Assembly (NCBI GenBank): GCA_900315935.1 | Contig: ONBB01000005.1 | Span: 1 to 64,000 of the forward strand | Direction: 5' to 3' | DNA length: 64,000 bases | From: an uncultured Bacteroidales bacterium | GTDB lineage: Bacteria; Bacteroidota; Bacteroidia; Bacteroidales; P3 | Shown: in pieces, positions 1 through 64,000 of the stretch | Position numbering within the stretch: the first letter of the stretch is position 1 | Layout: each line of letters starts with the position of its first letter | The notes under the pieces: model-generated | Database searches by the model: none | What the model was told of the DNA's origin: nothing | Seen by the model: only the letters and a program-made list of their open reading frames with translations | Made by a program: the position numbers and the translations under genes

Positions 1-2235
1 CTTGGTGGGGTACTGCTTGAGGAGCAGCGTCCAGTTGAGGTCGGCATAGAAGACGGGCTGCTTGATGTCCATCTTCTTCAGCGTCTCGCGGCCGATGCGT
101 CCGAGGGTGCCCAGCAGCTTCTTGCTGTCGCGCTGGATGATGTCGAGGCCCTCGGCAAAGAACTTGTACTGCGTCGGCACCATCTCCACGCGACCCATAT
201 TGACACGCATGCGCTGCAGAAGGGTCAACACGTATGACTTGAGGTAGTAGAAGTCGACCTCGGCGGGCTTCATCTTCCAGCTCTCGGGCGTCATGTTGCC
301 GGTCATGAAGATGCTGACGTGCTCGGTCTCGTTGAATCTTTTTGTGACAGGTATTTCGGAATAATCGGATTTTTCGGAGTATTCTGAATTTTTCTGATAG
401 CTCCTGCCGAACTCATACAGCTTCTGGTCGAGGATGCGGTAGTTGATATTGCGAGCGATGCACTCGAGTCCGCTGTAGAGCAGCGTCTGGCGCATGATGT
501 TGAGCTCTTTGGAGAGGGGGTTGATGATTTGCACACAACGGTCGGCGGGGAAGTCGGGGTTCTCCTCATAATACTCGCCCTTAGTCAGCGAATTGTTCAT
601 TATCTCGGAGAAACCGTTGTCGGTGAGATAGTCGGCGGCGGCATTCCTGAGCTTGGCGGGGTTGGGCTTGCGGCCGTAGGAGAGGCAGCTGTTGAGGCGC
701 TCGTCGAAGGTGATGTTGTTGTAGCCGTAGATGCGCATGATTTCCTCCACGATGTCGCACTCGCGCGTTACGTCGGCCTTGCAGGTGGGAACGCGGAGGG
801 ACATGCCGTCGGCGGTCTCGTTCACAATCTCGATGTCGAGCGAGGTCAGCGCGGTGCGCACGGCCTCCAGCGGGATGTCCTGGCCGATGAGGTCGAACAT
901 GCGGCGGAAGTTGACCTCCACCGTCGGGCGCTCTATCTTGTTGGGATAGATGTCAATCATCTGGCCGCATATCTCGCCTCCAGCAAGCTCCTGAATGAGC
1001 TTCACAGCGCGGCGCAGGGCCCACACGGTGATGTTGGGGTCGCAGGTGCGCTCGTAGCGGTAGCTGGCGTCGGTCTTCAGCGTGTGGCGCTGACTGGTCT
1101 TGCGGATGCTCACGGGGTTGAAGAAGGCGCACTCGAGGAACACATTGGTGGTCTCCATGGTAACACCGCTCTTCAGACCACCGAAGACACCGGCGATGCA
1201 CATGCCTTCCTGCTCATTGCATATCATAAGGTCGCGGGCATCGAGCGTGCGCTCCACACCGTCGAGGGTGACGAACTTGGTGCCCTGCGGCAGGCGCTTC
1301 ACGATGACATGGCCACCGGCAATCTGGTCGGCGTCGAAGGCGTGCAGCGGCTGCCCCACCTCCATCATGACGAAGTTGGTGATGTCGACGATATTGTTGA
1401 TGGGACGCAGGCCCACGGTGCGCAGGCGGTTCTGCAGCCACTCGGGGCTCTCCCCTACCTTCACGTTGCGCAGCGTGATGCCGGTATAGCGAGGGCAGAG
1501 GTCGGGATCTTCGACGGAGACTCTAATTGCGTTATCGTGTGATTGCGTTATTGTGTTAGAGGCTGGCGCGTCAGCACTAACGCATTTACACGTTGACGCA
1601 TTAACGCATTCAGCAATCTCCGGCCATTTAATCTTCAGCTGTTTTCCTTCACGGGTATTTCTTACAGCCACCACATCGCGGGCCACGCCGATGTGCGAGA
1701 TGGCGTCCATGCGGTTGGCGGTGATGGCCACCTCGAGCAGGCAGTCGTCCTTCACGTGGAAGTACTCCTTGGCGGGCATTCCCACGGGGGCGTCGTCGGG
1801 CAGCACCATGATGCCGGCGTGGTCGGTGCCGAGCTGCAGCTCGTCGGCAGCGCAGAGCATACCCTCGCTGACGGCGCCGCGCAGCTTGCCTTTCTTAATC
1901 TCGTAGTATTCGGTGTCCGAGGTGTAGATCTTGGTGCCTATCTGGGCGCACACCACCTTCTGGCCGGCGGCCACGTTGGGAGCACCGCAGACAATGTTCA
2001 GCGGCGTGCCCGAGCCCACGTCGACGGTGGTCAGGTGCAGGTGGTCGCTGTCGGGGTGCGGCTCGCAGGTGAGCACCTGGGCAATCACAACATGCTCCAG
2101 ACCGCCTTTGATGGTCTCCACCTTCTCCATGCTGTCCACCTCCAAGCCGGAGAAAGTCAGCAGGTCATCCAGTTCCTGAGGAGTCATATCCTCAATATCC
2201 ACATACTCTTTAAGCCAATCGAAAGAAATATTCAT
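1..2235 (-). CDS. pheT: Phenylalanyl-tRNA synthetase beta subunit, C-terminus cut by window edge
   Basis: Charges tRNA-Phe as part of the (alpha-beta)2 enzyme in the cytosol. The frame is open from the ATG at 2235 to base 1, giving 745 codons of the usual 800 or so; the anticodon-binding end lies outside. The N-terminus (MNISFDWLKEYVD) is typical, and a B3/B4-type stretch (GLRPINNIVDITNFVM, then GQPLHAFD) follows. Two insertions interrupt the normal family sequence. Residues about 208-237 come from a palindromic element (VNAS...ITQSHDNAI) and about 611-628 from 9-bp repeats (SEYSEKSDYSE). Both keep the frame, so the gene is probably functional. No clear promoter box is seen upstream. Confidence 0.95.
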   Translation of the reverse strand, partial: MNISFDWLKEYVDIEDMTPQELDDLLTFSGLEVDSMEKVETIKGGLEHVVIAQVLTCEPHPDSDHLHLTTVDVGSGTPLNIVCGAPNVAAGQKVVCAQIGTKIYTSDTEYYEIKKGKLRGAVSEGMLCAADELQLGTDHAGIMVLPDDAPVGMPAKEYFHVKDDCLLEVAITANRMDAISHIGVARDVVAVRNTREGKQLKIKWPEIAECVNASTCKCVSADAPASNTITQSHDNAIRVSVEDPDLCPRYTGITLRNVKVGESPEWLQNRLRTVGLRPINNIVDITNFVMMEVGQPLHAFDADQIAGGHVIVKRLPQGTKFVTLDGVERTLDARDLMICNEQEGMCIAGVFGGLKSGVTMETTNVFLECAFFNPVSIRKTSQRHTLKTDASYRYERTCDPNITVWALRRAVKLIQELAGGEICGQMIDIYPNKIERPTVEVNFRRMFDLIGQDIPLEAVRTALTSLDIEIVNETADGMSLRVPTCKADVTRECDIVEEIMRIYGYNNITFDERLNSCLSYGRKPNPAKLRNAAADYLTDNGFSEIMNNSLTKGEYYEENPDFPADRCVQIINPLSKELNIMRQTLLYSGLECIARNINYRILDQKLYEFGRSYQKNSEYSEKSDYSEIPVTKRFNETEHVSIFMTGNMTPESWKMKPAEVDFYYLKSYVLTLLQRMRVNMGRVEMVPTQYKFFAEGLDIIQRDSKKLLGTLGRIGRETLKKMDIKQPVFYADLNWTLLLKQYPTK
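352..401. repeat. 9-bp repeat array inside pheT
   Basis: About five degenerate units of the form TCGGAATAT / TCTGAATTT lie in the coding region and encode Ser-Glu-Tyr/Lys triplets. The 9-bp period keeps the reading frame. The same unit family occurs in the nucleoside phosphorylase (11390) and ygiQ (26468). Confidence 0.8.
1526..1613. repeat. In-frame palindromic element, copy 1 (in pheT)
   Basis: An element with GCGTTA/TAACGC-rich arms around a core CTGGCGCG-TCAGCACTAACGC. On the coding strand it encodes ECVNAS...VSADAPAS..ITQSHDNAI. Copies at 5744 and 8494 encode clearly related peptides in the same frame and the same orientation relative to their genes. Confidence 0.8.
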
Positions 2236-2317
2236 TTTTTATATTGTTTATCACCAAATACTTGTCAAAATAGTTATGCATCTGACAATGGTCGAAGTGT
2301 CAGTCATCGGTTCTTCC

Positions 2318-2647
2318 CTAAACCATCGAAAAACGTAGTTCATATTTATCACTAAAGGAATCGTTTTCTCCGCAGAATGAAAAATTATTGCCAATCAACT
2401 CTCCATCCTTAAAATCATATTCAGAGCACTCCACATCTAAAATGTTTTTGTCAATTTCTTTAGCCATCTTGTTGAGCTCAGTTTCTATCTCTCTAATAAC
2501 CTGCTCACTTAAAGGTTTTCTCGACACCAAGTCAACGGATAATTCGTTAGTGTCAATTTTATCAACTTCAATGTTGAGTTCATAATATTTATGTATTCCA
2601 CTGCTTTCTATTATCTTCTTGAGTTTTTTGGCTGATTCTTCTTTCAT
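2318..2647 (-). CDS. AT-rich hypothetical protein
   Basis: A 109-residue, charged, soluble-looking protein with no signal peptide or membrane segment. The N-terminal half is rich in Lys, Glu and Ile and looks helical. I recognise no family. The coding sequence is far more AT-rich than pheT and glnS on either side and uses AT-ending codons, which suggests acquisition from elsewhere. It sits alone on the minus strand with short gaps to both neighbours and no visible partner such as a toxin. The ATG at 2647 is the only reasonable start. Confidence 0.7.
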   Translation of the reverse strand: MKEESAKKLKKIIESSGIHKYYELNIEVDKIDTNELSVDLVSRKPLSEQVIREIETELNKMAKEIDKNILDVECSEYDFKDGELIGNNFSFCGENDSFSDKYELRFSMV

Positions 2648-2731
2648 AAAGTATTTGTGTTTAAGTTATTTTATCTTACAAAATGGTTGCATTTGTTATT
2701 TGGACAATTCTATATTTGAAATTCCATCAGT

Positions 2732-4427
<1,696 letters not shown>

Positions 4428-4480
4428 AAGTGGCTGATTATTCAAATTATAGATACAATATATATAATAAATCGGAACTA

Positions 4481-4488
4481 CAAAGATA
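4481..4488 (-). promoter_or_regulatory. -7 box of glnS
   Basis: TATCTTTG on the minus strand, matching the Bacteroidota TAnnTTTG box, about 55 bp before the glnS ATG. Confidence 0.65.
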
Positions 4489-4639
4489 CGACTTTTTCGG
4501 CAACGCCGGGCGAAAATCTTGCAATTTTCCACCAACACACTGAATACCAGCAAACTGCACAACAGCGAAACAAACCGCGAAAAAACTGGAAAAAAGTCAA
4601 AAAAACGTCCAAAATCGCCCATCCACAACAGGCTGATTG

Positions 4640-4735
4640 TCAGCACTCTGTTACGCTCCCCTTTTTCTCCCCTTTTTACCCTCTTCTTCCTTTCTTGGGA
4701 GGCGGAGGGGAGATGGGTGGCGAGTGGCAGGATTT
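4640..4735. repeat. Pyrimidine-rich intergenic element, copy 1
   Basis: A stretch of CCCCTTTTTCTCC / CCCTCTTCTTCC runs followed by a purine-rich GGGAGGCGGAGGGG tract. Similar tracts occur at 46230-46315 and 59500-59590, each preceded by a CAGGCTG- or GCCTGTCA-like sequence. The similarity could partly reflect low complexity. Confidence 0.45.
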
Positions 4736-4751
4736 TCATTTTGCGGAATGA

Positions 4752-4880
4752 GAAAAAATTACCGGCCGGGGCAATTTCCACATCGGGCGCATCACCATGC
4801 AGCGCAAAGGCGGCGACAACGGGCGAGACACCGCCAAGATGCTTCAATTCAAGATTAATCCAGCCGAGCTGTTCGATTGA
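4752..4880 (+). pseudogene. C-terminal remnant of a type II restriction endonuclease
   Basis: After an in-frame TGA, 42 codons read [20 protein letters not shown]... and end ...[12 protein letters not shown] before a stop. The pattern FHxGRITxQRKGGDxGRxTAxxLQFKINPxxLF is what I know from the C-terminal ends of several type II restriction endonucleases. No start codon, catalytic part or methyltransferase gene is visible nearby, so this would be the tail of a decayed restriction gene. Upstream is the pyrimidine-rich repeat, which may mark the deletion edge. Confidence 0.5.
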
Positions 4881-4939
4881 CATAAGAGATTGATTCTGAA
4901 CTGCTAAAAAATAATTTCCCACACATGGAAAAAAGTTTG

Positions 4940-4947
4940 TACCTTTG
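4940..4947 (+). promoter_or_regulatory. -7 box close to the start codon of the 4952 lipoprotein gene
   Basis: TACCTTTG ends only four bases before the ATG at 4952, so the transcript is probably leaderless or nearly so. Confidence 0.55.
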
Positions 4948-4951
4948 CACC

Positions 4952-5551
4952 ATGAAAAAGATAACCTTAGCATTCGTATTGGCAGGCTCTATCTTGTTGA
5001 GTTCCTGCGACATCCTGACCCAATTGGCCAGCCAGGTGCAGAGTGTGGCCAACCTCGCCAACTGCGAGTTCAACCTCAAAAACGTCTCCAACGTGAGCGT
5101 GGCGGGCGTCAATGTAAAAAATCTTACGCAGGGCAACCTGACTGCGACCGACGTGGTGAAGCTGGTGGCAGCCTACCAGACCAAGCAGGTGCCGCTGGCG
5201 ATGGACGTGAACGTCAACGTGAAGAACCCCACCACCCAGCAGGCCGCCCTGACGGCGATGGACTGGATACTGGCCATCGACGGCAGCGACGTGGCCAACG
5301 GTGTGAGCAACAAGGGCTTCACCGTCAAACCCTCAACCACCACCACCGTGCCGCTGGGCGTCAACACCGACCTGGGCAACCTCTTCTCGAAGAAGGGGGT
5401 GGAGAGCCTGAAGAACTTCGCCTCGAGCTTCACCAGCGAGGGTGTCTCCTCGAAGGTGGGCCTGCGCATCCGCCCGCAGCTGTCGGTCGGCACCACCCAG
5501 GTGCCCTTCCCCAACTACATCACGCTGGAGAAGAAGACCGGAAAAAGCTAA
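4952..5551 (+). CDS. Lipoprotein with LEA14-like features
   Basis: A 199-residue envelope lipoprotein. Residues 1-19 form a signal peptide ending in the lipobox LLSSC, with Cys19 as the lipidated residue. The mature part is rich in Val, Asn and Thr in beta-strand patterns ([19 protein letters not shown], later [18 protein letters not shown]), like LEA14/WHy-type folds, but I cannot assign a function. The start at 4952 is chosen because it gives the complete signal peptide; the ATG at 4925 lies upstream of the promoter box. It stands alone, convergent with the operon to its right. Confidence 0.85.
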
Positions 5552-5554
5552 AAG

Positions 5555-6742
5555 TCAAGCATTAAAATCTTGTGCCAGCCGCAGGAAGAGTCTTGCGGCT
5601 GGTTCCATTATGTCGTCGGGGAAATCGTAGTCGGGGTGATGCAGTTCGGGGTGCTCCTCCCCTGCCCCGATGCCGAACATGGCACCTGGGAAGTGCTGCA
5701 GATACTCGGCGAAGTCCTCGCTCCAGCGGAAAGGTTCCTCTTTAATAATTGCGTTAATGTGTGATTGCGTAATTGCGTTAGTATGTGATTGCGTAATGGC
5801 GTTAGTGTGTGATTGCGTAATGGCGTTAGTGTTTGTCGCGCCAGCACTAACGCATTGACGCATTAGCGCATTGACGCATTCCTCGTGGTTCTCGGTGGCG
5901 CGGAAAGGCTCCACGAGCGAGCGGCTGACTTTCAAGCCATAACGAGCGGACACCTCATCTACTACTTGATTGGCTTCGGAGAGCAGTTTTTCCATCTCGC
6001 TGTTGGTAAAGGCCCGGAGGGTGAACATCACCTCGCCGTGCCCGGCGGAGGTGCCGAAAGCCGGCTGCCCGATGCGTACACATATCAAGGTCGACTGCCT
6101 AAATTCCCCATCCCGTCCGTTAAATCCGTTGAACCTGTTGACAATCTCCGCAAACGCCAAGCCGGGATTTATGCCCATCTCGGGGGTGGAGGCATGTGTC
6201 TCGCGACCGTCGAGGCGGTAGACCACGCCCGTCGAGGCGGCAGCGAAAGTCTTCGGACAGAGTACCACGGTGCCCAGCGGATAGCCGGGAAGGTTGTGCA
6301 ACGCATAGAAAACCTGGATGTTGTACTGCTGCAGGATGCCGCTCTCGAGCACCGCACGGGCACCCTCGCCGGTCTCCTCGGCGGGCTGCCAAAGAAGGAG
6401 GATGTTGATATGTTGATATGCTGATACGTTCCCATCAACCAATTCGGCCAAGCGTAAGAGGATGGTGGTGTGGCCGTCGTGGCCACAGCGGTGGCCGATG
6501 GGCAGGGCATCGGTGTCGGCGCGGAAGGCGATGGTGGGAACGCGGGAATGCGTTAATGTGTCAGTGTGTGAGCCTTTGGCCTCCCAAACCGCAATGACTC
6601 CCCAGCCGCCCACATGGGTGTAAACCTTGTCGGGGTGCAGCCCCTGCAGATGGCGGACTATCATGTCGTGGGCAAACTGCTCGTTGCCGGCAGTTTGCGG
6701 ATGCTCATGGAGCTGATGACGTATCTCTTTGTAGTCAGTCAT
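5555..6742 (-). CDS. M20-family amidohydrolase/peptidase
   Basis: A 395-residue metal-dependent hydrolase of the M20/IAL-amidohydrolase type, probably removing acyl or amide groups from amino acids. Metal-site motifs are visible: FRADTDALPI, GHRCGHDGHT, QPAEETGEGA and YALHNLPG. The catalytic core is continuous, but a peptide of about 45 residues near residue 290-335 (ECVNALMRQ..VSAG, then NAITQSHT three times) comes from a palindromic repeat with 24-bp tandem units. A smaller insert of the same type (GSHTDTLTHS) lies near residue 60. The ATG at 6742 overlaps the murD2 stop (ATGA), so translation is probably coupled to the murL-murD2 operon. Confidence 0.85.
   Translation of the reverse strand: MTDYKEIRHQLHEHPQTAGNEQFAHDMIVRHLQGLHPDKVYTHVGGWGVIAVWEAKGSHTDTLTHSRVPTIAFRADTDALPIGHRCGHDGHTTILLRLAELVDGNVSAYQHINILLLWQPAEETGEGARAVLESGILQQYNIQVFYALHNLPGYPLGTVVLCPKTFAAASTGVVYRLDGRETHASTPEMGINPGLAFAEIVNRFNGFNGRDGEFRQSTLICVRIGQPAFGTSAGHGEVMFTLRAFTNSEMEKLLSEANQVVDEVSARYGLKVSRSLVEPFRATENHEECVNALMRQCVSAGATNTNAITQSHTNAITQSHTNAITQSHINAIIKEEPFRWSEDFAEYLQHFPGAMFGIGAGEEHPELHHPDYDFPDDIMEPAARLFLRLAQDFNA
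5744..5881. repeat. In-frame palindromic element, copy 2, with 24-bp tandem units
   Basis: Three near-identical 24-bp units (GCGTTAGTGTGTGATTGCGTAATG) are followed by the core CGCGCCAGCACTAACGC and ACGCATT repeats. GCGTTAGTG and CACTAACGC form a perfect 9-bp inverted repeat around the core. All of it is coding within the M20 gene. Confidence 0.85.
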
Positions 6743-8007
6743 AGTTTCATTATCTGTTCGGTGTAGAAATCGCCGCGGTGCTCGAAATTCTTGAAGGCGT
6801 CGTAGCTGGCGGCGGCCGGCGAAAGCAGTACGGTGCCCCCCTGCGGTGTATGGGCGGCGCACCAAGGGACTATCTTGGTGTAGTCGTTCTCTACAAGTGA
6901 GGAGTGAGGAGTGAGGAGTGAGGAGTGTATTCTTCTACCGGCTTGGCCTACAAAGACGAGATTCTGTATCGGATGTTCCCGCAGGAAGTCGACCAGCGGC
7001 GTGTAGTCGATGCCACGGTCGAAGCCGCCGAGGATGAGCGTGTCTACGCGGCCGAGGGCGCGCACAGCGTTGATGGTGGCCTCGGGGATGGTGGAGATGC
7101 TGTCGTTGTACCACGTAATCCCATGATATACACCCACCTTCTCCAATCGGTGGCGAAGACCCTTGAAATTGGAAATTGGAAATTGGAAATTGAAAATGGG
7201 CTGACACGCGACGAGGGATGCCACGCGGCAGGCCACCAGGGCGTTGCTGCGGTTGTGCTCACCAGCCAAAGGACAGGATTTCAGCAGCTCATGTTCCTCG
7301 TCCGAAATGTCGTTGAGAGTATAGGGATGCATCGCACTTTCAATTTTCAATTTTAAATTTTCAATTAGAATGCGCAGCTCCTCATTGTCGGTGCAGTAGA
7401 AGAAATGGTCGCCCGCCTGCTGCTTGAGGGCAATCTGCATCTTGGCCATCTTGTAGCCCATATAGCTTTCATAATGATCGAGGTGCTCCTGGAAGAGGTT
7501 TAGCAGCACGGAGATATGGGGTGCCCGATAGATATTCTCCAACTGGTGGCAGGAGAGCTCGGCCACAACGATACTGTCCTCGCGGAGGTCGTCCAAAATA
7601 TCGAACAGCGGGATGCCTATGTTGCCGGCCAAGATGCTGCCTGGCAGCAGATGGTGTATCAGGCTGGCGGTGGTGGACTTGCCCTTGGTGCCGGTAACGC
7701 CGATGGTCATGTCGCCGTAGACCTGCAAAAAGAGGTCGGTCAACGACGTTAATTGAAAATTGAAAATTGAAAATTGAAAAGTAGGGATGCCTGGCGACTT
7801 GATGACCATGTCAAACGGCCAGTCTTCGCGCCACTCTCCACTCTCCACTTTCCACTTTCCACTTTCCACCTGCGTGGCAACGCTGTATTGCACCTCTGGC
7901 ACAAGGCGCTGGATAAGGCGCTCGGCGCTCTTGCCCTCGCGGCCGTAGCCGGCAATCAGTATCCTGCGCCCTGCGAGCAGGGCCTTCAGCTGTTCTTCTC
8001 TGTACAT
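6739..8007 (-). CDS. murD2: UDP-N-acetylmuramoyl-L-alanine--glutamate ligase, MurD2-type
   Basis: Adds glutamate to UDP-MurNAc-L-Ala in the cytosol. A Mur-ligase P-loop (GVTGTKGKSTT, residues 103-113) and the C-terminal domain motifs (HRLEKVGVYHGITWYNDS, LILGGFDRGIDY, LLSPAAASYDAFKNFEHRG) are present. At 422 residues it matches family length. Its partner is an upstream MurL-like gene whose end overlaps this start by 22 bp, which argues for the MurD2 variant that uses L-Glu rather than D-Glu. Five short peptides inside the protein come from 7-bp repeat arrays: GKWKVES, FQFSIFNFQ, ENLKLKIES, IFNFQFPISNF and SSLLTPHSSL. The gene is still open and motif-complete. The MurD versus MurD2 choice rests on context. 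Confidence 0.85.
   Translation of the reverse strand: MYREEQLKALLAGRRILIAGYGREGKSAERLIQRLVPEVQYSVATQVESGKWKVESGEWREDWPFDMVIKSPGIPTFQFSIFNFQLTSLTDLFLQVYGDMTIGVTGTKGKSTTASLIHHLLPGSILAGNIGIPLFDILDDLREDSIVVAELSCHQLENIYRAPHISVLLNLFQEHLDHYESYMGYKMAKMQIALKQQAGDHFFYCTDNEELRILIENLKLKIESAMHPYTLNDISDEEHELLKSCPLAGEHNRSNALVACRVASLVACQPIFNFQFPISNFKGLRHRLEKVGVYHGITWYNDSISTIPEATINAVRALGRVDTLILGGFDRGIDYTPLVDFLREHPIQNLVFVGQAGRRIHSSLLTPHSSLVENDYTKIVPWCAAHTPQGGTVLLSPAAASYDAFKNFEHRGDFYTEQIMKL
6895..6933. repeat. 7-bp repeat array 1 in murD2
   Basis: About five units of GAGGAGT, coding SSLLTPHSSL on the minus strand near the C-terminal domain. Confidence 0.85.
7166..7197. repeat. 7-bp repeat array 2 in murD2
   Basis: Four units of GAAATTG, coding IFNFQFPISNF on the minus strand. 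Confidence 0.85.
7339..7370. repeat. 7-bp repeat array 3 in murD2
   Basis: Degenerate TTTCAAT units coding ENLKLKIE. This is the only coding array of the AAAATTG family in the orientation that could contain TGA, and it is read in a frame that avoids it. Confidence 0.65.
7750..7782. repeat. 7-bp repeat array 4 in murD2
   Basis: Four units of GAAAATT, coding FQFSIFNFQL on the minus strand. Confidence 0.85.
7833..7870. repeat. 7-bp repeat array 5 in murD2
   Basis: Units of CTCCACT / TTTCCAC, coding VESGKWKVESGEW on the minus strand. Confidence 0.85.
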
Positions 8008-9479
8008 GCGGCTTGAAGGATTTGGCGTTCTTCTTCAGTGAGGTTTCCTAGATTTTCTAGCTCTTCTAGACTATCTAGATTTTCTAGACTATCTAGTTTT
8101 TCTAGATTATCTATATCTACTAGCTCCAGCAGGGCAGGCTGCCCGGCTTGATACCACCGCCGCACAGCCATCGCCAAAGCCTGGCGCACCTCGCTGACGG
8201 TGCCCACGCACTCGAATGGCTTCGTTTCCGCCTCGCCGATAAGCTGCTCGAACTCATGCCGCAGCGTCAGGTCGTCGAGCATCGCCTTGCCGAAAATCCG
8301 GTTAAGTCTTACCGGCTCTATGAACGGCGACAATATGATATAAGCGAAGAGGCACTTGGCACAGTGGCCGCACCAGATATCCTGCTTGCTGCCCACGTTG
8401 CACGAGCGGAACACATCGTGGTACTGCGTGAAGCGGCTGAAGAGCATGGCTATCTGCAGCTCGGATAGTGGGCGGAGAAAAGAGAAGTAATTGAATGCGT
8501 CATCGTGTGATTGCGTTAATGTGTCCGTGGCTGGCGCAGCATCACTAACGCCATCACGCATTAACGCATTAACGCAATACTCCCGGAAGTCATCCTCGAA
8601 CTCCAGGCTTTTCGAGTACTGGTGGTTGACGCTGGTGCTCCAAATATTCTCGTTCGCTCCACTTCGGTCGCGCACGAGAACAGTTGGCTCGTTGGCCGAA
8701 CTCTCGTTGCTCAAAGCCACATTGGGAACACCGCTCAAAGCAGCGGCCAGGCGCGTATAGAAAGCCAGCATCGCACTGAACGGCGTGTGGCCGTTGAGGT
8801 AGCCTTCACCGTTGAGCTTTAGCAGCGTGGGGTCTATCGTGCGTCGTATCACCAGCACCTCCTCCATCGGGAACCCCGCCACGCGCGCACACTCCACCGT
8901 AGCACCGCGGGGATTCATAATCAACGGGCGTATGGACTTGCCCGCACGGCGCAGCAGCTCCAGCGTAACCACCGAGTCCTTGCCGCCGCCCACAGGGACA
9001 AGATAAGAATTGAAAAATGAAAAATGAAAATTGAAATTTTCATCTGCGGCAGCCTCACTTTCCACTTTCCACTTTCCACTTTCCACTTGCAGAAAGCCAT
9101 CTTGGCCTTCAGCAATGCCGTTAGTGTAGAAAAACTCGCCCAGGCCGTGCCAGTAGAGCTTTCTCCAGAAGGCCGTCTGCGCCTCCGTGAGGCTGCCGCA
9201 CGACACCAGCACCCTCGGCGGGCAGGCGCATTTCCAGTAGCTGACCAGCTCCACCATCCCGATGTCGAACACCAGCCTGTCCAACACCTCGCGCGGAAGG
9301 TCGAAATCAAGGAAATGGCGACGCTCCACCAACGCCGTCGGGCGGAAGCGGACATCCCCCATGCGGAAGTCGAAAGCCAGGTGAAGTCCCTCGGCATCAG
9401 CAACATATTCATAGCCCGCATACTCGAAAATCGGGTAGCGGCGACGCAAGTCATAATATCTCTCTGTGCGGTTTTCCAT
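7986..9479 (-). CDS. murL: UDP-MurNAc-L-Ala-L-Glu epimerase, MurL-like
   Basis: Likely inverts the L-Glu residue of UDP-MurNAc-L-Ala-L-Glu at the cost of ATP. An N-terminal region (to about residue 120, ending KLYWHGLGEFFYTNGI) leads to an ATP-pyrophosphatase-like loop PVGGGKDS (residues 162-169), and further conserved-looking stretches follow (LIMNPRGATVECARVAGF, NVALSNESSANEPTV, WCGHCAKC). These agree with what I recall of MurL from Xanthomonas. Its place directly before a MurD-type ligase is the classical murL-murD2 pairing. Repeat-derived segments are GKWKVES plus NFNFHFSFFN (7-bp arrays), VNALMRDGVSDAAPATDTLTQSHDD (palindromic element), and a Leu-Glu-Asn-rich C-terminus from 9-bp units. 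The ATG at 9479 is preferred over a GTG at 9488. Confidence 0.75.
   Translation of the reverse strand: MENRTERYYDLRRRYPIFEYAGYEYVADAEGLHLAFDFRMGDVRFRPTALVERRHFLDFDLPREVLDRLVFDIGMVELVSYWKCACPPRVLVSCGSLTEAQTAFWRKLYWHGLGEFFYTNGIAEGQDGFLQVESGKWKVESEAAADENFNFHFSFFNSYLVPVGGGKDSVVTLELLRRAGKSIRPLIMNPRGATVECARVAGFPMEEVLVIRRTIDPTLLKLNGEGYLNGHTPFSAMLAFYTRLAAALSGVPNVALSNESSANEPTVLVRDRSGANENIWSTSVNHQYSKSLEFEDDFREYCVNALMRDGVSDAAPATDTLTQSHDDAFNYFSFLRPLSELQIAMLFSRFTQYHDVFRSCNVGSKQDIWCGHCAKCLFAYIILSPFIEPVRLNRIFGKAMLDDLTLRHEFEQLIGEAETKPFECVGTVSEVRQALAMAVRRWYQAGQPALLELVDIDNLEKLDSLENLDSLEELENLGNLTEEERQILQAACTEKNS
8045..8125. repeat. 9-bp TCTAGA-type array in murL
   Basis: About nine degenerate units of TTCTAGATT encode a Leu-Glu/Asp-Asn/Ser/Lys-rich tail (LEKLDSLENLDSLEELEN) near the MurL C-terminus. 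The 9-bp unit preserves frame. Confidence 0.85.
8494..8579. repeat. In-frame palindromic element, copy 3 (in murL)
   Basis: TTGCGTTAATG and CATTAACGCAA form a perfect 11-bp inverted repeat. The core CTGGCGCAGCATCACTAACGC matches copies 1 and 2, and the encoded peptide VNALMRDGVSD...TLTQSH matches that of copy 2. Confidence 0.85.
9008..9092. repeat. Two adjacent 7-bp arrays in murL
   Basis: GAAAAAT/GAAAATT units (9008-9040) and TTTCCAC units (9055-9090) lie side by side just before the PVGGGKDS loop in the coding direction, encoding FNFHFSFFN and ESGKWKVES. Confidence 0.85.
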
Positions 9480-9519
9480 ACGCACCACCTAACGCCGAAC
9501 TGCCTGAAATATTGCTTTT

Positions 9520-9552
9520 TTTGCTCCAATTACAAAAGTTTTTGTATCTTTG
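9520..9552 (+). promoter_or_regulatory. Promoter of the 9591 gene
   Basis: A -33 TTTG at 9520-9523 and a -7 TATCTTTG at 9545-9552, 21 bp apart, about 40 bp before the ATG at 9591. Confidence 0.7.
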
Positions 9553-9590
9553 CAGTACAGAATTAATGAACATTTAAACAATAAAGCCCT

Positions 9591-10703
9591 ATGAAACGCA
9601 TTGCAATTGTAGCAGTTATGCTGCTGATGACCCTCGCCGCAACCGCACGCTCCGTGCACTACTTCACCTTCAGCCAGGCCTCGCGCACCGTCGCCCACCT
9701 CAACGCACAGAAAGAACTCATGATCCACTGCGGCTTCGACTACGAAATACCCACCTACGTACTCGTCAACGAAGTATGGATGGAACGCGTCAACTCCGCC
9801 TACTACGAGATATGGGTCTATGGCTACGACGCCTACACCGGCGACGAAATCTACATGCCCCTCGACCTCCAGTGCGTATGGCTCTTCAGCGGCAGCCGCC
9901 TCTACAACGCCGCCCAGTACCTGCGCTTCCACGTCAACGTTGTCCAGCCCAGCTTCACCTGGCATATCCCCGCCTACAACTCCTTCGTGCGCGTCACGCA
10001 CCGCCCGGGCTACACACGCACCTACCACTACCACATCCACCGCCACGGCTGGATGCCCCCTGCCTACACCTGGGGCCCCGGTGCACCCCCTCCCCCCCTC
10101 CCCTACTACTACATGCGCGCACCCCACCACCCCGCACCCATGCCCGCCGGTGCCTGGACCCCCGGCGTCAACCGCCCCACCGTCCCCACACCCGCCGCCG
10201 CCTCCACACGCGACAACAACCCCACCACCGGCACCCAGGTGCGCAGCAGCCACTCCACCACCAACAACAGCAGCACCAACCGCGCCACCTCCCGCAGCGG
10301 TGGCAGCGGCACCCCCGCCACCTCGCCCGCCGGCAACAATGGCAGCCGCAGCAGCACCACCACTTCCACCACCCGCAGCAGCAGCAACACTGCCACCTCG
10401 CGCACCAGCACCTCCACCACCCCCACCCGCAGCACCGCCACCAGCCGCTCCGAAGCATCACCCACACGCAGCGCCGCCAACAGCAGCCGCAACACCGGCA
10501 CCGCCACTGAAGGACGCGCCACCACCACCCGCAGCACAGGAAGCACCAGCCGCAGCAACGGTACCGCCACCCGCAGCACCGCCAGCCCCGCCGCCAGCAG
10601 CCGCTCCACCGCCACCCGCACCACCAGCGACAAGGAAAGCAAAGGCAACACCTCCAACAGCAACGCAACCAACAGCCGCGGCACCCGCACCACCACCCGA
10701 TAA
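9591..10703 (+). CDS. Secreted protein with long Ser/Thr/Arg/Asn-rich tail
   Basis: A 370-residue exported protein. Residues 1-19 form a signal peptide (MKRIAIVAVMLLMTLAATA). Residues 20-175 are an aromatic, structured-looking domain (YYEIWVYGYDAYTGDEIYMP; HRPGYTRTYHYHIHRHG). From about residue 190 the chain is low-complexity, made of Thr, Ser, Arg, Ala and Asn, and probably disordered or an envelope-spanning linker. I do not recognise the family; the N-terminal domain should carry the function. The clear promoter at 9520-9552 and the isolated position suggest it is expressed on its own. Confidence 0.8.
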   Translation: MKRIAIVAVMLLMTLAATARSVHYFTFSQASRTVAHLNAQKELMIHCGFDYEIPTYVLVNEVWMERVNSAYYEIWVYGYDAYTGDEIYMPLDLQCVWLFSGSRLYNAAQYLRFHVNVVQPSFTWHIPAYNSFVRVTHRPGYTRTYHYHIHRHGWMPPAYTWGPGAPPPPLPYYYMRAPHHPAPMPAGAWTPGVNRPTVPTPAAASTRDNNPTTGTQVRSSHSTTNNSSTNRATSRSGGSGTPATSPAGNNGSRSSTTTSTTRSSSNTATSRTSTSTTPTRSTATSRSEASPTRSAANSSRNTGTATEGRATTTRSTGSTSRSNGTATRSTASPAASSRSTATRTTSDKESKGNTSNSNATNSRGTRTTTR

Positions 10704-10719
10704 CCAAACAGCACACACA

Positions 10720-11616
10720 ATGAAAGCCAGCGAACTGGTACTGGCACCCGACGGAACCCTGTACCACATACGTCTACAAAGCAGCACCTTGGCCGACAAG
10801 GTGCTGCTTGTCGGTGACCCCGCGCGGGTCAACATGTTCAAAGACATCTTCGAACAGATAGAATTCGAAAGCGACAACCGCGAAATCCACGCCCTCACCG
10901 GCACCTACCACGGCACACGCCTCACCGCCCTCAGCACCGGCATGGGATGCGACAACATCGACATCGTCCTCACCGAACTCGACGCCGCCCTGAAAGTGGA
11001 AAACGGGAAATGGAGAGAAGAAAGCGAGAGGCACCTCCAGCTCGTCCGCATCGGTACCAGCGGCTCCCTGCAGGAAGACATCGACTGCGGCAGCCACGTC
11101 GCCGCCGCCTGCGCCGTGGGGCTCGACGGCCTGATGAACTACTACCGCGAATGGCAACCGCCACTGCCCGAAATGGAGCGCGCCCTCGACGCACACCTCC
11201 AGCTGCCACCCACCCTCGCACACCCCTACTGCGTGCCCGGCAGCCAACACCTGCTCCAACACATCGGACACGACATGCACCACGGCATCACCGCCACCGC
11301 ACCCGGCTTCTACGGCCCCCAGGGGCGCACCATACGCCTGCACCCCTCCATCGACAACCTAAATGAGAAACTGGCCTCCTTCCGCCTTTCAGAAAAATCT
11401 GAAAAATCTGATTATTCGGAATATTCAGAACTGAAAATCACCAACCTCGAGATGGAGACCTCGGCCATCTACGGCTTTGCCCACCTGCTGGGGCACGAGG
11501 CACTCACCGCATGCCTCATCATCGCCAACCGTCCCCGCGGCACCTTCCTCAACGACTACCACCCACAGATGCGCCAACTGCTCGGCACCGTCGTCGAGCG
11601 ACTAGCCACCTCCTAG
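10720..11616 (+). CDS. udp: Nucleoside phosphorylase, uridine phosphorylase type
   Basis: Cleaves nucleosides with phosphate, probably uridine to uracil and ribose-1-phosphate, for pyrimidine salvage. Family motifs are visible in order: VGDPARVNMF, STGMGCDNIDIVLTEL, VRIGTSGSLQEDI and NLEMETSAIYGF, the last being the nucleoside-binding region. At 298 residues it is a little long because two repeat-derived inserts are present: KVENGKWREESE (7-bp units) and SEKSEKSDYSEYSE (9-bp units). The ATG at 10720 gives the usual N-terminus, 16 bp after the previous gene. The stop codon TAG is also the first base triplet of a dispersed intergenic repeat. Substrate choice among pyrimidine nucleosides is inferred. 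Confidence 0.85.
   Translation: MKASELVLAPDGTLYHIRLQSSTLADKVLLVGDPARVNMFKDIFEQIEFESDNREIHALTGTYHGTRLTALSTGMGCDNIDIVLTELDAALKVENGKWREESERHLQLVRIGTSGSLQEDIDCGSHVAAACAVGLDGLMNYYREWQPPLPEMERALDAHLQLPPTLAHPYCVPGSQHLLQHIGHDMHHGITATAPGFYGPQGRTIRLHPSIDNLNEKLASFRLSEKSEKSDYSEYSELKITNLEMETSAIYGFAHLLGHEALTACLIIANRPRGTFLNDYHPQMRQLLGTVVERLATS
10993..11030. repeat. 7-bp repeat array in udp
   Basis: Degenerate AAAGTGG / GAAATGG units coding KVENGKWREES. Confidence 0.75.
11390..11435. repeat. 9-bp repeat array in udp
   Basis: TCTGAAAAA / TCGGAATAT units coding SEKSEKSDYSEYSE, the same peptide type as in PheT. Confidence 0.85.
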
Positions 11617-11681
11617 GGGAACGGTAGGGGAATGGTAGGGGAATACAAAGGCACTGGAAGGATATGGAAGGATATGGAACG
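11614..11681. repeat. GGGGAA-rich intergenic element, copy 1
   Basis: Tandem TAGGGGAACGG / TAGGGGAATGG units (11 bp) followed by AATACAAAGGCACTGGAAGG and ATATGGAA units. The first TAG is the stop codon of udp. Other copies: 16399, 40890 and 51919. Confidence 0.9.
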
Positions 11682-11700
11682 TTAGATTGAAAACCAAGCG

Positions 11701-11730
11701 GTGCGGGACCTGCCTCGGCAAGTCCCGCAC
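11701..11730. terminator. Hairpin between convergent genes
   Basis: GTGCGGGAC and GTCCCGCAC form a perfect 9-bp stem with a 12-base loop between udp (+) and the fimbrillin-like gene (-). T-runs are weak on both sides, so intrinsic termination is only likely. Confidence 0.5.
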
Positions 11731-11759
11731 CCTTGTGTATGAATTAGTTACACCATATT

Positions 11760-13481
11760 TTAGTCTGTTACCGTAACGTCGCGCACCATGCGCACGGCCA
11801 TTTTGTTGCTGCGGTTGTTCAAGGTATACTTCGCCTTGGCCCAAAGTGTATTGCTTTTCGGGCGGCTGTCAGCGTCATCGGTCGGGATACCCCTGCTGTT
11901 AAAGTACATCACATAGCCCTTGTCGGCATTATACTCCGACCCAATCCAATATATTCCATCATTGGGGTTCCTGTGCCCGAAGGAACCGTTGGAATAATTA
12001 AGCCACCCATCGGCAACCATGAACACACAGCCCGCAGCCTCCAGCACCGCCCAGTCGGACAGGCTGATGGTTTCATAGTCGAATCTGTTATCATGGGCAT
12101 CCTGGCTCACTACATTCATCGAAGTGGTCTGCCAACTGTCGATGGGCTTCGAAAGGCAGGCCGATACATTGGCAGGGTTGAAGCCGTCGGGGAGCAGCAG
12201 CAAGCCGTCTTGGTTATTGATGTTGGCCAGCACATAGCTCACATTGGGCTTACCGTTGATGGTGATGCCCGTTTCGCGGCGGATCAGGTACTTCCACTCG
12301 GCCCATGTCAAGGTGCGCCACTTGTCCACCTGCTTAGTAGTAACCCCGTCATAGGTGATGCCGGCATGCCGGGCCCAGTCATTGTCAGTCCCCGACACAC
12401 TGTCCACCACCTTTGTATAATCGGCGTTGGGGTCGGTCTGGCCATAGCAGAAAAGGTCAATCATGTCGGTGCTTGTCATATTGTCTGCGCCCAGCCCTTT
12501 GTACTGATTGTCTGCGAAACTCCACTTTCTGTTCACCTTGCTGTACTGCAGGATGCCTTGCGAGAAATAGACCTTCTCGCCATTGGGACCCACCGAGAAC
12601 TGGGAGGCTATACGGGTAACTTTCGCACCCTCGGCAATCTCAATCTCCGGGGTCTGGGCCACCACGGCACGGGCGATGCCACCACTGACCGCGATGTCGC
12701 CACTGTGGTAGGTGTAGAGAGCTGTTACGAGCACACCCTCGATTTTCTTCTCGCCGGAATAGATGGTAAAGTTGAGATTATCACCGGAAAGGATGGGATA
12801 GACCGGAATTTGGAAAGCCCTGGAGGCGCCGTTGTCCAGCACGCAGTCGTCCTCGTCGAGCGCGAAGGAGACCATGCGGTCGGCGGCGGTGTTGGTCTGG
12901 ACGGGTTCCACGGCAAAGCCCGAGCCCCAGTCGCTGACAGCGATGCTGCGCGTGCCGCAAAGCTGCGACTGGTCGCTCTTGACCACGATGGAACGCACCA
13001 TCAGCCTATGGCCCGATGTGTTCTTCACCACCACCTCGATGGCGGAGCAGAGGTGTTTGAAGCGTAACGAGCCGCCCTGCTCCATAATGCCCTTGGCCAC
13101 CATGGGGAAGGCTATCTGCTGGCGGCCGTCGACCTCGGAGTAGTAGTTGATGGAGGGCAGCGTTACGTCAACCTGGCCATCCGACACGGTGCCCACATTG
13201 GAGGGATAGATGGCCAGAAGGTCGGCATTCTCGTTGGCCGTAACCTCGACGGTGGCGGTAGTGTTGGCGGTGGTGTGGAGGATGTACTCGGAGCCGTTGA
13301 TAAGCACCTTGTCGCCGTCAACCCAGTAGATGTTGGCGCCAGAGACGGAGGTCTTGGCGCCGCCCTGATGACCCTCGGCCACCAGCTGCAGCATATTGTC
13401 GCTCTCTTTCATACAGCCCGCCATTGAGAGGGCCACCAGGCTTGCCGCAAACAAGCGGCTATATCGATTGTACAGTTTCAT
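11760..13481 (-). CDS. Fimbrillin-like lipoprotein with C-terminal FISUMP-like domain
   Basis: A 573-residue surface lipoprotein. Residues 1-22 are a signal peptide with lipobox SMAGC. The next part resembles fimbrillin-type N-terminal domains (KTSVSGANIYWVDGDKVLING, then LLAIYPSNV and RFKHLCSAIEVVVKN). From about residue 290 a second domain begins (FSVGPNGEKVYFSQGILQYSKVNRKWSFADNQY), of the kind found in many large Bacteroidota lipoproteins, ending in a WIGSEYNADKGYVMYF...MAVRMVRD pattern. The ATG at 13481 gives a complete signal peptide; 13499 is also possible. A short conserved-type peptide gene lies just upstream at 13547, a typical arrangement. Role in adhesion is inferred. Confidence 0.75.
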   Translation of the reverse strand: MKLYNRYSRLFAASLVALSMAGCMKESDNMLQLVAEGHQGGAKTSVSGANIYWVDGDKVLINGSEYILHTTANTTATVEVTANENADLLAIYPSNVGTVSDGQVDVTLPSINYYSEVDGRQQIAFPMVAKGIMEQGGSLRFKHLCSAIEVVVKNTSGHRLMVRSIVVKSDQSQLCGTRSIAVSDWGSGFAVEPVQTNTAADRMVSFALDEDDCVLDNGASRAFQIPVYPILSGDNLNFTIYSGEKKIEGVLVTALYTYHSGDIAVSGGIARAVVAQTPEIEIAEGAKVTRIASQFSVGPNGEKVYFSQGILQYSKVNRKWSFADNQYKGLGADNMTSTDMIDLFCYGQTDPNADYTKVVDSVSGTDNDWARHAGITYDGVTTKQVDKWRTLTWAEWKYLIRRETGITINGKPNVSYVLANINNQDGLLLLPDGFNPANVSACLSKPIDSWQTTSMNVVSQDAHDNRFDYETISLSDWAVLEAAGCVFMVADGWLNYSNGSFGHRNPNDGIYWIGSEYNADKGYVMYFNSRGIPTDDADSRPKSNTLWAKAKYTLNNRSNKMAVRMVRDVTVTD

Positions 13482-13546
13482 ATTGCTTGTTTTATACATT
13501 GTACATTAATATTAATTATATAAAGACGTGGGCAAGGATTGGAGGT

Positions 13547-13738
13547 CTACCAGCCCGAACCCCAGGAACCGGACGACTCGCAGGAACGCTCCTCGAATCC
13601 AGAACCGCCATCGCCGTCAAACAGGGCACTCAAACCGAAGGTTTTTTCTGCCCCCGGATCACCACTGCTGGCGAATCCACGTTCCACCTTGAAACTCACA
13701 ATGGTAAGTTGCGGTTGTTGATACACATGCTTTTTCAT
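13547..13738 (-). CDS. Short MKKxYxxP-type peptide next to fimbrillin-like gene
   Basis: A 63-residue protein starting MKKHVYQQPQLTIVSFKVERGFASS and ending Gly/Ser/Glu-rich. Short proteins with this kind of start (MKK, Tyr-x-x-Pro, alternating hydrophobic strand, then a flexible tail) are common beside fimbrillin-like or other surface lipoproteins in Bacteroidales and have no assigned function to my knowledge. No signal peptide is evident. Being 65 bp upstream of the lipoprotein on the same strand, it probably shares its transcript. Confidence 0.65.
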   Translation of the reverse strand: MKKHVYQQPQLTIVSFKVERGFASSGDPGAEKTFGLSALFDGDGGSGFEERSCESSGSWGSGW

Positions 13739-14064
13739 GTCAATGGTTTTTTAGTTGTTACTATGACTTGTTAATTGTTTACTTTAATCAGTCCTAGAAA
13801 CAGTCTGGTATGGAATGAGCAACCGTAGTGAGCCATGCTCACCGCATCCTTAGGCTAGGCATCGGAGGCTTTTGCTCCTCTCCAGGGGTTGGAAACAATC
13901 GCGAGGGGGGGGTAAACACCTGACAATGATGTACTTTTAAAGTCCATATCATTACCGTTTACGTCGGCAAAAGTACGAACAACCCCAGACATGGAAAAAC
14001 CCCACCTTTCCAAATCGGAAAAAGTGGGGTCTGAATTGCCCAAAAGGGGTTTAAAACGGAATTC
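13739..14064. other. Intergenic region with terminator, no gene seen
   Basis: The stretch carries the leader of the 13547 gene and the kdd terminator at 14000-14032. A poly-G tract (GAGGGGGGGG, near 13901) lies in it. An open frame at 13855-14043 begins inside the terminator and is not accepted. Confidence 0.5.
14000..14032 (-). terminator. Intrinsic terminator of the kdd pair
   Basis: On the minus strand ACCCCACTTTTTCC pairs with GGAAAGGTGGGG and is followed by TTTTTCC, 33 bp after the kdd2 stop. Confidence 0.75.
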
Positions 14065-15105
14065 CTAGGCGTAAAGCTGCTCGAAAAGCTGGCGTATCGG
14101 CTCGCTCTCCCGCAGAATATTGAGCGTCAGCTCGGCGTGTCCGCGGGCGAACCCGTTGCCTACGATGAGGTTGATGTCCTTCCCCACCCCCTCGGCGCCG
14201 AGGGCGGCGCGGGTGAACGAGGTGGCCATCGAGAAGAAATAGACGCAGCCGCGACCCTTGGTAATCAGGATGGAGGTCATCTCGGTGTTGGGCACGTTGA
14301 CGTTGTTGATGGTAACGTCGGTGCCGCGGCCGCCGGTGATGGCCATCACCTTGTTATATACATCCATCACATTGGTGGCATCGGCCACGATGACGTCGGT
14401 GGCCAGCCCCATGTCGAGGATGCGCTGGGCGTTCTGCTGGCTGTACTCGACCACGATGACCTTGCCGTAGGGACCCACGTTCTGCATGGCCTGGTAGCAG
14501 CAGAGGATGCCGCTCTTGCCGCCGCCGCCGATGAGGCACACGATGTCGCCCTCGGTAACCAGGCGGTCCACCTGCGCCGGTGCGCCGGCCACGTCGAGGG
14601 CCGCCAGGGCGAGGCGCTCGGGGATGTCGTCGGGCAGCACGGCGAAGAGGCCGCTCTCGAAGAGGATGGCCTGCGCGTCCACGTCGACCTGGTCGTGCTG
14701 CGGATCGAGGTGCTTGATAGCGTTTATCTTCAGCGGCGTGAGGCTGAGGGAGACCAGGGTGGCGATACGGTCGCCCACCTTGACCTTGGTCGAGGAGTGG
14801 AACTTGGGGCCTATCTCGCGCACGGTGCCGATGAGCATGCCGCCGCTGCCGGTAACGGGGTTCTGCATCTTGCCGCGCTCGTCGACGATGGAGAGTATCA
14901 TCTTGCGCATCTGCTCCGCGTCGTCGCTGCAGGCGTGGCGTATCTGGGTGTAGGAGGCCGAGTCGATGTTCAGGGTGGAGACATCGATAAGCAGCTCGTT
15001 GTCGTAAATCTCCATGCTGTTGTCGAGCTTGTGGGCCGGCTGCGGGAGGGTGCCGAGGGGCTCGACCACGCGGTGGGTGCCGTAGCGGTTGCCGTTGGGT
15101 CTCAT
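14065..15105 (-). CDS. kdd: L-erythro-3,5-diaminohexanoate dehydrogenase, second copy
   Basis: Oxidative deamination of 3,5-diaminohexanoate to 3-keto-5-aminohexanoate with NAD(P), a step of lysine fermentation. A 346-residue MDR-fold protein. The start NRYGTHRVVEPLGTLPQPA, the GTGSGGM-type catalytic region (VTGSGGMLIGTV), GDRIATLVSLSLTPL and the nucleotide-binding loop IGGGGKSGILCC are visible. It is a paralogue of the gene just upstream, with many shared blocks (TLNIDSAS, ALDVAGAPAQ, YFFSMATSFT), but differs throughout, so the duplication is old. It is the more divergent copy and may have another substrate. Confidence 0.85.
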   Translation of the reverse strand: MRPNGNRYGTHRVVEPLGTLPQPAHKLDNSMEIYDNELLIDVSTLNIDSASYTQIRHACSDDAEQMRKMILSIVDERGKMQNPVTGSGGMLIGTVREIGPKFHSSTKVKVGDRIATLVSLSLTPLKINAIKHLDPQHDQVDVDAQAILFESGLFAVLPDDIPERLALAALDVAGAPAQVDRLVTEGDIVCLIGGGGKSGILCCYQAMQNVGPYGKVIVVEYSQQNAQRILDMGLATDVIVADATNVMDVYNKVMAITGGRGTDVTINNVNVPNTEMTSILITKGRGCVYFFSMATSFTRAALGAEGVGKDINLIVGNGFARGHAELTLNILRESEPIRQLFEQLYA

Positions 15106-15130
15106 AGGGTAAGCGTGTTTTTTGTTTGAG

Positions 15131-15163
15131 AACCTGCCGGAGGGTCTCCCCTGCCGGCAGGTT
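15131..15163. terminator. Hairpin between the two kdd genes
   Basis: AACCTGCCGG and CCGGCAGGTT form a perfect 10-bp stem. It lacks a T-run on the minus strand, so it may slow rather than stop transcription, or protect the upstream message. Confidence 0.45.
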
Positions 15164-15169
15164 GATTTT

Positions 15170-15206
15170 CTAGATTTTCTAGAGATACTAGCTTTTCTAG
15201 ATTGTC
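15170..15206. repeat. 9-bp TCTAGA-type array between kdd genes
   Basis: Four degenerate TTTTCTAGA units, the same family as inside murL (8045) and the macroglobulin gene (35130), here non-coding. Confidence 0.75.
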
Positions 15207-15208
15207 AT

Positions 15209-16282
15209 TTAGGCATAGAGCTCCTCGAAGATCTTGCGCAGCTCGGGGCTCTCGCGCAGCTCCTGGAGGGTGAACTCGGCGTGGCCCTTGGTGTAGCCGT
15301 TGCCCATGATCATGTTCACGTCGGAACCGATACCCTCGGCGCCGAGGCTGGCCTTGGTGAAGCTGGTGGCCATCGAGAAGAAGTAGACGATACCGTCGTC
15401 CTTGGTGATCATGACGGCGGTCATCTCCTGGTCGGGCACATTGACGCAGTTGATGGTAACGTCGGCCATCTTGCCGTCGGTCAGGCGCTCGATGAGTTCA
15501 TAGACCTGGACGGGGGTCATGCCGGCGGCGGACTCCACGATGTCGCAGAAGCCGAGGTCCTTGATGCGCTGGGTGGACTTGGGGCTGTTGGCGATGCCGA
15601 TGACCTTGCCGGTAACGCCGACGCGCTTCTTGGCCTCGTAGCAGCAGAGCATGCCGCTCTTGCCGCCGGCGCCGAGGATGACCACGGTCTGGCCGTACTG
15701 GCACAGCTTGGCCGTCTGGGCGGGGGCACCGGCCACGTCGAGGGCGCTCAGGGCGAGCTTCTCGGGCATGTCGGTCGGAATCTTGGCATAGATGCCGCTC
15801 TCGAAGAGGATGGCCTTGCCCTTGATGTCCACCTGGTCCACGTCGGGACGGATTTCCAGAATCTCGTCGATGCGCAGGGGGGTCAGCGACAGGGAGACGA
15901 GGGTGGCGATGCGGTCGCCCTCCTTGAGGTCGATCTTGCCCTTCAGGGCGTCGCCTATCTTCTCCACCTTGCCCAGCAGCATGCCGCCCGAGCCGGTGCG
16001 GCGGTTGCGGTGCTTGCCCTGCAGCTCCACGTTGAGGAGCATCTCCTTCTTGACCTCTTCCATGATCTTCTCCTCGGAGGCGCCGGCGCCGGCCTGCTCC
16101 TTGGCGTAGTTGTGGATGTCGGTGAAGGAGGCGGAGTCGATGTTCAGGGTCTGGACATCGATTAGGATCTCGTTGTCCCAGATTTCGTCCATGTTGTTGT
16201 CGAGCTTGTTGGCGGGCTGCGGAAGGACGCCCTGGGGTTCGATGACGCGGTGGGTACCGTACTTGTTGCCTTTTTTCTGCAT
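15209..16282 (-). CDS. kdd: L-erythro-3,5-diaminohexanoate dehydrogenase, first copy
   Basis: Same reaction as the neighbour: 3,5-diaminohexanoate to 3-keto-5-aminohexanoate in lysine degradation. A 357-residue MDR-fold dehydrogenase with the start NKYGTHRVIEPQGVLPQPANKLDNN, RTGSGGMLLGKV, GDRIATLVSLSLTPLRIDEI, and the NAD-binding loop ILGAGGKSGMLCC near residue 195. A helical insert (EQAGAGASEEKIMEEVKKEM) distinguishes it from the second copy. It is the first gene after a clear promoter at 16347-16354, so it is likely the main lysine-pathway enzyme. KamA lies about 11 kb and KamDE about 36 kb away. Confidence 0.9.
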   Translation of the reverse strand: MQKKGNKYGTHRVIEPQGVLPQPANKLDNNMDEIWDNEILIDVQTLNIDSASFTDIHNYAKEQAGAGASEEKIMEEVKKEMLLNVELQGKHRNRRTGSGGMLLGKVEKIGDALKGKIDLKEGDRIATLVSLSLTPLRIDEILEIRPDVDQVDIKGKAILFESGIYAKIPTDMPEKLALSALDVAGAPAQTAKLCQYGQTVVILGAGGKSGMLCCYEAKKRVGVTGKVIGIANSPKSTQRIKDLGFCDIVESAAGMTPVQVYELIERLTDGKMADVTINCVNVPDQEMTAVMITKDDGIVYFFSMATSFTKASLGAEGIGSDVNMIMGNGYTKGHAEFTLQELRESPELRKIFEELYA

Positions 16283-16346
16283 AATGTAGTTCTATTTTAT
16301 TGATTATTAAATAATTTTACTCTCGGTTCATGGAAATATGAACGTA

Positions 16347-16354
16347 CAAAGATA
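16347..16354 (-). promoter_or_regulatory. -7 box of the kdd operon
   Basis: TATCTTTG on the minus strand, preceded by a GTTG and a T-rich tract, about 65 bp before the kdd ATG. Confidence 0.65.
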
Positions 16355-16398
16355 CAACTTTTTTTGAAATGCGCGAAAAAAAAATTCATGCGGTTCCA

Positions 16399-16462
16399 TA
16401 GGGGAATGGTAGGGGTTCCCTAGGGGAATACATAGGCTCTGGACCGCTGTGGACCCTTATGG
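16399..16462. repeat. GGGGAA-rich intergenic element, copy 2 (diverged)
   Basis: TAGGGGAATGG, then TAGGGGAATACATAGGCTCTGGA and TGGACCCTTATGG: the same order of units as at 11614 with several changes. Confidence 0.8.
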
Positions 16463-16466
16463 GGTC

Positions 16467-16516
16467 ATTCGGGGAGTTGGGAGTTATGAGTTATGAGTTG
16501 GGAGTTATGAGTTTGG
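16467..16516. repeat. 7-bp repeat array, intergenic
   Basis: Units of GGGAGTT / ATGAGTT, about seven copies with variation. Confidence 0.85.
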
Positions 16517-16650
16517 GGGCAAAAATGGGGCACCGGGCGGGGGGATGCGACTGTGCGGTGGTAGTGCCTCACGGCCAGGTCGAAGATGCCGCGCCCGCCG
16601 AACTCCGCCCGCCCGGCCAGCAGGCGGCGGCGTAGGTTGTGGCCATTTCA
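16517..16650. other. Possible gene remnant
   Basis: On the minus strand one frame reads GHNLRRRLLAGRAEF and GIFDLAVRHYHRTVA, which looks like protein rather than random sequence, but it has no start and ends in the 7-bp array. I cannot assign it; it could be the tail of a gene lost when the MITE-like repeats entered. Confidence 0.25.
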
Positions 16651-16783
16651 GCTCCTCCCCTAAGCTAGGGGAGGTGGACGCGCGCAGCGCGGACGGAGGA
16701 GTGTGAACCGCAAGCCCTTAGGACACACGCCCCCGTCGCCGCCTGCGGCGGCGCCACCCCCTCTAGCTTAGAGGGGGAGTTGA
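16651..16783. mobile_element. MITE-like palindromic repeat, copy A
   Basis: 133 bp with three hairpins: CCTCCCCTA-AGC-TAGGGGAGG at one end, CCCCCTCTA-GCT-TAGAGGGGG at the other, and a GC-rich palindrome (GCCGCCTGCGGCGGC) inside. It is repeated in direct orientation 24 bp further on. No transposase is present. Confidence 0.75.
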
Positions 16784-16807
16784 AGAAACTGAACAAGAAC
16801 CATTTCT

Positions 16808-16940
16808 GCTCCTCCCCTAAGCTAGGGGAGGTGGCCGCGCGAAGCGCGGACGGAGGAGTGTGCACAGCATGCCCTTAGGACACACGCCCCCGTCGCCGCC
16901 TGTGGCGGCGCCACCCCCTCTAGCTTAGAGGGGGAGTTGA
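16808..16940. mobile_element. MITE-like palindromic repeat, copy B
   Basis: Nearly identical to copy A with a few substitutions around 16834-16875. Both copies follow CATTTCWG and end in GTTGA. Confidence 0.75.
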
Positions 16941-16969
16941 GGATTGACTATCCCGGATTGTTGGCTCGT

Positions 16970-16988
16970 GCCGCCCCTTCGGGGCGGC
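16970..16988. terminator. GC-rich hairpin downstream of the FISUMP gene
   Basis: GCCGCCCC and GGGGCGGC around a TTC loop, 45 bp after the stop at 17034. No T-run, so terminator function is uncertain. Confidence 0.35.
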
Positions 16989-17033
16989 CGTCCAATCGTA
17001 TTTCGGTGCCCGTTGCGGGGAACGGAACAAGGG

Positions 17034-17750
17034 TTAGTTCTGACTGGCACGCACAGCGCGCACGGAGAACCCAGAAAAACGGTGGTCGTTGTCCACGTAC
17101 GCGGGGTAGTTCCATGTTCCTATGTGGAAGTACCTCGCCATGTACGGGTCGCCCGCGTCGAGCGACGAAGACCAGTAGCGGCCGTACTCGCCCGCGACGT
17201 GCAACTCGGAACCGTCGCGGTCGCCGGCAGCGGGGAAGAAGAGACTTTTGCCGTTAGCGGCGGTGAGCTTGCGTCCGTAGACGCCGTTCACGGTGGTCCA
17301 CTCAGAGGTGGTATTGTCAAGGAGTTCATTCCACTCAGTTTCGGTCGGCATGCGGGCGCCGTTGCCGAGTTTGGCCGTCGCCACATCGTCGGAGGGCTGC
17401 AGGGTGGTCAGGTGGTCGGGCGTGCCGTACTCGCTGTCGGTGTTGTATTTCGACAGCGTCTTAACCCAGCCTTCTTCATCCACTGCCGTGCAGTACTTGT
17501 AGGTTTCCCAAAAGTAGACTTCCTTGGTATCGGTCTCGCCCCAGGCGTAGTAGTCGCCGTACTCCTCGGGATTGGTCGCGCCAAGGTTGCACTTGGCCCA
17601 CAGCAGGCCAGAGGGAAGGCCCAAATCCACCCACTCGGCAGCCGCCGCACCATCACCCTGACCTTCGACCTTGCTGTTACTTCCGCAGGCAGCGAATGCC
17701 AGCGCAGCGCCCATGGCCAACAAGGCCAACAATTTGATGGTCTTCTTCAT
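17034..17750 (-). CDS. FISUMP-domain lipoprotein
   Basis: A 238-residue lipoprotein. The signal peptide ends in the lipobox FAAC (Cys22). After a short Gly/Ala linker the rest is a FISUMP-type domain: VDLGLPSGLLWAKCNLGA, then YGDYYAWGETDTK, ARMPTETEWNELLDN, GKSLFFPAAGDRDG, YWSSS and FSVRAVRA. Such domains are frequent in Bacteroidota and Fibrobacter surface proteins; their biochemical role is not established. The ATG at 17750 gives the full signal peptide and lies just downstream of a promoter box at 17782-17789. Confidence 0.85.
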   Translation of the reverse strand: MKKTIKLLALLAMGAALAFAACGSNSKVEGQGDGAAAAEWVDLGLPSGLLWAKCNLGATNPEEYGDYYAWGETDTKEVYFWETYKYCTAVDEEGWVKTLSKYNTDSEYGTPDHLTTLQPSDDVATAKLGNGARMPTETEWNELLDNTTSEWTTVNGVYGRKLTAANGKSLFFPAAGDRDGSELHVAGEYGRYWSSSLDAGDPYMARYFHIGTWNYPAYVDNDHRFSGFSVRAVRASQN

Positions 17751-17781
17751 TTGTGTGTGTTCTTTGGTTAAAATTACATTG

Positions 17782-17789
17782 CAAATATA
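17782..17789 (-). promoter_or_regulatory. -7 box of the FISUMP lipoprotein gene
   Basis: TATATTTG on the minus strand, about 30 bp before the ATG. Confidence 0.5.
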
Positions 17790-17976
17790 CACAAAATCCA
17801 CGAAATAGACACAGCATACATGATTTTCTTTACCAAACCACTAATTATCAAAAGTTTACCATTAACCAAATTACGGGTAATTCCTAATAATTCATGTTTT
17901 CTCAATAGGAAATAGACGAAAAATATTCGGAATGAACAGTTTTTTTTGAGGTGCGGGCAATAAAAGCCCCTTTTTG

Positions 17977-17984
17977 TAGTTTTG
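17977..17984 (+). promoter_or_regulatory. -7 box of yajC
   Basis: TAGTTTTG on the plus strand, 35 bp before the yajC ATG. Confidence 0.5.
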
Positions 17985-18019
17985 GGTAGGCATTTCAGAA
18001 CGAAAAAAAAGAAAGAAAT

Positions 18020-18301
18020 ATGATACTGTTAGACATTTCCAACGGCTGGAAGACAGCCATTATGGTGGTGGCACTGATAGCGGTGTTCTACCTGTTTATG
18101 ATCCGCCCGCAGAGCCAGAAGGCCAAGAAAGAACAAGCCTACCGCGACAGCCTCCAGAAGGGCGACCGCCTGATGACCGCCGGCGGCATCCACGTTACAT
18201 TCGTCAGCCGCGAGGGCGCCATGGCCACCGTCGAGGCCGCACAGGGCTGCCGCATGAAGGTGCAGCTGGCCACCCTGCAGCCTGTGCCGGAGAGAAAGTA
18301 A
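18020..18301 (+). CDS. yajC: Preprotein translocase subunit YajC
   Basis: Small inner-membrane accessory of the Sec translocase, normally working with SecDF. The 93-residue protein has one N-terminal membrane helix (WKTAIMVVALIAVFYLFMI) followed by the typical RPQSQKAKKEQAYRDSLQKGD and LMTAGGIHVTFVSREG, then a small beta domain. Length and layout match the family. It stands alone here; secDF is not visible. A separate promoter for the TetR gene lies downstream, so it is probably monocistronic. Confidence 0.92.
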   Translation: MILLDISNGWKTAIMVVALIAVFYLFMIRPQSQKAKKEQAYRDSLQKGDRLMTAGGIHVTFVSREGAMATVEAAQGCRMKVQLATLQPVPERK

Positions 18302-18365
18302 TCACCAGAAATAGTGATTTTCGTAAAAACTTGGAAAACTTTTGTAGTTTTCCAAGTTTTCTTTG

Positions 18366-18373
18366 TATTTTTG
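18366..18373 (+). promoter_or_regulatory. -7 box of the TetR-efflux operon
   Basis: TATTTTTG followed by C, about 70 bp before the TetR ATG at 18445. The repressor would be expected to bind near here. Confidence 0.6.
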
Positions 18374-18444
18374 CATCTTCCAAAACAGGAAACCAAAGCC
18401 GGATAGACAATGGCAACCATTTAACAAACAACGAGATAAGAAAA

Positions 18445-19095
18445 ATGTCATCGGAAGAGAACAGGACGAAAATTGTGGAAACCGCGCTGCAGATGTTCAG
18501 TTCGCGCGGCTGCAAGGGCGTTACGATGGACGACATCGCGGCGGCGATGCACATGTCGAAACGCACCCTCTACGAGACCTTCTCCAACAAGGAGGAGTTG
18601 CTGGCCGAGTGCCTGATGCGGGTGCACGACAGTGTGGGTGCCCTGCACCGCGAAGTGCTCGGCAAGGTGGAGGAACCGATGCTGGTGGCCATGTACATGC
18701 TGCGCGCCAATGTGGACTTCAACCACAAACACCACCGCCTCATCGAGGAGGCCGAACGCTACTACCCCGACATCCACGACCGCTTCTTCAAGGTCCACAC
18801 CGAGGCATTCCGCGGCATGGTGGCACACGGCATCGACTACCTAAACGAGCACCACTACCTGCGCCCCGACGCCGACCTCAAGGTGGCCGTCGACTTCCTC
18901 TGCCGCCAGATACAGAGCCGGCGCATGTCCGAGGTGTCGGACCCGCAAAGCTACAAGCAGCAGCTGGGCGAAATATGCTTCACCTATATGCGAGGCTTGA
19001 TGACCACCGAAACCATCGCGCGCTACGAACGCTCCGAACCACGATTCCGCCAGATGCTGGAGGAACTGAAACTTGACAACCACTTTTTAAAATAA
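18445..19095 (+). CDS. TetR-family regulator of the efflux operon
   Basis: A 216-residue DNA-binding repressor type. The N-terminal HTH is typical (RTKIVETALQMFSSRGCKGVTMDDIAAAMHMSKRTLYETFSNKEELL, residues 6-52), followed by an all-helical ligand-binding part. It is directly upstream of TolC, adaptor and RND genes on the same strand, 13 bp from TolC, so it probably represses its own operon and responds to a pump substrate. The ATG at 18445 is chosen because the promoter box lies at 18366 and the HTH then begins at the usual place. Confidence 0.88.
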   Translation: MSSEENRTKIVETALQMFSSRGCKGVTMDDIAAAMHMSKRTLYETFSNKEELLAECLMRVHDSVGALHREVLGKVEEPMLVAMYMLRANVDFNHKHHRLIEEAERYYPDIHDRFFKVHTEAFRGMVAHGIDYLNEHHYLRPDADLKVAVDFLCRQIQSRRMSEVSDPQSYKQQLGEICFTYMRGLMTTETIARYERSEPRFRQMLEELKLDNHFLK

Positions 19096-19108
19096 TACAT
19101 TATAATAT

Positions 19109-20410
19109 ATGAAACTGAAAAGACTGACACTGACTGTGGCGCTGGCGGCGCTGGCCCTTGGGGCGGCGGCGCAGGAGCGCCAGACCCTGAGGCTGAGCCT
19201 CGCGGAGGCGCAGCAGTACGCCGTGGAGCACAACGCGGCCATGCAAAATGCCACCCTCGAGGTGAAGAAAGCCGAGCTCGAACGCTGGAAAACCCTCAGC
19301 ACCATGCTGCCACAGGTGAAAGCCACCTTCGACTACCAGAACATGCTGGGCTACGAGATGGAGATGGGCATGGGCGGCATGACCGTCAAGATACCGCTCA
19401 ACCCCAACGGCACCTTCGGCGTGAACGCCGCCGTGGCGCTCACCGGCGCACAGGTGGTGGGCACCATGCTGCAGAGCCTGGCCGTGGAGATGACCGACCT
19501 CAGCCGCCAGCAGACCGAGCAGCAGACCCGCGCACAGGTGAAGAACGTATACGTGTCGCACCTGGTGATGCAGCAAACCATCGGCCTGCTCGACTCGAGT
19601 CTGGCCAACCTCGAAAGCCTTGCCGCCACCAGCCAGGCCGCCGTCGACGTGGGCGCCGCCGAGCAGGTGGACGCCGACAAGCTGCAAGTGCAGGTGGCCT
19701 CCCTCCGCAGCAGCATCAACAGCACCAAGCGCTCGCTGCAGGTGCTCAAAAACTCGCTCCTGCTGCAACTGGGTGCCGACGCCGACACCGAACTGGAACT
19801 GACCACCGGGATGGAGGAGATACTGAACGTCGACGATGCCGCCCGCCTGATGCAGGAACCGTTCCACCTGGAGAACAACTACGACTACCAGCTGCTGGCC
19901 AAGAGCGAAGAGCTGGGCAAGCGGCAGGTCAACATGGCATGGATGGACCTGCTGCCCACCGTGGCCCTCTTCTACCAGTACAGCGCCAAGACCTACTTCG
20001 GCAAGGATGCCGGCATGAATATGACGCCGCCCAGTATGATCGGTGCCAGCGTCAGCCTGCCCCTCTTCACCAGCGGCAGCCGCACGGCCAATATCAAGAG
20101 CGCGCGCATTGCCCTGCAAGAGACGCAGAACAGCCGCCGCCAGGCCGAGGACGGCCTGCGCCTGCAGTACAACCAGCTGCGCTACGACCTCGCCTCCGCC
20201 CTCGAGAACTACGACATCCAGAGCCGCAACCTGGAGGTTACGCAACGCGTATTCGCCAGCCTCTCGGAAAAATACAAATACGGCCGCGCCAGCAGCCTCG
20301 AGCTGACCACCGCCAGCACCGACATCATCTCCGCCCAGAGCAACTACATACAGGCCGTGATGAGTGTCATCAGCGCGCAGGTGGCGCTGGAGAACCTATT
20401 AAACAAATAG
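19109..20410 (+). CDS. TolC-family outer membrane efflux protein
   Basis: Outer-membrane channel of a tripartite pump. A 433-residue protein with a signal peptide (residues 1-21, ...GAAAQE) and two OEP repeats made of long helices and strands. Typical sections: LRLSLAEAQQYAVEHNAAMQNA at the start and EKYKYGRASSLELTTASTDIISAQSNYIQAVM near the end. It is the first structural gene of the TetR operon. A 7-bp repeat array separates it from the adaptor gene, and its stop codon TAG touches the array. Confidence 0.9.
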   Translation: MKLKRLTLTVALAALALGAAAQERQTLRLSLAEAQQYAVEHNAAMQNATLEVKKAELERWKTLSTMLPQVKATFDYQNMLGYEMEMGMGGMTVKIPLNPNGTFGVNAAVALTGAQVVGTMLQSLAVEMTDLSRQQTEQQTRAQVKNVYVSHLVMQQTIGLLDSSLANLESLAATSQAAVDVGAAEQVDADKLQVQVASLRSSINSTKRSLQVLKNSLLLQLGADADTELELTTGMEEILNVDDAARLMQEPFHLENNYDYQLLAKSEELGKRQVNMAWMDLLPTVALFYQYSAKTYFGKDAGMNMTPPSMIGASVSLPLFTSGSRTANIKSARIALQETQNSRRQAEDGLRLQYNQLRYDLASALENYDIQSRNLEVTQRVFASLSEKYKYGRASSLELTTASTDIISAQSNYIQAVMSVISAQVALENLLNK

Positions 20411-20464
20411 TTAAGAGTTAAGAGTTAAGAGTTAAGAGTTAAGAGTTAAGAATTAAGAGTTATA
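20410..20464. repeat. 7-bp repeat array before the adaptor gene
   Basis: Six perfect GTTAAGA units plus one ATTAAGA lie between the TolC stop and the adaptor ATG (20470). Copy-number change would alter leader length by 7 bp per unit just before the start codon. Confidence 0.9.
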
Positions 20465-20469
20465 AATAT

Positions 20470-21501
20470 ATGAATAAAACAATTCGCACCGCAATGATTA
20501 TTGCCGCTGTCGCAAGCTTAGTAGGCTGCGGCGGCAAGGGTGGCGAAAAAGCCGCCACCACCACCAAGAAAGAGGCCGAAAAGGTGAAAGTGATGACCCT
20601 CGCCAGCGAGCGCATCGCCAAAACCCTCGAATTGAGCTCGACCCTCGAAGGCTACGAGACGATGAACATCTCGCCCAGCGTAACGGGCCACATCGAGCAC
20701 ATCTACGTCCAGGTGGGCTCGCGCGTGGGCAAGGGCACCCTGCTCGTCCGCATGGACCAGACCCAGCTCAACACCACCCGCATCAACCTCGCCAGCACCA
20801 AGACCGAGCTGGACCGTGTAACGGCACTGAAAGCCACAGGCTCGGTCAGCCAGCAGGTCTACGACCAGACCAAGGCCGCCTACGACCAGCTGGCCGAGAG
20901 CGAGCGTTTCCTCGAGGAAAACACCTTCGTCAAGGCCCAGTTCGGCGGCGTCATCAGCGCCAAGAACTACGAGGACGGCGAGATGTATGCCGGCCAGCCC
21001 ATCCTCACCCTCACCCAAATCAGCCGCCTCAAGGCCATCATCAACATCCCCGAGACCTACTTCCCGCTGGTGAAGCAGGGCATGAAGGTGGACATCGAGA
21101 GCGACATCTACCCCGGTCAGTCATTCCAGGGTACCATCGAAATCGTCTACCCCACCATCGACCCGCAGAGCCACACCTTCCAGGCCAAGCTCAACATACC
21201 CAACAGCGGCGAAAAGATACGCCCCGGCATGTATGTCCGCACCCGCCTGGGCGTGGGCGAAGTGGATGCCATCGTGGTGCCATACCAGAGCGTGCTGAAG
21301 CTCACCGGAAGCAATGACCGCTACGTCTTCGTGGCCGACGGCACCACCGCCCGCCGTGTGGCCGTTACCCTCGGCCAGCGCTTCGACGACCGCATCGAAA
21401 TCATCCCCGTCGAAAACGGCGCACTGAAAGCCGGCGACCGCCTGGTGGTTACCGGACAGGCACGCCTGGTCGACGGCGACAACCTTGAAATCGTTGAATA
21501 A
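20470..21501 (+). CDS. RND efflux periplasmic adaptor (membrane fusion) lipoprotein
   Basis: Connects the RND permease to the TolC channel. A 343-residue protein with lipobox LVGC (Cys19). Then come the first strands of the barrel-sandwich domain (SPSVTGHIEHIYVQVGSRVGKGTLLVRMDQ), a short helical hairpin (residues about 100-150), FVKAQFGGVISAKNYEDGEMYAGQPILTL, and the beta-barrel and membrane-proximal domains (FQGTIEIVYPTIDPQSHTF; GMYVRTRLGVGEVDAIVVP). Gene order TolC-adaptor-RND is standard for this phylum. Confidence 0.92.
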   Translation: MNKTIRTAMIIAAVASLVGCGGKGGEKAATTTKKEAEKVKVMTLASERIAKTLELSSTLEGYETMNISPSVTGHIEHIYVQVGSRVGKGTLLVRMDQTQLNTTRINLASTKTELDRVTALKATGSVSQQVYDQTKAAYDQLAESERFLEENTFVKAQFGGVISAKNYEDGEMYAGQPILTLTQISRLKAIINIPETYFPLVKQGMKVDIESDIYPGQSFQGTIEIVYPTIDPQSHTFQAKLNIPNSGEKIRPGMYVRTRLGVGEVDAIVVPYQSVLKLTGSNDRYVFVADGTTARRVAVTLGQRFDDRIEIIPVENGALKAGDRLVVTGQARLVDGDNLEIVE

Positions 21502-21519
21502 ACATTGAGTATTTAGGAG

Positions 21520-21615
21520 ACAGTAGTTAAGGAGTTAAGACAATAGATTCCGCTGCAAGCAATGCGCATCAAAAGACACCTGTCTTAACTACATAACTCC
21601 TTATCTACTTAACTA
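21520..21615. repeat. Palindromic intergenic element before the RND gene
   Basis: Left arm AGTAGTTAAGGAGTTAAGACA (21522-21542) pairs with TGTCTTAACT... (21581 on), which continues with TTATCTACTTAACT. It ends 17 bp before the RND ATG. A related copy occupies the same position before the next gene (24825-24917). Confidence 0.8.
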
Positions 21616-21631
21616 CCAAAAAAGAAGCAAC

Positions 21632-24600
21632 ATGGCAATTTACAAGACAGCTATCAACAAGCCCATCACCACAGGCTTGATATTCGTGGCCGTCATCGTG
21701 CTGGGACTCTTCTCCCTCTCGCGCCTGCCCATCGACCAGATGCCCGAGATGGACCCGCCCTACGTAACGGTGATGACCACCTACGCCGGCGCCAACGCCA
21801 GCGACATCGAGACCAACATCACCAAGATACTCGAGAACTCGCTCAACTCGGTTGACGGACTGAAGAACATCACCTCCAACTCGAGGGACAACATTTCGGT
21901 CGTAACGCTCGAATTCGAGTGGGGCAGCAACATCGACGAGGCTCTGAACGACATACGCTCCTACGTGGACCTTATCTTCGACAACCTGCCCGACGGTGTG
22001 AGCCGACCCATGATACTGAAGCTCAACTCCTCGGCCATGCCCATCATGGTCTACGGCTTCACGGCCAAGGAGAGCTACTCGGGCCTGGACCGCATACTGG
22101 AGGACAACGTGGTCAACGAGCTCAACCGCATCGACGGCATCGGCAACATCACTGTCAGTGGCGCTCCCCAGCGCTACGTCTACATCGACCTCGACCCCAA
22201 GCAGCTGGACGCCTACGGCATCAGCCTCGAACAGGTGGGTCAGGCCATCAGCGCCAACAACCTGGACCTGGCCTCCGGCACCGTCAAGATGGGCAAGGAG
22301 CAGTATCAGATGCGCGTCAAGGGTGAATACATCGAGAGCTCGGAAATAGCCGACATCGCCGTCGCCACCACCATGCTGGGCAAGCAGGTCTTTGTACGCG
22401 ACCTAGCCACCGTGCGCGATACCATCAAAGACCTCTCGCTCGACGAGAAAATCAACGGCCGCGACGGCGGACGCCTCATCATCACCAAGCAGACCGGCGC
22501 CAATACCGTGGCCATCGCCCGCCAGGTGAAGGCACAGATGGAAACCATACAGAAGACCTTGCCGCCCGACATCGAGGCTACCCTCATCCGCGACGGCTCG
22601 GAGGAAATCGTCAACGCCATCAACGGTCTCACCGAAAGTATCTTCTACGCCCTGCTCTTCGTGGTGCTGGTGGTGCTGGTGTTCCTCGGAAACTGGCGCG
22701 CCACCGTCATCATCGCCCTCACCATCCCCATCTCGCTAGTTACCTCGTTTATCTACCTGCTGCTGGCCGACAGCTCGCTCAACATCATTTCGCTGGCCTC
22801 GCTGACCGTGGCCATCGGTATGGTGGTGGACGACGCCATCGTGGTCTTGGAGAACATCTCGAAACACATCGACCGCGGCGAGAACCCGCGCGAGGCCGCC
22901 ATCTGCGCTACCAACGAGGTGTGGACCTCGGTCATTGCCACCACGCTGGTACTTGTGGCCGTGTTCGTGCCGCTGACCATGCTGCCTGGCATGATGGGTA
23001 TCTTTATGAAAGAGATGGGCTGGATTATCACCATCGTGGTCTGCGTATCCACCGGCGCCGCCATAACCCTCATCCCCATGCTCTCCAGCAAGATGCTCAA
23101 GGAGCGCCCCTTCTTCTTCAAGAAAGAGGAGGAGGAAGCCTACCAGGCCAAGCGCGAGCGCAACTTCTACAACCGTACCGTAACCCGCGCCTTCAACTCC
23201 CTCGACGCCGCCTACGCCAACCTGCTGCGCTGGTGCCTGGGCCACAAGCGCATCACCCTCCTCATCGCCCCGGCATTCTTCATCCTATCCCTCATGCCCC
23301 TCTTCAGCGGATCCATCGGCATGGACTTCATGAAGGAGCAGGACAACGGCAACATCAGCGTCAGCGCCGAGCTACAGCGCGGCACCCGCATTGAGGAGAC
23401 CCTCAAGACCGCCCGCCACATGGAGGAGGACATCTACCGCATACTCGGCGACGAGGTGCTGGTGGTCTCCACCTCGGCAGGCTCGAACGACGACGCAGGC
23501 TTCGCCGCACTCTTCAACTCCACCACCAACAACAAGATATCCATGTCCATCCGCTGCACCAAGAAATACCACCGCGAGGAGACCATCTTCCAGATGCAGG
23601 AGAAGCTGCGCCGCTGCTTCGCCGAGTATCCCGAGCTGGTAACCTTCCAGGTGAATCAGGGCGGCATGATGGGTGGCGGCAGCAACAACTCGCTGGCCGT
23701 GGAGATATACGGCTACGACTTCGACCAAACCACCAACTTCACCCAGGAGCTCCGCAAGCGCATCGAGCAGAATGTGCCCGGTGCCCGCGATACCAAGGTG
23801 AGCCGCGACGAGGACCGTGCCGAGTTGAAAATCACCTTCGACAAGCAGAAACTGGCTCTCCACGGGCTGAACGGCTCCACCGTGGCCCTGTATGTGCGCA
23901 ATCGCGTCAACGGCATGACCGCCGGCTACCTCAAGGAGGACGGCGAGGAGTACAACATAGTGGTGCGCCTGCGCGAGGAGTACCGCTCCTCCATCTCCGA
24001 CATCGAGCAGCTCTCCATCCCCACACCCACTGGTAAACTTATCAAGCTCAACGAGCTGGCCCGCATCGAAGAATACTGGTGCCCGCCCACCATCGAACGC
24101 AAGAACCGCCAGCGCTACCTCACCCTCACGGTGATGCCCTTCAACACCTCGCTCCAGGAACTGGCGCACAACGTGCAGCATGAAATCGACCAGATGACTG
24201 TTCCCTCGGACATCCACTATGCCCTGGCCGGCAGTTACAAGGACCAGCAGGATTCCAGCCGCGACATGCTGCTGCTCGGCCTGCTCATCATGATGCTGGT
24301 ATACATCGTCATGGCTTCGCAGTTCGAGTCCTTCGCTAAACCCTTCATCATCATGTTCTCCATCCCCTTCGCCATTAGCGGCGTGGTGCTCATGATGTTC
24401 ATCACGGGCAACAACATCGACATGATTGGCCTCCTGGGCCTGATTCTGCTCATCGGCATCGTGGTGAAGAACGGCATCGTGCTGGTGGACTACATCAACC
24501 TGCTGCGCGAACGTGGCATCGCCCTCAGCGAGGCCATCGCCCTCAGCGGACAGAGCCGTCTGCGCCCCGTGCTGATGACCGCCTTCACCACCATCCTGGG

Positions 24601-24814
24601 CATGATACCCATGGCCACATCCAACTCCGAAGGGTCAGAGCTGTGGACCACGATGGGTCTGGTGGTCATCGGCGGCCTCACCGTCTCCACCTTCGTAACC
24701 CTTATCGTCGTGCCCGTGCTTTACGGCGTATTCAACCGCCGCGGCGACATAGAGAAAAAGGAAAAAGAGCGCAAGAAGTTTGTATTTATGAATATTGAAC
24801 TGGAAGACAAGTAG
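21632..24814 (+). CDS. RND multidrug efflux permease (HAE1 type)
   Basis: Inner-membrane proton-driven transporter of hydrophobic compounds, the motor of the tripartite pump. At 1060 residues it matches AcrB/MexB. It begins with TM1 (ITTGLIFVAVIVLGLFSLSRLPIDQMPEMDPP), has the large periplasmic loops, and the proton-relay pair of Asp residues in TM4 (TVAIGMVVDDAIVVLENISKH). The C-terminal half repeats the pattern (LLGLILLIGIVVKNGIVLVDYINLLRERG, SRLRPVLMTAFTTILGMIPMA). Position after TetR, TolC and adaptor indicates regulated drug or bile-acid export; the substrate is unknown. Confidence 0.95.
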   Translation: MAIYKTAINKPITTGLIFVAVIVLGLFSLSRLPIDQMPEMDPPYVTVMTTYAGANASDIETNITKILENSLNSVDGLKNITSNSRDNISVVTLEFEWGSNIDEALNDIRSYVDLIFDNLPDGVSRPMILKLNSSAMPIMVYGFTAKESYSGLDRILEDNVVNELNRIDGIGNITVSGAPQRYVYIDLDPKQLDAYGISLEQVGQAISANNLDLASGTVKMGKEQYQMRVKGEYIESSEIADIAVATTMLGKQVFVRDLATVRDTIKDLSLDEKINGRDGGRLIITKQTGANTVAIARQVKAQMETIQKTLPPDIEATLIRDGSEEIVNAINGLTESIFYALLFVVLVVLVFLGNWRATVIIALTIPISLVTSFIYLLLADSSLNIISLASLTVAIGMVVDDAIVVLENISKHIDRGENPREAAICATNEVWTSVIATTLVLVAVFVPLTMLPGMMGIFMKEMGWIITIVVCVSTGAAITLIPMLSSKMLKERPFFFKKEEEEAYQAKRERNFYNRTVTRAFNSLDAAYANLLRWCLGHKRITLLIAPAFFILSLMPLFSGSIGMDFMKEQDNGNISVSAELQRGTRIEETLKTARHMEEDIYRILGDEVLVVSTSAGSNDDAGFAALFNSTTNNKISMSIRCTKKYHREETIFQMQEKLRRCFAEYPELVTFQVNQGGMMGGGSNNSLAVEIYGYDFDQTTNFTQELRKRIEQNVPGARDTKVSRDEDRAELKITFDKQKLALHGLNGSTVALYVRNRVNGMTAGYLKEDGEEYNIVVRLREEYRSSISDIEQLSIPTPTGKLIKLNELARIEEYWCPPTIERKNRQRYLTLTVMPFNTSLQELAHNVQHEIDQMTVPSDIHYALAGSYKDQQDSSRDMLLLGLLIMMLVYIVMASQFESFAKPFIIMFSIPFAISGVVLMMFITGNNIDMIGLLGLILLIGIVVKNGIVLVDYINLLRERGIALSEAIALSGQSRLRPVLMTAFTTILGMIPMATSNSEGSELWTTMGLVVIGGLTVSTFVTLIVVPVLYGVFNRRGDIEKKEKERKKFVFMNIELEDK

Positions 24815-24824
24815 TCAAGAAGAC

Positions 24825-24917
24825 GGTAGTTAAGTAGTCAAGACAATAGCTCCGGCAGCAGACAAGACGCGACATGAAACATTTGTCTTAACTACTTAAC
24901 TCCTTACCTACTTAACT
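24825..24917. repeat. Palindromic intergenic element before the PII-like gene
   Basis: GGTAGTTAAGTAGTCAAGACA pairs with TGTCTTAACTACTTAACTCC, which continues with TTACCTACTTAACT. It resembles the element at 21520-21615 in arms, spacing and distance to the next ATG. Confidence 0.8.
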
Positions 24918-24938
24918 CCCAAAAAAGGAAACAGAAAC

Positions 24939-25232
24939 ATGAAATCAGTCCTCATAGTCTACAACCAAGCCAACAACGAGCGTGTGGAGTATATGCTTGA
25001 CACGCTGGGCATCCGGGGCTTCACGCAGTGGGTCGATGTGCAGGGGCGCGGCAATGTGGCCGGCGACCCGCACCGCGGCACGCACACCTGGCCCGAAATG
25101 AACAACGCCATCCTCACCGTAGTGGACGACAGCAAGGTCGACGACCTGCTCACCGCTGTCCGCAAGCTGGACAAGCGCAACGAGGAGGTAGGCATCCGCG
25201 CTTTCGTCTGGACCGTCGACCGGATGGTCTGA
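24939..25232 (+). CDS. PII-like small protein at the end of the efflux operon
   Basis: A 97-residue protein with a ferredoxin-like/PII-type pattern: MKSVLIVYNQANNERVEYMLDTLGI, then a GRGNVAGDPHRGTHTWPEMNNAILTVVDD loop and a C-terminal strand (GIRAFVWTVDRMV). It lacks the uridylylation tyrosine loop of true GlnB. PII-like proteins appear beside some transporters and may sense a small molecule; regulating the pump is inference from operon position. It is followed by a strong terminator at 25245-25282. Confidence 0.75.
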   Translation: MKSVLIVYNQANNERVEYMLDTLGIRGFTQWVDVQGRGNVAGDPHRGTHTWPEMNNAILTVVDDSKVDDLLTAVRKLDKRNEEVGIRAFVWTVDRMV

Positions 25233-25244
25233 CAATCACTAAAG

Positions 25245-25282
25245 AAAAAAAACTGCGCACAAAAGTGCGCAGTTTTTTTTTT
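25245..25282. terminator. Bidirectional intrinsic terminator
   Basis: AACTGCGCAC-AAAA-GTGCGCAGTT flanked by A-run on the left and T-run on the right, so it can work for the efflux operon (+) and for ygiQ (-). Confidence 0.92.
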
Positions 25283-25315
25283 CGTATGGTAGGAGGTTAG
25301 GAGGGGAATGGAGAA

Positions 25316-27163
25316 TTATTTCTTGCCAGGGAAGAGGCGGGGAATGAAATGGGAAAGGCCGTTGCGACGGAGGCTGGCGGCGATGTCGCGCTGTTGGTCG
25401 GATTTGTAGAAGAAGAAGAGGCGTCGCTGGTCGGCCTTGTCGGCCGGGGTAGTGGCCACGTAGACTGGCTCCATCGTCGTCGGGTCGATGCCGGTATAGT
25501 ACATCTCGGTGGCGAGGGTCATGGGCGTCGGGGTGAAGTCCTGGATCTGCTCGAGGCGGTAGCCCATGCGCTTCATGTCGAGGGCCAGCTGCGCCATGTC
25601 TTCCAGACGACAGCCCGGGTGGCTGCTGATGAAGTAAGGGATGAGCTGGTAGCGCAGGCCCGCCTCGCGGCATATATCGTCGAAGCGCCGCTTGGTTTCG
25701 CGGAAGAGGTCGAAGGAGGGTTTGCGCATGAGAGCGAGCACGTGGTCGGAGGTATGCTCCGGCGCCACCTTGAGGCGGCCCGAAGTGTGGTGCAGCACCA
25801 CCTGACGGAAATACGCCCAACCATCGTTGCCTTCGGCAAAGAGGTCGCATCGGATGCCGCTGCCCACATAGAGGTGTTTCACCTTGGGGTAGCTGGCAAC
25901 TTTGCGCAGGAGACCTGTCATTGGTCGGTGGTCGCTGTCTAGGTTCTTGCAGAGCGAGGGCATCGAGCAGCTGTAACGGCTGCACTTGCGGCAGAGGCCA
26001 GGGTTCTTCCCCTTCATGCGCCACATGTTGGCCGAGGGGCCGCCGAGGTCGGTCAGCACGCCGTGGAAGTCGGGGTCGTCGGTGATGGCCTCCACCTCGC
26101 GGAGGATGCTGGCCTCGCTGCGGCTGGCAATCTGCTTGCCCTGGTGGGCGCTGATAGTGCAGAAAGAGCAGCCGCCGAAGCAGCCGCGGTGGGTGTTGAC
26201 GCTCCAGCGTATCATCTCGAAGGCAGGTATGGGTCCGCGCTTCTTGTACTTGGGGTGCGGCAGGCGGAGGTAGGGCAGGTCGAACGTGGCGTCCATCTCC
26301 TGCTCGGTCATGGGCGGCTCAGGCGGGTTGACCACCACGTAGCGGTCGCCGTGGCGCTGGACGAGGGTGGCGCTCTCCACTTTGTTGCTTTCCTGCTCGA
26401 TGATGCGGTAGTTCTCGGCCTCGGCGCGCTTGCTCTTTCGGCACTCCTCGAAGGAGTGGAGTTCAATTGTCTGAAAATTCTGAATGTTCTGATTATTCCG
26501 AATAATCTGAATACTCTGAATACTCTGAATACTCTGAATACTCTGAATATTCTGAACACAATACGCAACCTGGGGTAGCGCATAGAGGTCTTCTATCGGG
26601 CGCCCCTCGTCCAGCATCCTGGCAATCTTCAGCGTCGTGCGCTCGCCCATGCCGTAGTTGAGCAGGTCGGCAGGCGTGTCCACCAATATCGAGGGGAACA
26701 GCCGGTCGTCCCAATAGTCATAGTGCGCCAGGCGGCGCATGCTGGCCTCGATGCCGGCGATGATGATCGGCGTGTCAGGATAAAGCTGCTTCAGGATGCG
26801 ACTGTAGACATACGTGGCGCGGTCGGGACGGAATCCCGCCTGGCCGCCGGGCGTGTAGGCATCGTCGCTGCGCAAGCGGCGCGCCGCCGTGTAGTGGTTC
26901 ACCATGCTGTCCATCGCCCCGCTGGTAACGCCGAAGAAAAGGCGCGGCGCACCGAACTTGCGGAAGTCGCGCAGGTCGTCCCGCCAGTTGGGCTGCGGGA
27001 TGACGGCCACACGGTAGCCCGCCGCCTCCAGCGTGCGCCCGATGACGGCGGTGCCGAAAGAGGGATGGTCAACGTATGCATCCCCCGTTACCAGCACCAC
27101 GTCCACCTCACTCCACCCGAGGCGCTTTACCTCGTCCAACGTTATCGGCAGAAAATGTCCCAT
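25316..27163 (-). CDS. ygiQ: YgiQ-family radical SAM protein
   Basis: A 615-residue radical SAM enzyme of unknown reaction. The start MGHFLPITLDEVKRLGW and VDVVLVTGDAYVDHPSFGTAVIGR are characteristic. The [4Fe-4S] cluster motif CFGGCSFC is at residues 328-335. Downstream parts (HLYVGSGIRCDL, KVAPEHTSDHVLALMRKPSFDLF, EQIQDFTPTPMTLATEMYYT) fit the family. Residues about 201-235 are a repeat-derived insertion rich in Ile-Gln-Ser (9-bp units). The ATG at 27163 is chosen; an upstream ATG (27250) adds residues not typical of the family. Confidence 0.88.
   Translation of the reverse strand: MGHFLPITLDEVKRLGWSEVDVVLVTGDAYVDHPSFGTAVIGRTLEAAGYRVAVIPQPNWRDDLRDFRKFGAPRLFFGVTSGAMDSMVNHYTAARRLRSDDAYTPGGQAGFRPDRATYVYSRILKQLYPDTPIIIAGIEASMRRLAHYDYWDDRLFPSILVDTPADLLNYGMGERTTLKIARMLDEGRPIEDLYALPQVAYCVQNIQSIQSIQSIQSIQIIRNNQNIQNFQTIELHSFEECRKSKRAEAENYRIIEQESNKVESATLVQRHGDRYVVVNPPEPPMTEQEMDATFDLPYLRLPHPKYKKRGPIPAFEMIRWSVNTHRGCFGGCSFCTISAHQGKQIASRSEASILREVEAITDDPDFHGVLTDLGGPSANMWRMKGKNPGLCRKCSRYSCSMPSLCKNLDSDHRPMTGLLRKVASYPKVKHLYVGSGIRCDLFAEGNDGWAYFRQVVLHHTSGRLKVAPEHTSDHVLALMRKPSFDLFRETKRRFDDICREAGLRYQLIPYFISSHPGCRLEDMAQLALDMKRMGYRLEQIQDFTPTPMTLATEMYYTGIDPTTMEPVYVATTPADKADQRRLFFFYKSDQQRDIAASLRRNGLSHFIPRLFPGKK
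26468..26560. repeat. 9-bp repeat array in ygiQ
   Basis: About ten units of TCTGAATAC, coding Ile-Gln-Ser/Asn triplets on the minus strand. It is the longest array of this unit family in the window. Confidence 0.9.
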
Positions 27164-27273
27164 ATTCGCCCACACTAACGCACTCCCCCACCTTTTTATT
27201 GTATGGACGCAGCCTGCACTGTCTAATTTGGACAAATATTCACATTTCACCCCGCATATTCCAATTTATTTCG

Positions 27274-27281
27274 TATCTTTG
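27274..27281 (+). promoter_or_regulatory. -7 box of kamA
   Basis: TATCTTTG followed by C, about 78 bp before the kamA ATG at 27359. Confidence 0.65.
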
Positions 27282-27358
27282 CAGCATCGAAGTAGCCCTC
27301 GGCCACTTCGGTCACAGTATGTATCTAAATGAATAAGAACAGATTAAATATATATAAT

Positions 27359-28609
27359 ATGAAAGTAAACCGCAGAAAAGAATTGTTCCCCAACGTCAGC
27401 GACGCTGAGTGGAACGACTGGAAATGGCAGGTCAAGAACCGCATCGAGACCTACGAGCAACTCAGCCAATACTTCACCTTCGCCCCCGAAGAGGCCGAAG
27501 GCATCAAGCAGGCCCTGGCCAAGTTCCGCATGGCCATCACGCCCTACTACCTCTCCCTGATTGACCCCAACGACCCTTACGACCCCATCCGCCGCCAGGC
27601 CATCCCCGCCGGCCCCGAGTGCAACATCGCACCCGCCGACCTCGACGACCCGCTGCACGAGGACGAGGACTCCCCCGCCCCCGGCCTCACCCACCGCTAC
27701 CCGGACCGCGTGCTGTTCCTCATCACCGACATGTGCTCCATGTACTGCCGCCACTGCACCCGCCGCCGTTTCGCCGGCCAGAAGGACGACGAGAGCCCCA
27801 GCGAGCGTATCGAAAAGTGCCTGGCCTACATCGAGAAGACCCCCCAGGTGCGCGACGTGCTCCTCTCGGGCGGCGACTGCCTGATGGTCAGCGACCAGAA
27901 GCTTGAATACATCATCTCGCGCCTGCGCGCCATCCCGCACGTGGAAATCGTCCGCCTCGGCAGCCGCACCCCCGTGGTCTGCCCCCAGCGCATCACCCCC
28001 GAGCTGTGCGAGATGCTGAAGAAATACCACCCCATCTGGCTCAACACCCACTTCAACCACCCCAACGAGTTCACCCCCGAAGCCGAGCAGGCCCTGGCCC
28101 GCTTGGCCAACGCCGGCATCCCGCTGGGCAACCAGACCGTGCTGCTGCGCGGCGTGAACGATTGTGTCCACGTGATGAAGAACCTCATGCACCAGCTGGT
28201 CCGCAACCGCGTCCGCCCCTACTACATCTACCAGTGCGACCTCTCGATGGGCCTCGAGCACTTCCGCACCCCCGTCAGCAAGGGTATCGAAATCATCGAG
28301 AACCTGCGCGGCCACACCTCCGGCTACGCCGTGCCCACTTTCGTAGTCGACGCCCCCGGCGGCGGCGGCAAGACCCCGGTGATGCCCCAATATGTCATCT
28401 CGCAGAGCCCAGACAAGGTCATCCTGCGCAACTTTGAAGGTGTCATCACCACCTATACCGAGCCGCGCCACTACGAGGAAGACTGCCACTGCGAAGCCTG
28501 CCAGGCCAAGAAGCGCATCGACGAAGGCGTGGCCAGCCTCCTCGAAACCGACCGCATGGCCCTCGAGCCCAGCCACCTCATGCGCCACGAACGCAACAAA
28601 AAAAACTGA
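27359..28609 (+). CDS. kamA: Lysine 2,3-aminomutase
   Basis: Converts L-lysine to L-beta-lysine using SAM, a [4Fe-4S] cluster and PLP; first step of lysine fermentation. The 416-residue protein has the CxxxCxxC motif CSMYCRHC at residues 126-133 followed by TRRRFAG, the GGDCLM strand and the C-terminal AVDAPGGGGK-type segment (TFVVDAPGGGGKTPVMPQY). Length and motifs fit the clostridial/fusobacterial enzyme rather than EpmB. The ATG at 27359 is typical; upstream in-frame ATG is ignored. The stop TGA starts a 7-bp repeat array that also contains the porQ start. Confidence 0.93.
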   Translation: MKVNRRKELFPNVSDAEWNDWKWQVKNRIETYEQLSQYFTFAPEEAEGIKQALAKFRMAITPYYLSLIDPNDPYDPIRRQAIPAGPECNIAPADLDDPLHEDEDSPAPGLTHRYPDRVLFLITDMCSMYCRHCTRRRFAGQKDDESPSERIEKCLAYIEKTPQVRDVLLSGGDCLMVSDQKLEYIISRLRAIPHVEIVRLGSRTPVVCPQRITPELCEMLKKYHPIWLNTHFNHPNEFTPEAEQALARLANAGIPLGNQTVLLRGVNDCVHVMKNLMHQLVRNRVRPYYIYQCDLSMGLEHFRTPVSKGIEIIENLRGHTSGYAVPTFVVDAPGGGGKTPVMPQYVISQSPDKVILRNFEGVITTYTEPRHYEEDCHCEACQAKKRIDEGVASLLETDRMALEPSHLMRHERNKKN

Positions 28610-28629
28610 AAATTGAAAATTGAAAACTT
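28607..28629. repeat. 7-bp array spanning the kamA stop and porQ start
   Basis: Units of TGAAAAT/TGAAAAC. The kamA TGA is in the first unit and the porQ TTG start (28613) lies in the second. Confidence 0.8.
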
Positions 28630-29683
28630 CATAGGCAACAGAAAATTATGGCGTGTATTATTATGCGCCATAATTTTCAATTTTCAATTTTCAATTTTCA
28701 ATTCAGCAAATGCACAGATAGCCGGACTCAACACCCTCACACTCCTCGACCTCTCGCCTACGGCCCGCACCTCGGGTCTGGGGTTCGACTACCTCACCCT
28801 CTACGATGCCGACGCCACGCTCGTACTCGACAACCCCTCGCTGCTCCGTGCCGCCATGGCCGGCAACGCCTCTCTCACCTTCGCCACACTCTTCGATGGC
28901 GGTTCCATGGGTTCGCTAGCCTACGTACACAACTTCAATCACATAGGCCCGTTGGCCTTCTCCTTCCGATTCAACAACTACGGGCGCTTCCGTGCCTACG
29001 ACGAGCAGGACATGCCGCAGGGAGAGTTCTCCGCCGCCGACTATGCCATCGCCATCTCGTGGGCCATGCCCATCGACTCGCACTTCGCCATCGGTGCCAC
29101 CCTCAAACCCATCCTCTCGCACTACGAGAGCTACCATGCCGCAGCGCTGTCCATCGACCTGGCAGGTTCCTACTTCAGCACCAACCGCCGCCTGGCAGCC
29201 ACACTGATGGCCCGCAACATAGGCGCACAAATCACCACCTTCGACGAGGTGGTGGAAACCCTGCCCTTTGAACTCTCGGCCGAAGTCTCCTACAAACTCT
29301 CCAACGCCCCCTTCCGAATCTTCTTTGCCGCCACCGAGCTGCAGCGTTGGAATCTGCGCTACGAAGACCCCAACCGTCCCACCTCCACCACCGACCCTTT
29401 TACCGGCGAGGTTACTTCCGAAGGGTGGTTCAGCGGATTCGCCGACAACCTGTTGCGCCACACCCAACTCGGTGTCGAACTCTCCATCGGCAAAGCCCTC
29501 TTCGCCCGCCTCGGCTATAGCTACCGCCAGACCATGGAGATGCGCGGAGTGGACGCCTTCAACCTCAGCGGATTCTCCTTCGGCATCGGCATCCACACCC
29601 GCCGCTTCGACTTCGCCTACGCCCGCCGCAACTACCACCTCTCGCAAGCACCCAATTTCTTCACCCTCAGCTACCGATTTTAA
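28613..29683 (+). CDS. porQ: PorQ, type IX secretion system outer-membrane protein
   Basis: A 356-residue protein of the T9SS, thought to sit in the outer membrane with PorU/PorV/PorZ in the attachment complex. Mature part fits PorQ: FDYLTLYDADATLVLDNPSLL, NNYGRFRAYDEQ, GEFSAADYAIAISWA, LPFELSAEVSYKL. No ATG is in frame after the preceding stop, so TTG at 28613 is the best start and gives n-region KIENFIGNRKLWR, h-region VLLCAIIFNFQFSIF and cleavage near NSANA-Q. The h-region is encoded by a 7-bp array. A perfect 13-bp inverted repeat (28641-28653, 28666-28678) lies in the signal-peptide codons. Confidence 0.8.
   Translation: MKIENFIGNRKLWRVLLCAIIFNFQFSIFNSANAQIAGLNTLTLLDLSPTARTSGLGFDYLTLYDADATLVLDNPSLLRAAMAGNASLTFATLFDGGSMGSLAYVHNFNHIGPLAFSFRFNNYGRFRAYDEQDMPQGEFSAADYAIAISWAMPIDSHFAIGATLKPILSHYESYHAAALSIDLAGSYFSTNRRLAATLMARNIGAQITTFDEVVETLPFELSAEVSYKLSNAPFRIFFAATELQRWNLRYEDPNRPTSTTDPFTGEVTSEGWFSGFADNLLRHTQLGVELSIGKALFARLGYSYRQTMEMRGVDAFNLSGFSFGIGIHTRRFDFAYARRNYHLSQAPNFFTLSYRF
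28641..28678. promoter_or_regulatory. Inverted repeat in the porQ signal-peptide region
   Basis: GAAAATTATGGCG and CGCCATAATTTTC form a perfect 13-bp stem with a 12-base loop, in the first codons of porQ. The flanking 7-bp arrays are also inverted to each other and could lengthen the structure. Confidence 0.7.
28674..28705. repeat. 7-bp array coding the porQ signal peptide core
   Basis: Four units of TTTTCAA, coding FNFQFSIFN. Same peptide as in the lysozyme signal peptide (55926). Confidence 0.9.
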
Positions 29684-29686
29684 TTT

Positions 29687-30634
29687 ATGCTGCAATTTGT
29701 CGCATCCAACCAGACCAACCCTTACCTCAACATAGCGGTTGAGAACCACCTCGTTTCCCTACCCGACACAGGCGCCATAACCCTCTACCTATGGCGTAAC
29801 CGCCGCACGGTGGTCATCGGGCAGAACCAGAACCCCTTCTCCGAATGCAACCTCGAGGCGCTGGAGGCCGACGGCGGCTACCTTATGCGGCGCAAGACCG
29901 GCGGCGGTGCCGTCTACCACGACGACGGCAACCTCAACTTCTCATTTGTTGTGCCCAAAGCACACTACGACCTGCAACGCCAATTCTCTGTCATACAGCG
30001 TGCTGTGCAAAGCTTCGGCCTGAATACCGAACTCAGCGGACGCAACGACATCCTATGCGAAGGACGCAAATTCTCAGGCAACGCCTTCAGCAAAGGCCGC
30101 ACCCACGACCTGCACCACGGCACCATACTCATCCGTGGCAACATGTCAGACCTGCAGCGCTATCTCAAACCCAAGCCTGCCAAGCTGCTCAAGCACGGCG
30201 TCAACTCGGTGCAGAGCCGCGTGGTCAACCTCGCCAACCTCAACCCCGACATCACCCCTGACACCATCGCCCCCCGCCTCCTCGACGCCTTCCAAGAGGT
30301 GTATGGCGGGCAAGCCGTCCACATGGACTACGACACCCTGTGCCAACACCCCGATGCACAGAAACTCTATCTGGAGTTTTCATCGGACAGCTGGCGATAT
30401 GGCAACTGGCGCACCTTCACCGCCCAGCGCAGCGCCCAGTTTGACTGGGGCGGCATAGAACTGGCGCTCAACATCGAGAACGACATCATCACCCACGTCC
30501 AATTGGCCTCCGACGCCCTCGACCTCGCCGCCCTCGACGAGGCTCGCACCATCCTCACCGGAGCCTCCGCCGCCGTCGCTCCGCAAAGCGAAAACCCCAT
30601 CCTGAAAGACATCTTCACACTCATCTATAACTAA
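29687..30634 (+). CDS. lplA: Lipoate--protein ligase A
   Basis: Attaches lipoate, via lipoyl-AMP, to carrier domains such as GcvH or E2 subunits. At 315 residues it has the N-terminal ligase domain with RRKTGGGAVYHDDGNLNFSF (the RRxTGGGAVxHD motif), GRNDILCEGRKFSGNAF and the LKHGV-type Lys region (KPKPAKLLKHGVNSVQSRV), plus a C-terminal accessory domain. It starts 3 bp after the porQ stop, so they probably share a transcript. Confidence 0.92.
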   Translation: MLQFVASNQTNPYLNIAVENHLVSLPDTGAITLYLWRNRRTVVIGQNQNPFSECNLEALEADGGYLMRRKTGGGAVYHDDGNLNFSFVVPKAHYDLQRQFSVIQRAVQSFGLNTELSGRNDILCEGRKFSGNAFSKGRTHDLHHGTILIRGNMSDLQRYLKPKPAKLLKHGVNSVQSRVVNLANLNPDITPDTIAPRLLDAFQEVYGGQAVHMDYDTLCQHPDAQKLYLEFSSDSWRYGNWRTFTAQRSAQFDWGGIELALNIENDIITHVQLASDALDLAALDEARTILTGASAAVAPQSENPILKDIFTLIYN

Positions 30635-30704
30635 TAGGGGGAATAGCCATACCTATTATCGGCATGGCTATCGATAGAAATCAGCATACTGATGCTATTC
30701 TCCC
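30634..30704. terminator. Palindromic region between convergent lplA and fic
   Basis: Nested inverted repeats: ATAGCCAT with ATGGCTAT, and outer GGGAATAG with CTATTCTCCC. It lies between convergent stops. T-runs are weak. Confidence 0.4.
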
Positions 30705-31894
30705 TTCGTCAATTCTTCATATAAGGCAACACCCTTTACCGTCAAGAAGTATTTTTGGCGAGGATGGTTGGGACGGTCGGGATATTTTCGCCGCACAAAC
30801 TTCTCTTTCAAGGCTGGTTCTAGGTGGTAATCAATGAAGTTCTTCCGATCTTTGAGTCCCCTGACATCCATCATTTGCTTTATGCCCATTTCTTCAAACC
30901 CAATCACCCGTACAAGTTCAATAACCGAACTATTTCCCGTATAGAACTTACTATTTGGATTCAAGACACTTACAAGCGAGCTTGTGGGGGTACTTGTGGG
31001 GGTACTTGTGGGGGTACTTGTGGGGGTAGTTGTGGGGGTGGCGAAGTTGGGTTGCACTCGCCATTCCTGGGTTGGATGGATATGCAGGTAGCGATTGCGC
31101 AGGTCCCATTGTTCGCCCAATAGCAAATTGCGGAAGAACCGTTCCAGATACACCGGCGTATATTCAATCCCTTTCGCCACATTGCGGTAGTTGGCACGCA
31201 CCAATGCATTGCGGAAATACCATGAATGTTGGGCAAATAGGTCATTATCCACATCAAAACCCAACGAACGCAGGTACTGTATGGTAAAAACGGCCGTGGT
31301 GCGGGTATTGCCCTCACCGAAAGCATGAATCTGCCACACTCCGGATACAAATCGTGCCAAATGGGTTATCATTTCGTCAGGACTTTTTCCCTTGTAGGTG
31401 TACGCACGCTCTTGCTCCAAGTCGTAGTCGATGGCACGGCGCAAGTCCTCCCAGTTCAAATAGAGCACGGTGTCGCCTTCCAACACCCATTCTCTTTTGG
31501 TAATGTCGTAGGTACGGAACTCGCCGGCGCGTTTCAACACGCCATCGAATATGCGGCGATGCACAGACTGATAGCCTCCCGTAGAGAAGTCGAAGGTGGG
31601 GCTAGACAGCACCTTCACAATGTTTGACGATACGCGGTCCGCCTCCTCACTGTCTTCATCGTTGACACCATGGGTATTCCTTGTAACATAGTACTGATTG
31701 ACAAGCCTGCGTACATCGTCGATGGTAATATCCCCTTCGATATGTCGACGTGCCGTGTCCTGCAGGTATTCAGAAACCATCAAGCCATCCACAGCCTGAA
31801 GGCCGATAGCAGTCTGCCAATAGCTTGCCTTTTCCTTCCGGGCAGGCTCGCCTTGGCGTATATACTCGTCAAAATTCAGATACCCTTCCTTCAT
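30695..31894 (-). CDS. Fic-domain protein with Pro-Thr-Ser repeat linker
   Basis: A 399-residue Fic protein, likely an AMP-transferase acting on a host or bacterial protein. The active-site motif is HAFGEGNTR (residues 190-198), with the catalytic His190 and the EGNTR variant of the loop. I do not see a clear (S/T)xxxE(G/N) inhibitory helix. Residues about 287-307 are a TPTSTPTS linker made by a 12-bp tandem repeat, followed by a C-terminal winged-helix-like part (KYFLTVKGVALYEELTKG). Base composition is more AT-rich than neighbours, suggesting transfer. No antitoxin gene is adjacent. Confidence 0.85.
   Translation of the reverse strand: MKEGYLNFDEYIRQGEPARKEKASYWQTAIGLQAVDGLMVSEYLQDTARRHIEGDITIDDVRRLVNQYYVTRNTHGVNDEDSEEADRVSSNIVKVLSSPTFDFSTGGYQSVHRRIFDGVLKRAGEFRTYDITKREWVLEGDTVLYLNWEDLRRAIDYDLEQERAYTYKGKSPDEMITHLARFVSGVWQIHAFGEGNTRTTAVFTIQYLRSLGFDVDNDLFAQHSWYFRNALVRANYRNVAKGIEYTPVYLERFFRNLLLGEQWDLRNRYLHIHPTQEWRVQPNFATPTTTPTSTPTSTPTSTPTSSLVSVLNPNSKFYTGNSSVIELVRVIGFEEMGIKQMMDVRGLKDRKNFIDYHLEPALKEKFVRRKYPDRPNHPRQKYFLTVKGVALYEELTKGE
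30974..31040. repeat. 12-bp tandem repeat in fic
   Basis: Five units of TTGTGGGGGTAC, coding Thr-Pro-Thr-Ser on the minus strand. The 12-bp unit keeps frame, so only linker length would vary. Confidence 0.92.
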
Positions 31895-31923
31895 CCTTAT
31901 TGTCTGTGAAAAGTCCGTATCGC

Positions 31924-33438
31924 CTACAGCCGGGCCTTGAGGTATCCAGGCAGCTGGTCGACGGCGACGCGCTCCTGCTGCATCGTGTCGCGGTGGCGGA
32001 CGGTTACGTCGTTGTCCGTCAGGGTGTCGTTGTCGACGGTGATGCAGAACGGGGTGCCGATGGCATCCTGGCGGCGGTAGCGGCGACCGATGGCGTCCTT
32101 CTCGTCGTACTGCACCATCATGTCCTGCTTGAGGGTGTCCATGATTTCGCGCGCCTTCTCGGGCAGGCCGTCCTTTTTGACCAGCGGCAGCACGGCGGCC
32201 TTGTAGGGCGCCAGGCGGGCGGGCAGCGAGAGCACGGTGCGCACGGAGCCGTCCTCGAGGGTCTCCTCCTTCAGCGCGTGGCTGAAGACGGCCAGGAAGG
32301 TGCGGTCCACGCCGATGGAGGTCTCGATGACGTAGGGCGTGTAGCTCTCATTGAGCTCGCTGTCGAAGTACTGCAGCTTCTTGCCGCTGAACTCGCTGTG
32401 GCGGCCGAGGTCAAAGTCGGTGCGGCTGTGGATGCCCTCCAACTCCTTGAATCCGAACGGGAAGCGGAACTCGATGTCGGTGGCGGCGTTGGCATAGTGG
32501 GCCAGCTTCTCGTGGTCGTGGTAGCGGTAGCACTCCTCGGGGATGCCGAGGGCGAGGTGCCATTTGAGGCGCTCCTCTTTCCAATATTTGAACCACTCCA
32601 GCTCGGTGCCGGGGCGGACGAAGAACTGCATCTCCATCTGCTCGAACTCGCGCATGCGGAAGATGAACTGGCGAGCGACGATTTCGTTGCGGAACGCCTT
32701 GCCGATCTGGGCGATGCCGAAGGGGACCTTCATGCGGCCGCTCTTCTGCACGTTGAGGAAGTTGACGAAGATGCCCTGCGCCGTCTCGGGGCGGAGGTAG
32801 AGGGTGTCGCTGTCGTCGATGACAGAGCCCATCTTGGTGGCAAACATGAGGTTGAACTGGCGCACGTCGGTCCAGTTGCGGGTGCCGCTGACGGGGCAAA
32901 CAATTTCGAGGTCGAGAATCATCTGCTTCAGCCCATCGAGGTCGTTGGCATTCATCAACGTGGCGAACCGGTCGCGTATGTCGTTGATTTTCTGCTGGTG
33001 TTCCAGCACACGGCCGTTGGTGGCGCGGAACTGGGCCTCGTCGAAACTTTCGCCCCAGCGCTTGCGGCCTTTCTCGCATTCCTTCTCGATTTTCTCCTCG
33101 ATTTTGGCAATGTGGTCTTCGATGAGCACGTCGGCGCGGTAGCGTTTTTTGCTGTCCTTGTTGTCGATGAGCGGGTCGTTGAAGGCGTCCACGTGGCCGC
33201 TGGCCTTCCAGATGCGGGGGTGCATGAAGATGGCGCTGTCCAGACCCACGATGTTCTCGTGCATCTGCACCATGGCGCGCCACCAGTACTGCTTGATATT
33301 GTTCTTGAGCTCCACGCCGAGCTGGCCGTAGTCATACACCGCCGCCAGACCGTCATAGATTTCCGAGCTGGGGAAGATGAAACCATACTCCTTGGCGTGA
33401 GCCACCACTTTCTTGAAAATGTCGTCTTGATTAGCCAT
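31924..33438 (-). CDS. glyS: Glycyl-tRNA synthetase, class II alpha2 type
   Basis: Charges tRNA-Gly. At 504 residues it is the single-chain dimeric GlyRS. Features: IFPSSEIYDGLAAVYDYGQLGVELKNN at the start, GHVDAFNDPL, the motif 2 region TLYLRPETAQGIFVNF then GIAQIGKAFRNEI, FEQMEMQFFVRPG, the motif 3 region IETSIGVDRTFLAVF, and the C-terminal anticodon-binding domain. No repeat insertions occur in this gene, in contrast to pheT. No clear TAnnTTTG box is seen in the 100 bp upstream. Confidence 0.95.
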   Translation of the reverse strand: MANQDDIFKKVVAHAKEYGFIFPSSEIYDGLAAVYDYGQLGVELKNNIKQYWWRAMVQMHENIVGLDSAIFMHPRIWKASGHVDAFNDPLIDNKDSKKRYRADVLIEDHIAKIEEKIEKECEKGRKRWGESFDEAQFRATNGRVLEHQQKINDIRDRFATLMNANDLDGLKQMILDLEIVCPVSGTRNWTDVRQFNLMFATKMGSVIDDSDTLYLRPETAQGIFVNFLNVQKSGRMKVPFGIAQIGKAFRNEIVARQFIFRMREFEQMEMQFFVRPGTELEWFKYWKEERLKWHLALGIPEECYRYHDHEKLAHYANAATDIEFRFPFGFKELEGIHSRTDFDLGRHSEFSGKKLQYFDSELNESYTPYVIETSIGVDRTFLAVFSHALKEETLEDGSVRTVLSLPARLAPYKAAVLPLVKKDGLPEKAREIMDTLKQDMMVQYDEKDAIGRRYRRQDAIGTPFCITVDNDTLTDNDVTVRHRDTMQQERVAVDQLPGYLKARL

Positions 33439-33608
33439 ATTGTTCTGTTTATTATTATCTTAAATTTATGAAACGCCACCTCGCACTTTTTATTGTATCC
33501 CACCCCAAAACTTTCCATTTTTCAGCATCTCCTCCGGCATGCTCCAAGAGGGGGCTAACATAGGAAGAAGAGAGGAAGAAGAGGATACCCCTAAAATACT
33601 GAAAATCA

Positions 33609-33643
33609 ACGGGCCAAAATCCTGCGATTTTGGCCCGTTTTTG
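33609..33643. terminator. Intrinsic terminator near the macroglobulin gene end
   Basis: ACGGGCCAAAATC-CTGC-GATTTTGGCCCGT, a 13-bp stem, followed by TTTTTG on the plus strand and GATTTTC on the minus. It lies 20 bp after the minus-strand stop at 33664. Confidence 0.75.
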
Positions 33644-33663
33644 AGATTTTTTGCGAAAAATTT

Positions 33664-36600
33664 TCAGTTTTCCACCGTCAGCCTCTCGGCGGGTGCAACT
33701 GCCCGAAACTCAGGGGCATACATGCACTGCATGGTTACCGGGCCGGAGAGGAAGGTGCCGGGGTTGGTAACGTATACCTCGTACTCGAACCAGTACCTGC
33801 CTTTCTCCAGGCGGTCCACATAGCATCGCGTGTCAGTGTTGTTCACTGTGATATAGTATCTTAAACCGTCGTTCCAGCGCCATCCGGCCTCGGTCGAGAG
33901 GGGTTCCACGCAGGAGGGGCGCCCGTCGACAAGCTCGAGGTACTCCATGTGGCGGTCGCAGGTGATGTCTATGCGTACCTTCACACGGTCGCCCACCTTG
34001 AGAGGGCCGCTGCCCACCTTGGTATAGGTTCGCTTCAGCGTGATGCCGCTCTCCGACACAGGCACCTTGTCCATCTCGTCGGTGAACTGGTAGTAGACGC
34101 CGCCCCAGGCAATGCCGTCGGTCTGCTTGGAGATTACTATCTCGTTGTTGTTCAACGCCCTGACACCTTCCAACTCCTCGCCGCTCCAGCGCTGCTGGCG
34201 GTAGCCCTCCAGCCCCTCGGCCTCGGCGGTCATCTCCGCCCCGCAGACGACAAGACTGACACCACTAGAGTTTCTAGCGCTTCTAGTCTCTCTAGTATTC
34301 CCGGAACCACTTCCCACCATCAGCGCGTCGATGGCCTTCACCGTGGCCTCGTCGTTGCCCCAGTGGGTGGTCTGCTTCTGCTTGAGCAGCCACTGCTGCA
34401 TCTGGCCGATGAAGGCGGTGTCCTGCGGTGTTACCTCGCTGAATGCCTGGACAAGAAGGGCTTGGGTCTCGATGGGACGCTGGTACCACCACCATGACGA
34501 GCGGTTGTCGCGCCAGTAGGTGCCCATCTCGTCGCTGGTGAGGGCCTTCTCCTTGAGGCGGCGGATGAGGTCGCGCGCCTGCTTCCTGTCGCCGGCGCGC
34601 TGGAAGACGAGCGCCAGCTGCGCCTGGGTGGAGAGGTGCTCGTAGTCCTTGTATCGCTTCAAGGCGTTGGCGTAGTAGTACTTATACGCCTCGGTCGCTC
34701 CCTTTCCGTAGAACGAACGCATGTAGAGGTAGTCGATATTGGTGGGCTGGCAGTCGATGCCTTTCTTGAGGTAGGGCTTAATCCAGCGGTCGTAGTAGCG
34801 CTGCTCCTCGCGGTCGACGTACTTCAGTGCCTTGTCCTTCATGTTCTTTTGCCCGTCAACCACTGTCAACTTCTTCAGTATCTGTTGTGTAATCCAGCTG
34901 CTGCTCTCGCCGTCGGGCATCCAGCTCCAGCCGCCGTCGCTGTTCTGGCGCGAGGTGAGCTGCTTGGTGAGCGTGGCCAGTTCCTTTTCGATGCGTCCCT
35001 TGTCGAAGTAGGCCGCCATGGCCTTGCGCTGCTCCTCCTCGCCCTGTGCTTCGCGCACCCAGGGCGTGGCCTGCAGCAGGGTCTGCTTCACATCCTCGTT
35101 CATCTTCAGGCGCACCTCCTGCCCCTCTTCTAGTTTCTCTAGATAATCTAGAATATCTAGATTTTCCAGCACCTTCTTTCCAAGGCTGTTCACATAGAGG
35201 CTGTTGGCCATGTATAGGTTCGACGGGTTCTCCATCTCCTGCAGATAGGGCATAGCCTTGACGGCCAGCCATATCGGGTTGCTCACCACCTCGGCGGCCA
35301 GCAGGTGCGGCTCTGCGGTGGACGAGTGGAAGGTGGTAAGTGGGAAGTGGAATGTTTTCTCGCCTTTACCATTAATATAAAGGGGTTGCGACACCGTTAC
35401 AGCCTGGCGGCTGCTCACCACGGCTATTTGCCCCTGCTCGCCGTCGCTCATCCCTTCGGCCTGGGCCACGATGCGGTAGGTGGCCACATAGACGTTGCGC
35501 GGCACCTCCACGGGGAACAACACTTGCGCCGCATCTTTCACCGACACATGCTCGGTATGGTGACACAGCGTGTCGCCAGTAGCCGCATCGGTCAGGAGGA
35601 GGGTTACATCGACCGGCAATGCCTCATTCCTCATTCCTAATTCCTCATTGTTCAGCACCACCTTGGCCATCAACGCCAGGCTGTCGCCGTGGCGCAGGAA
35701 GCGCGGCAGGTTGGGCTGCACCATAAGGGGTTTCTGCGTGATGAGTGTCTTGTCGAGGGTGCCTATCTTGACGTCCTTTGTGATGGCCACGCCCTGCACG
35801 TTCCAGCGGGTAAGCAGTTCGGGCACGGTGAACCTGTAGGTGGCCGTGCCGTCTTCACCGGTGCGCACATCGGCGGCGAAGAAGGCCAGTGTGTTGAGGT
35901 TGGTGCGCACCTGCACGGGCTCTGTGCCGCCACCCTCATCAACGCCCATCGCGGCACCTGCCATTGGCACAGCATCGTCTACTATCTCCAGAACCGTCGC
36001 CACTTCCACCACCTCCTCTTCTTCCACTACAGCATCGAACACTACATTGTTCGCCTTCGATGCGGCCGTCTTGTACATGATGCGTCCACGCCCCCAACGG
36101 TTATAGTGGGGCAAAGCATCTAGCAGACGCCACACTGTGGGCTGGGTGCCTCGGTAGTATTCATTCCTTGGGTTGACCAGCCACCAGCCCGTCTCGGTGC
36201 CTCCAAGCACCATGATGTTGAATCCACGGCTGCTGTTGCTTCGCCACGGCGAGAAGCCCCACTGCTGGCGCTCAAAGCTGTTCAGCGCGTCGTCAAACAT
36301 GGTCATCACCACGGCACTCCGAACTCCCAACTCCGAACTCCTAACTGAAATCGTCCATTCCTCCTGCTCGCCAGGGAGCAGCTTGTCGCGGAAGGTGTGT
36401 ATCTCGACATCGAGTTTCTTATGGCTGAACGGCACGTCGATGCGCTTACCGATATGCTCCACGATGCCCTCGCGCACAGCCAGCAGGTCCACCTGGAAGC
36501 CGCCCAACATCGAGCTGTCTACCGGGATGGTGATTTCCTTCAGCTCATCGCTGACTTTCATGCGCTTGAACTCGCGCTCCTCGTTGCCCACTCGCAACAG

Positions 36601-39132
36601 GTAGTATACCTCCACATCACGGAAGCGCGAACCGAATCGCAGGCGGTAGGTCTCACCCACCTCCACGCTCTTTTTACTCTCATCTACCCACAGCAGTTTC
36701 TGGCTCTGTACCTTGCGTGCCTCGGGCGTGGTTACGGTGCGATACTCCACGGTGGTGTCCGCCCCCTCGGCCGTGAGGGTGATTCTATACACGCCGCTCT
36801 CGCCCGTCCAGCCCTGGCTGGCCACCGCCCACTGGTCGCGGTCATTATACTCCTTATTGTAGGCAAACAGCGGGAATGCCGCCTTAAACGCCTTCTCGTC
36901 CAGCGTGTTGTGGTCGCCCTGCCGCATGGCTGGAGCCTCGAGCAGCGGCACAGCGGGCTGCCGAAGGCGTTCTATCTTGATATCTACCTTGCCGGACAAG
37001 GGATTTCCATTGATGTCTATATACTTGGTCTTGAGGCCGTCGAGAGTGCAGACCTCTTCCCCACCCTCCAGTGCGAGGAAGGCGTTGCGGTAACCCACGC
37101 GCAGGGAGGTCTGCGCAGGATGGCTCTCACCGTTGATGTCGGTTACATCGACACGGACCACATACTCAAACGTGGGCTTGTGGCTAAGGTCGATACTGCT
37201 GTCGGGTTCAGGGGTAAAGGTGATGTCGAAACTGCCGTCGGCGTCGGTGGTCAGCTCACCCTCGGCCACGGTGGCACCGTCTTCATACCCCCACCAACGC
37301 CACCACCAGCGGTTGAGCCGGCGGCGTTCAATAGTATATTGTACGCGCGCACCCGATATGGGGACGGCGCTGTAACTGGCCGCCATGCCACGCACCGTGC
37401 AGGGACGGCCAAATTGCGGTGCCTCGCCTTGGACGGTCTCCAACGTCGCCATGAACTTGGGCTGCTTGTATTCCTCCACGCGTATATGCGTCGAAGTCCG
37501 GTGCTTGTTGTCTGTCCGCACTGTCAGGTAATACTGACCCGCAATCCGGTCGGCAGGTATAGTGAAGCGTGTGCTGGCTACGCCAAATTCGTCAGTGTTG
37601 ACGGTATCGCAGATTACCTCCTGCCCGTTAGGATCGCGCAGTTGCAGTTGCACCTCCTTATCAGGAGCTACCTGTGCCTCGAGGCCATTGCCAGTATAGC
37701 AAAGCACAGCCACCTGCACCTCCTCGCCAGGCTTGTAGATGGGACGGTCAGTGCGCACCACTGCGCTCAACGATTGAAGTCCGTTGGCTTCCGGATATCG
37801 GGAACCATTGAACGCGGTACTTAACGTGTATCCGTCGCGCTCTATTACCAATTTCAGACCCCATCGGTCATCGTTGATGTTGAAACGGTAGCGACCGTCG
37901 CTGTCGGTGGTGTCGGTGCCCAGCAGCTGGTCTGTGCGGCGCTGCACCCGCAGCGACTGTCCCGCAATGGGTTGACCCGTAGTGCGGTCGAGGAGGAGGC
38001 CCTCCTTGCCGTTCTGCACGAGCAGCATGTCGGTGCATTCCATCTCATAGGCCATGAAACCCTGCTGCTTGAAGTCGGCCGAGGGCGAGACCAGCAGGAT
38101 GTAGCGCCCTGCCTTCATCGCCGGCAGGGCCAGCAGCGCGCTCTCCTCGAGGTACTCTTTGTTGCACGGAACGGCCACGTCCCACTGCTCCAGCGGTTTG
38201 GCATTAAGCATTGATTTCTTGGAGAAACTCTCCACATAGGGTACGATGCGCATCCAGAGGTGGTCGGTGTTGCGGTAGGTAATGCGCTGCAGGCTCTGCC
38301 TTCCTGGGGCGACGGTAAGATGGGTATTGTCCACGTTTATACGGACCCGCGTAATCTCTGTGCGCAGGTTGGCGCACTCGACACCACCCTCGCTCTTTGG
38401 GGCAAGTTGGACGGCGGTGTCGCAGTACTTCAGGGCCTGGACATATTCACCCTTGCCGTTGCATTCCTGCGCCAGCCGGGCATAGAACTGCGTGTAGTAG
38501 GGGCTTTTGGTGCCGCGATATTTCTCAATGTAATGCCTGATGTCGCCGCATTGCAGGCTACGGTTGGGGACGCTGCAGTCGAACTGGTACAGCCGCAGGT
38601 CGTGCCAGATGCGTATGTCGTCGGAGTCGCCGGCGTGGAAGTCGGCCAGTTTGCGCTGCCAATCCAGACGCTGCTGGGGCGTGAGGTCGCCCCGATCCTG
38701 CATCATGACGACAATCACATCGAACACCGTAGGGGTTACATTCAACGTAGAGCCGCCTGTGGCATAGTCCTTCACCTGCTCAATGGGAGTGTTTTTCAAC
38801 AGAGCCTCATGCTGGAGCGCCTCGCCGTAGCGGCCGAGGAAAGCGAGGCAGAGGGCCTGGTCGAGGGGAGTCAGCGAGGGCAGGAGGGCTTCGTAGCGAA
38901 GCTTGGCGCTGTCGTAGGCATCCTCCTGGAACATGGCGGCGGCCTTGGCCATGTACCATGCCGCCTTGAGACGCTCGGCACTGGGGGCTTTGGAATCCAG
39001 CACCCTCCCAGCTTCGGAGTAGGCAGTTTTGTAGCTGCCGTCCTCAATCAGGCGGTCTATCTTCTTCCAGTCGGTCTGTGCGGTGGCGCTCATGGCTATC
39101 AACATCGTGATTACTAAAACAATATGTCTCAT
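33664..39132 (-). CDS. Alpha-2-macroglobulin-like giant protein
   Basis: An 1822-residue exported protein with a signal peptide (to about residue 18, SATA-Q), an N-terminal tetratricopeptide-like helical part, MG-type beta domains (YKPGEEVQVAVLCYTG; ADRIAGQYYLTVRTD), an A2M core (LLTRWNVQGVAITKDVKIG; TQKPLMVQPNLPRFLRHGD) and a thioester-domain-like helical barrel (GGWSWMPDGESSSWITQQIL). No CxEQ thioester is found, so it would not trap proteases covalently. Short inserts from 7-bp and 9-bp repeats occur (TFHFPLTTFHSS, ELGMRNEAL, SSELGVRS, LDILDYLEKL, TRETRSARNSS). A protective or structural periplasmic role is inferred from the family. Confidence 0.88.
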   Translation of the reverse strand: MRHIVLVITMLIAMSATAQTDWKKIDRLIEDGSYKTAYSEAGRVLDSKAPSAERLKAAWYMAKAAAMFQEDAYDSAKLRYEALLPSLTPLDQALCLAFLGRYGEALQHEALLKNTPIEQVKDYATGGSTLNVTPTVFDVIVVMMQDRGDLTPQQRLDWQRKLADFHAGDSDDIRIWHDLRLYQFDCSVPNRSLQCGDIRHYIEKYRGTKSPYYTQFYARLAQECNGKGEYVQALKYCDTAVQLAPKSEGGVECANLRTEITRVRINVDNTHLTVAPGRQSLQRITYRNTDHLWMRIVPYVESFSKKSMLNAKPLEQWDVAVPCNKEYLEESALLALPAMKAGRYILLVSPSADFKQQGFMAYEMECTDMLLVQNGKEGLLLDRTTGQPIAGQSLRVQRRTDQLLGTDTTDSDGRYRFNINDDRWGLKLVIERDGYTLSTAFNGSRYPEANGLQSLSAVVRTDRPIYKPGEEVQVAVLCYTGNGLEAQVAPDKEVQLQLRDPNGQEVICDTVNTDEFGVASTRFTIPADRIAGQYYLTVRTDNKHRTSTHIRVEEYKQPKFMATLETVQGEAPQFGRPCTVRGMAASYSAVPISGARVQYTIERRRLNRWWWRWWGYEDGATVAEGELTTDADGSFDITFTPEPDSSIDLSHKPTFEYVVRVDVTDINGESHPAQTSLRVGYRNAFLALEGGEEVCTLDGLKTKYIDINGNPLSGKVDIKIERLRQPAVPLLEAPAMRQGDHNTLDEKAFKAAFPLFAYNKEYNDRDQWAVASQGWTGESGVYRITLTAEGADTTVEYRTVTTPEARKVQSQKLLWVDESKKSVEVGETYRLRFGSRFRDVEVYYLLRVGNEEREFKRMKVSDELKEITIPVDSSMLGGFQVDLLAVREGIVEHIGKRIDVPFSHKKLDVEIHTFRDKLLPGEQEEWTISVRSSELGVRSAVVMTMFDDALNSFERQQWGFSPWRSNSSRGFNIMVLGGTETGWWLVNPRNEYYRGTQPTVWRLLDALPHYNRWGRGRIMYKTAASKANNVVFDAVVEEEEVVEVATVLEIVDDAVPMAGAAMGVDEGGGTEPVQVRTNLNTLAFFAADVRTGEDGTATYRFTVPELLTRWNVQGVAITKDVKIGTLDKTLITQKPLMVQPNLPRFLRHGDSLALMAKVVLNNEELGMRNEALPVDVTLLLTDAATGDTLCHHTEHVSVKDAAQVLFPVEVPRNVYVATYRIVAQAEGMSDGEQGQIAVVSSRQAVTVSQPLYINGKGEKTFHFPLTTFHSSTAEPHLLAAEVVSNPIWLAVKAMPYLQEMENPSNLYMANSLYVNSLGKKVLENLDILDYLEKLEEGQEVRLKMNEDVKQTLLQATPWVREAQGEEEQRKAMAAYFDKGRIEKELATLTKQLTSRQNSDGGWSWMPDGESSSWITQQILKKLTVVDGQKNMKDKALKYVDREEQRYYDRWIKPYLKKGIDCQPTNIDYLYMRSFYGKGATEAYKYYYANALKRYKDYEHLSTQAQLALVFQRAGDRKQARDLIRRLKEKALTSDEMGTYWRDNRSSWWWYQRPIETQALLVQAFSEVTPQDTAFIGQMQQWLLKQKQTTHWGNDEATVKAIDALMVGSGSGNTRETRSARNSSGVSLVVCGAEMTAEAEGLEGYRQQRWSGEELEGVRALNNNEIVISKQTDGIAWGGVYYQFTDEMDKVPVSESGITLKRTYTKVGSGPLKVGDRVKVRIDITCDRHMEYLELVDGRPSCVEPLSTEAGWRWNDGLRYYITVNNTDTRCYVDRLEKGRYWFEYEVYVTNPGTFLSGPVTMQCMYAPEFRAVAPAERLTVEN
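34262..34302. repeat. 9-bp TCTAG-type array in the macroglobulin gene
   Basis: Four degenerate units ending in TTCTAG/TCTCTAG, coding TRETRSARNSS. Confidence 0.7.
35130..35176. repeat. 9-bp TCTAGA-type array in the macroglobulin gene
   Basis: Five degenerate units, coding LENLDILDYLEKLEE. Confidence 0.75.
35322..35354. repeat. 7-bp array in the macroglobulin gene
   Basis: Units of AGTGGAA / GGTGGTA / AGTGGGA, coding FHFPLTTFHSS. Confidence 0.7.
35618..35652. repeat. 7-bp array in the macroglobulin gene
   Basis: Units of CATTCCT / AATTCCT, coding NEELGMRNEA. Confidence 0.75.
36316..36350. repeat. 7-bp array in the macroglobulin gene
   Basis: Units of AACTCCG / AACTCCC, coding VRSSELGVRS. 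Confidence 0.75.
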
Positions 39133-39192
39133 AACAAGGTATAAAAAAGGGAGACGCCACTGGCGGCGCCTCCCGATAGTTTACACTCGGGT

Positions 39193-40692
39193 CTATTCGG
39201 TTCGACCCGTGATGATTATCTCGGCGCGCACATCGGAGAAGCCTCCCTTGTCGTTGAGGGCTGCGGCGGCATTGCGCTTGATTTCGTTCTTGGTCATGCC
39301 GGAGGTGCTGATGCGGCGGGCATCGAGGCCGTTCTTGACGAACCAGCTCTTGATCGCCTTGGCGCGCTCGAGCGAGAGGAGCATGTCCTCCTCGACGTTG
39401 ACGCCGTAGCTCTGCACGTTGCACTTGACGAGGAACTGCACCTCGGGATGGTTGCGGAACATGCCGAGGTATTCGTTGAGGACGGAGTCGTAGTTGCCAA
39501 TGAGCGTGGCCTCGCCGCTTTCGAAATAGATGTCGCGGATGGGGAACGAGGTGCCGCGTTCGGTACGCTCCATGTGGTAGAGCATCACGGTGTCGCGCAT
39601 CATGAGGTCGCGCGAGTTGAACTCGCGGTAGATGGAGAAGAAGCCGTCCTTTTTGGCGTAGAGGAGATAGGAGAAGCCGGGGACAAACTTGACGCGTCCG
39701 CCGCGATAGCGCTCATCTTTGACGATGGGGCGCTCACCCTCCTTACCGCCTCGCTCGAGAATCATGAGGTCGACGTCGACATATTTGCGGCCCTTCTTGT
39801 CGTAGAAGAGGACGAGGGGCTCGTAGGCATCGGCATGCACGCTGACGGTGATGGTGTGTCCCTGGCCGTTGGGGGTGCAGTTGTCGAGGACAATGTAGTA
39901 CTCTTCACCCATGCGGACGGGGATGGACTTGATGAACTGGCCGGCCTGTTTCTTGGTGAACATCTTGGCAGTGGCGTCGCAGGTCATGCCGATGGTGGGC
40001 TTGACGGCGCCCGAGGCATCGATTTCGGGCAGCGGAGGCTCGTCGGCCGGACGCTTGGCGGCCTGCGCTTTGGCCTGCTGCTTGGCCTTGTTCTCGGCGG
40101 CCTGCTGGGCACGTGCCTCGGCGGCCTTCTGCTTGTCGGTCTTCATCACAGCGGCGAACATGGCGGCGCTGTCGATGCCTGCCATGTGGATGGCTAAAGG
40201 CTTCACCTTGTTGAGCATCACCTGGTTGGAGAAATACTGGCCGGTGTTTTTATACACCAGGAAGTCGTAGTCGTCCCACTGCGACACCTGCGCGATGCTG
40301 ATTTCCAGCATGCCGTTATAGGGAATCGACACCTTGTACCACACCGAATTGTGCTCGCGCTCGAAGAGGTTGGGGTTGGCCTTGTCGGCCACCACCTCCT
40401 GTATGCGGCCGGCACCGTCGGGCGGCGTGGTGGGGCCGAAGGGCTTGTCGATTTCCAGCGGGATGGCGAAGAGGCAGTCGTTCGAGTTGTAGGGCAACTC
40501 CACCGTCGTGGGCTTCGGGGGCTCCTTCGGTTTCTGTGCCTTGGAGGACTTGTCGCCAGACGATTTTTTCTTGCCTGTCGTGGCCGAGGTCTTGGCCTTC
40601 GAGGATTTCTTCTTCTTGGTCTGCGCTTGCGCGTCGACACCCACACCCATCAGCAGGGCGAATGAGAGCAGGGCTATAAATATACGTTTCAT
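39193..40692 (-). CDS. OmpA-family outer-membrane protein
   Basis: A 499-residue envelope protein. Signal peptide to about residue 23, then a Lys/Ser-rich basic segment (residues 25-60), a beta domain (NSVWYKVSIPYNGMLEISIAQVSQWDDYDFLVYK), a charged Ala/Lys/Gln helix (KQKAAEARAQQAAENKAKQQ), a second beta domain, and a C-terminal OmpA peptidoglycan-binding domain (IYFESGEATL; LSLERAKAIKSWFVKNGLDARRISTSGMTK). The domain binds peptidoglycan in known OmpA proteins; the other parts are unassigned. The gene is 60 bp upstream of the macroglobulin gene on the same strand and has its own promoter at 40724-40755. Confidence 0.85.
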   Translation of the reverse strand: MKRIFIALLSFALLMGVGVDAQAQTKKKKSSKAKTSATTGKKKSSGDKSSKAQKPKEPPKPTTVELPYNSNDCLFAIPLEIDKPFGPTTPPDGAGRIQEVVADKANPNLFEREHNSVWYKVSIPYNGMLEISIAQVSQWDDYDFLVYKNTGQYFSNQVMLNKVKPLAIHMAGIDSAAMFAAVMKTDKQKAAEARAQQAAENKAKQQAKAQAAKRPADEPPLPEIDASGAVKPTIGMTCDATAKMFTKKQAGQFIKSIPVRMGEEYYIVLDNCTPNGQGHTITVSVHADAYEPLVLFYDKKGRKYVDVDLMILERGGKEGERPIVKDERYRGGRVKFVPGFSYLLYAKKDGFFSIYREFNSRDLMMRDTVMLYHMERTERGTSFPIRDIYFESGEATLIGNYDSVLNEYLGMFRNHPEVQFLVKCNVQSYGVNVEEDMLLSLERAKAIKSWFVKNGLDARRISTSGMTKNEIKRNAAAALNDKGGFSDVRAEIIITGRTE

Positions 40693-40723
40693 AACTGCGT
40701 TATTGTGCTATATTTCCAAGGGG

Positions 40724-40755
40724 CAAAGATATAAAAAAACATTCTATTGGGCAAA
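40724..40755 (-). promoter_or_regulatory. Promoter of the OmpA-family gene
   Basis: -7 TATCTTTG (40731-40724) and -33 TTTG (40755-40752) on the minus strand, 20 bp apart. Confidence 0.75.
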
Positions 40756-40889
40756 ATTATTTTCAAATCACATACCAACACACTATGTTACAGATAAATA
40801 CAAATACCACCACGATGCATTCCGCGAACTATTTTCGCTATCCCGTCCAATTCCGACGCCCATTTTCGACCCCATAGCCATGTTCGCCA
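40756..40889. other. Intergenic, no gene seen
   Basis: Mixed sequence without a credible ORF or hairpin. Confidence 0.5.
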
Positions 40890-40962
40890 GTGGAACGGTA
40901 GGGGAATGGTAGGGGAACGGTAGGGGAATACAAAGGCACTGGAAGGATATGGAAGCTTATGG
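40890..40962. repeat. GGGGAA-rich intergenic element, copy 3
   Basis: Three 11-bp GGGGAACGGTA-type units, then AATACAAAGGCACTGGAAGG, ATATGGAA and GCTTATGG. Almost identical to the copy at 51919. Confidence 0.9.
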
Positions 40963-41171
40963 ACCATTAGACACCTTGCCGAGTGCTCAAACCAAACATA
41001 TATAACTCATTTTCAACAAAGTATATAGTATTATGATGGATTATGGCACTCTATCCCTGTATCAATCCCCAACCTGGTCATTCTCATTTTTTTCTTAACG
41101 CGGGCACAATAAATGGGATACGGGGTACGTTATGCAGTGAAACTCAAGTCTAAACAACACCAATAAACATC
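40963..41171. other. Intergenic leader of the metallopeptidase gene
   Basis: AT-rich in the first half; no TAnnTTTG box recognised and no ORF supported. Confidence 0.4.
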
Positions 41172-42035
41172 ATGAAATTATCAGGAAGAAGAGAAAGTAC
41201 CAATTTTGAAGACCGCCGCGGCAAAGGCGGAAAAATCGCTGTCGGCGGCGGCATTGGAGCCATCATCATCGCCGCACTGTTCACGTTGCTGGGCGGCGGC
41301 AACGCGGGCGATGTGGTGCAGCAGGTAATCAACACCGCCCAGCAAGGCGGCACCCAAACCGAGAACTACACACCGACGGCCCAGGAGGAACAGTTCAAGA
41401 CCTTCGCCCTGCAAATCCTGGCCTCGACCGAGGATGTGTGGGAGAAGAAATTCCGCGAGGTGGGTCTCACCTATGAACCACCGAAGCTGGTCATCTTCCA
41501 CGGCGCCGTACAGAGCGCCTGCGGCAACGCCTCGTCCGCCATGGGCCCCTTCTACTGCTCGGCCGACAAGTGCGTGTACCTGGACCTCGACTTCTTCAAC
41601 GAGATGGAGCGCTCGCTGGGCGCCAAGGGCGACTTCGCCTGCGCCTATGTCATCGCCCACGAGGTGGGGCACCACGTGCAGAACCTGCTCGGCACCCTCG
41701 GCCAGGCCCACAGCCAGATGAGCCGCCAGAACGAAAAGGACAAGAACCAGACCAGCGTCCGCATCGAGCTGCAGGCTGACTACTACGCCGGCATCTGGGG
41801 CCACGGCGAGCAGCAGATGTTCGGCTCCATCGAGGCCGGCGACTTCGAGGAGGCCATCAACGCCGCACAGAAGATTGGCGACGACTACCTCCAGAAGCGC
41901 GCCCAGGGCACGGTGAGCCCCGAGAGCTTCACCCACGGCACCTCCGCACAGCGCATGCGCTGGCTCAAGAAAGGCCTCCAGAACGGCGACCTGCGCGGCG
42001 GCGACACCTGGAGCGGGAGCTACAACAGTCTCTGA
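41172..42035 (+). CDS. ypfJ: YpfJ-type neutral zinc metallopeptidase
   Basis: A 287-residue membrane-anchored protein. The N-terminus MKLSGRRESTNFEDRRG is characteristic, followed by one membrane helix (IGAIIIAALFTLLGGG, residues 28-43). The zinc-binding HEVGHH is at residues 163-168 and a downstream ELQADYYAGIWG supplies a further conserved acidic residue. Paired Cys (SACGN, FYCSADKC) are also typical. Substrate and role are not known for this family. It is bounded by repeats on both sides and a strong terminator at 42128. Confidence 0.92.
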   Translation: MKLSGRRESTNFEDRRGKGGKIAVGGGIGAIIIAALFTLLGGGNAGDVVQQVINTAQQGGTQTENYTPTAQEEQFKTFALQILASTEDVWEKKFREVGLTYEPPKLVIFHGAVQSACGNASSAMGPFYCSADKCVYLDLDFFNEMERSLGAKGDFACAYVIAHEVGHHVQNLLGTLGQAHSQMSRQNEKDKNQTSVRIELQADYYAGIWGHGEQQMFGSIEAGDFEEAINAAQKIGDDYLQKRAQGTVSPESFTHGTSAQRMRWLKKGLQNGDLRGGDTWSGSYNSL

Positions 42036-42037
42036 AC

Positions 42038-42112
42038 AGTTAAGAGTTAAGAGTTAAGAGTTAAGACTAAGAACTGAGAACTAGGAACTGAGAACTGGGA
42101 GTTAAGGGTTCC
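42038..42112. repeat. 7-bp repeat array, intergenic
   Basis: GTTAAGA units, then AACTGAG/AACTAGG-type 7-bp units; the type changes along the array. Confidence 0.85.
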
Positions 42113-42127
42113 AATTCATCTGAAAAT

Positions 42128-42164
42128 GCAGGGGGGGGCGAGCATTGCTCGCCCCCCCCCTGCT
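42128..42164. terminator. Very strong hairpin between convergent genes
   Basis: GCAGGGGGGGGCGAGCA pairs with TGCTCGCCCCCCCCCTGC around a very short loop. It serves ypfJ (+) and the barrel protein gene (-). T-runs are short. Confidence 0.75.
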
Positions 42165-42194
42165 TGAATTATTAACTCCTAAAACCTAATTCCA

Positions 42195-43406
42195 TCAAGG
42201 TTCCGGGCACCAGTTGAGGGGCTGGCGGTAGCGGGTGGTGGAGGTGCCGAAGTTGTAGATGTAGCCGACGGTGAACGACGGCAGGCCGACGCTGTAGAAC
42301 TTGCCGGAGGGGCCGGGGCCGCCGCCGATGGGGGTGGGCACCATGAGATACTTGAGGTCGGCATAGAGGTCGCTGCGGCGGTTGACGTAGTAGCGGAAGA
42401 AAAGGCCGAAGTCGGCCGCCATGTCGAACTCGATGTTGTCGAAACGCCACACCATGCCGGCACCGATATAAGGCATAACGTTGAGGCGCACGCCACGGGT
42501 GAACTTGACGGCATGGGTGAGGTTGACCATGAGGTCGGCATGCAGGTTGGCGAAGGTGTAGCTCTTGCCCGGATGATTCTCGACGGTGTCGTAGCGCTCA
42601 TGGCCCGAAATGCCGTTGAGCTGGAAGCGGATAGTCCAGAACTCGGTGAGGTTACGACCGAACATAATCTCCGGCGCCACGCCCCACATGCCGTACTTGG
42701 GATTGAGGTACATGAGGTCGAAGGTAGAAATGTTGGGGCCGATACCGATGCCGAAGAACCAATCCTCACTCACTTCGCGCGACTCGAACTCGGTGCGGCG
42801 GTGGAATGGGCTCTCGAAGAAGTTGCGCGTAACGCCCAACGTGGTCATATTCATCATCGGATGGCGACCTGCGCCGTCGAAGTCGGCAGGCATGAGGAAC
42901 ATCTTGCTCTCGAGGTAGAAGAGCCACCCTTTGGCCAGACGCACGTTGGCCTGGGCGCCGAACATGAACTGCACCTCGTGGTCGACACCGTTGGACGATG
43001 CGGCTGCCAGCGAGTCGCGCCACACAATACCGAGACCCAGCATGGGGTAGCAATGCACCCGCCAGTTGCGAACACGGCTGAAAGTGGCGTTGAAATCCCA
43101 GAGGAACTCGGCGGTGCCGAAGGTGTAGTTGCCCAAGATGTTGGCACGTTGATTGTCATCCAGGATGCGCGGGCTCTGTGAGGTGGCCAGGTCAACATTG
43201 ATGCGCAGGGCCAACGGCTCGGCAATCCATTTGCCAAAGCCGATGCCGCCGGCAAAGCTCTGGTGGGTACCCAACTCGGTCATGTAGAAACTGGCACCCG
43301 CCTGGCCGGTAACGAACATGTTGGCGCCGAAGGGGCTGCCGCCCACCTGGGCCATCACGCCGGAGGCCATCAAAAGGAAGAGTGCTGCAGAGAGTAGTTT
43401 TTTCAT
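42195..43406 (-). CDS. Outer-membrane beta-barrel protein A of a paralogous pair
   Basis: A 403-residue exported protein (signal peptide to residue 19, GVMA-Q) made of amphipathic strands ending in aromatic residues, consistent with an outer-membrane barrel. It shares layout and local motifs with the next upstream gene: FGKWIAEPLALR / LGQWLLRPLAFR, AEFLWDFNATF / AEFLWDPLATF, APEIMFGRNLTEFWTIRFQLNG / APEIMIGRNYSNFWTIRFELSG, LHADLMVNL / LHADFMVNL. The function is unknown. The last residues lack a standard T9SS sorting domain. Confidence 0.8.
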   Translation of the reverse strand: MKKLLSAALFLLMASGVMAQVGGSPFGANMFVTGQAGASFYMTELGTHQSFAGGIGFGKWIAEPLALRINVDLATSQSPRILDDNQRANILGNYTFGTAEFLWDFNATFSRVRNWRVHCYPMLGLGIVWRDSLAAASSNGVDHEVQFMFGAQANVRLAKGWLFYLESKMFLMPADFDGAGRHPMMNMTTLGVTRNFFESPFHRRTEFESREVSEDWFFGIGIGPNISTFDLMYLNPKYGMWGVAPEIMFGRNLTEFWTIRFQLNGISGHERYDTVENHPGKSYTFANLHADLMVNLTHAVKFTRGVRLNVMPYIGAGMVWRFDNIEFDMAADFGLFFRYYVNRRSDLYADLKYLMVPTPIGGGPGPSGKFYSVGLPSFTVGYIYNFGTSTTRYRQPLNWCPEP

Positions 43407-43425
43407 AATCAGGAATGTTTACGGT

Positions 43426-44670
43426 TCAATAGTCAAGATTGCGGCAAGCACCGGTAGGGATGCGGAACGTGGTGGTGGAGTGGTTGAAGTTGTGGATATA
43501 ACCCACGGTGATAGTGGGATAGCCCACGCCGAGAATGCTGCCCGAGGCACCGACACCGCCGGCATGACGCGGCGGGAAGATGATGTACTTGAGGTCGATG
43601 TAGAGGTCGCTGCGGAGGCTGAGGTAGCGGCGCAGGAAGATACCTCCGTCGGCAGCCACATTGAATACCGGCTTCTTCTCGTAGCGCCAGATGGGGCCGG
43701 CGCCGAAGTACGGCATGATATACCAGCGGTGGCCCGGGTGCATCTTCACGATATTCGAGAGGTTCACCATGAAGTCGGCGTGCAGATGCGAGAACTTGTA
43801 TGGCATGCCGTCGCGTCCGACTCTAGTGCCGTCGGGCATTACAACCTCATGATAGCGTTCGCGCGCATTATAGCCCGAGAGCTCGAAGCGGATGGTCCAG
43901 AAATTGCTGTAGTTGCGGCCGATCATGATTTCGGGGGCAAAGCTCCACAGCGGCAGGGCATGCTCGTCAAAGATGTGCTCGAACTCGAAGCTGGAGAACA
44001 TGGCACCGCCACCGAAACCGACGAACCAGTCCTGGTTGGTGTTGCGCGACTCGTGGGGACGGCGCTGCCGATAGTAGCTGCGGCCCCAGTAATAGGAGAG
44101 TCCGAAATTGAGGTTGAGGAAACTGTTGTAGTCCGACGAACCGTCAAAGCCATAGGGAAGGAAGAAGTTCTTGGCCTCAAGGAAGAGGTCGAGCTTGCTG
44201 TCTCGCACCTTGTGCCACGCCACCTGAAGGCCGAACATGGTCTGGAACTCGTTGTCGGCATTCTCCAATTCTGGATCCGACCCACGGCGCAGCAGGCCGA
44301 GGCCGATGATGGGATAGACGGCGAAGTGGTCGCCCAAGAGGTGCAGGCGCTCGAAAGTGGCCAGCGGATCCCACAGGAACTCGGCACTGGCCATGTGGAA
44401 CATGACCTGCTTGTCCTGCTCCGGCTTGCTGAAACGGTAGCTGGGCGCGAAGACGCCGTCATAGGCCAGCCGGAAAGCCAGCGGACGAAGCAGCCACTGA
44501 CCCAGGCCGACACTGACATTGTAGCCCGAGGTGTTGTCGCCCTCGTGCATGTACCATGTCATGCCTCCGCTGAGCGAAAGGAAACTGTTCTCTTTGAAAG
44601 ACATCTCCTTCTGGGCCGCAGCACCGGTGGCTGCGGCCAGAACGAGCAGTGTCAGCAGTAACTTCTTCAT
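43426..44670 (-). CDS. Outer-membrane beta-barrel protein B of a paralogous pair
   Basis: A 414-residue exported protein with a signal peptide (to about residue 19, TGAAA-Q) and many short aromatic-ending strands. A paralogue of the gene at 42195, 19 bp downstream, so the two form a tandem duplication and likely one transcript with trigger factor just upstream (15 bp gap). Motifs in common are listed under copy A. The conserved block GRNxxxFWTIRFxLxG and a shared C-terminal GYIHNF/GYIYNF strand suggest a common barrel closure. The cellular role is unknown; linkage to trigger factor would fit outer-membrane biogenesis but is only positional. Confidence 0.8.
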   Translation of the reverse strand: MKKLLLTLLVLAAATGAAAQKEMSFKENSFLSLSGGMTWYMHEGDNTSGYNVSVGLGQWLLRPLAFRLAYDGVFAPSYRFSKPEQDKQVMFHMASAEFLWDPLATFERLHLLGDHFAVYPIIGLGLLRRGSDPELENADNEFQTMFGLQVAWHKVRDSKLDLFLEAKNFFLPYGFDGSSDYNSFLNLNFGLSYYWGRSYYRQRRPHESRNTNQDWFVGFGGGAMFSSFEFEHIFDEHALPLWSFAPEIMIGRNYSNFWTIRFELSGYNARERYHEVVMPDGTRVGRDGMPYKFSHLHADFMVNLSNIVKMHPGHRWYIMPYFGAGPIWRYEKKPVFNVAADGGIFLRRYLSLRSDLYIDLKYIIFPPRHAGGVGASGSILGVGYPTITVGYIHNFNHSTTTFRIPTGACRNLDY

Positions 44671-44685
44671 GATGTATTTCTTGTG

Positions 44686-46041
44686 CTATTCTTTGGCGCG
44701 CTCGGCGAATTCCTTGGCTGAGACTTTCTCTACGGTAGGCTTGGCCTGCTCCTTGAAGAGGCGGGCAAGGTTGTCGGCGTAGATACGGTCCACAAGCTGG
44801 GCCACATTCTGGCGGTCGGCAGCAATGCTGCGGGCAGCCTTCTCGAGGCGCTCCTCGGCCTGCTCCTTGGTCTCGCCCTCTTCGCGCTTGTCGTTGCGGC
44901 GGAGGATATCCTTGATGTGGTCGACGATTTGGTTGCTGGTGGGCTCGACGGGCTGAATCTCTTCAAGCTTGGCTTCGATGAGTTCCCACTTGAGCGAGGG
45001 AAGGTACTGGTCGGCCCAGTTGGCCTCGATGCTTTCGGGCGTCATGTCCTTGTTGCCACGGGAGGCGAACCAACGCTTGAGGAAGTCCTCGGGCAGCGGA
45101 GCGGAGAACTGGGCGATAAGGGCGCGGCGCACCTGGTTGACATAGAGGTAGTCGCTCTGTTCGTTGTTGGCCTTTTCGAGCTCGGCCTGGAGGGCCTTGC
45201 GGAAGGCGTCGGCATCCTTGGGTTTCTGCTCGGGGAAGACGGTCTTGTACAGGTCGGCATTCATCTTGTGGGGCACAATGCGGGAGATGCCGCTGAGGGT
45301 AAGCTCGACGTCGGACTTGAACTTCTTGGCAGCCTCGGTGTCGAGGTGCAGGGCGCGCTCGATGTCAGCGGTGGGGAAAGCCTTGGCCATATTGAAGCCC
45401 ACCTTCTCCTCGGCCTTCTTGCCTTCGAAGAGGGGCAGCAGGGCCTCGTCCTTGAGATTTTGGAGGTTGAGCGAGACGAAGGTCTCCACCCCACCCTCTT
45501 TGGCGTTGCCCTTCTTGTCGACTTCGACGAGCTTGCCATAGATATAGTCGCCGGCGCCCACCTTCTCGGGGGTCTCGAACTTGCCGTAGCGGTTCTGGAT
45601 ATTCACCACCTCGGCCTCGACATCCTTGGAGGAGACTTTCACCTGGTTGTATTTGACATCCACCTTTTTCCAGTCAATCTCGAACTCGGGAGCGATGGCA
45701 ATGTCGAAGTAGAAGGTGAAATCCTTCTGCTTGCCGAAGTCGACGTCGCCGGTCTTCTCGTCATTGCTCATAGGCATGCCGAGGATGTGGAGTTTCTCAT
45801 CGTCAATATACTTGAAAAGGCTGGTGTTGAGCATATTCTGCACAGCGTCGCCAACGATGGAGCCTTTGTACATACGCTCGATGAGGGCTTTGGGAGCCAT
45901 GCCCTTGCGGAAGCCGGGGACGGTGGCCTTGTGCTGGTAGTCCTTGAGCTGCTTGTTGGCGGACTCAATGTAGTCTTTTTCCTCGATATCAATCTTGATA
46001 CAGAGTTCCAAATCACTTAATTTCTCTCTCGTAATGTTCAT
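44686..46041 (-). CDS. tig: Trigger factor
   Basis: Ribosome-associated chaperone that meets nascent chains at the tunnel exit. At 451 residues it has the ribosome-binding signature (VPGFRKGMAPKALIERMYG-like, residues 40-58), a central PPIase-like region that is degenerate as usual in this phylum (IYGKLVEVDKKGNAKEG), and a long helical C-terminal domain. The start MNITREKLSDLELCIKI is typical. A promoter box lies at 46095-46102. The gene is intact and free of repeat inserts. Confidence 0.92.
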   Translation of the reverse strand: MNITREKLSDLELCIKIDIEEKDYIESANKQLKDYQHKATVPGFRKGMAPKALIERMYKGSIVGDAVQNMLNTSLFKYIDDEKLHILGMPMSNDEKTGDVDFGKQKDFTFYFDIAIAPEFEIDWKKVDVKYNQVKVSSKDVEAEVVNIQNRYGKFETPEKVGAGDYIYGKLVEVDKKGNAKEGGVETFVSLNLQNLKDEALLPLFEGKKAEEKVGFNMAKAFPTADIERALHLDTEAAKKFKSDVELTLSGISRIVPHKMNADLYKTVFPEQKPKDADAFRKALQAELEKANNEQSDYLYVNQVRRALIAQFSAPLPEDFLKRWFASRGNKDMTPESIEANWADQYLPSLKWELIEAKLEEIQPVEPTSNQIVDHIKDILRRNDKREEGETKEQAEERLEKAARSIAADRQNVAQLVDRIYADNLARLFKEQAKPTVEKVSAKEFAERAKE

Positions 46042-46094
46042 TTGTTTGTTTATTTTATTGATTTTTAGTATCTTTTATATTTCATAATAAATTG

Positions 46095-46102
46095 CAAAGA
46101 TA
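46095..46102 (-). promoter_or_regulatory. -7 box of tig
   Basis: TATCTTTG on the minus strand followed by C, 54 bp before the ATG. Confidence 0.7.
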
Positions 46103-46224
46103 CATAAAAAAATTGACATGGCTGCTATTTTTTTCAGGTATAATTCTATAATATATGCAACTGTTTGAATTACAGCACTATGCAACCATGGCTGCGAATG
46201 GTGTTTTTGGGGGAGGAAAAGGCC

Positions 46225-46318
46225 ATTTTCGCCCGACTACAGCAGGCTGTTTTTCAGCGTTTTACTACCACCCTCTTCTTCCTCTCTTCGTCCTTGGTTA
46301 GGGGATGGAAAGGGCGAG
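46225..46318. repeat. Pyrimidine-rich intergenic element, copy 2
   Basis: CAGGCTGTTTTTCAGCG followed by CCCTCTTCTTCCTCTC and a GGGGATGG tract, similar to 4640-4735 and 59500-59590. Confidence 0.45.
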
Positions 46319-46330
46319 GGGGACAGATAC

Positions 46331-46367
46331 AGAAAAACCGGCCCAAGCCGTGAAGCCAGAGCCGGTG
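46331..46367 (-). terminator. Terminator of the DUF4249-like gene
   Basis: On the minus strand ACCGGC...GCCGGT closes a stem and is followed by TTTTT, 25 bp after the stop at 46392. Confidence 0.7.
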
Positions 46368-46391
46368 TTGGACGTGCAGATGGTATGACGG

Positions 46392-47402
46392 CTACGGGAG
46401 GTAGAGCCCCACGCCAAGATTGCGCAGGTGCCAGTAAAGCCCTTCTCCTGCCGTCTCGCTCGCATCGGATTTCATACTCTTGTAGAGGTGGGTGCGGCGG
46501 GCAGCGAAGACACCCAAACCGCCTTTTATGTTGGTGTAGGTCTCGTGCGACTGTTCCACATTGCTGCCTTGGGCGGCGGTGGAGAGGTAGGCGTTGAGGT
46601 CCTCGGTGCAGCAGGTGAGGTAGATATCGACCCGCTTGAGGTACTCCTTGCGGCTGGCGGTATCCTGTTGCAGCAGGGTTTTAAGGTCGGTGAGGAAACG
46701 CGAGAGGGGGTAGAATATCTCACTTTTCTGGCTGTTGTAGGGCGGTGCATAGCGTTGGCAGTTGAGGTCAACATAGCGGGTCTCGCCCTCAACCCCGTAA
46801 TAGAAACGCACCACGGGCTGGTAGATGCGGGCATTGGCAAGGTTGTTCCATGCTATCTTGCAGTTACTTCCGTTGGAGTAGAAGGAGAAACCATAGTTCC
46901 CGGTGGGAGCGGTGATGAGCGCCTCCTCGGTCTGTTTGATGAGCCTCACGGGCGAAGAGGTTGCCAGCAACTTGCCGTCGGCAGTGCGCACGTTGAGGAA
47001 GTAGTCGTAGTTCTCCTTCAGTCGGCCGCGGGTCTCGCAAAAGTAGACGGGCTGCATGCCGCCGGCGAAGGCACCGCTGTCGCGCTGGCGGAGGGTGTAG
47101 GCGAACGGGATTGAGTCGCGCTGACGGTCGCCCTCGTAGGCCAGTATGGCGACCGAGATTTCGCCCTCGCGGTAGTTAATCGAGTCGGGGTTGTTGCCGT
47201 AGAGCATCGCACCGTCGTCGCTGAGGTAGCAGCGTTCGACACGCACCCACGAGGTGTCGTCGTCCTGGTCGAGCACACAATAGACAACCGGGATGTTCTT
47301 CCACTGGGCATTGGGCGAGAATTCCACCTCGCAGGAGGCAAGCCAGGGCAACAGCATGGCTACCGTGAGCAAGCGTAAGACATTGAAGCCAAATCGTTTC
47401 AT
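46392..47402 (-). CDS. DUF4249-like lipoprotein
   Basis: A 336-residue lipoprotein; signal peptide with lipobox LASC (Cys24). The start of the mature part (EVEFSPNAQWKNIPVVYCVLDQDDDTSWVRVERCYL) and the beta-rich layout resemble DUF4249 proteins, which often lie beside TonB-dependent receptors or surface systems. No receptor gene is next to it here; instead it follows the GH2-like gene by 9 bp on the same strand. Two Cys near the middle (IYLTCCTED) are unusual. The family call is by resemblance only. Confidence 0.65.
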   Translation of the reverse strand: MKRFGFNVLRLLTVAMLLPWLASCEVEFSPNAQWKNIPVVYCVLDQDDDTSWVRVERCYLSDDGAMLYGNNPDSINYREGEISVAILAYEGDRQRDSIPFAYTLRQRDSGAFAGGMQPVYFCETRGRLKENYDYFLNVRTADGKLLATSSPVRLIKQTEEALITAPTGNYGFSFYSNGSNCKIAWNNLANARIYQPVVRFYYGVEGETRYVDLNCQRYAPPYNSQKSEIFYPLSRFLTDLKTLLQQDTASRKEYLKRVDIYLTCCTEDLNAYLSTAAQGSNVEQSHETYTNIKGGLGVFAARRTHLYKSMKSDASETAGEGLYWHLRNLGVGLYLP

Positions 47403-47411
47403 GTTATGATG

Positions 47412-50400
47412 TTATTTTTCTATGATTTCTATCTCATCCATCAGGAGCCAGGGCTTGAGCCCCTTGGCGCGGTGCCAGGCCGGGATGGAGGGTATGGCGT
47501 TGATTTCGAGTTTGACGAACGACACATCGGCGCGGTCGACAGGCACGCGTAACTCTACCACACGCGGCTCTTCCGACTCCTGCGACGAGGGGTCGAAGGG
47601 TACGCCTGCGCGCTGAGGAGCCGTGTACTGGGCACCGTCGGCCGAGAACGAGACACCGACATCGGCCGGCGCGAACGACCATAGCTGCGGCGCATGGGCG
47701 AAGCGCAGGGTCAGGTAGTCGACCTCGATGGTCTTTGCCAGCTGCAGCGTAACCGTTACCCCCTGCCCCGAGAAGCCAAGCCAGCCACGGGTGAGGTCGC
47801 CGACGGTGCCTTTGAGGCCATCGAAGAGGATGGTGTCGGTGCCCACATTGTAGGGGGTGCTGGGCTTGCGCGAGAAGGTGGTGGAGACGATGTAGTCGTA
47901 GCTGAACTTGCGCGTGGCGGTGAACGAGGGCGGCAGGCCCGGGGCATAGACACGCGCCTTGACGGTGGTGGTGGCGGTCAGCACGAGGGGCTTGGCATAG
48001 AGCGGCGACTGCTCGGTGGGTTCCGTGCCGTCGAGGGTGTAGCGGATGTCGCCTTTGACAGGCGAGGAGAGCGTTACGGTGAGCGGCGCCGTAAAGCGCA
48101 CATCGGTGGCCATGATGGCGGGCGGCTCCACGCTGCCGGCCTTCATCACCGGGAAGGTGCGGCCGGATACAAGCTGCGGGTCGTGGCCACGGTAAGGGGC
48201 GAGGTGGAGGCGCAGCGCATTCGAAGCAGGCGGCACGAGGGTTACCTCACCTCCATTGTTAATCATATCACATTGTGCACCAAGCACCTGGACAAACAAG
48301 CCACGGTCGCCCCGATAGGCAGCACACCAGCGCACCTGGCGGCGGTCGAGTTGGCCGGCGGCGGCACGGTGGATGCCGAGGATGCCGGAGTGGCGCTCGG
48401 CGAAGCAGACCTCGCGGTCGAGACCGAACCAGGCGAGGCTGTCGGCCCCATGGCTGACGCGCAGGGCCGGGCGCAAGGTGGTGCCACGCAGGCGGTCGGT
48501 GGGGGCCAGGGTGTAGTCGACGGTAACGTCGCCCGAGGGGAAACGGGTATAGGTGGCACGGACATCGCACATCTCGCTGCCGTCGGGGGCGATGTAGCGC
48601 AACATGTAGTCCACACAGGAGGTGTTCTCCGCCGGCGTGCGTTGCGAACGCCCGAGGGTGTCGACACGCCAATCCTCGTGGCCGAGGAACACCAGGCGCT
48701 GGGGCAGCAGGGCGGTGGAGGGTTGATCGACGGCCACGTCGGCCTTGTCGAGCCGCAGCGCGGCCTGGGCCAAGGGGTAGACGAGGGTGCCGAGGAGGTT
48801 GTCGGCCGAGACCCGAGTGGCATTGCGGCGGTGGAGGTCGAAGCGAACAAAGAGCTCCTCTCCGGGCACCAGGTCTACGGGCGGTATGGCGACCTTCACC
48901 TTGTCGGCGCCACCGCCGGAGATACCCACGGCCAGGTCGCCGGCCGTGATGTTGGGGCGCAAGTTGGTGAAGATGGTGTATTCGAGACGATAGGCGCTGA
49001 AGTCGGCGAAGTCGTTGCGGTTGTAGACGGCGAACTCGGCCTCGTCGGGCGTGCGGCGGACGGGGCGCACGTCGAAGGGGGAATAGAGCGCCTTGAGGTC
49101 GGAGCGCATAGCGGCGGGCAGCGGCCACGAAGCCACAAATCCACCCTGCAGCTGGCGGCTGCTTTCCACTGTGGCCCAAAGGGTCTCCAACTGGGCGAAG
49201 TCGGTGGTTGCGACCGAAGCCAGCATCACCAGCGGGCGGTCGCTGCTCTTGGCCACAGCCTGGCGCAGTACCTGTGCGCTGGGATAGCGGAGGGCAATGA
49301 GGTCGGTATTCTCCGAGTAGTCGGCACCGGCGAAAAGCACCGGGCGCTGCCGCTCGAGGGCTTTCAGGCGGCGGTAGGCGGCCTGCATGCAGATGCCGTT
49401 GTCGCGGCTGTCGCCGAGCGACCACATTATTATAGATGTATAATTCTTATATATACCGTGCATGTTCTCCACCCGGCGCTCGAAGAGGGGGATGAACGCC
49501 TTGTCGGTGGCCACGGCGTGGCGCTGGCTGGAGGCGGGATGGAGGTTGGCGTCGCAGACCACATAGAGTCCCAGCTGGTCGCAAAGTTCGTAGAACGAGG
49601 GATCGACGGGCGAGGACCGGGCGGTGCGCACAGCGTTGACGTTGGCGCTCTTCATGGCCTGCAGCTCCTGCCGCATCTGGTCGCGATTGTCGGAAACGCC
49701 TGAATAGACGGCGCCCTTGAGGGTGATGGCCTTGCCATTGAGAAAAAGCTGCCCCTCCTTGACCTCGACACGGCGGAAGCCGAAGCGGGCACCCACCACC
49801 TCCTCCTCGGCCATGTTCTCGTCGCGCAGGCGTAGAACGAGGGTGTAGAGGGCGGGATTTTCGGCCGACCAGGGGCTGACGCCCTGCCACGAGCGCTGCA
49901 GGTCGACGGTGGCGTCGGTGGTTTTGTCGAAGACCACCCAACGGCCCATGCGGTCGAGGGTGCGCCCGTTAGGGTTCCACACCTCGGCCTCGAGGTAGTA
50001 GCGCCCCTTCTTCCTGCCGTTGAAGATGCGGGCGTCGATGGCGAGCGAGCCGGTGGCCGAGGCGGCGTCGTAGTCGGCCAGGAGGGTGAAGTCGGCTATC
50101 TCGGGGTCGTTCTTGAAGAGGATGTAGGGGTCTCCGATGAGGCCACGCGAGGGGTCGTCCGACTCCAGCAGGGCATCCTGGGGCTGGTTGAGGGTCTCGA
50201 TGGCGAGGGTGTTCGGGCGGCCGTACTTGAGGTGGGGCGAGAGGAGGAACTCGTGCCAGTGGCGCGAGTCGCCGCCAGCGCCCACCACCGTGCCGTTGAG
50301 GCTCACACGCACAGCGCGGGAACCGCGGACATTGAGGTAAACGCGGAACTCACGCCACACCTTTTCGACATCCACCTGGCGGGTGTAGACGATGGAACTG

Positions 50401-50603
50401 TCGGTGCGCTGCTGCTGCCACAAACCCGAAAGCTCAAGCCTGTAGGGCGAATCGCGGTAGGCCAGCTTGGGTATGGCGTTCTCATCGTCGTAGGCCGCCA
50501 CGTTGGCGCGGGCCGGCAACGACGAGGGTTCGGCCGGCTTCTGGGCCGACACCGCGGCCGAGGCCAAAGCTATCAACAGGCACAATGACAGTCGTTTGCG
50601 CAT
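47412..50603 (-). CDS. GH2/LacZ-like protein lacking catalytic glutamates, with chitobiase-C and discoidin-like domains
   Basis: A 1063-residue exported protein (signal peptide to residue 20). The LacZ architecture is visible: sugar-binding domain, immunoglobulin-like domain (FGFRRVEVKEGQLFLNGKAI), and TIM barrel (NAVRTARSSPVDPSFYELCDQLGLYVVCDANLHP). But the acid/base motif SLGNES is SLGDSR here (residues 396-400), and the nucleophile region usually read as LCEYAHAMGN is MLASVATTDF (residues 460-469). Both catalytic Glu are therefore gone. A chitobiase-C-like segment (GDIRYTLDGTEPTEQSPLY) and a C-terminal discoidin-like domain follow. It probably binds carbohydrate without cleaving it. Confidence 0.8.
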   Translation of the reverse strand: MRKRLSLCLLIALASAAVSAQKPAEPSSLPARANVAAYDDENAIPKLAYRDSPYRLELSGLWQQQRTDSSIVYTRQVDVEKVWREFRVYLNVRGSRAVRVSLNGTVVGAGGDSRHWHEFLLSPHLKYGRPNTLAIETLNQPQDALLESDDPSRGLIGDPYILFKNDPEIADFTLLADYDAASATGSLAIDARIFNGRKKGRYYLEAEVWNPNGRTLDRMGRWVVFDKTTDATVDLQRSWQGVSPWSAENPALYTLVLRLRDENMAEEEVVGARFGFRRVEVKEGQLFLNGKAITLKGAVYSGVSDNRDQMRQELQAMKSANVNAVRTARSSPVDPSFYELCDQLGLYVVCDANLHPASSQRHAVATDKAFIPLFERRVENMHGIYKNYTSIIMWSLGDSRDNGICMQAAYRRLKALERQRPVLFAGADYSENTDLIALRYPSAQVLRQAVAKSSDRPLVMLASVATTDFAQLETLWATVESSRQLQGGFVASWPLPAAMRSDLKALYSPFDVRPVRRTPDEAEFAVYNRNDFADFSAYRLEYTIFTNLRPNITAGDLAVGISGGGADKVKVAIPPVDLVPGEELFVRFDLHRRNATRVSADNLLGTLVYPLAQAALRLDKADVAVDQPSTALLPQRLVFLGHEDWRVDTLGRSQRTPAENTSCVDYMLRYIAPDGSEMCDVRATYTRFPSGDVTVDYTLAPTDRLRGTTLRPALRVSHGADSLAWFGLDREVCFAERHSGILGIHRAAAGQLDRRQVRWCAAYRGDRGLFVQVLGAQCDMINNGGEVTLVPPASNALRLHLAPYRGHDPQLVSGRTFPVMKAGSVEPPAIMATDVRFTAPLTVTLSSPVKGDIRYTLDGTEPTEQSPLYAKPLVLTATTTVKARVYAPGLPPSFTATRKFSYDYIVSTTFSRKPSTPYNVGTDTILFDGLKGTVGDLTRGWLGFSGQGVTVTLQLAKTIEVDYLTLRFAHAPQLWSFAPADVGVSFSADGAQYTAPQRAGVPFDPSSQESEEPRVVELRVPVDRADVSFVKLEINAIPSIPAWHRAKGLKPWLLMDEIEIIEK

Positions 50604-50607
50604 GATG

Positions 50608-51209
50608 CTACCAGTTGCAGAAGGTGAAGTAGACACCGAAGGCGAGCATGTGGAGCGTGGCGGCTTCGGTAAGGTTGGGGTCGTTCATGTCGTCGCTGCG
50701 CATCACCTTGTTGGAGTGGAGCATACGGTAGCCGACATGGGCACCGAGGGCGGTGGAGCGGTTGAGTGCGTAGCGTCCACCCACTTCGATGCCGAGGTAG
50801 AGACCGCCTTCCTCAATCTTGGTCACCGGGGGCTCGCTGGAGGCGCCGACGGGGAGCGAGTAGCCAGCCTGGACGGCCACCACGGGGGTAAGCCGGTCGC
50901 GGGTGAAGGCGCTGCGCAGGTCGACGAAAAGGGGCAGCTGGGTGAAGGCACCAGTGGGGTCCATCAGGTAGCTGAAACCGAGGCCGACCGAGGCTTCCTT
51001 GCGGAACTGGAAGCCGCCGATGAGCGAGGGCATGATGCCGGCGACCGAGTCGGCTATGCCGTTGAATCCGGGCGTGCGGTTGAAGTTGAAGGCGTAGGCG
51101 GCATCGGCGACGAAGTAGATGCCGCGCCAGCGGAATTCGATGTGCCGCTGGGCCGCTGCCGTGCCACAGAGGCACAGCAGCAGGGTGGCGGCTAGGATGA
51201 TGCGTTTCA

Positions 51210-51210
<1 letters not shown>
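50608..51210 (-). CDS. Small outer-membrane beta-barrel protein
   Basis: A 200-residue protein with signal peptide MKRIILAATLLLCLCGTAAA-Q followed by about eight amphipathic strands (WRGIYFVADAAYAFNF; ASVGLGFSYLMDP; GLYLGIEVGGRYALN; LHMLAFGVYFTFCNW), an OmpX/OmpA-barrel-like size. The ATG at 51210 overlaps the stop of the CoA-transferase gene by one base (TAATG), so translation is probably coupled. The GH2-like gene begins 5 bp after its stop. Linkage of a metabolic enzyme with surface proteins is unusual; function unknown. Confidence 0.75.
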
Positions 51211-51869
<659 letters not shown>

Positions 51870-51918
51870 GATTATGTTAATTTTTAAGTTAATTTTAACG
51901 TTTTCGGGTCGGGTTCTC

Positions 51919-51982
51919 TAGGGGAATGGTAGGGGAACGGTAGGGGAATACAAAGGCACTGGAAGGATATGGAAGCTTATGG
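51919..51982. repeat. GGGGAA-rich intergenic element, copy 4
   Basis: TAGGGGAATGG, TAGGGGAACGG, TAGGGGAATACAAAGGCACTGGAAGG and ATATGGAAGCTTATGG; lies between kamE and atoA. Confidence 0.9.
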
Positions 51983-52041
51983 CACTTTACCCTCTCACTA
52001 GCCCCTATTTTATCCATTATTTCCCATCAATAGACCCCCGA

Positions 52042-52830
52042 CTACTTCCACCCGCGGTTGACCATTTCCTGGGCGACGAAGGAGGCGACGTCGTCGGCGT
52101 AGGTGTTGGCGCCGAAGCCGGCGTCGTAGCCCAGCTCCTTGGCCAGCTCGTGGCTGATGCGGGGGCCGCCGCAGATGAGTATCACCTTGTCGCGAAGTCC
52201 CTCGGCCTCAAGCATCTCGACCAACTCGGTCATGTTCTTGATGTGGACGTCCTTCTGGGTAACGGTCTGGCTGACGAGCAGGGCGTCGGCCTTGAGCTCG
52301 ATGGCGCGGGCGATGAACTCGTCGTTGGGCACCTGCGAGCCGAGGTTGTATGCCTCGATCATGTCGTAGCGCTCGAGGCCGTAGTGGCCGGCGTAGCCCT
52401 TCATGTTCATGATGGCGTCGATGCCGACGGTGTGGGCGTCGGTGCCGGTGGAGGCGCCGACGCAGACCAGCTTGCGGCCGATGTTCTCGCGGATGTAGTC
52501 GTCGCAGGCGTGCATGTCCATGGTGGTGGACTCGACCTTGGGCACGTGGATGGTGGTGTAGTCGACGGTGTGGGTGAGGCTGCCGTAGCAGTTCATGAAA
52601 CAGAAGCCTTCGGTGAGTTCCTTCTGGTAGACGACGAGGGGGTTCTCGAAGCCCATCTTCTTGAGGAGCTGCTTGGCGGCCTCTTCGGCCTCGGCGCCGG
52701 CGGGCACGGGGAGGGTGAAGCTGAGCTGCACCTTGCCGTCGTTCATCGTGTCGCCATAGGGCTTTATCTTGGTGAGGTCCAGGGTTTTGTCATAATCCTT
52801 GGCCTCCATGCTGTACAATCCTTCGCTCAT
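52042..52830 (-). CDS. kamE: Lysine 5,6-aminomutase beta subunit
   Basis: B12-binding subunit of the enzyme that moves the terminal amino group of beta-lysine to C5, giving 3,5-diaminohexanoate. The 262-residue protein has an N-terminal domain and a Rossmann-like cobalamin domain with the DxHxxG motif DAHTVG (residues 131-136), where His133 ligates cobalt. VSQTVTQKDVHIKNMTELVEMLEAEGLRDKVILICGGPRI is also typical. It starts 2 bp after the kamD stop. No adenosylcobalamin riboswitch was recognised upstream of the pair. Confidence 0.95.
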   Translation of the reverse strand: MSEGLYSMEAKDYDKTLDLTKIKPYGDTMNDGKVQLSFTLPVPAGAEAEEAAKQLLKKMGFENPLVVYQKELTEGFCFMNCYGSLTHTVDYTTIHVPKVESTTMDMHACDDYIRENIGRKLVCVGASTGTDAHTVGIDAIMNMKGYAGHYGLERYDMIEAYNLGSQVPNDEFIARAIELKADALLVSQTVTQKDVHIKNMTELVEMLEAEGLRDKVILICGGPRISHELAKELGYDAGFGANTYADDVASFVAQEMVNRGWK

Positions 52831-52832
52831 AG

Positions 52833-54389
52833 TTATTTCTTTCCTTTCATCAGTTCAACAAACGGGTTAAAATAGTGCTCGCCCTTGAGGGTTACGCCGT
52901 CGAGGCCCTTGCCGCCGTTCTTGGGACGTTTGACGTTGCCGAAGATGCCCTTCTCCAGTGCGGTGAAGAGCCCCTCGTGCTCCATGGTCTCGAGCAGGCG
53001 TGTGGCGTTGTGGAGCACCTCCTGGGCGCGGCTCTTGATGATGCCGCCCTCCTTGAACTCCACCTCCTCGCCGATGTCGCGCATGTTGTTGAAGATGTAC
53101 TTGGCGTTTTCGATGCTGAGGTAGCGGTCGGACATGAAGGGGGTGTGGATGGCCTCGGTGGGCATGCCGAGCAGCTGGAGGCCCTGGTGGGTCCACTGGC
53201 CGATGACGTTGAAGAGGGCGTCCTGGATGTGGCCGCGGAAGATGTTGCCGGTCATGAACTTGGTGGGGGGCATGTACTTGAGCGGCGCCTTGGGGAAGAT
53301 CTCGCGAATCATCTGCGCCTGGGCCAGCTCGTAGAGGAAGCCGTTGGTGAGCTCGGGGTCCATCTCGAAGGCGTGGCCGAGGCCCATCTGCTCCTCGGGC
53401 AGGCCGGCCATGAGGGCCAGCTGCTCGTTGATGAGGTCGGAGGCCAGCACGGTGTGGGCCTCGTCGTAGGCGTCGGCGGTGGTGAGGTAGTTGTCCTCGC
53501 CGGTGTTGATGATGACGCCGGCAAAGCCGTTGATGATGCGGCTGAAGTACTGGTCGATCAGCGTGCGCTGCATGTTGATGTCGCGGAAGAGGATGCCGTA
53601 GAGGGCGTCGTTGAGCATCACGTCGAGACCCTCGAGCGCGCCCATGGCGGCGATTTCGGGCATGCAGAGGCCGGAGCAGTAGTTGCAGAGGCGGATGTAG
53701 CGGCCCACCTCCTCGCCCACCTCGTCGAGCGCCTTGCGCATGATGCGGAAGTTCTCCTGGGTGGCGAAGGTGCCGCCGAAGCCCTCGGTGGTGGCGCCGT
53801 AGGGCACATAGTCGAGCAGCGACTGGCCGGTGGTGCGGATCACGGCGATAATGTCGGCACCCTGGCGCGCGCCGGCCTGGGCCTGGACCACGTCCTCGTA
53901 GATGTTGCCGGTGGCCACGATGATGTAGAGGTAGGGCTTGCTGCCCTCCCCTATCGTCTCGATGTACTTCTCGCGGCGCAGGCGGTTGCTGCGCACCTTG
54001 GTCACGGTAGCCTCGATGACAGGCTGCAGCGCCTTGTCGATGTCGGCCTTGGGATGGATGGGAAGCTGGGTGATGTCGAGCTTGCCGGAGGCGATGGCCT
54101 CGGCAATCTGCTGCGGGCTCTTGCCGGTCTCGGCCATGGCGTTGCCGACATAGAACATCACGCCCTCACCGAGGGCGCCCTTGCTCTTCAGCTCGTCGAC
54201 CACCACATTGGGCATCGGCACCTCGTTCTCGTCCACACCGTCGATGCCGAGGAAGCGGCAGAGGGTGCGCTCGACGGCCACGGTGGTGTAGTCTTCGACG
54301 AAATCCTGCACCTGTCCGGCGATGCGGCGGGCCACATCGCGCGCGTGCTCAACTTCCACGAAATCAAGTCCTACTTTACTTTTTTGCAT
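52833..54389 (-). CDS. kamD: Lysine 5,6-aminomutase alpha subunit
   Basis: Large TIM-barrel subunit of the AdoCbl- and PLP-dependent mutase. A 518-residue protein starting QKSKVGLDFVEVEHARDVARRIA, with conserved blocks IGEGSKPYLYIIVATGNIYEDVVQAQAGARQGADIIAVIRTTGQSLLDYVPYG, NYCSGLCMPEIAAMGALEGLDVMLNDALYGILFRDINMQRT and FMTGNIFRGH. It is the first gene of the kamD-kamE-atoA block and has a promoter box at 54438-54445. The MutS-like and KamB/KamC genes found in the Fusobacterium cluster are not seen here. Confidence 0.95.
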   Translation of the reverse strand: MQKSKVGLDFVEVEHARDVARRIAGQVQDFVEDYTTVAVERTLCRFLGIDGVDENEVPMPNVVVDELKSKGALGEGVMFYVGNAMAETGKSPQQIAEAIASGKLDITQLPIHPKADIDKALQPVIEATVTKVRSNRLRREKYIETIGEGSKPYLYIIVATGNIYEDVVQAQAGARQGADIIAVIRTTGQSLLDYVPYGATTEGFGGTFATQENFRIMRKALDEVGEEVGRYIRLCNYCSGLCMPEIAAMGALEGLDVMLNDALYGILFRDINMQRTLIDQYFSRIINGFAGVIINTGEDNYLTTADAYDEAHTVLASDLINEQLALMAGLPEEQMGLGHAFEMDPELTNGFLYELAQAQMIREIFPKAPLKYMPPTKFMTGNIFRGHIQDALFNVIGQWTHQGLQLLGMPTEAIHTPFMSDRYLSIENAKYIFNNMRDIGEEVEFKEGGIIKSRAQEVLHNATRLLETMEHEGLFTALEKGIFGNVKRPKNGGKGLDGVTLKGEHYFNPFVELMKGKK

Positions 54390-54437
54390 TGTTGTCTGTA
54401 TTGTTTGTTTATTGTTTTTACATTACAAATCAGACTG

Positions 54438-54445
54438 CAAAGATA
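54438..54445 (-). promoter_or_regulatory. -7 box of the kamDE operon
   Basis: TATCTTTG on the minus strand followed by C, about 50 bp before the kamD ATG. Confidence 0.65.
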
Positions 54446-54578
54446 CAAAATAATTTTTATATATAAGAAAAAAATTCGCCCCAGGGTAACATCTGTCGGC
54501 GAATTGTGCGAATTAAACGAATTGCTTCGCGGGGTATGGGGCGCACGTGCGCCCCATACAGGTCGCCCGCGAGCCCTA

Positions 54579-55037
54579 TCATTGCTCTACCAGGGTGAAA
54601 ACCATCGGTTCCGGATTGCCCGGCATGTTTTCGGGGAAGGTATAAGTGAGGGTCTTCTGGACGGTATCCAGAATGTAGTCTTGAGTCTCGCCGTCGCGGA
54701 AGAACCCTGTCAGCACAAGGGAATCGGGGTTGTAGCTGTATTTGATAGACACCACTACAGTATCATCCATGGGAATACCGTTAAGTATTGTATTATATAT
54801 AGTCCGAACAATGGTGCTGTCATCAATGATATCCCAATATGTATCATCTTCATGATGAGTGGCGTGAACCTGGATGTCCGTGTGGCAGTACCAACGAGTG
54901 TCGACAAGCGACTGATACCATGGCGCAACCTGCCCACCTCCAGCAGGATTGTTACCGGGAGACTTCTCCTTTTCGCAGGCCACAAGGCCCATTGCGGCCA
55001 TTGCGGCCACCAAAAGAACAAATGTTGTACGTTTCAT
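54579..55037 (-). CDS. Small lipoprotein, unknown function
   Basis: A 152-residue lipoprotein with lipobox LVAC (Cys21) after MKRTTFVLLVAAMAAMG. The mature part is beta-rich with several Thr/Asp/Val strands (SIKYSYNPDSLVLTGFFRDGETQDYILDT; LTYTFPENMPGNPEPMVF), as in lipocalin-like small lipoproteins, but I do not recognise a family. The ATG at 55037 gives the full signal peptide; longer starts do not. It stands alone between kamD and the lysozyme gene. Confidence 0.75.
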   Translation of the reverse strand: MKRTTFVLLVAAMAAMGLVACEKEKSPGNNPAGGGQVAPWYQSLVDTRWYCHTDIQVHATHHEDDTYWDIIDDSTIVRTIYNTILNGIPMDDTVVVSIKYSYNPDSLVLTGFFRDGETQDYILDTVQKTLTYTFPENMPGNPEPMVFTLVEQ

Positions 55038-55119
55038 AATGCTTTGGGGTTTTAGGGTTAATACTATTGTTTTGAATATGTGTTTCATTTTTAAAGATTA
55101 TTTATACCTTAGGTTCAAC

Positions 55120-55218
55120 ATGTCAGAAACAAATAACAGTACACCCTGTGTACCATCCAGTTACAACACACAGATTGAATGGCTTCGGGAAGCATGGCAG
55201 TGGGGATGGAATAAGTAA
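55120..55218 (+). CDS. Possible 32-residue protein
   Basis: MSETNNSTPCVPSSYNTQIE... ending in Trp-rich LREAWQWGWNK. It has an ATG and a stop just before the terminator hairpin at 55217-55248. There is no clear promoter box, so this may be chance. Trp content is high. Confidence 0.3.
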   Translation: MSETNNSTPCVPSSYNTQIEWLREAWQWGWNK

Positions 55219-55248
55219 AAAAAATCCCCACGCGGAAAACACGCGGGG
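55217..55248 (-). terminator. Intrinsic terminator of the lysozyme gene
   Basis: On the minus strand CCCCGCGTG-TTTTC-CGCGTGGGG followed by ATTTTTTTT, 30 bp after the stop at 55279. Confidence 0.85.
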
Positions 55249-55278
55249 CAAGAATGTCAAAACCCTTTTATCAGATGC

Positions 55279-56013
55279 TTATTTCGCGGCGGCAGTGGAG
55301 TCGGACGAGGATGTTGCCTTTTTCTTTTTTCTTGGCATGCGGATGTCGGAGAGGGAGTGCTTGCGGTGGAAGCGGTTGAGGTCGACGTAGCCACGGATGC
55401 CGCTGACATGGCCGGTCTCGGAGTACTGCCAGAGGGTGAAGCGCGTGGAGGGATAGCGGCGGTAGTTGGCGATGAAGATGTGGTACTTGGCGTATTTCTT
55501 GCCGGCGAAGTGGGTCTTGTAGACCTTCTCGGAGGTGTAGATCATAGGCTTCACGCCGTATTCGGCCTCCATCAGCTCGAGCAGCTTGTCGACGCGCGCC
55601 ATGTAGAGGCGGCCCGAGTGGTGCCCTTCGATGTCGAGCACGGGGATGAGGTCCTGCTCGCTCTTCTTGACCATCTTCTTGAAATTGCCGAACTGCTGGT
55701 AGGCGGTGGTCTTGCTGCTGTACAGGTGGTAGCTTCCCACCAGGAGACCCGCCTTCTTTGCCTTGGAGAGGTTGGTCTTGTAGAAGGGGTCCTGGATGGA
55801 GGTGCCCTCGGTGGCCTTGATGTAGACAAACTTGATGGTGGAGTCCTTGGCTACCTTGGTCCAGTTGATGGTGCCCTGGAACTTGGAGACATCGATGCCA
55901 CGGGTGCGCACCTGCCCTTGGGCACAATTGAAAATTGAAAATTGAAAATTGAAAAATAGGCCGAAGCACAGCATCAGCAACATTCTGCGTCTATCACGTC
56001 CTCTAGACTTCAT
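55279..56013 (-). CDS. GH25-family lysozyme
   Basis: A 244-residue exported glycosidase that would hydrolyse peptidoglycan between MurNAc and GlcNAc. Family features: GIDVSKFQGTINWTKVA, FVYIKATEGTSIQDPFY, LIPVLDIEGHHSG (the DIE catalytic pair) and YTSEKVYKTHFAG, FTLWQYSETGHVSGI. The signal peptide h-region is FNFQFSIFN, encoded by a 7-bp array as in porQ, and cleavage is near CAQG-Q. The C-terminus is a Lys-rich and Ser/Ala tail. It lies 17 bp downstream of rng, probably on its transcript. Confidence 0.88.
   Translation of the reverse strand: MKSRGRDRRRMLLMLCFGLFFNFQFSIFNCAQGQVRTRGIDVSKFQGTINWTKVAKDSTIKFVYIKATEGTSIQDPFYKTNLSKAKKAGLLVGSYHLYSSKTTAYQQFGNFKKMVKKSEQDLIPVLDIEGHHSGRLYMARVDKLLELMEAEYGVKPMIYTSEKVYKTHFAGKKYAKYHIFIANYRRYPSTRFTLWQYSETGHVSGIRGYVDLNRFHRKHSLSDIRMPRKKKKATSSSDSTAAAK
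55926..55958. repeat. 7-bp array coding the lysozyme signal peptide core
   Basis: Four units of GAAAATT (minus strand TTTTCAA), coding FFNFQFSIFN. Confidence 0.9.
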
Positions 56014-56030
56014 ATTTCTATTTCACGTTC

Positions 56031-57584
56031 CTACATCTGGATTTCATCCCCGTTGGGATGGAAAAACTTGAACTCGAGGAGGCCATACTGCTCGGAGGCT
56101 TTCATGTCGAGCCGCACATGGTGCTTGCGCTGCCACTGGTGGCGGCGGCTGCGGATCCAGCCTTTGGTGAGGTAGGCGTGGATGTAGGGGTGCATGACGA
56201 TGGTGAGGCGCTTCTCGTTGCTGGAGGTGAGCAGGTAACTGAGGCTCGACTCCATCTCGTCGACCACCACGAGGCTCTGCTTGATATGGCCCGTGCCGTC
56301 GCAGAGGGGGCACTTCTCCTGCACGTCGACCTCGACGGCGGGGCGTACCCGCTGGCGTGTGATCTGCATGAGGCCGAACTTGCTGAGCGGCAGCACCGTG
56401 TGGCGTGCCTTGTCGCGTTTCATCTCCTCGCACATCACCTCGTAGAGCTTCTTGCGGTTCTCCGAGCGGTTCATGTCGATAAAGTCTACGATGACGATGC
56501 CGCCCATGTCGCGCAGGCGCATCTGGCGGGCTATCTCAATGGCCGACTCGATGTTGACCTGCAGGGCGGTGTCCTCCTGGCTGGTGCCGGCCTTGATGTG
56601 GTTGCCGCTGTTGACGTCGATGACGTGCATGGCCTCAGTGTGCTCAATATATAGGTACACGCCCGAGCGGATGGTTACGATGCGGCCGAACATGCGGCGT
56701 ATGTCGCGCTGGACACCGAACTGCTCGAAGATGGGCGTCTTGAGCTTGTAGTGCTTGACGATATCCTCTTTGTCGGGAAGGGTGGTCTGGATGAAACGCT
56801 TCACCTCGTCGTAGAGGGGCGCGTTGTCGACGTATACGGCGCTGAAGTCGTCGGTAATGAGGTCGCGCAGGAGGGCGGTGGTGGTGTCGAGCTCGGCATG
56901 GACCTTGGTGGGGGCATTGACGCGCTTGAGCTTCTCGGTCATCCTGGCCCAACAGTCCAGCAAATGACGCAGGTCGGCATCGAGCTCGGCCACGGTGCGT
57001 CCTTCTGCCACGGTGCGTACAATGACACCGAAATTCTGCGGACGAATGCTCTCCAGCAGGCGGCGCAGGCGGTTGCGTTCCTCCTTTTTTCTTATTTTTT
57101 GCGATATGGAAATCTTGTTGGAGAAGGGTGCCAGGACCAGGTAGCGGCCGGCGATGGATATGTCGCCGCTGAGCTTGGGGCCCTTGGTGGAGATGGGTTC
57201 CTTGGTAACCTGCATCAGGACAGGCTGGCCGACCTTGAGGACATTCTCGAGGCTGCCTACCTTTTCCAGGATGGGTTCTGGTTTGAAGTTGGCGAGGGTC
57301 TTGGCGTTGGCGTCGCCGTTCATGGAGAGGCGAAGGTACTTGTCGACCGAGAGGTAGTCGGGGCCGAGGTCGAGGTAGTGCATGAACCCCTCCTTTTCGC
57401 CGCCGAGGTCGACAAAGGCGGCATTGAGGCCGGTCATGATTTTCTTTACCTTGCCGAAGAAGATGTCGCCCACGGCGAACTGGCTCGAGGGGCTTTCCTT
57501 GTGCAGTTCGGCCAGACGGCCATCCTCGGTAAGGGCAATATGGACGCCGTCGGGGGTAGCGGATATGATGAGTTCTTTGTTCAC
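56031..57584 (-). CDS. rng: Ribonuclease G/E family
   Basis: Endoribonuclease processing rRNA and mRNA. A 517-residue protein with an N-terminal S1 domain (VGDIFFGKVKKIMTGLNAAFVDLGGEKEGFMHY, residues 38-70), an RNase H-like and sensor region, and metal-site motifs MHVIDVNSG and GGIVIVDFIDM holding the two conserved Asp. The Zn-link is CPLCDGTG near residue 430. It lacks the RNase E scaffold tail, so RNase G is the better name. The order HU, small basic protein, rng is a common arrangement in this phylum as I recall it. Confidence 0.92.
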   Translation of the reverse strand: MNKELIISATPDGVHIALTEDGRLAELHKESPSSQFAVGDIFFGKVKKIMTGLNAAFVDLGGEKEGFMHYLDLGPDYLSVDKYLRLSMNGDANAKTLANFKPEPILEKVGSLENVLKVGQPVLMQVTKEPISTKGPKLSGDISIAGRYLVLAPFSNKISISQKIRKKEERNRLRRLLESIRPQNFGVIVRTVAEGRTVAELDADLRHLLDCWARMTEKLKRVNAPTKVHAELDTTTALLRDLITDDFSAVYVDNAPLYDEVKRFIQTTLPDKEDIVKHYKLKTPIFEQFGVQRDIRRMFGRIVTIRSGVYLYIEHTEAMHVIDVNSGNHIKAGTSQEDTALQVNIESAIEIARQMRLRDMGGIVIVDFIDMNRSENRKKLYEVMCEEMKRDKARHTVLPLSKFGLMQITRQRVRPAVEVDVQEKCPLCDGTGHIKQSLVVVDEMESSLSYLLTSSNEKRLTIVMHPYIHAYLTKGWIRSRRHQWQRKHHVRLDMKASEQYGLLEFKFFHPNGDEIQM

Positions 57585-57704
57585 TGATTGAGTGGCGTAT
57601 TGGTTGCAAATAAGAAATAAAACAAACTACATACCACCTTGTTAGAGGCAGTGTGTAATTTGTTTTAGTCTTTGGGTATAAGCACCAGGGACTGGTGTCC
57701 GGGC

Positions 57705-57794
57705 TTATTTCTTCTTGTGTCTGTTCTTGCGCAGGCGTTTTTTGCGCTTGTGCGTAGACATCTTGTGGCGTTTGTGCTTCTTTCCGTTGGGCAT
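57705..57794 (-). CDS. 29-residue basic ribosomal-type protein (AURKAIP1/COX24-like)
   Basis: A small Lys/Arg-rich protein reading MPNGKKHKRHKMSTHKRKKR and ending LRKNRHKKK. It matches the very short conserved protein of Bacteroidota annotated as AURKAIP1/COX24-domain, related to ribosomal protein bS22/mS38, and probably binds the small ribosomal subunit. It lies between hup and rng on the same strand, 18 bp after hup, where it is usually found. Too short for routine gene calling. Confidence 0.85.
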   Translation of the reverse strand: MPNGKKHKRHKMSTHKRKKRLRKNRHKKK

Positions 57795-57812
57795 TGTTGC
57801 TAGTACTTAATG

Positions 57813-58097
57813 TTATTTAACTTTCTTTTTGACGTCCTGCATGAAGGTCTTGGCGGGCTTGAAGGCGGGGATGTTGTGGGCAGGAATGATGATGGTGGTA
57901 TTCTTGCTGATATTACGGCCAGTCTTCTCGGCGCGCTTCTTGACGATGAAGCTGCCAAAGCCACGGAGGTAGACATTCTCACCTTCGGCGAGACTCTCCT
58001 TAATAACGGTCATGAACTCTTCGACGGTAGCCTGGATGGCGAGTTTCTCGATACCGGTTTTCTGAGCTATTTCAGCTACGATTTCTGCCTTTGTCAT
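57813..58097 (-). CDS. hup: HU family DNA-binding protein
   Basis: Nucleoid-associated histone-like protein. 94 residues with the family pattern: MTKAEIVAEIAQKTGIEKLAIQATVEEFMTVIKESLAEGENVYLRGFGSF, then the beta-arm RAEKTGRNISKNTTIIIPAHNIPAFKPAKTF. In the arm the usual Arg-Asn-Pro is Arg-Asn-Ile, but Pro-Ala and Ala-Phe-Lys-Pro follow normally. A promoter box lies at 58165-58172. Confidence 0.95.
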   Translation of the reverse strand: MTKAEIVAEIAQKTGIEKLAIQATVEEFMTVIKESLAEGENVYLRGFGSFIVKKRAEKTGRNISKNTTIIIPAHNIPAFKPAKTFMQDVKKKVK

Positions 58098-58164
58098 TTC
58101 TGATGGTATTTTTTAATGTTAATTTTATTGTTTTCCTAACTGTTTCTTAATCAAAAACGGAGTG

Positions 58165-58172
58165 CAAAAATA
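58165..58172 (-). promoter_or_regulatory. -7 box of hup
   Basis: TATTTTTG on the minus strand followed by C, about 68 bp before the hup ATG. Confidence 0.55.
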
Positions 58173-58262
58173 ATACTTTTTTTTCACACCGCGAATATTT
58201 TTTTTCATTTTTCTCCTTTTTTTAGCTCTAAACAGCGTACACACAACTTATTTTCAGTGAGT

Positions 58263-58270
58263 TATCTTTG
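58263..58270 (+). promoter_or_regulatory. Orphan -7 box on the plus strand
   Basis: TATCTTTG followed by C points rightwards into the 3' end of the CPBP gene on the other strand. No plus-strand ORF longer than a few codons follows. Confidence 0.4.
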
Positions 58271-58330
58271 CAAAAATATTTTGCAGGCATGTATGGCCAT
58301 CGGGGCTAAAAAGGGGTGAAAAAGAGCTCT

Positions 58331-59197
58331 CTATCTGCTAATTTTTAGATTTTTACCAAAGGAGACATACGCCACTGCGACGGCAGCCACGGTGCACCCG
58401 AGCGTGATGGGCCAGGCGGCAGCCATGGGTGCCTCGGGGTCGACATCGAGCACACCGCGGGCGATGAGCCAGTACAGCACCACCACCATGGCATTGTTGA
58501 AGAAGTGGGCCACCATATTGGGCACGATGGAGTTGGAGCCGAGGTATAGGTAGCCGAGGATGGCACCCATGATGAAACGGGGCATGAAGGCGAACACCTC
58601 GCCGTGGAAGAGGCTGAAGACTGCGGCGGTAACCCAGATGGCGACGTGGGGATTCTTGACCCAGCGGAGCATAAGGTTCTGCATGCCAGCGCGGAAGAAG
58701 AACTCCTCGCAGACCGCGGGGACGAGGGCGATGACCACGAGGTTGGCCAGCAGGGTGCCCACGCCGGCACCGGCAAGCATGGTCTCCATGACGGCCTTCG
58801 TATGCTCGCCGATTTCACGCAGCATCTTCTCCAGCGGCTCGAAGGGGGCGCTGAAGTGCCAGCTTTCGTTCCAGACGGTGCACCAGTCCATCAAAGGCAT
58901 CAGCAGCACCCACACGGCCAGGCCGGCCAGGGCCATCAGCCACGGACGGCGCGAGAAATCGAGGCGCAGGAAGGGGCGCGCCTCGTGGCGATGGTAAATC
59001 AACACCACCAGAACCACCGGCACTACGAACATCAACAGCTGGGAGATGGCCTGGAATACCAGCATATTGGAGGACGACAGGACATCGACACCCAAAGCGG
59101 CGGCGACAAACACCAGCACCGACCCGACAGCCAGCATACCGAGGGTGAGGGCGAACATAATGAGCATCTGCAGGAAGGGATGTGTAGTTTTTTCCAT
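58331..59197 (-). CDS. CPBP-family intramembrane glutamic protease
   Basis: A 288-residue membrane protein with about eight hydrophobic helices. Family motifs: EEFFFRAG (catalytic Glu164-Glu165 and Arg169), FSLFHG (His198) and HFFNN. Members cleave within the membrane or take part in processing of peptides and prenylated proteins; the substrate is unknown here. The ATG at 59197 is favoured; two residues upstream (59203) is possible. tRNA-Arg is 63 bp upstream on the same strand. Confidence 0.88.
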   Translation of the reverse strand: MEKTTHPFLQMLIMFALTLGMLAVGSVLVFVAAALGVDVLSSSNMLVFQAISQLLMFVVPVVLVVLIYHRHEARPFLRLDFSRRPWLMALAGLAVWVLLMPLMDWCTVWNESWHFSAPFEPLEKMLREIGEHTKAVMETMLAGAGVGTLLANLVVIALVPAVCEEFFFRAGMQNLMLRWVKNPHVAIWVTAAVFSLFHGEVFAFMPRFIMGAILGYLYLGSNSIVPNMVAHFFNNAMVVVLYWLIARGVLDVDPEAPMAAAWPITLGCTVAAVAVAYVSFGKNLKISR

Positions 59198-59218
59198 ATA
59201 CATTATTATTTACATATG

Positions 59219-59248
59219 GGATGGCGGACTGTTGCCAGCCCGCCATCC
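59219..59248 (-). terminator. Hairpin between tRNA-Arg and the CPBP gene
   Basis: GGATGGCGG and CCGCCATCC form a 9-bp stem. It may stop tRNA transcription or act in the leader of the CPBP message; no T-run. Confidence 0.4.
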
Positions 59249-59259
59249 GACCTACTCAG

Positions 59260-59333
59260 TGACCCCGGAGGGATTCAAACCCCCGACTTTCGGAACCGGA
59301 ATCCGACGTTCTATTCAACTGAACTACGAGGCC
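59260..59333 (-). tRNA. tRNA-Arg (anticodon CCG)
   Basis: 74 bases with a full cloverleaf: acceptor GGCCTCG/CGGGGTC (two G-T pairs and one extra wobble), D-arm GTTC...GAAC, anticodon stem TCGGA/TCCGA with loop TTCCGGT so the anticodon is CCG, and T-arm with loop TTTGAAT. The discriminator base is A and CCA is not encoded. The T-loop has TTT in place of the usual TTC. Confidence 0.92.
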
Positions 59334-59499
59334 AAAAACATACCATTAACTGCAATCGTTCCGCTTTATTGTGCCAAAATACGAAAAAAAGTCGAAATTC
59401 ATCATATACCACTGATTACATGATACTTACATGGAGAACAAAAAAGTGCGTCATTTTTTGAAAAAAAACCGAAAAAAGGGCAAAAACAGGCAAAACACA

Positions 59500-59592
59500 A
59501 TAGCCTGTCAATCAGGACCTAAGAAGCATCCTCTTCTTCCCCTCTTCTTACCCTCTTCTTCCTCTCCAGGGAGGCAGTGGGGGAATTGGAAA
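59500..59592. repeat. Pyrimidine-rich intergenic element, copy 3
   Basis: GCCTGTCAATCAGGACC followed by CCTCTTCTTCCCC repeats and a CAGGGAGGCAGTGGGGG tract; comparable in order to copies at 4640 and 46225. Confidence 0.45.
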
Positions 59593-59635
59593 AAAGTGAG
59601 AGAAAAATACGAACTGCGGTATGGGGAAATGTTTG

Positions 59636-59643
59636 TATCTTTG
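59636..59643 (+). promoter_or_regulatory. -7 box of the EamA transporter gene
   Basis: TATCTTTG followed by C, 33 bp before the ATG at 59676. Confidence 0.65.
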
Positions 59644-59675
59644 CAGCCGGAAAAATTAAGCACAAGAACGGATAA

Positions 59676-60644
59676 ATGTTTGTAGGAGAGCTGATAGCAC
59701 TGTTTGTGGCAGTAGCATGGACGGCCACGGCGCTGTTTGCCGAGGTGGGTTCGAAGCGTATGGGCTCGCTGCCGCTGAATGTGGTGCGGATGTCGATGTC
59801 GCTGGTATTGTTGGTGCTGACGCTGTGGCTCACCATGGGGGTGCCCTACCCGAAGTATGCCGACTGGAATACTTGGGGATGGCTGCTGTTGAGCGGTGTG
59901 GTGGGCTATGTAATTGGAGACTACTGCCTTATGCAGGGGTATATCATGATAGGGTCGCGCTTCGGGCAGCTCTTCATGACCCTCTCGGCGCCGACGGCGG
60001 CGCTGACGGGGCGCCTGCTGCTGGGCGAGCGCATGGGTCCGCTGGCGCTGGTGGGCATGGCGGTTACGCTGGGCGGCATAGCGATGTCGATACTCTCAAA
60101 AAAAGGCGACCACGTAGACCTGGGGCTGCCGCGCCGCGGGGTGTTCTACGCCTCGATGGCAGGTATATGCCAGGGATTCGGCCTGGTGCTGAGCAAGATA
60201 GGTCTGCAGCACTACGATGCGGCCATCGCCGCCGCCGGTGCCGACCCGCAGGCGGCCATCGAAGGGGCGCTGCTGCCACTGCCGCTGTTCTTGAGTGTTC
60301 CGTTTGCCGCCACCATGATTCGCGCCACCATCGGCCTGGCTGGTTTCTACCTGGCCTTGAGGGTGTTCGACCGCGAGTGGCGAACGAAAATAAGCCGCGC
60401 CGTGCACGACCGCAAGGCGATGTGGTGCGTGCTGGGAGCTACGGTATTCGGGCCGTTCGTGGGGGTGAGTGCCTCGCTGCTGGCCACGCAGTACACCTCG
60501 ACCGGCATCGCGCAGACGCTCTTCGCCCTGACGCCGGTGCTCATCATTGCCCCCGCCGCCTGGCTCTTCCGCCAGCGAGTAACAGTGCGCCAGGTGGTCG
60601 GTGCCGCGGTGAGCGTGGCCGGCGTGTGCCTGTTCTTCCTCTGA
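59676..60644 (+). CDS. EamA/DMT-family transporter
   Basis: A 322-residue inner-membrane protein of about ten helices, in two EamA repeats (VGELIALFVAVAWTATALFAEVGSKRMGSLPLNVVRMSMSLVLLV; later VFYASMAGICQGFGLVLSKIGLQHYDA). Family signs are LSAPTAALTGRLLLGERMGPLALVGMAVTLGGI and TPVLIIAPAAWLFRQRVTVRQVVGAAVSVAGV. Such carriers export metabolites or amino acids; the substrate is unknown. A promoter box precedes it. A loop after residue 180 (AAGADPQAAIEGALLP) is longer than usual. Confidence 0.85.
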   Translation: MFVGELIALFVAVAWTATALFAEVGSKRMGSLPLNVVRMSMSLVLLVLTLWLTMGVPYPKYADWNTWGWLLLSGVVGYVIGDYCLMQGYIMIGSRFGQLFMTLSAPTAALTGRLLLGERMGPLALVGMAVTLGGIAMSILSKKGDHVDLGLPRRGVFYASMAGICQGFGLVLSKIGLQHYDAAIAAAGADPQAAIEGALLPLPLFLSVPFAATMIRATIGLAGFYLALRVFDREWRTKISRAVHDRKAMWCVLGATVFGPFVGVSASLLATQYTSTGIAQTLFALTPVLIIAPAAWLFRQRVTVRQVVGAAVSVAGVCLFFL

Positions 60645-60701
60645 AACATACTGTAGCCCAGACCTTTTCTGTTTTTTTTCCGCCAATTCGGAAAAAGTTC
60701 G

Positions 60702-60709
60702 TACCTTTG
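60702..60709 (+). promoter_or_regulatory. -7 box of the giant surface protein gene
   Basis: TACCTTTG followed by C, 26 bp before the ATG at 60736. Confidence 0.6.
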
Positions 60710-60735
60710 CACCGAATATATAATATATAGTACCC

Positions 60736-63700
60736 ATGCATACACGATGGTATATAGGCTGGCTAGCGCTACTCATCCTGCTGACAATCAGCGTTCCGGC
60801 TGCCGGGCGGGCAGAACGGGACACGCTCAGCACGGGTCCCACCGCCACATTCACGGCCAACGAGGGGCAGTGGGAAACGCCGATACGCTATGCGGCGCAG
60901 CTGCACAATGCGGCCCTATTCCTGGAGGCCGATGCCGTAACCATCGCCCTGCGCCAGCCCATCGCCCACCCTGCCCCACAGGCTACGCTGCCGCGCTGCC
61001 ACGCCTACCGCATGACCTTCCCCGGCGCCGCCCCTTCCAGCCCGACTGGCAGCCGCCAGCAAAAAGGCTATACGAACTACCTGCTCGGCAACGACCCCGC
61101 CCGCTGGCGTTCGCGCGTGCCGTCCTACTCCACCGTTACCTATCCCGACCTCTACCCCGGCATCGACCTGGAAATCACCAGCGCCATGGGCGCACTGAAA
61201 TACAACTTCCTTGTGGCCGCGGGTGCCGACCCGGGGCAGATAGCCATCGCCTACAGCGGCACCGACGGCATCGGTGTGGACCGCAAGGGCAACCTGGTTG
61301 TCCGCACCTCGGTGCGCGACATCGTCGAGCTGCGCCCCTACGCCTACCAGCTGGTGGGCGGCAAGGAGGTGGAGATACCCTCGCAATGGAAGGTGCGCGA
61401 CAGCGTGGCCACCATCGCCCTCGGCGCCCACGACCCCAAGCTGCCGCTGGTGGTCGACCCGCTGCTCATCTTCTCGACCTACACCGGCGCCATAGCCGAC
61501 AACTGGGGCACCACTGCCGCCTACGACTCGTACAAGAACGCCTACACTGCCGGATTGGTCTTCGACATCGGCTACCCGACATCGCTCGGAGCCTACCAGA
61601 TGGCACCCGGCGGCGGGGTGGACGTGGGCATCTTCAAGTTCGACACCCTCGGCACGGAGCGCCTCTACGCCACCTACCTGGGCGGATCCTCCAGCGACAT
61701 GCCGCACAGCATGTTTGTCAACTCATTCGACGAGCTCATCATCTTCGGCACCACCGGCTCGGCCAACTTCCCCGTTACCCCCACCGCCTACCAGACCACC
61801 TTCGCCGGCGGCCCCTCAATCAACTACCTCTCCAGCACCATACCCTACCCCAATGGCAGCGACATATTCGTCAGCCGCCTCAGCGCCGACGGCACCACAC
61901 TGCAGGCTTCCACCTACGTCGGCGGTTCGGGCAACGACGGACTCAACTACCGCAACTACTATAACAACAACTACATGGTTACCATGCATGGCAACGACTC
62001 GCTCTACTATAACTACGGCGACGGCGCGCGCGGCGAGATTATCACCGACAACCTCAACAACATCTACCTGGGCTCGACCACCTTCAGCACCGACTTCCCT
62101 GTGAGCCCCAACGCCCTACAACGCAACAATGCCGGGCGCCAGGACGGCGTGGTGCTCAAATTGGACCACAACCTGCGCAATCTGCTGTGGAGCACCTACT
62201 TCGGTGGCTCGGGCGATGACGCAGTATACTCCATCGATGTCGACTCGGCCTACAACCTGCTTATCTGCGGCGGCACGAGCAGCCGCAACCTGGCCACCAC
62301 GCCCGGCACCGTGCAGACCGCCTACGGTGGCGGCAACGCCGACGGCTTCGTGGCCAAGATATCCTACAACGGCGACCGCCTGATGGCCTCCTCCTACATC
62401 GGAGCAGTATTATATGACCAGCTTTACTTCGTCCGTACGGGCCGCCACAACGAGGTATTCCTCTTCGGACAAACCCACCACCTGCACTCGGCCTCTTTCA
62501 TCCGCAACGCCGGCTACAGCGTCTTCGGCTCCGGCATGCTCCTGATGCGCCTGTCGCCCGACCTCTCCTCCACCGTATGGAGCACCACCTTCGGCACCGC
62601 CGGCCGCATCAACCTCTCGCCCACAGCCTTCGCAGCCGACATCTGCAACCGCGTCTACGCCGCCGGCTGGGGACGCGACTTTGTGGGCTATGGCAACATC
62701 ACCTGGTACACCTTCGGCACCACCGGCATGGAGACCACGCCTGGCGCCTGGAGCGACTCGACCGACGGGCAGGACTTCTACATCATGGCCCTCGACCAAA
62801 ATGCCAACCAGCTCGACTATGCCACCTTCTTCGGCGAGCTGCACGATATCACGTCGGGCAGCATACGCGGCGGCGGCGACCACGTCGACGGCGGCACCTC
62901 GCGCTTCGACCGCCTGGCCACCCTCTACCAGTCGGTATGCGCCTCGTGCGGCAACACCAACGCCTTCCCCCTCACGCCGGGAGCCTGGAGCGACACCAAC
63001 GCCTCCTCCAACTGCAACAACGCCCTTTTCCGTTTCAACGTAACGGACGACTTTCCCGTGGCCGAATTCATACCCCCCACCGTCGGCTGTGCGCCATATA
63101 CCGTCCAGTTCCGCAACACCGGCCGCGGCAGCGCTTTCCTCTGGGACTTTGGCGACGGCACCACCTCCACCCTCCGCAACCCCAGCCACACCTATGCCAC
63201 GGGCGGCGTATACACCGTTACCCTCATCGCACGCCTCCCCGGCGGTTGCTCCGAGGCCGACACCCAACGCCACACGCTGCATGTAATCGGTACCGGCCAG
63301 CGCTTCCAGCCCTTCATCTCGTGCAGCGGTGCCTCCATCCAGATAGGCCCGCAGCCGCAAATCGGCGCCACCTACCAATGGCTTTCTCCCGGCGTGAGCG
63401 ACCCCACGGTGGCCAACCCCTGGGTCAACCAGGCCGGCACCTACCTGCTGCGCATCTCGGCTCCGGGCTGCTCGGAGGTGGACACCTTCGAGGTGCGCAC
63501 CTACACCCTCATTGAGGAACCGCAGGCTCAACACGTCTCCTGCCACGATTCGGCCGACGGCGGCATCCTGTTCCGCCTCAACACTGGCATCGACTTCGAC
63601 TCGATTGCAATCCACATCGAACCGTTCGCCGACCTTATCTTCGACGGCGACCGCACCATTAGCGCATCGGGCCTTGCCCCCGGCACCTACCATATTTCTG

Positions 63701-64000
63701 TTCTGGGCTACGGCTGCTCTGTCGAGTACGACATCACCCTCGACAACCCTACCCCACCCCACTACACCAAACAGACATCCGATCCCTTGTGCCAAGACAG
63801 CTGCCTAGGCTGGATACGCATCACCTATACGCCTGCCACCGTCCCCGTCGACACCTTGATTGAAAACCTCTGCGAAGGCACCTATATCACCGCCCTTACC
63901 GCCCAGGGATGCCCCTTGTCCGACACTACGGCCATTGTCCGCAACCACGCCTTCGACCACTTCCGCGCCTGGGCCGACAGCACCCACATCTTCATGGGGG
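60736..64000 (+). CDS. Giant T9SS-type surface protein with SBBP-like and PKD domains, C-terminus outside window
   Basis: Open from the ATG at 60736 to the window end (1088 codons so far). It has a signal peptide (MHTRWYIGWLALLILLTISV, cleaved near AAGRA), then a DUF7948-type N-terminal domain (FTANEGQWETPIRYAAQLHN; GYTNYLLGNDPARW). SBBP-like repeats follow (FSTYTGA..., ATYLGGSSSDMPHS, STYVGGSGNDG, STYFGGSGDDAVYSIDVD), and a PKD domain lies near residues 785-840 (GSAFLWDFGDGTTSTLRNPSHTY). This layout is usual for proteins secreted through type IX systems, in keeping with PorQ in the same window. The sorting domain would lie beyond 64000. The role may be adhesion or gliding-like surface functions. 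Confidence 0.85.
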   Translation, partial: MHTRWYIGWLALLILLTISVPAAGRAERDTLSTGPTATFTANEGQWETPIRYAAQLHNAALFLEADAVTIALRQPIAHPAPQATLPRCHAYRMTFPGAAPSSPTGSRQQKGYTNYLLGNDPARWRSRVPSYSTVTYPDLYPGIDLEITSAMGALKYNFLVAAGADPGQIAIAYSGTDGIGVDRKGNLVVRTSVRDIVELRPYAYQLVGGKEVEIPSQWKVRDSVATIALGAHDPKLPLVVDPLLIFSTYTGAIADNWGTTAAYDSYKNAYTAGLVFDIGYPTSLGAYQMAPGGGVDVGIFKFDTLGTERLYATYLGGSSSDMPHSMFVNSFDELIIFGTTGSANFPVTPTAYQTTFAGGPSINYLSSTIPYPNGSDIFVSRLSADGTTLQASTYVGGSGNDGLNYRNYYNNNYMVTMHGNDSLYYNYGDGARGEIITDNLNNIYLGSTTFSTDFPVSPNALQRNNAGRQDGVVLKLDHNLRNLLWSTYFGGSGDDAVYSIDVDSAYNLLICGGTSSRNLATTPGTVQTAYGGGNADGFVAKISYNGDRLMASSYIGAVLYDQLYFVRTGRHNEVFLFGQTHHLHSASFIRNAGYSVFGSGMLLMRLSPDLSSTVWSTTFGTAGRINLSPTAFAADICNRVYAAGWGRDFVGYGNITWYTFGTTGMETTPGAWSDSTDGQDFYIMALDQNANQLDYATFFGELHDITSGSIRGGGDHVDGGTSRFDRLATLYQSVCASCGNTNAFPLTPGAWSDTNASSNCNNALFRFNVTDDFPVAEFIPPTVGCAPYTVQFRNTGRGSAFLWDFGDGTTSTLRNPSHTYATGGVYTVTLIARLPGGCSEADTQRHTLHVIGTGQRFQPFISCSGASIQIGPQPQIGATYQWLSPGVSDPTVANPWVNQAGTYLLRISAPGCSEVDTFEVRTYTLIEEPQAQHVSCHDSADGGILFRLNTGIDFDSIAIHIEPFADLIFDGDRTISASGLAPGTYHISVLGYGCSVEYDITLDNPTPPHYTKQTSDPLCQDSCLGWIRITYTPATVPVDTLIENLCEGTYITALTAQGCPLSDTTAIVRNHAFDHFRAWADSTHIFMG

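Follow-up and report, generated by a model that had tools for sequence, protein, structure and literature searches.

The closest described systems are repeats of several kinds, some of them palindromes that lie within coding DNA. The Rickettsia palindromic elements (RPE), and the coding palindromes of Wolbachia and Methanocaldococcus jannaschii, are described as occurring in frame in unrelated housekeeping genes, encoding a conserved peptide and falling into several families (PMC10969869, PMC2996958). The PARCEL repeats are also presented as coding palindromic DNA, in the form of 25-aa tandem repeats (PMC2996958), and for the coding palindromes of Nematomorpha mitochondria template switching was proposed to keep the arms alike (PMC6649704); the inverted repeats described there are perfect, long and carried by genes of the mitochondrion, unlike the short arrays reported below. 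Within the Bacteroidales, the BrickBuilt MITE of Porphyromonas gingivalis combines inverted ends with tandem repeats (PMC4596501), but according to its description the units are of 23 nt, the copies span 84-991 nt and the location is always intergenic, in contrast to coding repeats. Heptamer repeats are documented in Xanthomonas and Nostoc, and TAACTGA in Beggiatoaceae, Cyanobacteria and five Bacteroidetes (PMC4692102, PMC4679880). They likewise form dispersed short arrays of 7-bp units, but are described as enriched outside coding DNA or as lying mostly between genes, and facing arms with a common core, or turnover of units at fixed protein loops, are not reported in the accounts available to us.

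Here, we followed up a sequence-only reading of one window, i.e., a whole stretch of 64,000 nucleotides from an uncultured Bacteroidales bacterium, whose close relatives are metagenome assemblies from the rumen and gut that bear the name Bacteroidales, with Candidatus Colimorpha among the more distant PheT relatives. That reading held that palindromic elements encode related peptides, in the same frame and orientation, inside three unrelated proteins. All three copies are present at the positions that it gave, on the minus strand, which is the coding strand, within the ORFs of PheT, an M20 amidohydrolase and a MurL-like protein (so named because its score lies under the model cut-off), and the relatedness of the peptides, with their common frame and orientation, was borne out in each. 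The copies and their hosts are as follows:

1..2235, minus strand, pheT, host (TIGR00472, 715 bits); the gene runs off the window
1526..1613, minus strand, insert in pheT, 8-bp-family palindrome encoding the 27-aa peptide ECVNASTCKCVSADAPASNTITQSHDN plus edge
5555..6742, minus strand, M20 amidohydrolase gene, host (PF01546, TIGR01891)
5744..5881, minus strand, insert in the M20 gene, 8-bp family, grown in 24-bp steps
6739..8007, minus strand, murD, host of several 7-bp arrays (TIGR01087, 250.5 bits)
7986..9488, minus strand, murL-like gene, host (NF041275, 229.9 bits, cut-off 700)
8494..8579, minus strand, insert in the murL-like gene, 8-bp-family palindrome

Elsewhere in the window, glnS falls into two frames on the minus strand, 2732-3862 and 3870-4973, owing to a frameshift or else to an error in the sequence.

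Each of the three copies consists of two facing arms of degenerate GCGTTAAT / ATTAACGC units, each arm being in turn a tandem array with a unit of 8 bp (GCGTTAAT); the core between them, as read by eye from the copies, approximates the palindrome GCGTTAGTGCTGGCGCGCCAGCACTAACGC. In the first listed inverted pair of each copy the arms measure 26, 33 and 28 nt and are 79-81% complementary. The suggested modelling of the RNA fold gave hairpins, with z-scores of -2.3, -2.9 and -3.2 for the three window copies and from -2.3 to -6.9 across six copies of the family. Growth of the second copy by 24-bp units, also claimed earlier, agrees with what we found: the M20 insert holds 3.6 such units, and its loop measures 53 aa in the window against 37 aa in genome G057, which corresponds to two steps of 24 bp. 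As for the host proteins, the pheT insert falls opposite a gap when aligned to a solved PheT (7n8y_B) and precedes the B3/4 domain. In a predicted M20 model of modest confidence (pLDDT 73.3; the five models spanned 38.7-73.3), the insert is of low confidence: residues 301-326 have a pLDDT below 50 and lie between a helix (287-296) and a strand (329-333).

The 8-bp family is not limited to the window. A search for further copies in the same genome found the family at 17 distinct places (21 matches, four of them second matches of places already counted). Among the loci examined, 42 matches span the core, and removal of five second matches of places already counted left 37 distinct copies; a 50-mer test had marked 13 of the 42 rows as alike, of which only those five (same place, same genome) were removed, while the other eight represent alleles or independent copies (another gene, genome or position) and were kept. 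Of these full-core copies, 23 lie within frames of at least 150 aa, and all 23 use one strand and one frame, with the peptide pattern CVNALMRxCVSADAPATNTITQSHNNA (for two of them, L113 and L037, the scripted frame call was 1 owing to an indel, but the peptide is the same). The antisense frame is also open in several copies, yet it is unused. Thus, the idea of an element that stays open in one frame held for the coding copies, whereas confinement to coding regions did not, 14 of the 37 copies lying outside long frames.

By our own count, the 23 coding copies occupy about 13 sites: two in PheT, two in MurL-like proteins, two in GH97, and one each in the M20 protein, a Mur ligase, an ABC-F-like ATPase, an alpha-L-rhamnosidase, an amidohydrolase, a periplasmic binding protein and a protein with no Pfam match (the hosts of L107, L104, L106 and L037 were assigned from likeness of the flanking peptides alone). 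Single-arm or odd copies were seen in a CobW protein, an Eco57I-like methylase and a helicase. In the CobW protein (L011:1501-1629), the 8-bp arms stand on both sides of an HHHHHHDDDD run, and the core there is therefore a host-like metal-binding stretch.

The presence of the family among genomes is patchy. Matches occur in 33 of the 59 genomes of the genus, including the window's own (up to 14 candidates scored per genome), and in one of 247 genomes of the order, again the window's own (up to three candidates scored), so that the match numbers per genome are to be read as minimum values. The coding repeats of the 8-bp family are lineage-restricted.

At all three window sites empty alleles were found, and most of the relatives examined carry no such segment in the host protein. 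With further copies also present in the genome, the conditions that the earlier reading set for its own refutation do not hold. Among the 17 genomes of the allele table (the M20 gene of G046 being unreadable), the PheT loop is of 32 aa and contains the 8-bp palindrome in four, i.e., the window's genome, G057, G002 and G004. In G022 it holds another palindromic pair (34 aa), in four genomes a GGAAAGT array (15 aa), in G046 a differing loop of 18 aa and in the remaining seven other loops of 15 aa. Since the loop is of 15 aa whether empty or filled with GGAAAGT, the array here replaces the native loop with no lengthening. In MurL, the 8-bp insert gives a loop of 27 aa in the window and G004; the loop is empty (3 aa) in seven of the 17 genomes and of 6-50 aa, mostly with other arrays, in the remaining eight. 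The M20 insert is found in the window and G057, the native loop being of 26 aa. By eye, the insert-free M20 loop (AAAGCGGCA...TGCCGCTT; G004, G009, G036, G056 and others) forms a small inverted repeat whose arms seem to have changed in pairs, and it is perhaps a decayed older insert. Every genome used is a metagenome assembly, and repeats are prone to misassembly; however, the carriers G057, G002 and G004 come from separate projects, the arrays fit within a single read and the essential genes stay open, which makes an assembly artefact behind the arrays exceedingly improbable.

The 8-bp family is only one of several kinds of array in this genome. In 458 kb (the window plus 394 kb more of the same 2.29 Mb genome) Tandem Repeats Finder detected 53 arrays of period 7, 19 of period 8 and 48 of period 9, whereas a single Markov-shuffled copy gave 0, 1 and 3; the excess of heptamer arrays thus resembles that of the heptamer systems. 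Most arrays are of 25-36 bp with units of 7, 8 or 9 bp, and in many cases two arms face each other across a short core. Besides the three inserts, the genes listed above contain the following arrays:

354..394, minus strand, 9-bp-type array in pheT, NSEYSEKSDYSE loop; relatives have other units or none
6402..6430, minus strand, 8-bp array ATGTTGAT in the M20 gene, site 106
6896..6927, minus strand, 7-bp array at murD site 385; arrays in 14 of 17 genomes, with 8 units
7165..7197, minus strand, 7-bp array at murD site 288
7338..7366, minus strand, 7-bp array at murD site 238
7751..7780, minus strand, 7-bp array TTTTCAA at murD site 100; loop of 11 aa, non-array loops 9-14 aa
7831..7869, minus strand, 7-bp array GGAAAGT at murD site 72, facing the site-100 array
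8044..8123, minus strand, 9-bp array at site 430 of the murL-like gene
9011..9036, minus strand, 7-bp array at site 155 of the murL-like gene, one arm of a facing pair
9056..9088, minus strand, 7-bp array with another unit at site 142 of the murL-like gene, facing the site-155 arm

In the window's genome arrays are also present in SerRS, CoaBC, MltG, HemW and PurL.

The sites of these arrays are fixed while their units change. The same loops of PheT, M20, MurL, MurD and PurL carry different 7-, 8- and 9-bp arrays in different species, and at MurL site 155 we counted 11 units in 11 genomes. Array positions in PheT, M20, MurL and MurD of the 17 genomes form 4, 6, 7 and 8 clusters versus random means of 15.1, 14.3, 19.2 and 19.4 (0 of 2000 simulations each), these counts including a few double entries and PheT site ~695, which is apparently an ordinary conserved GRIGR motif. 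PurL, an added check picked only for having arrays in the window's genome, gave 10 clusters versus 27.1 at random in 16 genomes. Units within an array are near-uniform: at 10 of 11 sites, identity within arrays (0.85-0.95) exceeded that between genomes at the same site (0.54-0.77, best phase), the two being equal (0.88) at PheT212, and at three of the 11 sites arrays match between genomes at least as well as their flanks do. MurD of 21 distant genomes (19 congeners and two of a sister genus; G012 yielded no MurD and was left out) contained no 7- or 8-bp array, and the MurD arrays therefore belong to one subclade. Period-9 stretches in MurD of five of these 21 were discarded as candidates, as they sit at the conserved DYRDY segment and not at the array sites.

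One rival explanation is local slippage on its own, with variable loops gaining arrays by polymerase slippage, independently of any copying between sites, and with units being alike only because the set of stop-free units is limited. The near-uniform units, the fixed sites and the mostly fixed period speak for it, and the 24-bp growth of the M20 insert fits as well. However, both period 7 and period 8 occur across genomes at MurL299, PheT212, M20-288 and M20-106, and both 7 and 9 in PurL, and slippage alone is therefore insufficient for these sites. The facing arms, the replacement of a native loop at unchanged length and the presence of one 8-bp palindrome with its core at many unrelated sites also speak against it, and we consider this explanation unlikely.

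The relation of the arrays to genes was also assessed. By a gene caller that was rough and overlooked true hosts (e.g., the MurD start), 28 of 62 period-7 arrays lay inside called genes, 11 at edges and 23 in intergenic DNA. Units that keep the frame open were inside genes in 31 of 55 cases versus one of 25 for frame-closed units (p 4e-6), a contrast partly built in because gene calling stops at a closed array. The heptamer TTTTCAA, as an array of three units, occurs in 31 of 59 genus genomes and, at the level of the order, in 17 of 247 genomes from 14 of 174 genera, and its copy number correlates weakly with that of the 8-bp family (rho 0.32, p 0.013). By a strict rule, one of 26 TTTTCAA arrays in four other Bacteroidales lineages and one of six here lie inside a long frame; in the TTTTCAA-rich Bacteroidales lineages G275 and G178 (loci L226-L236), none of 17 examined did.

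Other repeats were noted in passing. A compound, intergenic-looking element, (TAGGGGAACGG)n followed by a core containing AATACAAAGGCAC and then (TGGAAGGATA)n, lies at window positions 11614-11690, 40892-40970 and 51919-51985, and a 23-base piece of it is also present in 8 of 287 fetched loci. Positions 16643-16940 hold 1.9 copies of a 157-bp unit (95% alike) with palindromic pieces. REP-like palindromic repeats, e.g., GTAGGGGCGAATCATT and GGAGCCCCGAAGGGGC, were seen at L060:18310-18362, L066:7744-7804 and L064:10717-10978.

The comparison with the RPE, which was made by description and not by sequence, can now be drawn. Insertion in frame into unrelated genes, with empty orthologues of PheT, M20 and MurL, a conserved peptide in a constant frame and a palindromic, hairpin-forming structure are common to both. 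In this respect the likeness proposed earlier stands. The systems differ in phylum, in arms that are here 8-bp tandem arrays, in relatives' loops that hold other 7-, 8- and 9-bp families and in arrays that can replace native residues and whose units change together; the analogy does not extend to the tandem-array arms or to turnover at fixed sites. An RPE-like mobile palindrome, i.e., a discrete 8-bp element moved by some transposase with the other arrays being a separate matter, would account for the peptide that is conserved in full-core copies from about 13 sites, for the hairpin and for the patchy presence in the genus. It is nevertheless rather doubtful. The Y1 transposase (PF01797), the one transposase family searched, does not accompany the repeats as in REP/RAYT systems (rho 0.005 with family copy number, 59 genomes), and four genomes (G014, G042, G050, G057) have at least 14-19 family matches each and zero Y1 genes; for lack of correlation it was rejected as the mover in this genus. 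With respect to MITEs, inverted arms are present and no target-site duplication is visible by eye in the alignments, in which the junctions have diverged. Finally, the same loops are occupied by other array families elsewhere, some of them single arrays, and for that reason the picture of one discrete palindromic element is not supported as stated, while the part of the original claim that concerned in-frame, lineage-restricted hairpin repeats in unrelated proteins is upheld.

Sequence differences between carriers bear on how the inserts reached their sites. The PheT inserts of the window, G057, G002 and G004 are 1-3 of 87 nt apart, with 2-3 of 87 nt between the window and the others. The rest of pheT differs between the window and the other carriers by 11.4-13.3% (21-24% at third codon positions), and non-carriers are equally close (10.5-13.4%). 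In a five-gene tree of 12 genomes the PheT-insert carriers are not a clade, although the window and G004 are sisters there. Single-gene trees, whose support is weak in places, place the MurL-insert carriers as sisters (0.913) and the M20-insert carriers apart. The M20 gene is a mosaic: over residues 207-284 the window is 86-92% identical to the insert-free G009 and 65-78% identical to G057, yet the insert is common to the window and G057. Old inserts inherited only vertically and repeatedly lost, with no need for spread, would agree with the MurL tree, but not with a pheT insert so much less diverged than the third codon positions around it, nor with the M20 tree and mosaic, and we regard this history as highly improbable. 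The pheT data fit interspecies transfer with little flanking DNA, or repeated seeding by a near-same sequence. Downstream of the pheT insert, a recombination tract on one side only was suspected, but it amounted to a few codons once the alignment was read and was dropped from consideration.

The repeat pattern is solid, and from it we infer a mechanism. The explanation that we prefer, with confidence that is about evenly poised, is a lineage-wide class of short-period arrays in tolerant loops of housekeeping proteins, maintained by copying between arrays plus slippage and filtered by reading frame. An occupied site would be overwritten or reseeded from other arrays of the genome or from a relative's allele, by ectopic recombination or by template switching during replication, perhaps aided by the hairpin. 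Slippage would homogenise units inside an array, and selection would purge frame-breaking versions; we propose that it is due to this purging that the 8-bp family keeps one frame and that coding lengths change in steps of 24 bp. On this view, the elements would have no function of their own; they would be non-autonomous and either selfish or neutral.

If units are copied between arrays, they may be shared within a genome. In 99 arrays from 13 sites and 15 genomes, most of the sites being in neighbouring genes (19 of 118 arrays were dropped for overlapping stop-to-stop frames, and the two MurL arms were merged), 23 of 337 same-genome pairs shared a unit versus 12.7 expected in shuffles (p 0.002). 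Without G056 the count was 14 of 317 versus 10.7 expected (p 0.15, not significant), and this weakness is a further point in favour of slippage alone. No copying event was itself observed. In favour of the preferred explanation we count the clustering of array positions, the high identity within arrays, the differing periods at single sites, the PheT loop of unchanged length, the near-identical PheT inserts, the M20 mosaic, the single frame of the coding copies and the sharing of units within genomes. Against it count the dependence of that sharing on G056, the location of most sites in neighbouring genes, the equal identities at PheT212, the three sites at which arrays match between genomes at least as well as their flanks, the weak correlation of TTTTCAA and 8-bp copy numbers, the small share of TTTTCAA arrays inside long frames, the partly built-in frame contrast and the junction result that follows. 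Microhomology at the junctions as a basis for insertion was rejected: at 19 junctions, likeness to the unit was no higher than at random gene places (mean median p 0.51). More tentatively, and with somewhat less than even confidence, the process may amount to a genome-wide rewriting, in which hairpin-forming arrays in fixed loops of many essential proteins are repeatedly overwritten whole by other units or periods, taken from other parts of the genome or from another species, and in which copying at the DNA level, and not point mutation, sets the loop sequence.

In the open-access literature searched we found no description of such coding repeats in Bacteroidales, in accordance with the earlier statement that no counterpart was known there, nor, as far as the accessible accounts extend, a system that joins coding palindromes, several periods, fixed loops and whole-array turnover. 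If the preferred explanation is true, parts of PheT, SerRS, MurD, PurL, CoaBC and MltG would be written by repeat DNA undergoing turnover at fixed loops, and units could switch as whole arrays within strongly selected genes. The lineage affected would be a common rumen lineage, and coding palindromes would extend past the known cases. The empty, occupied and differently occupied alleles would then constitute a natural series for the spread of short repeats in bacteria.
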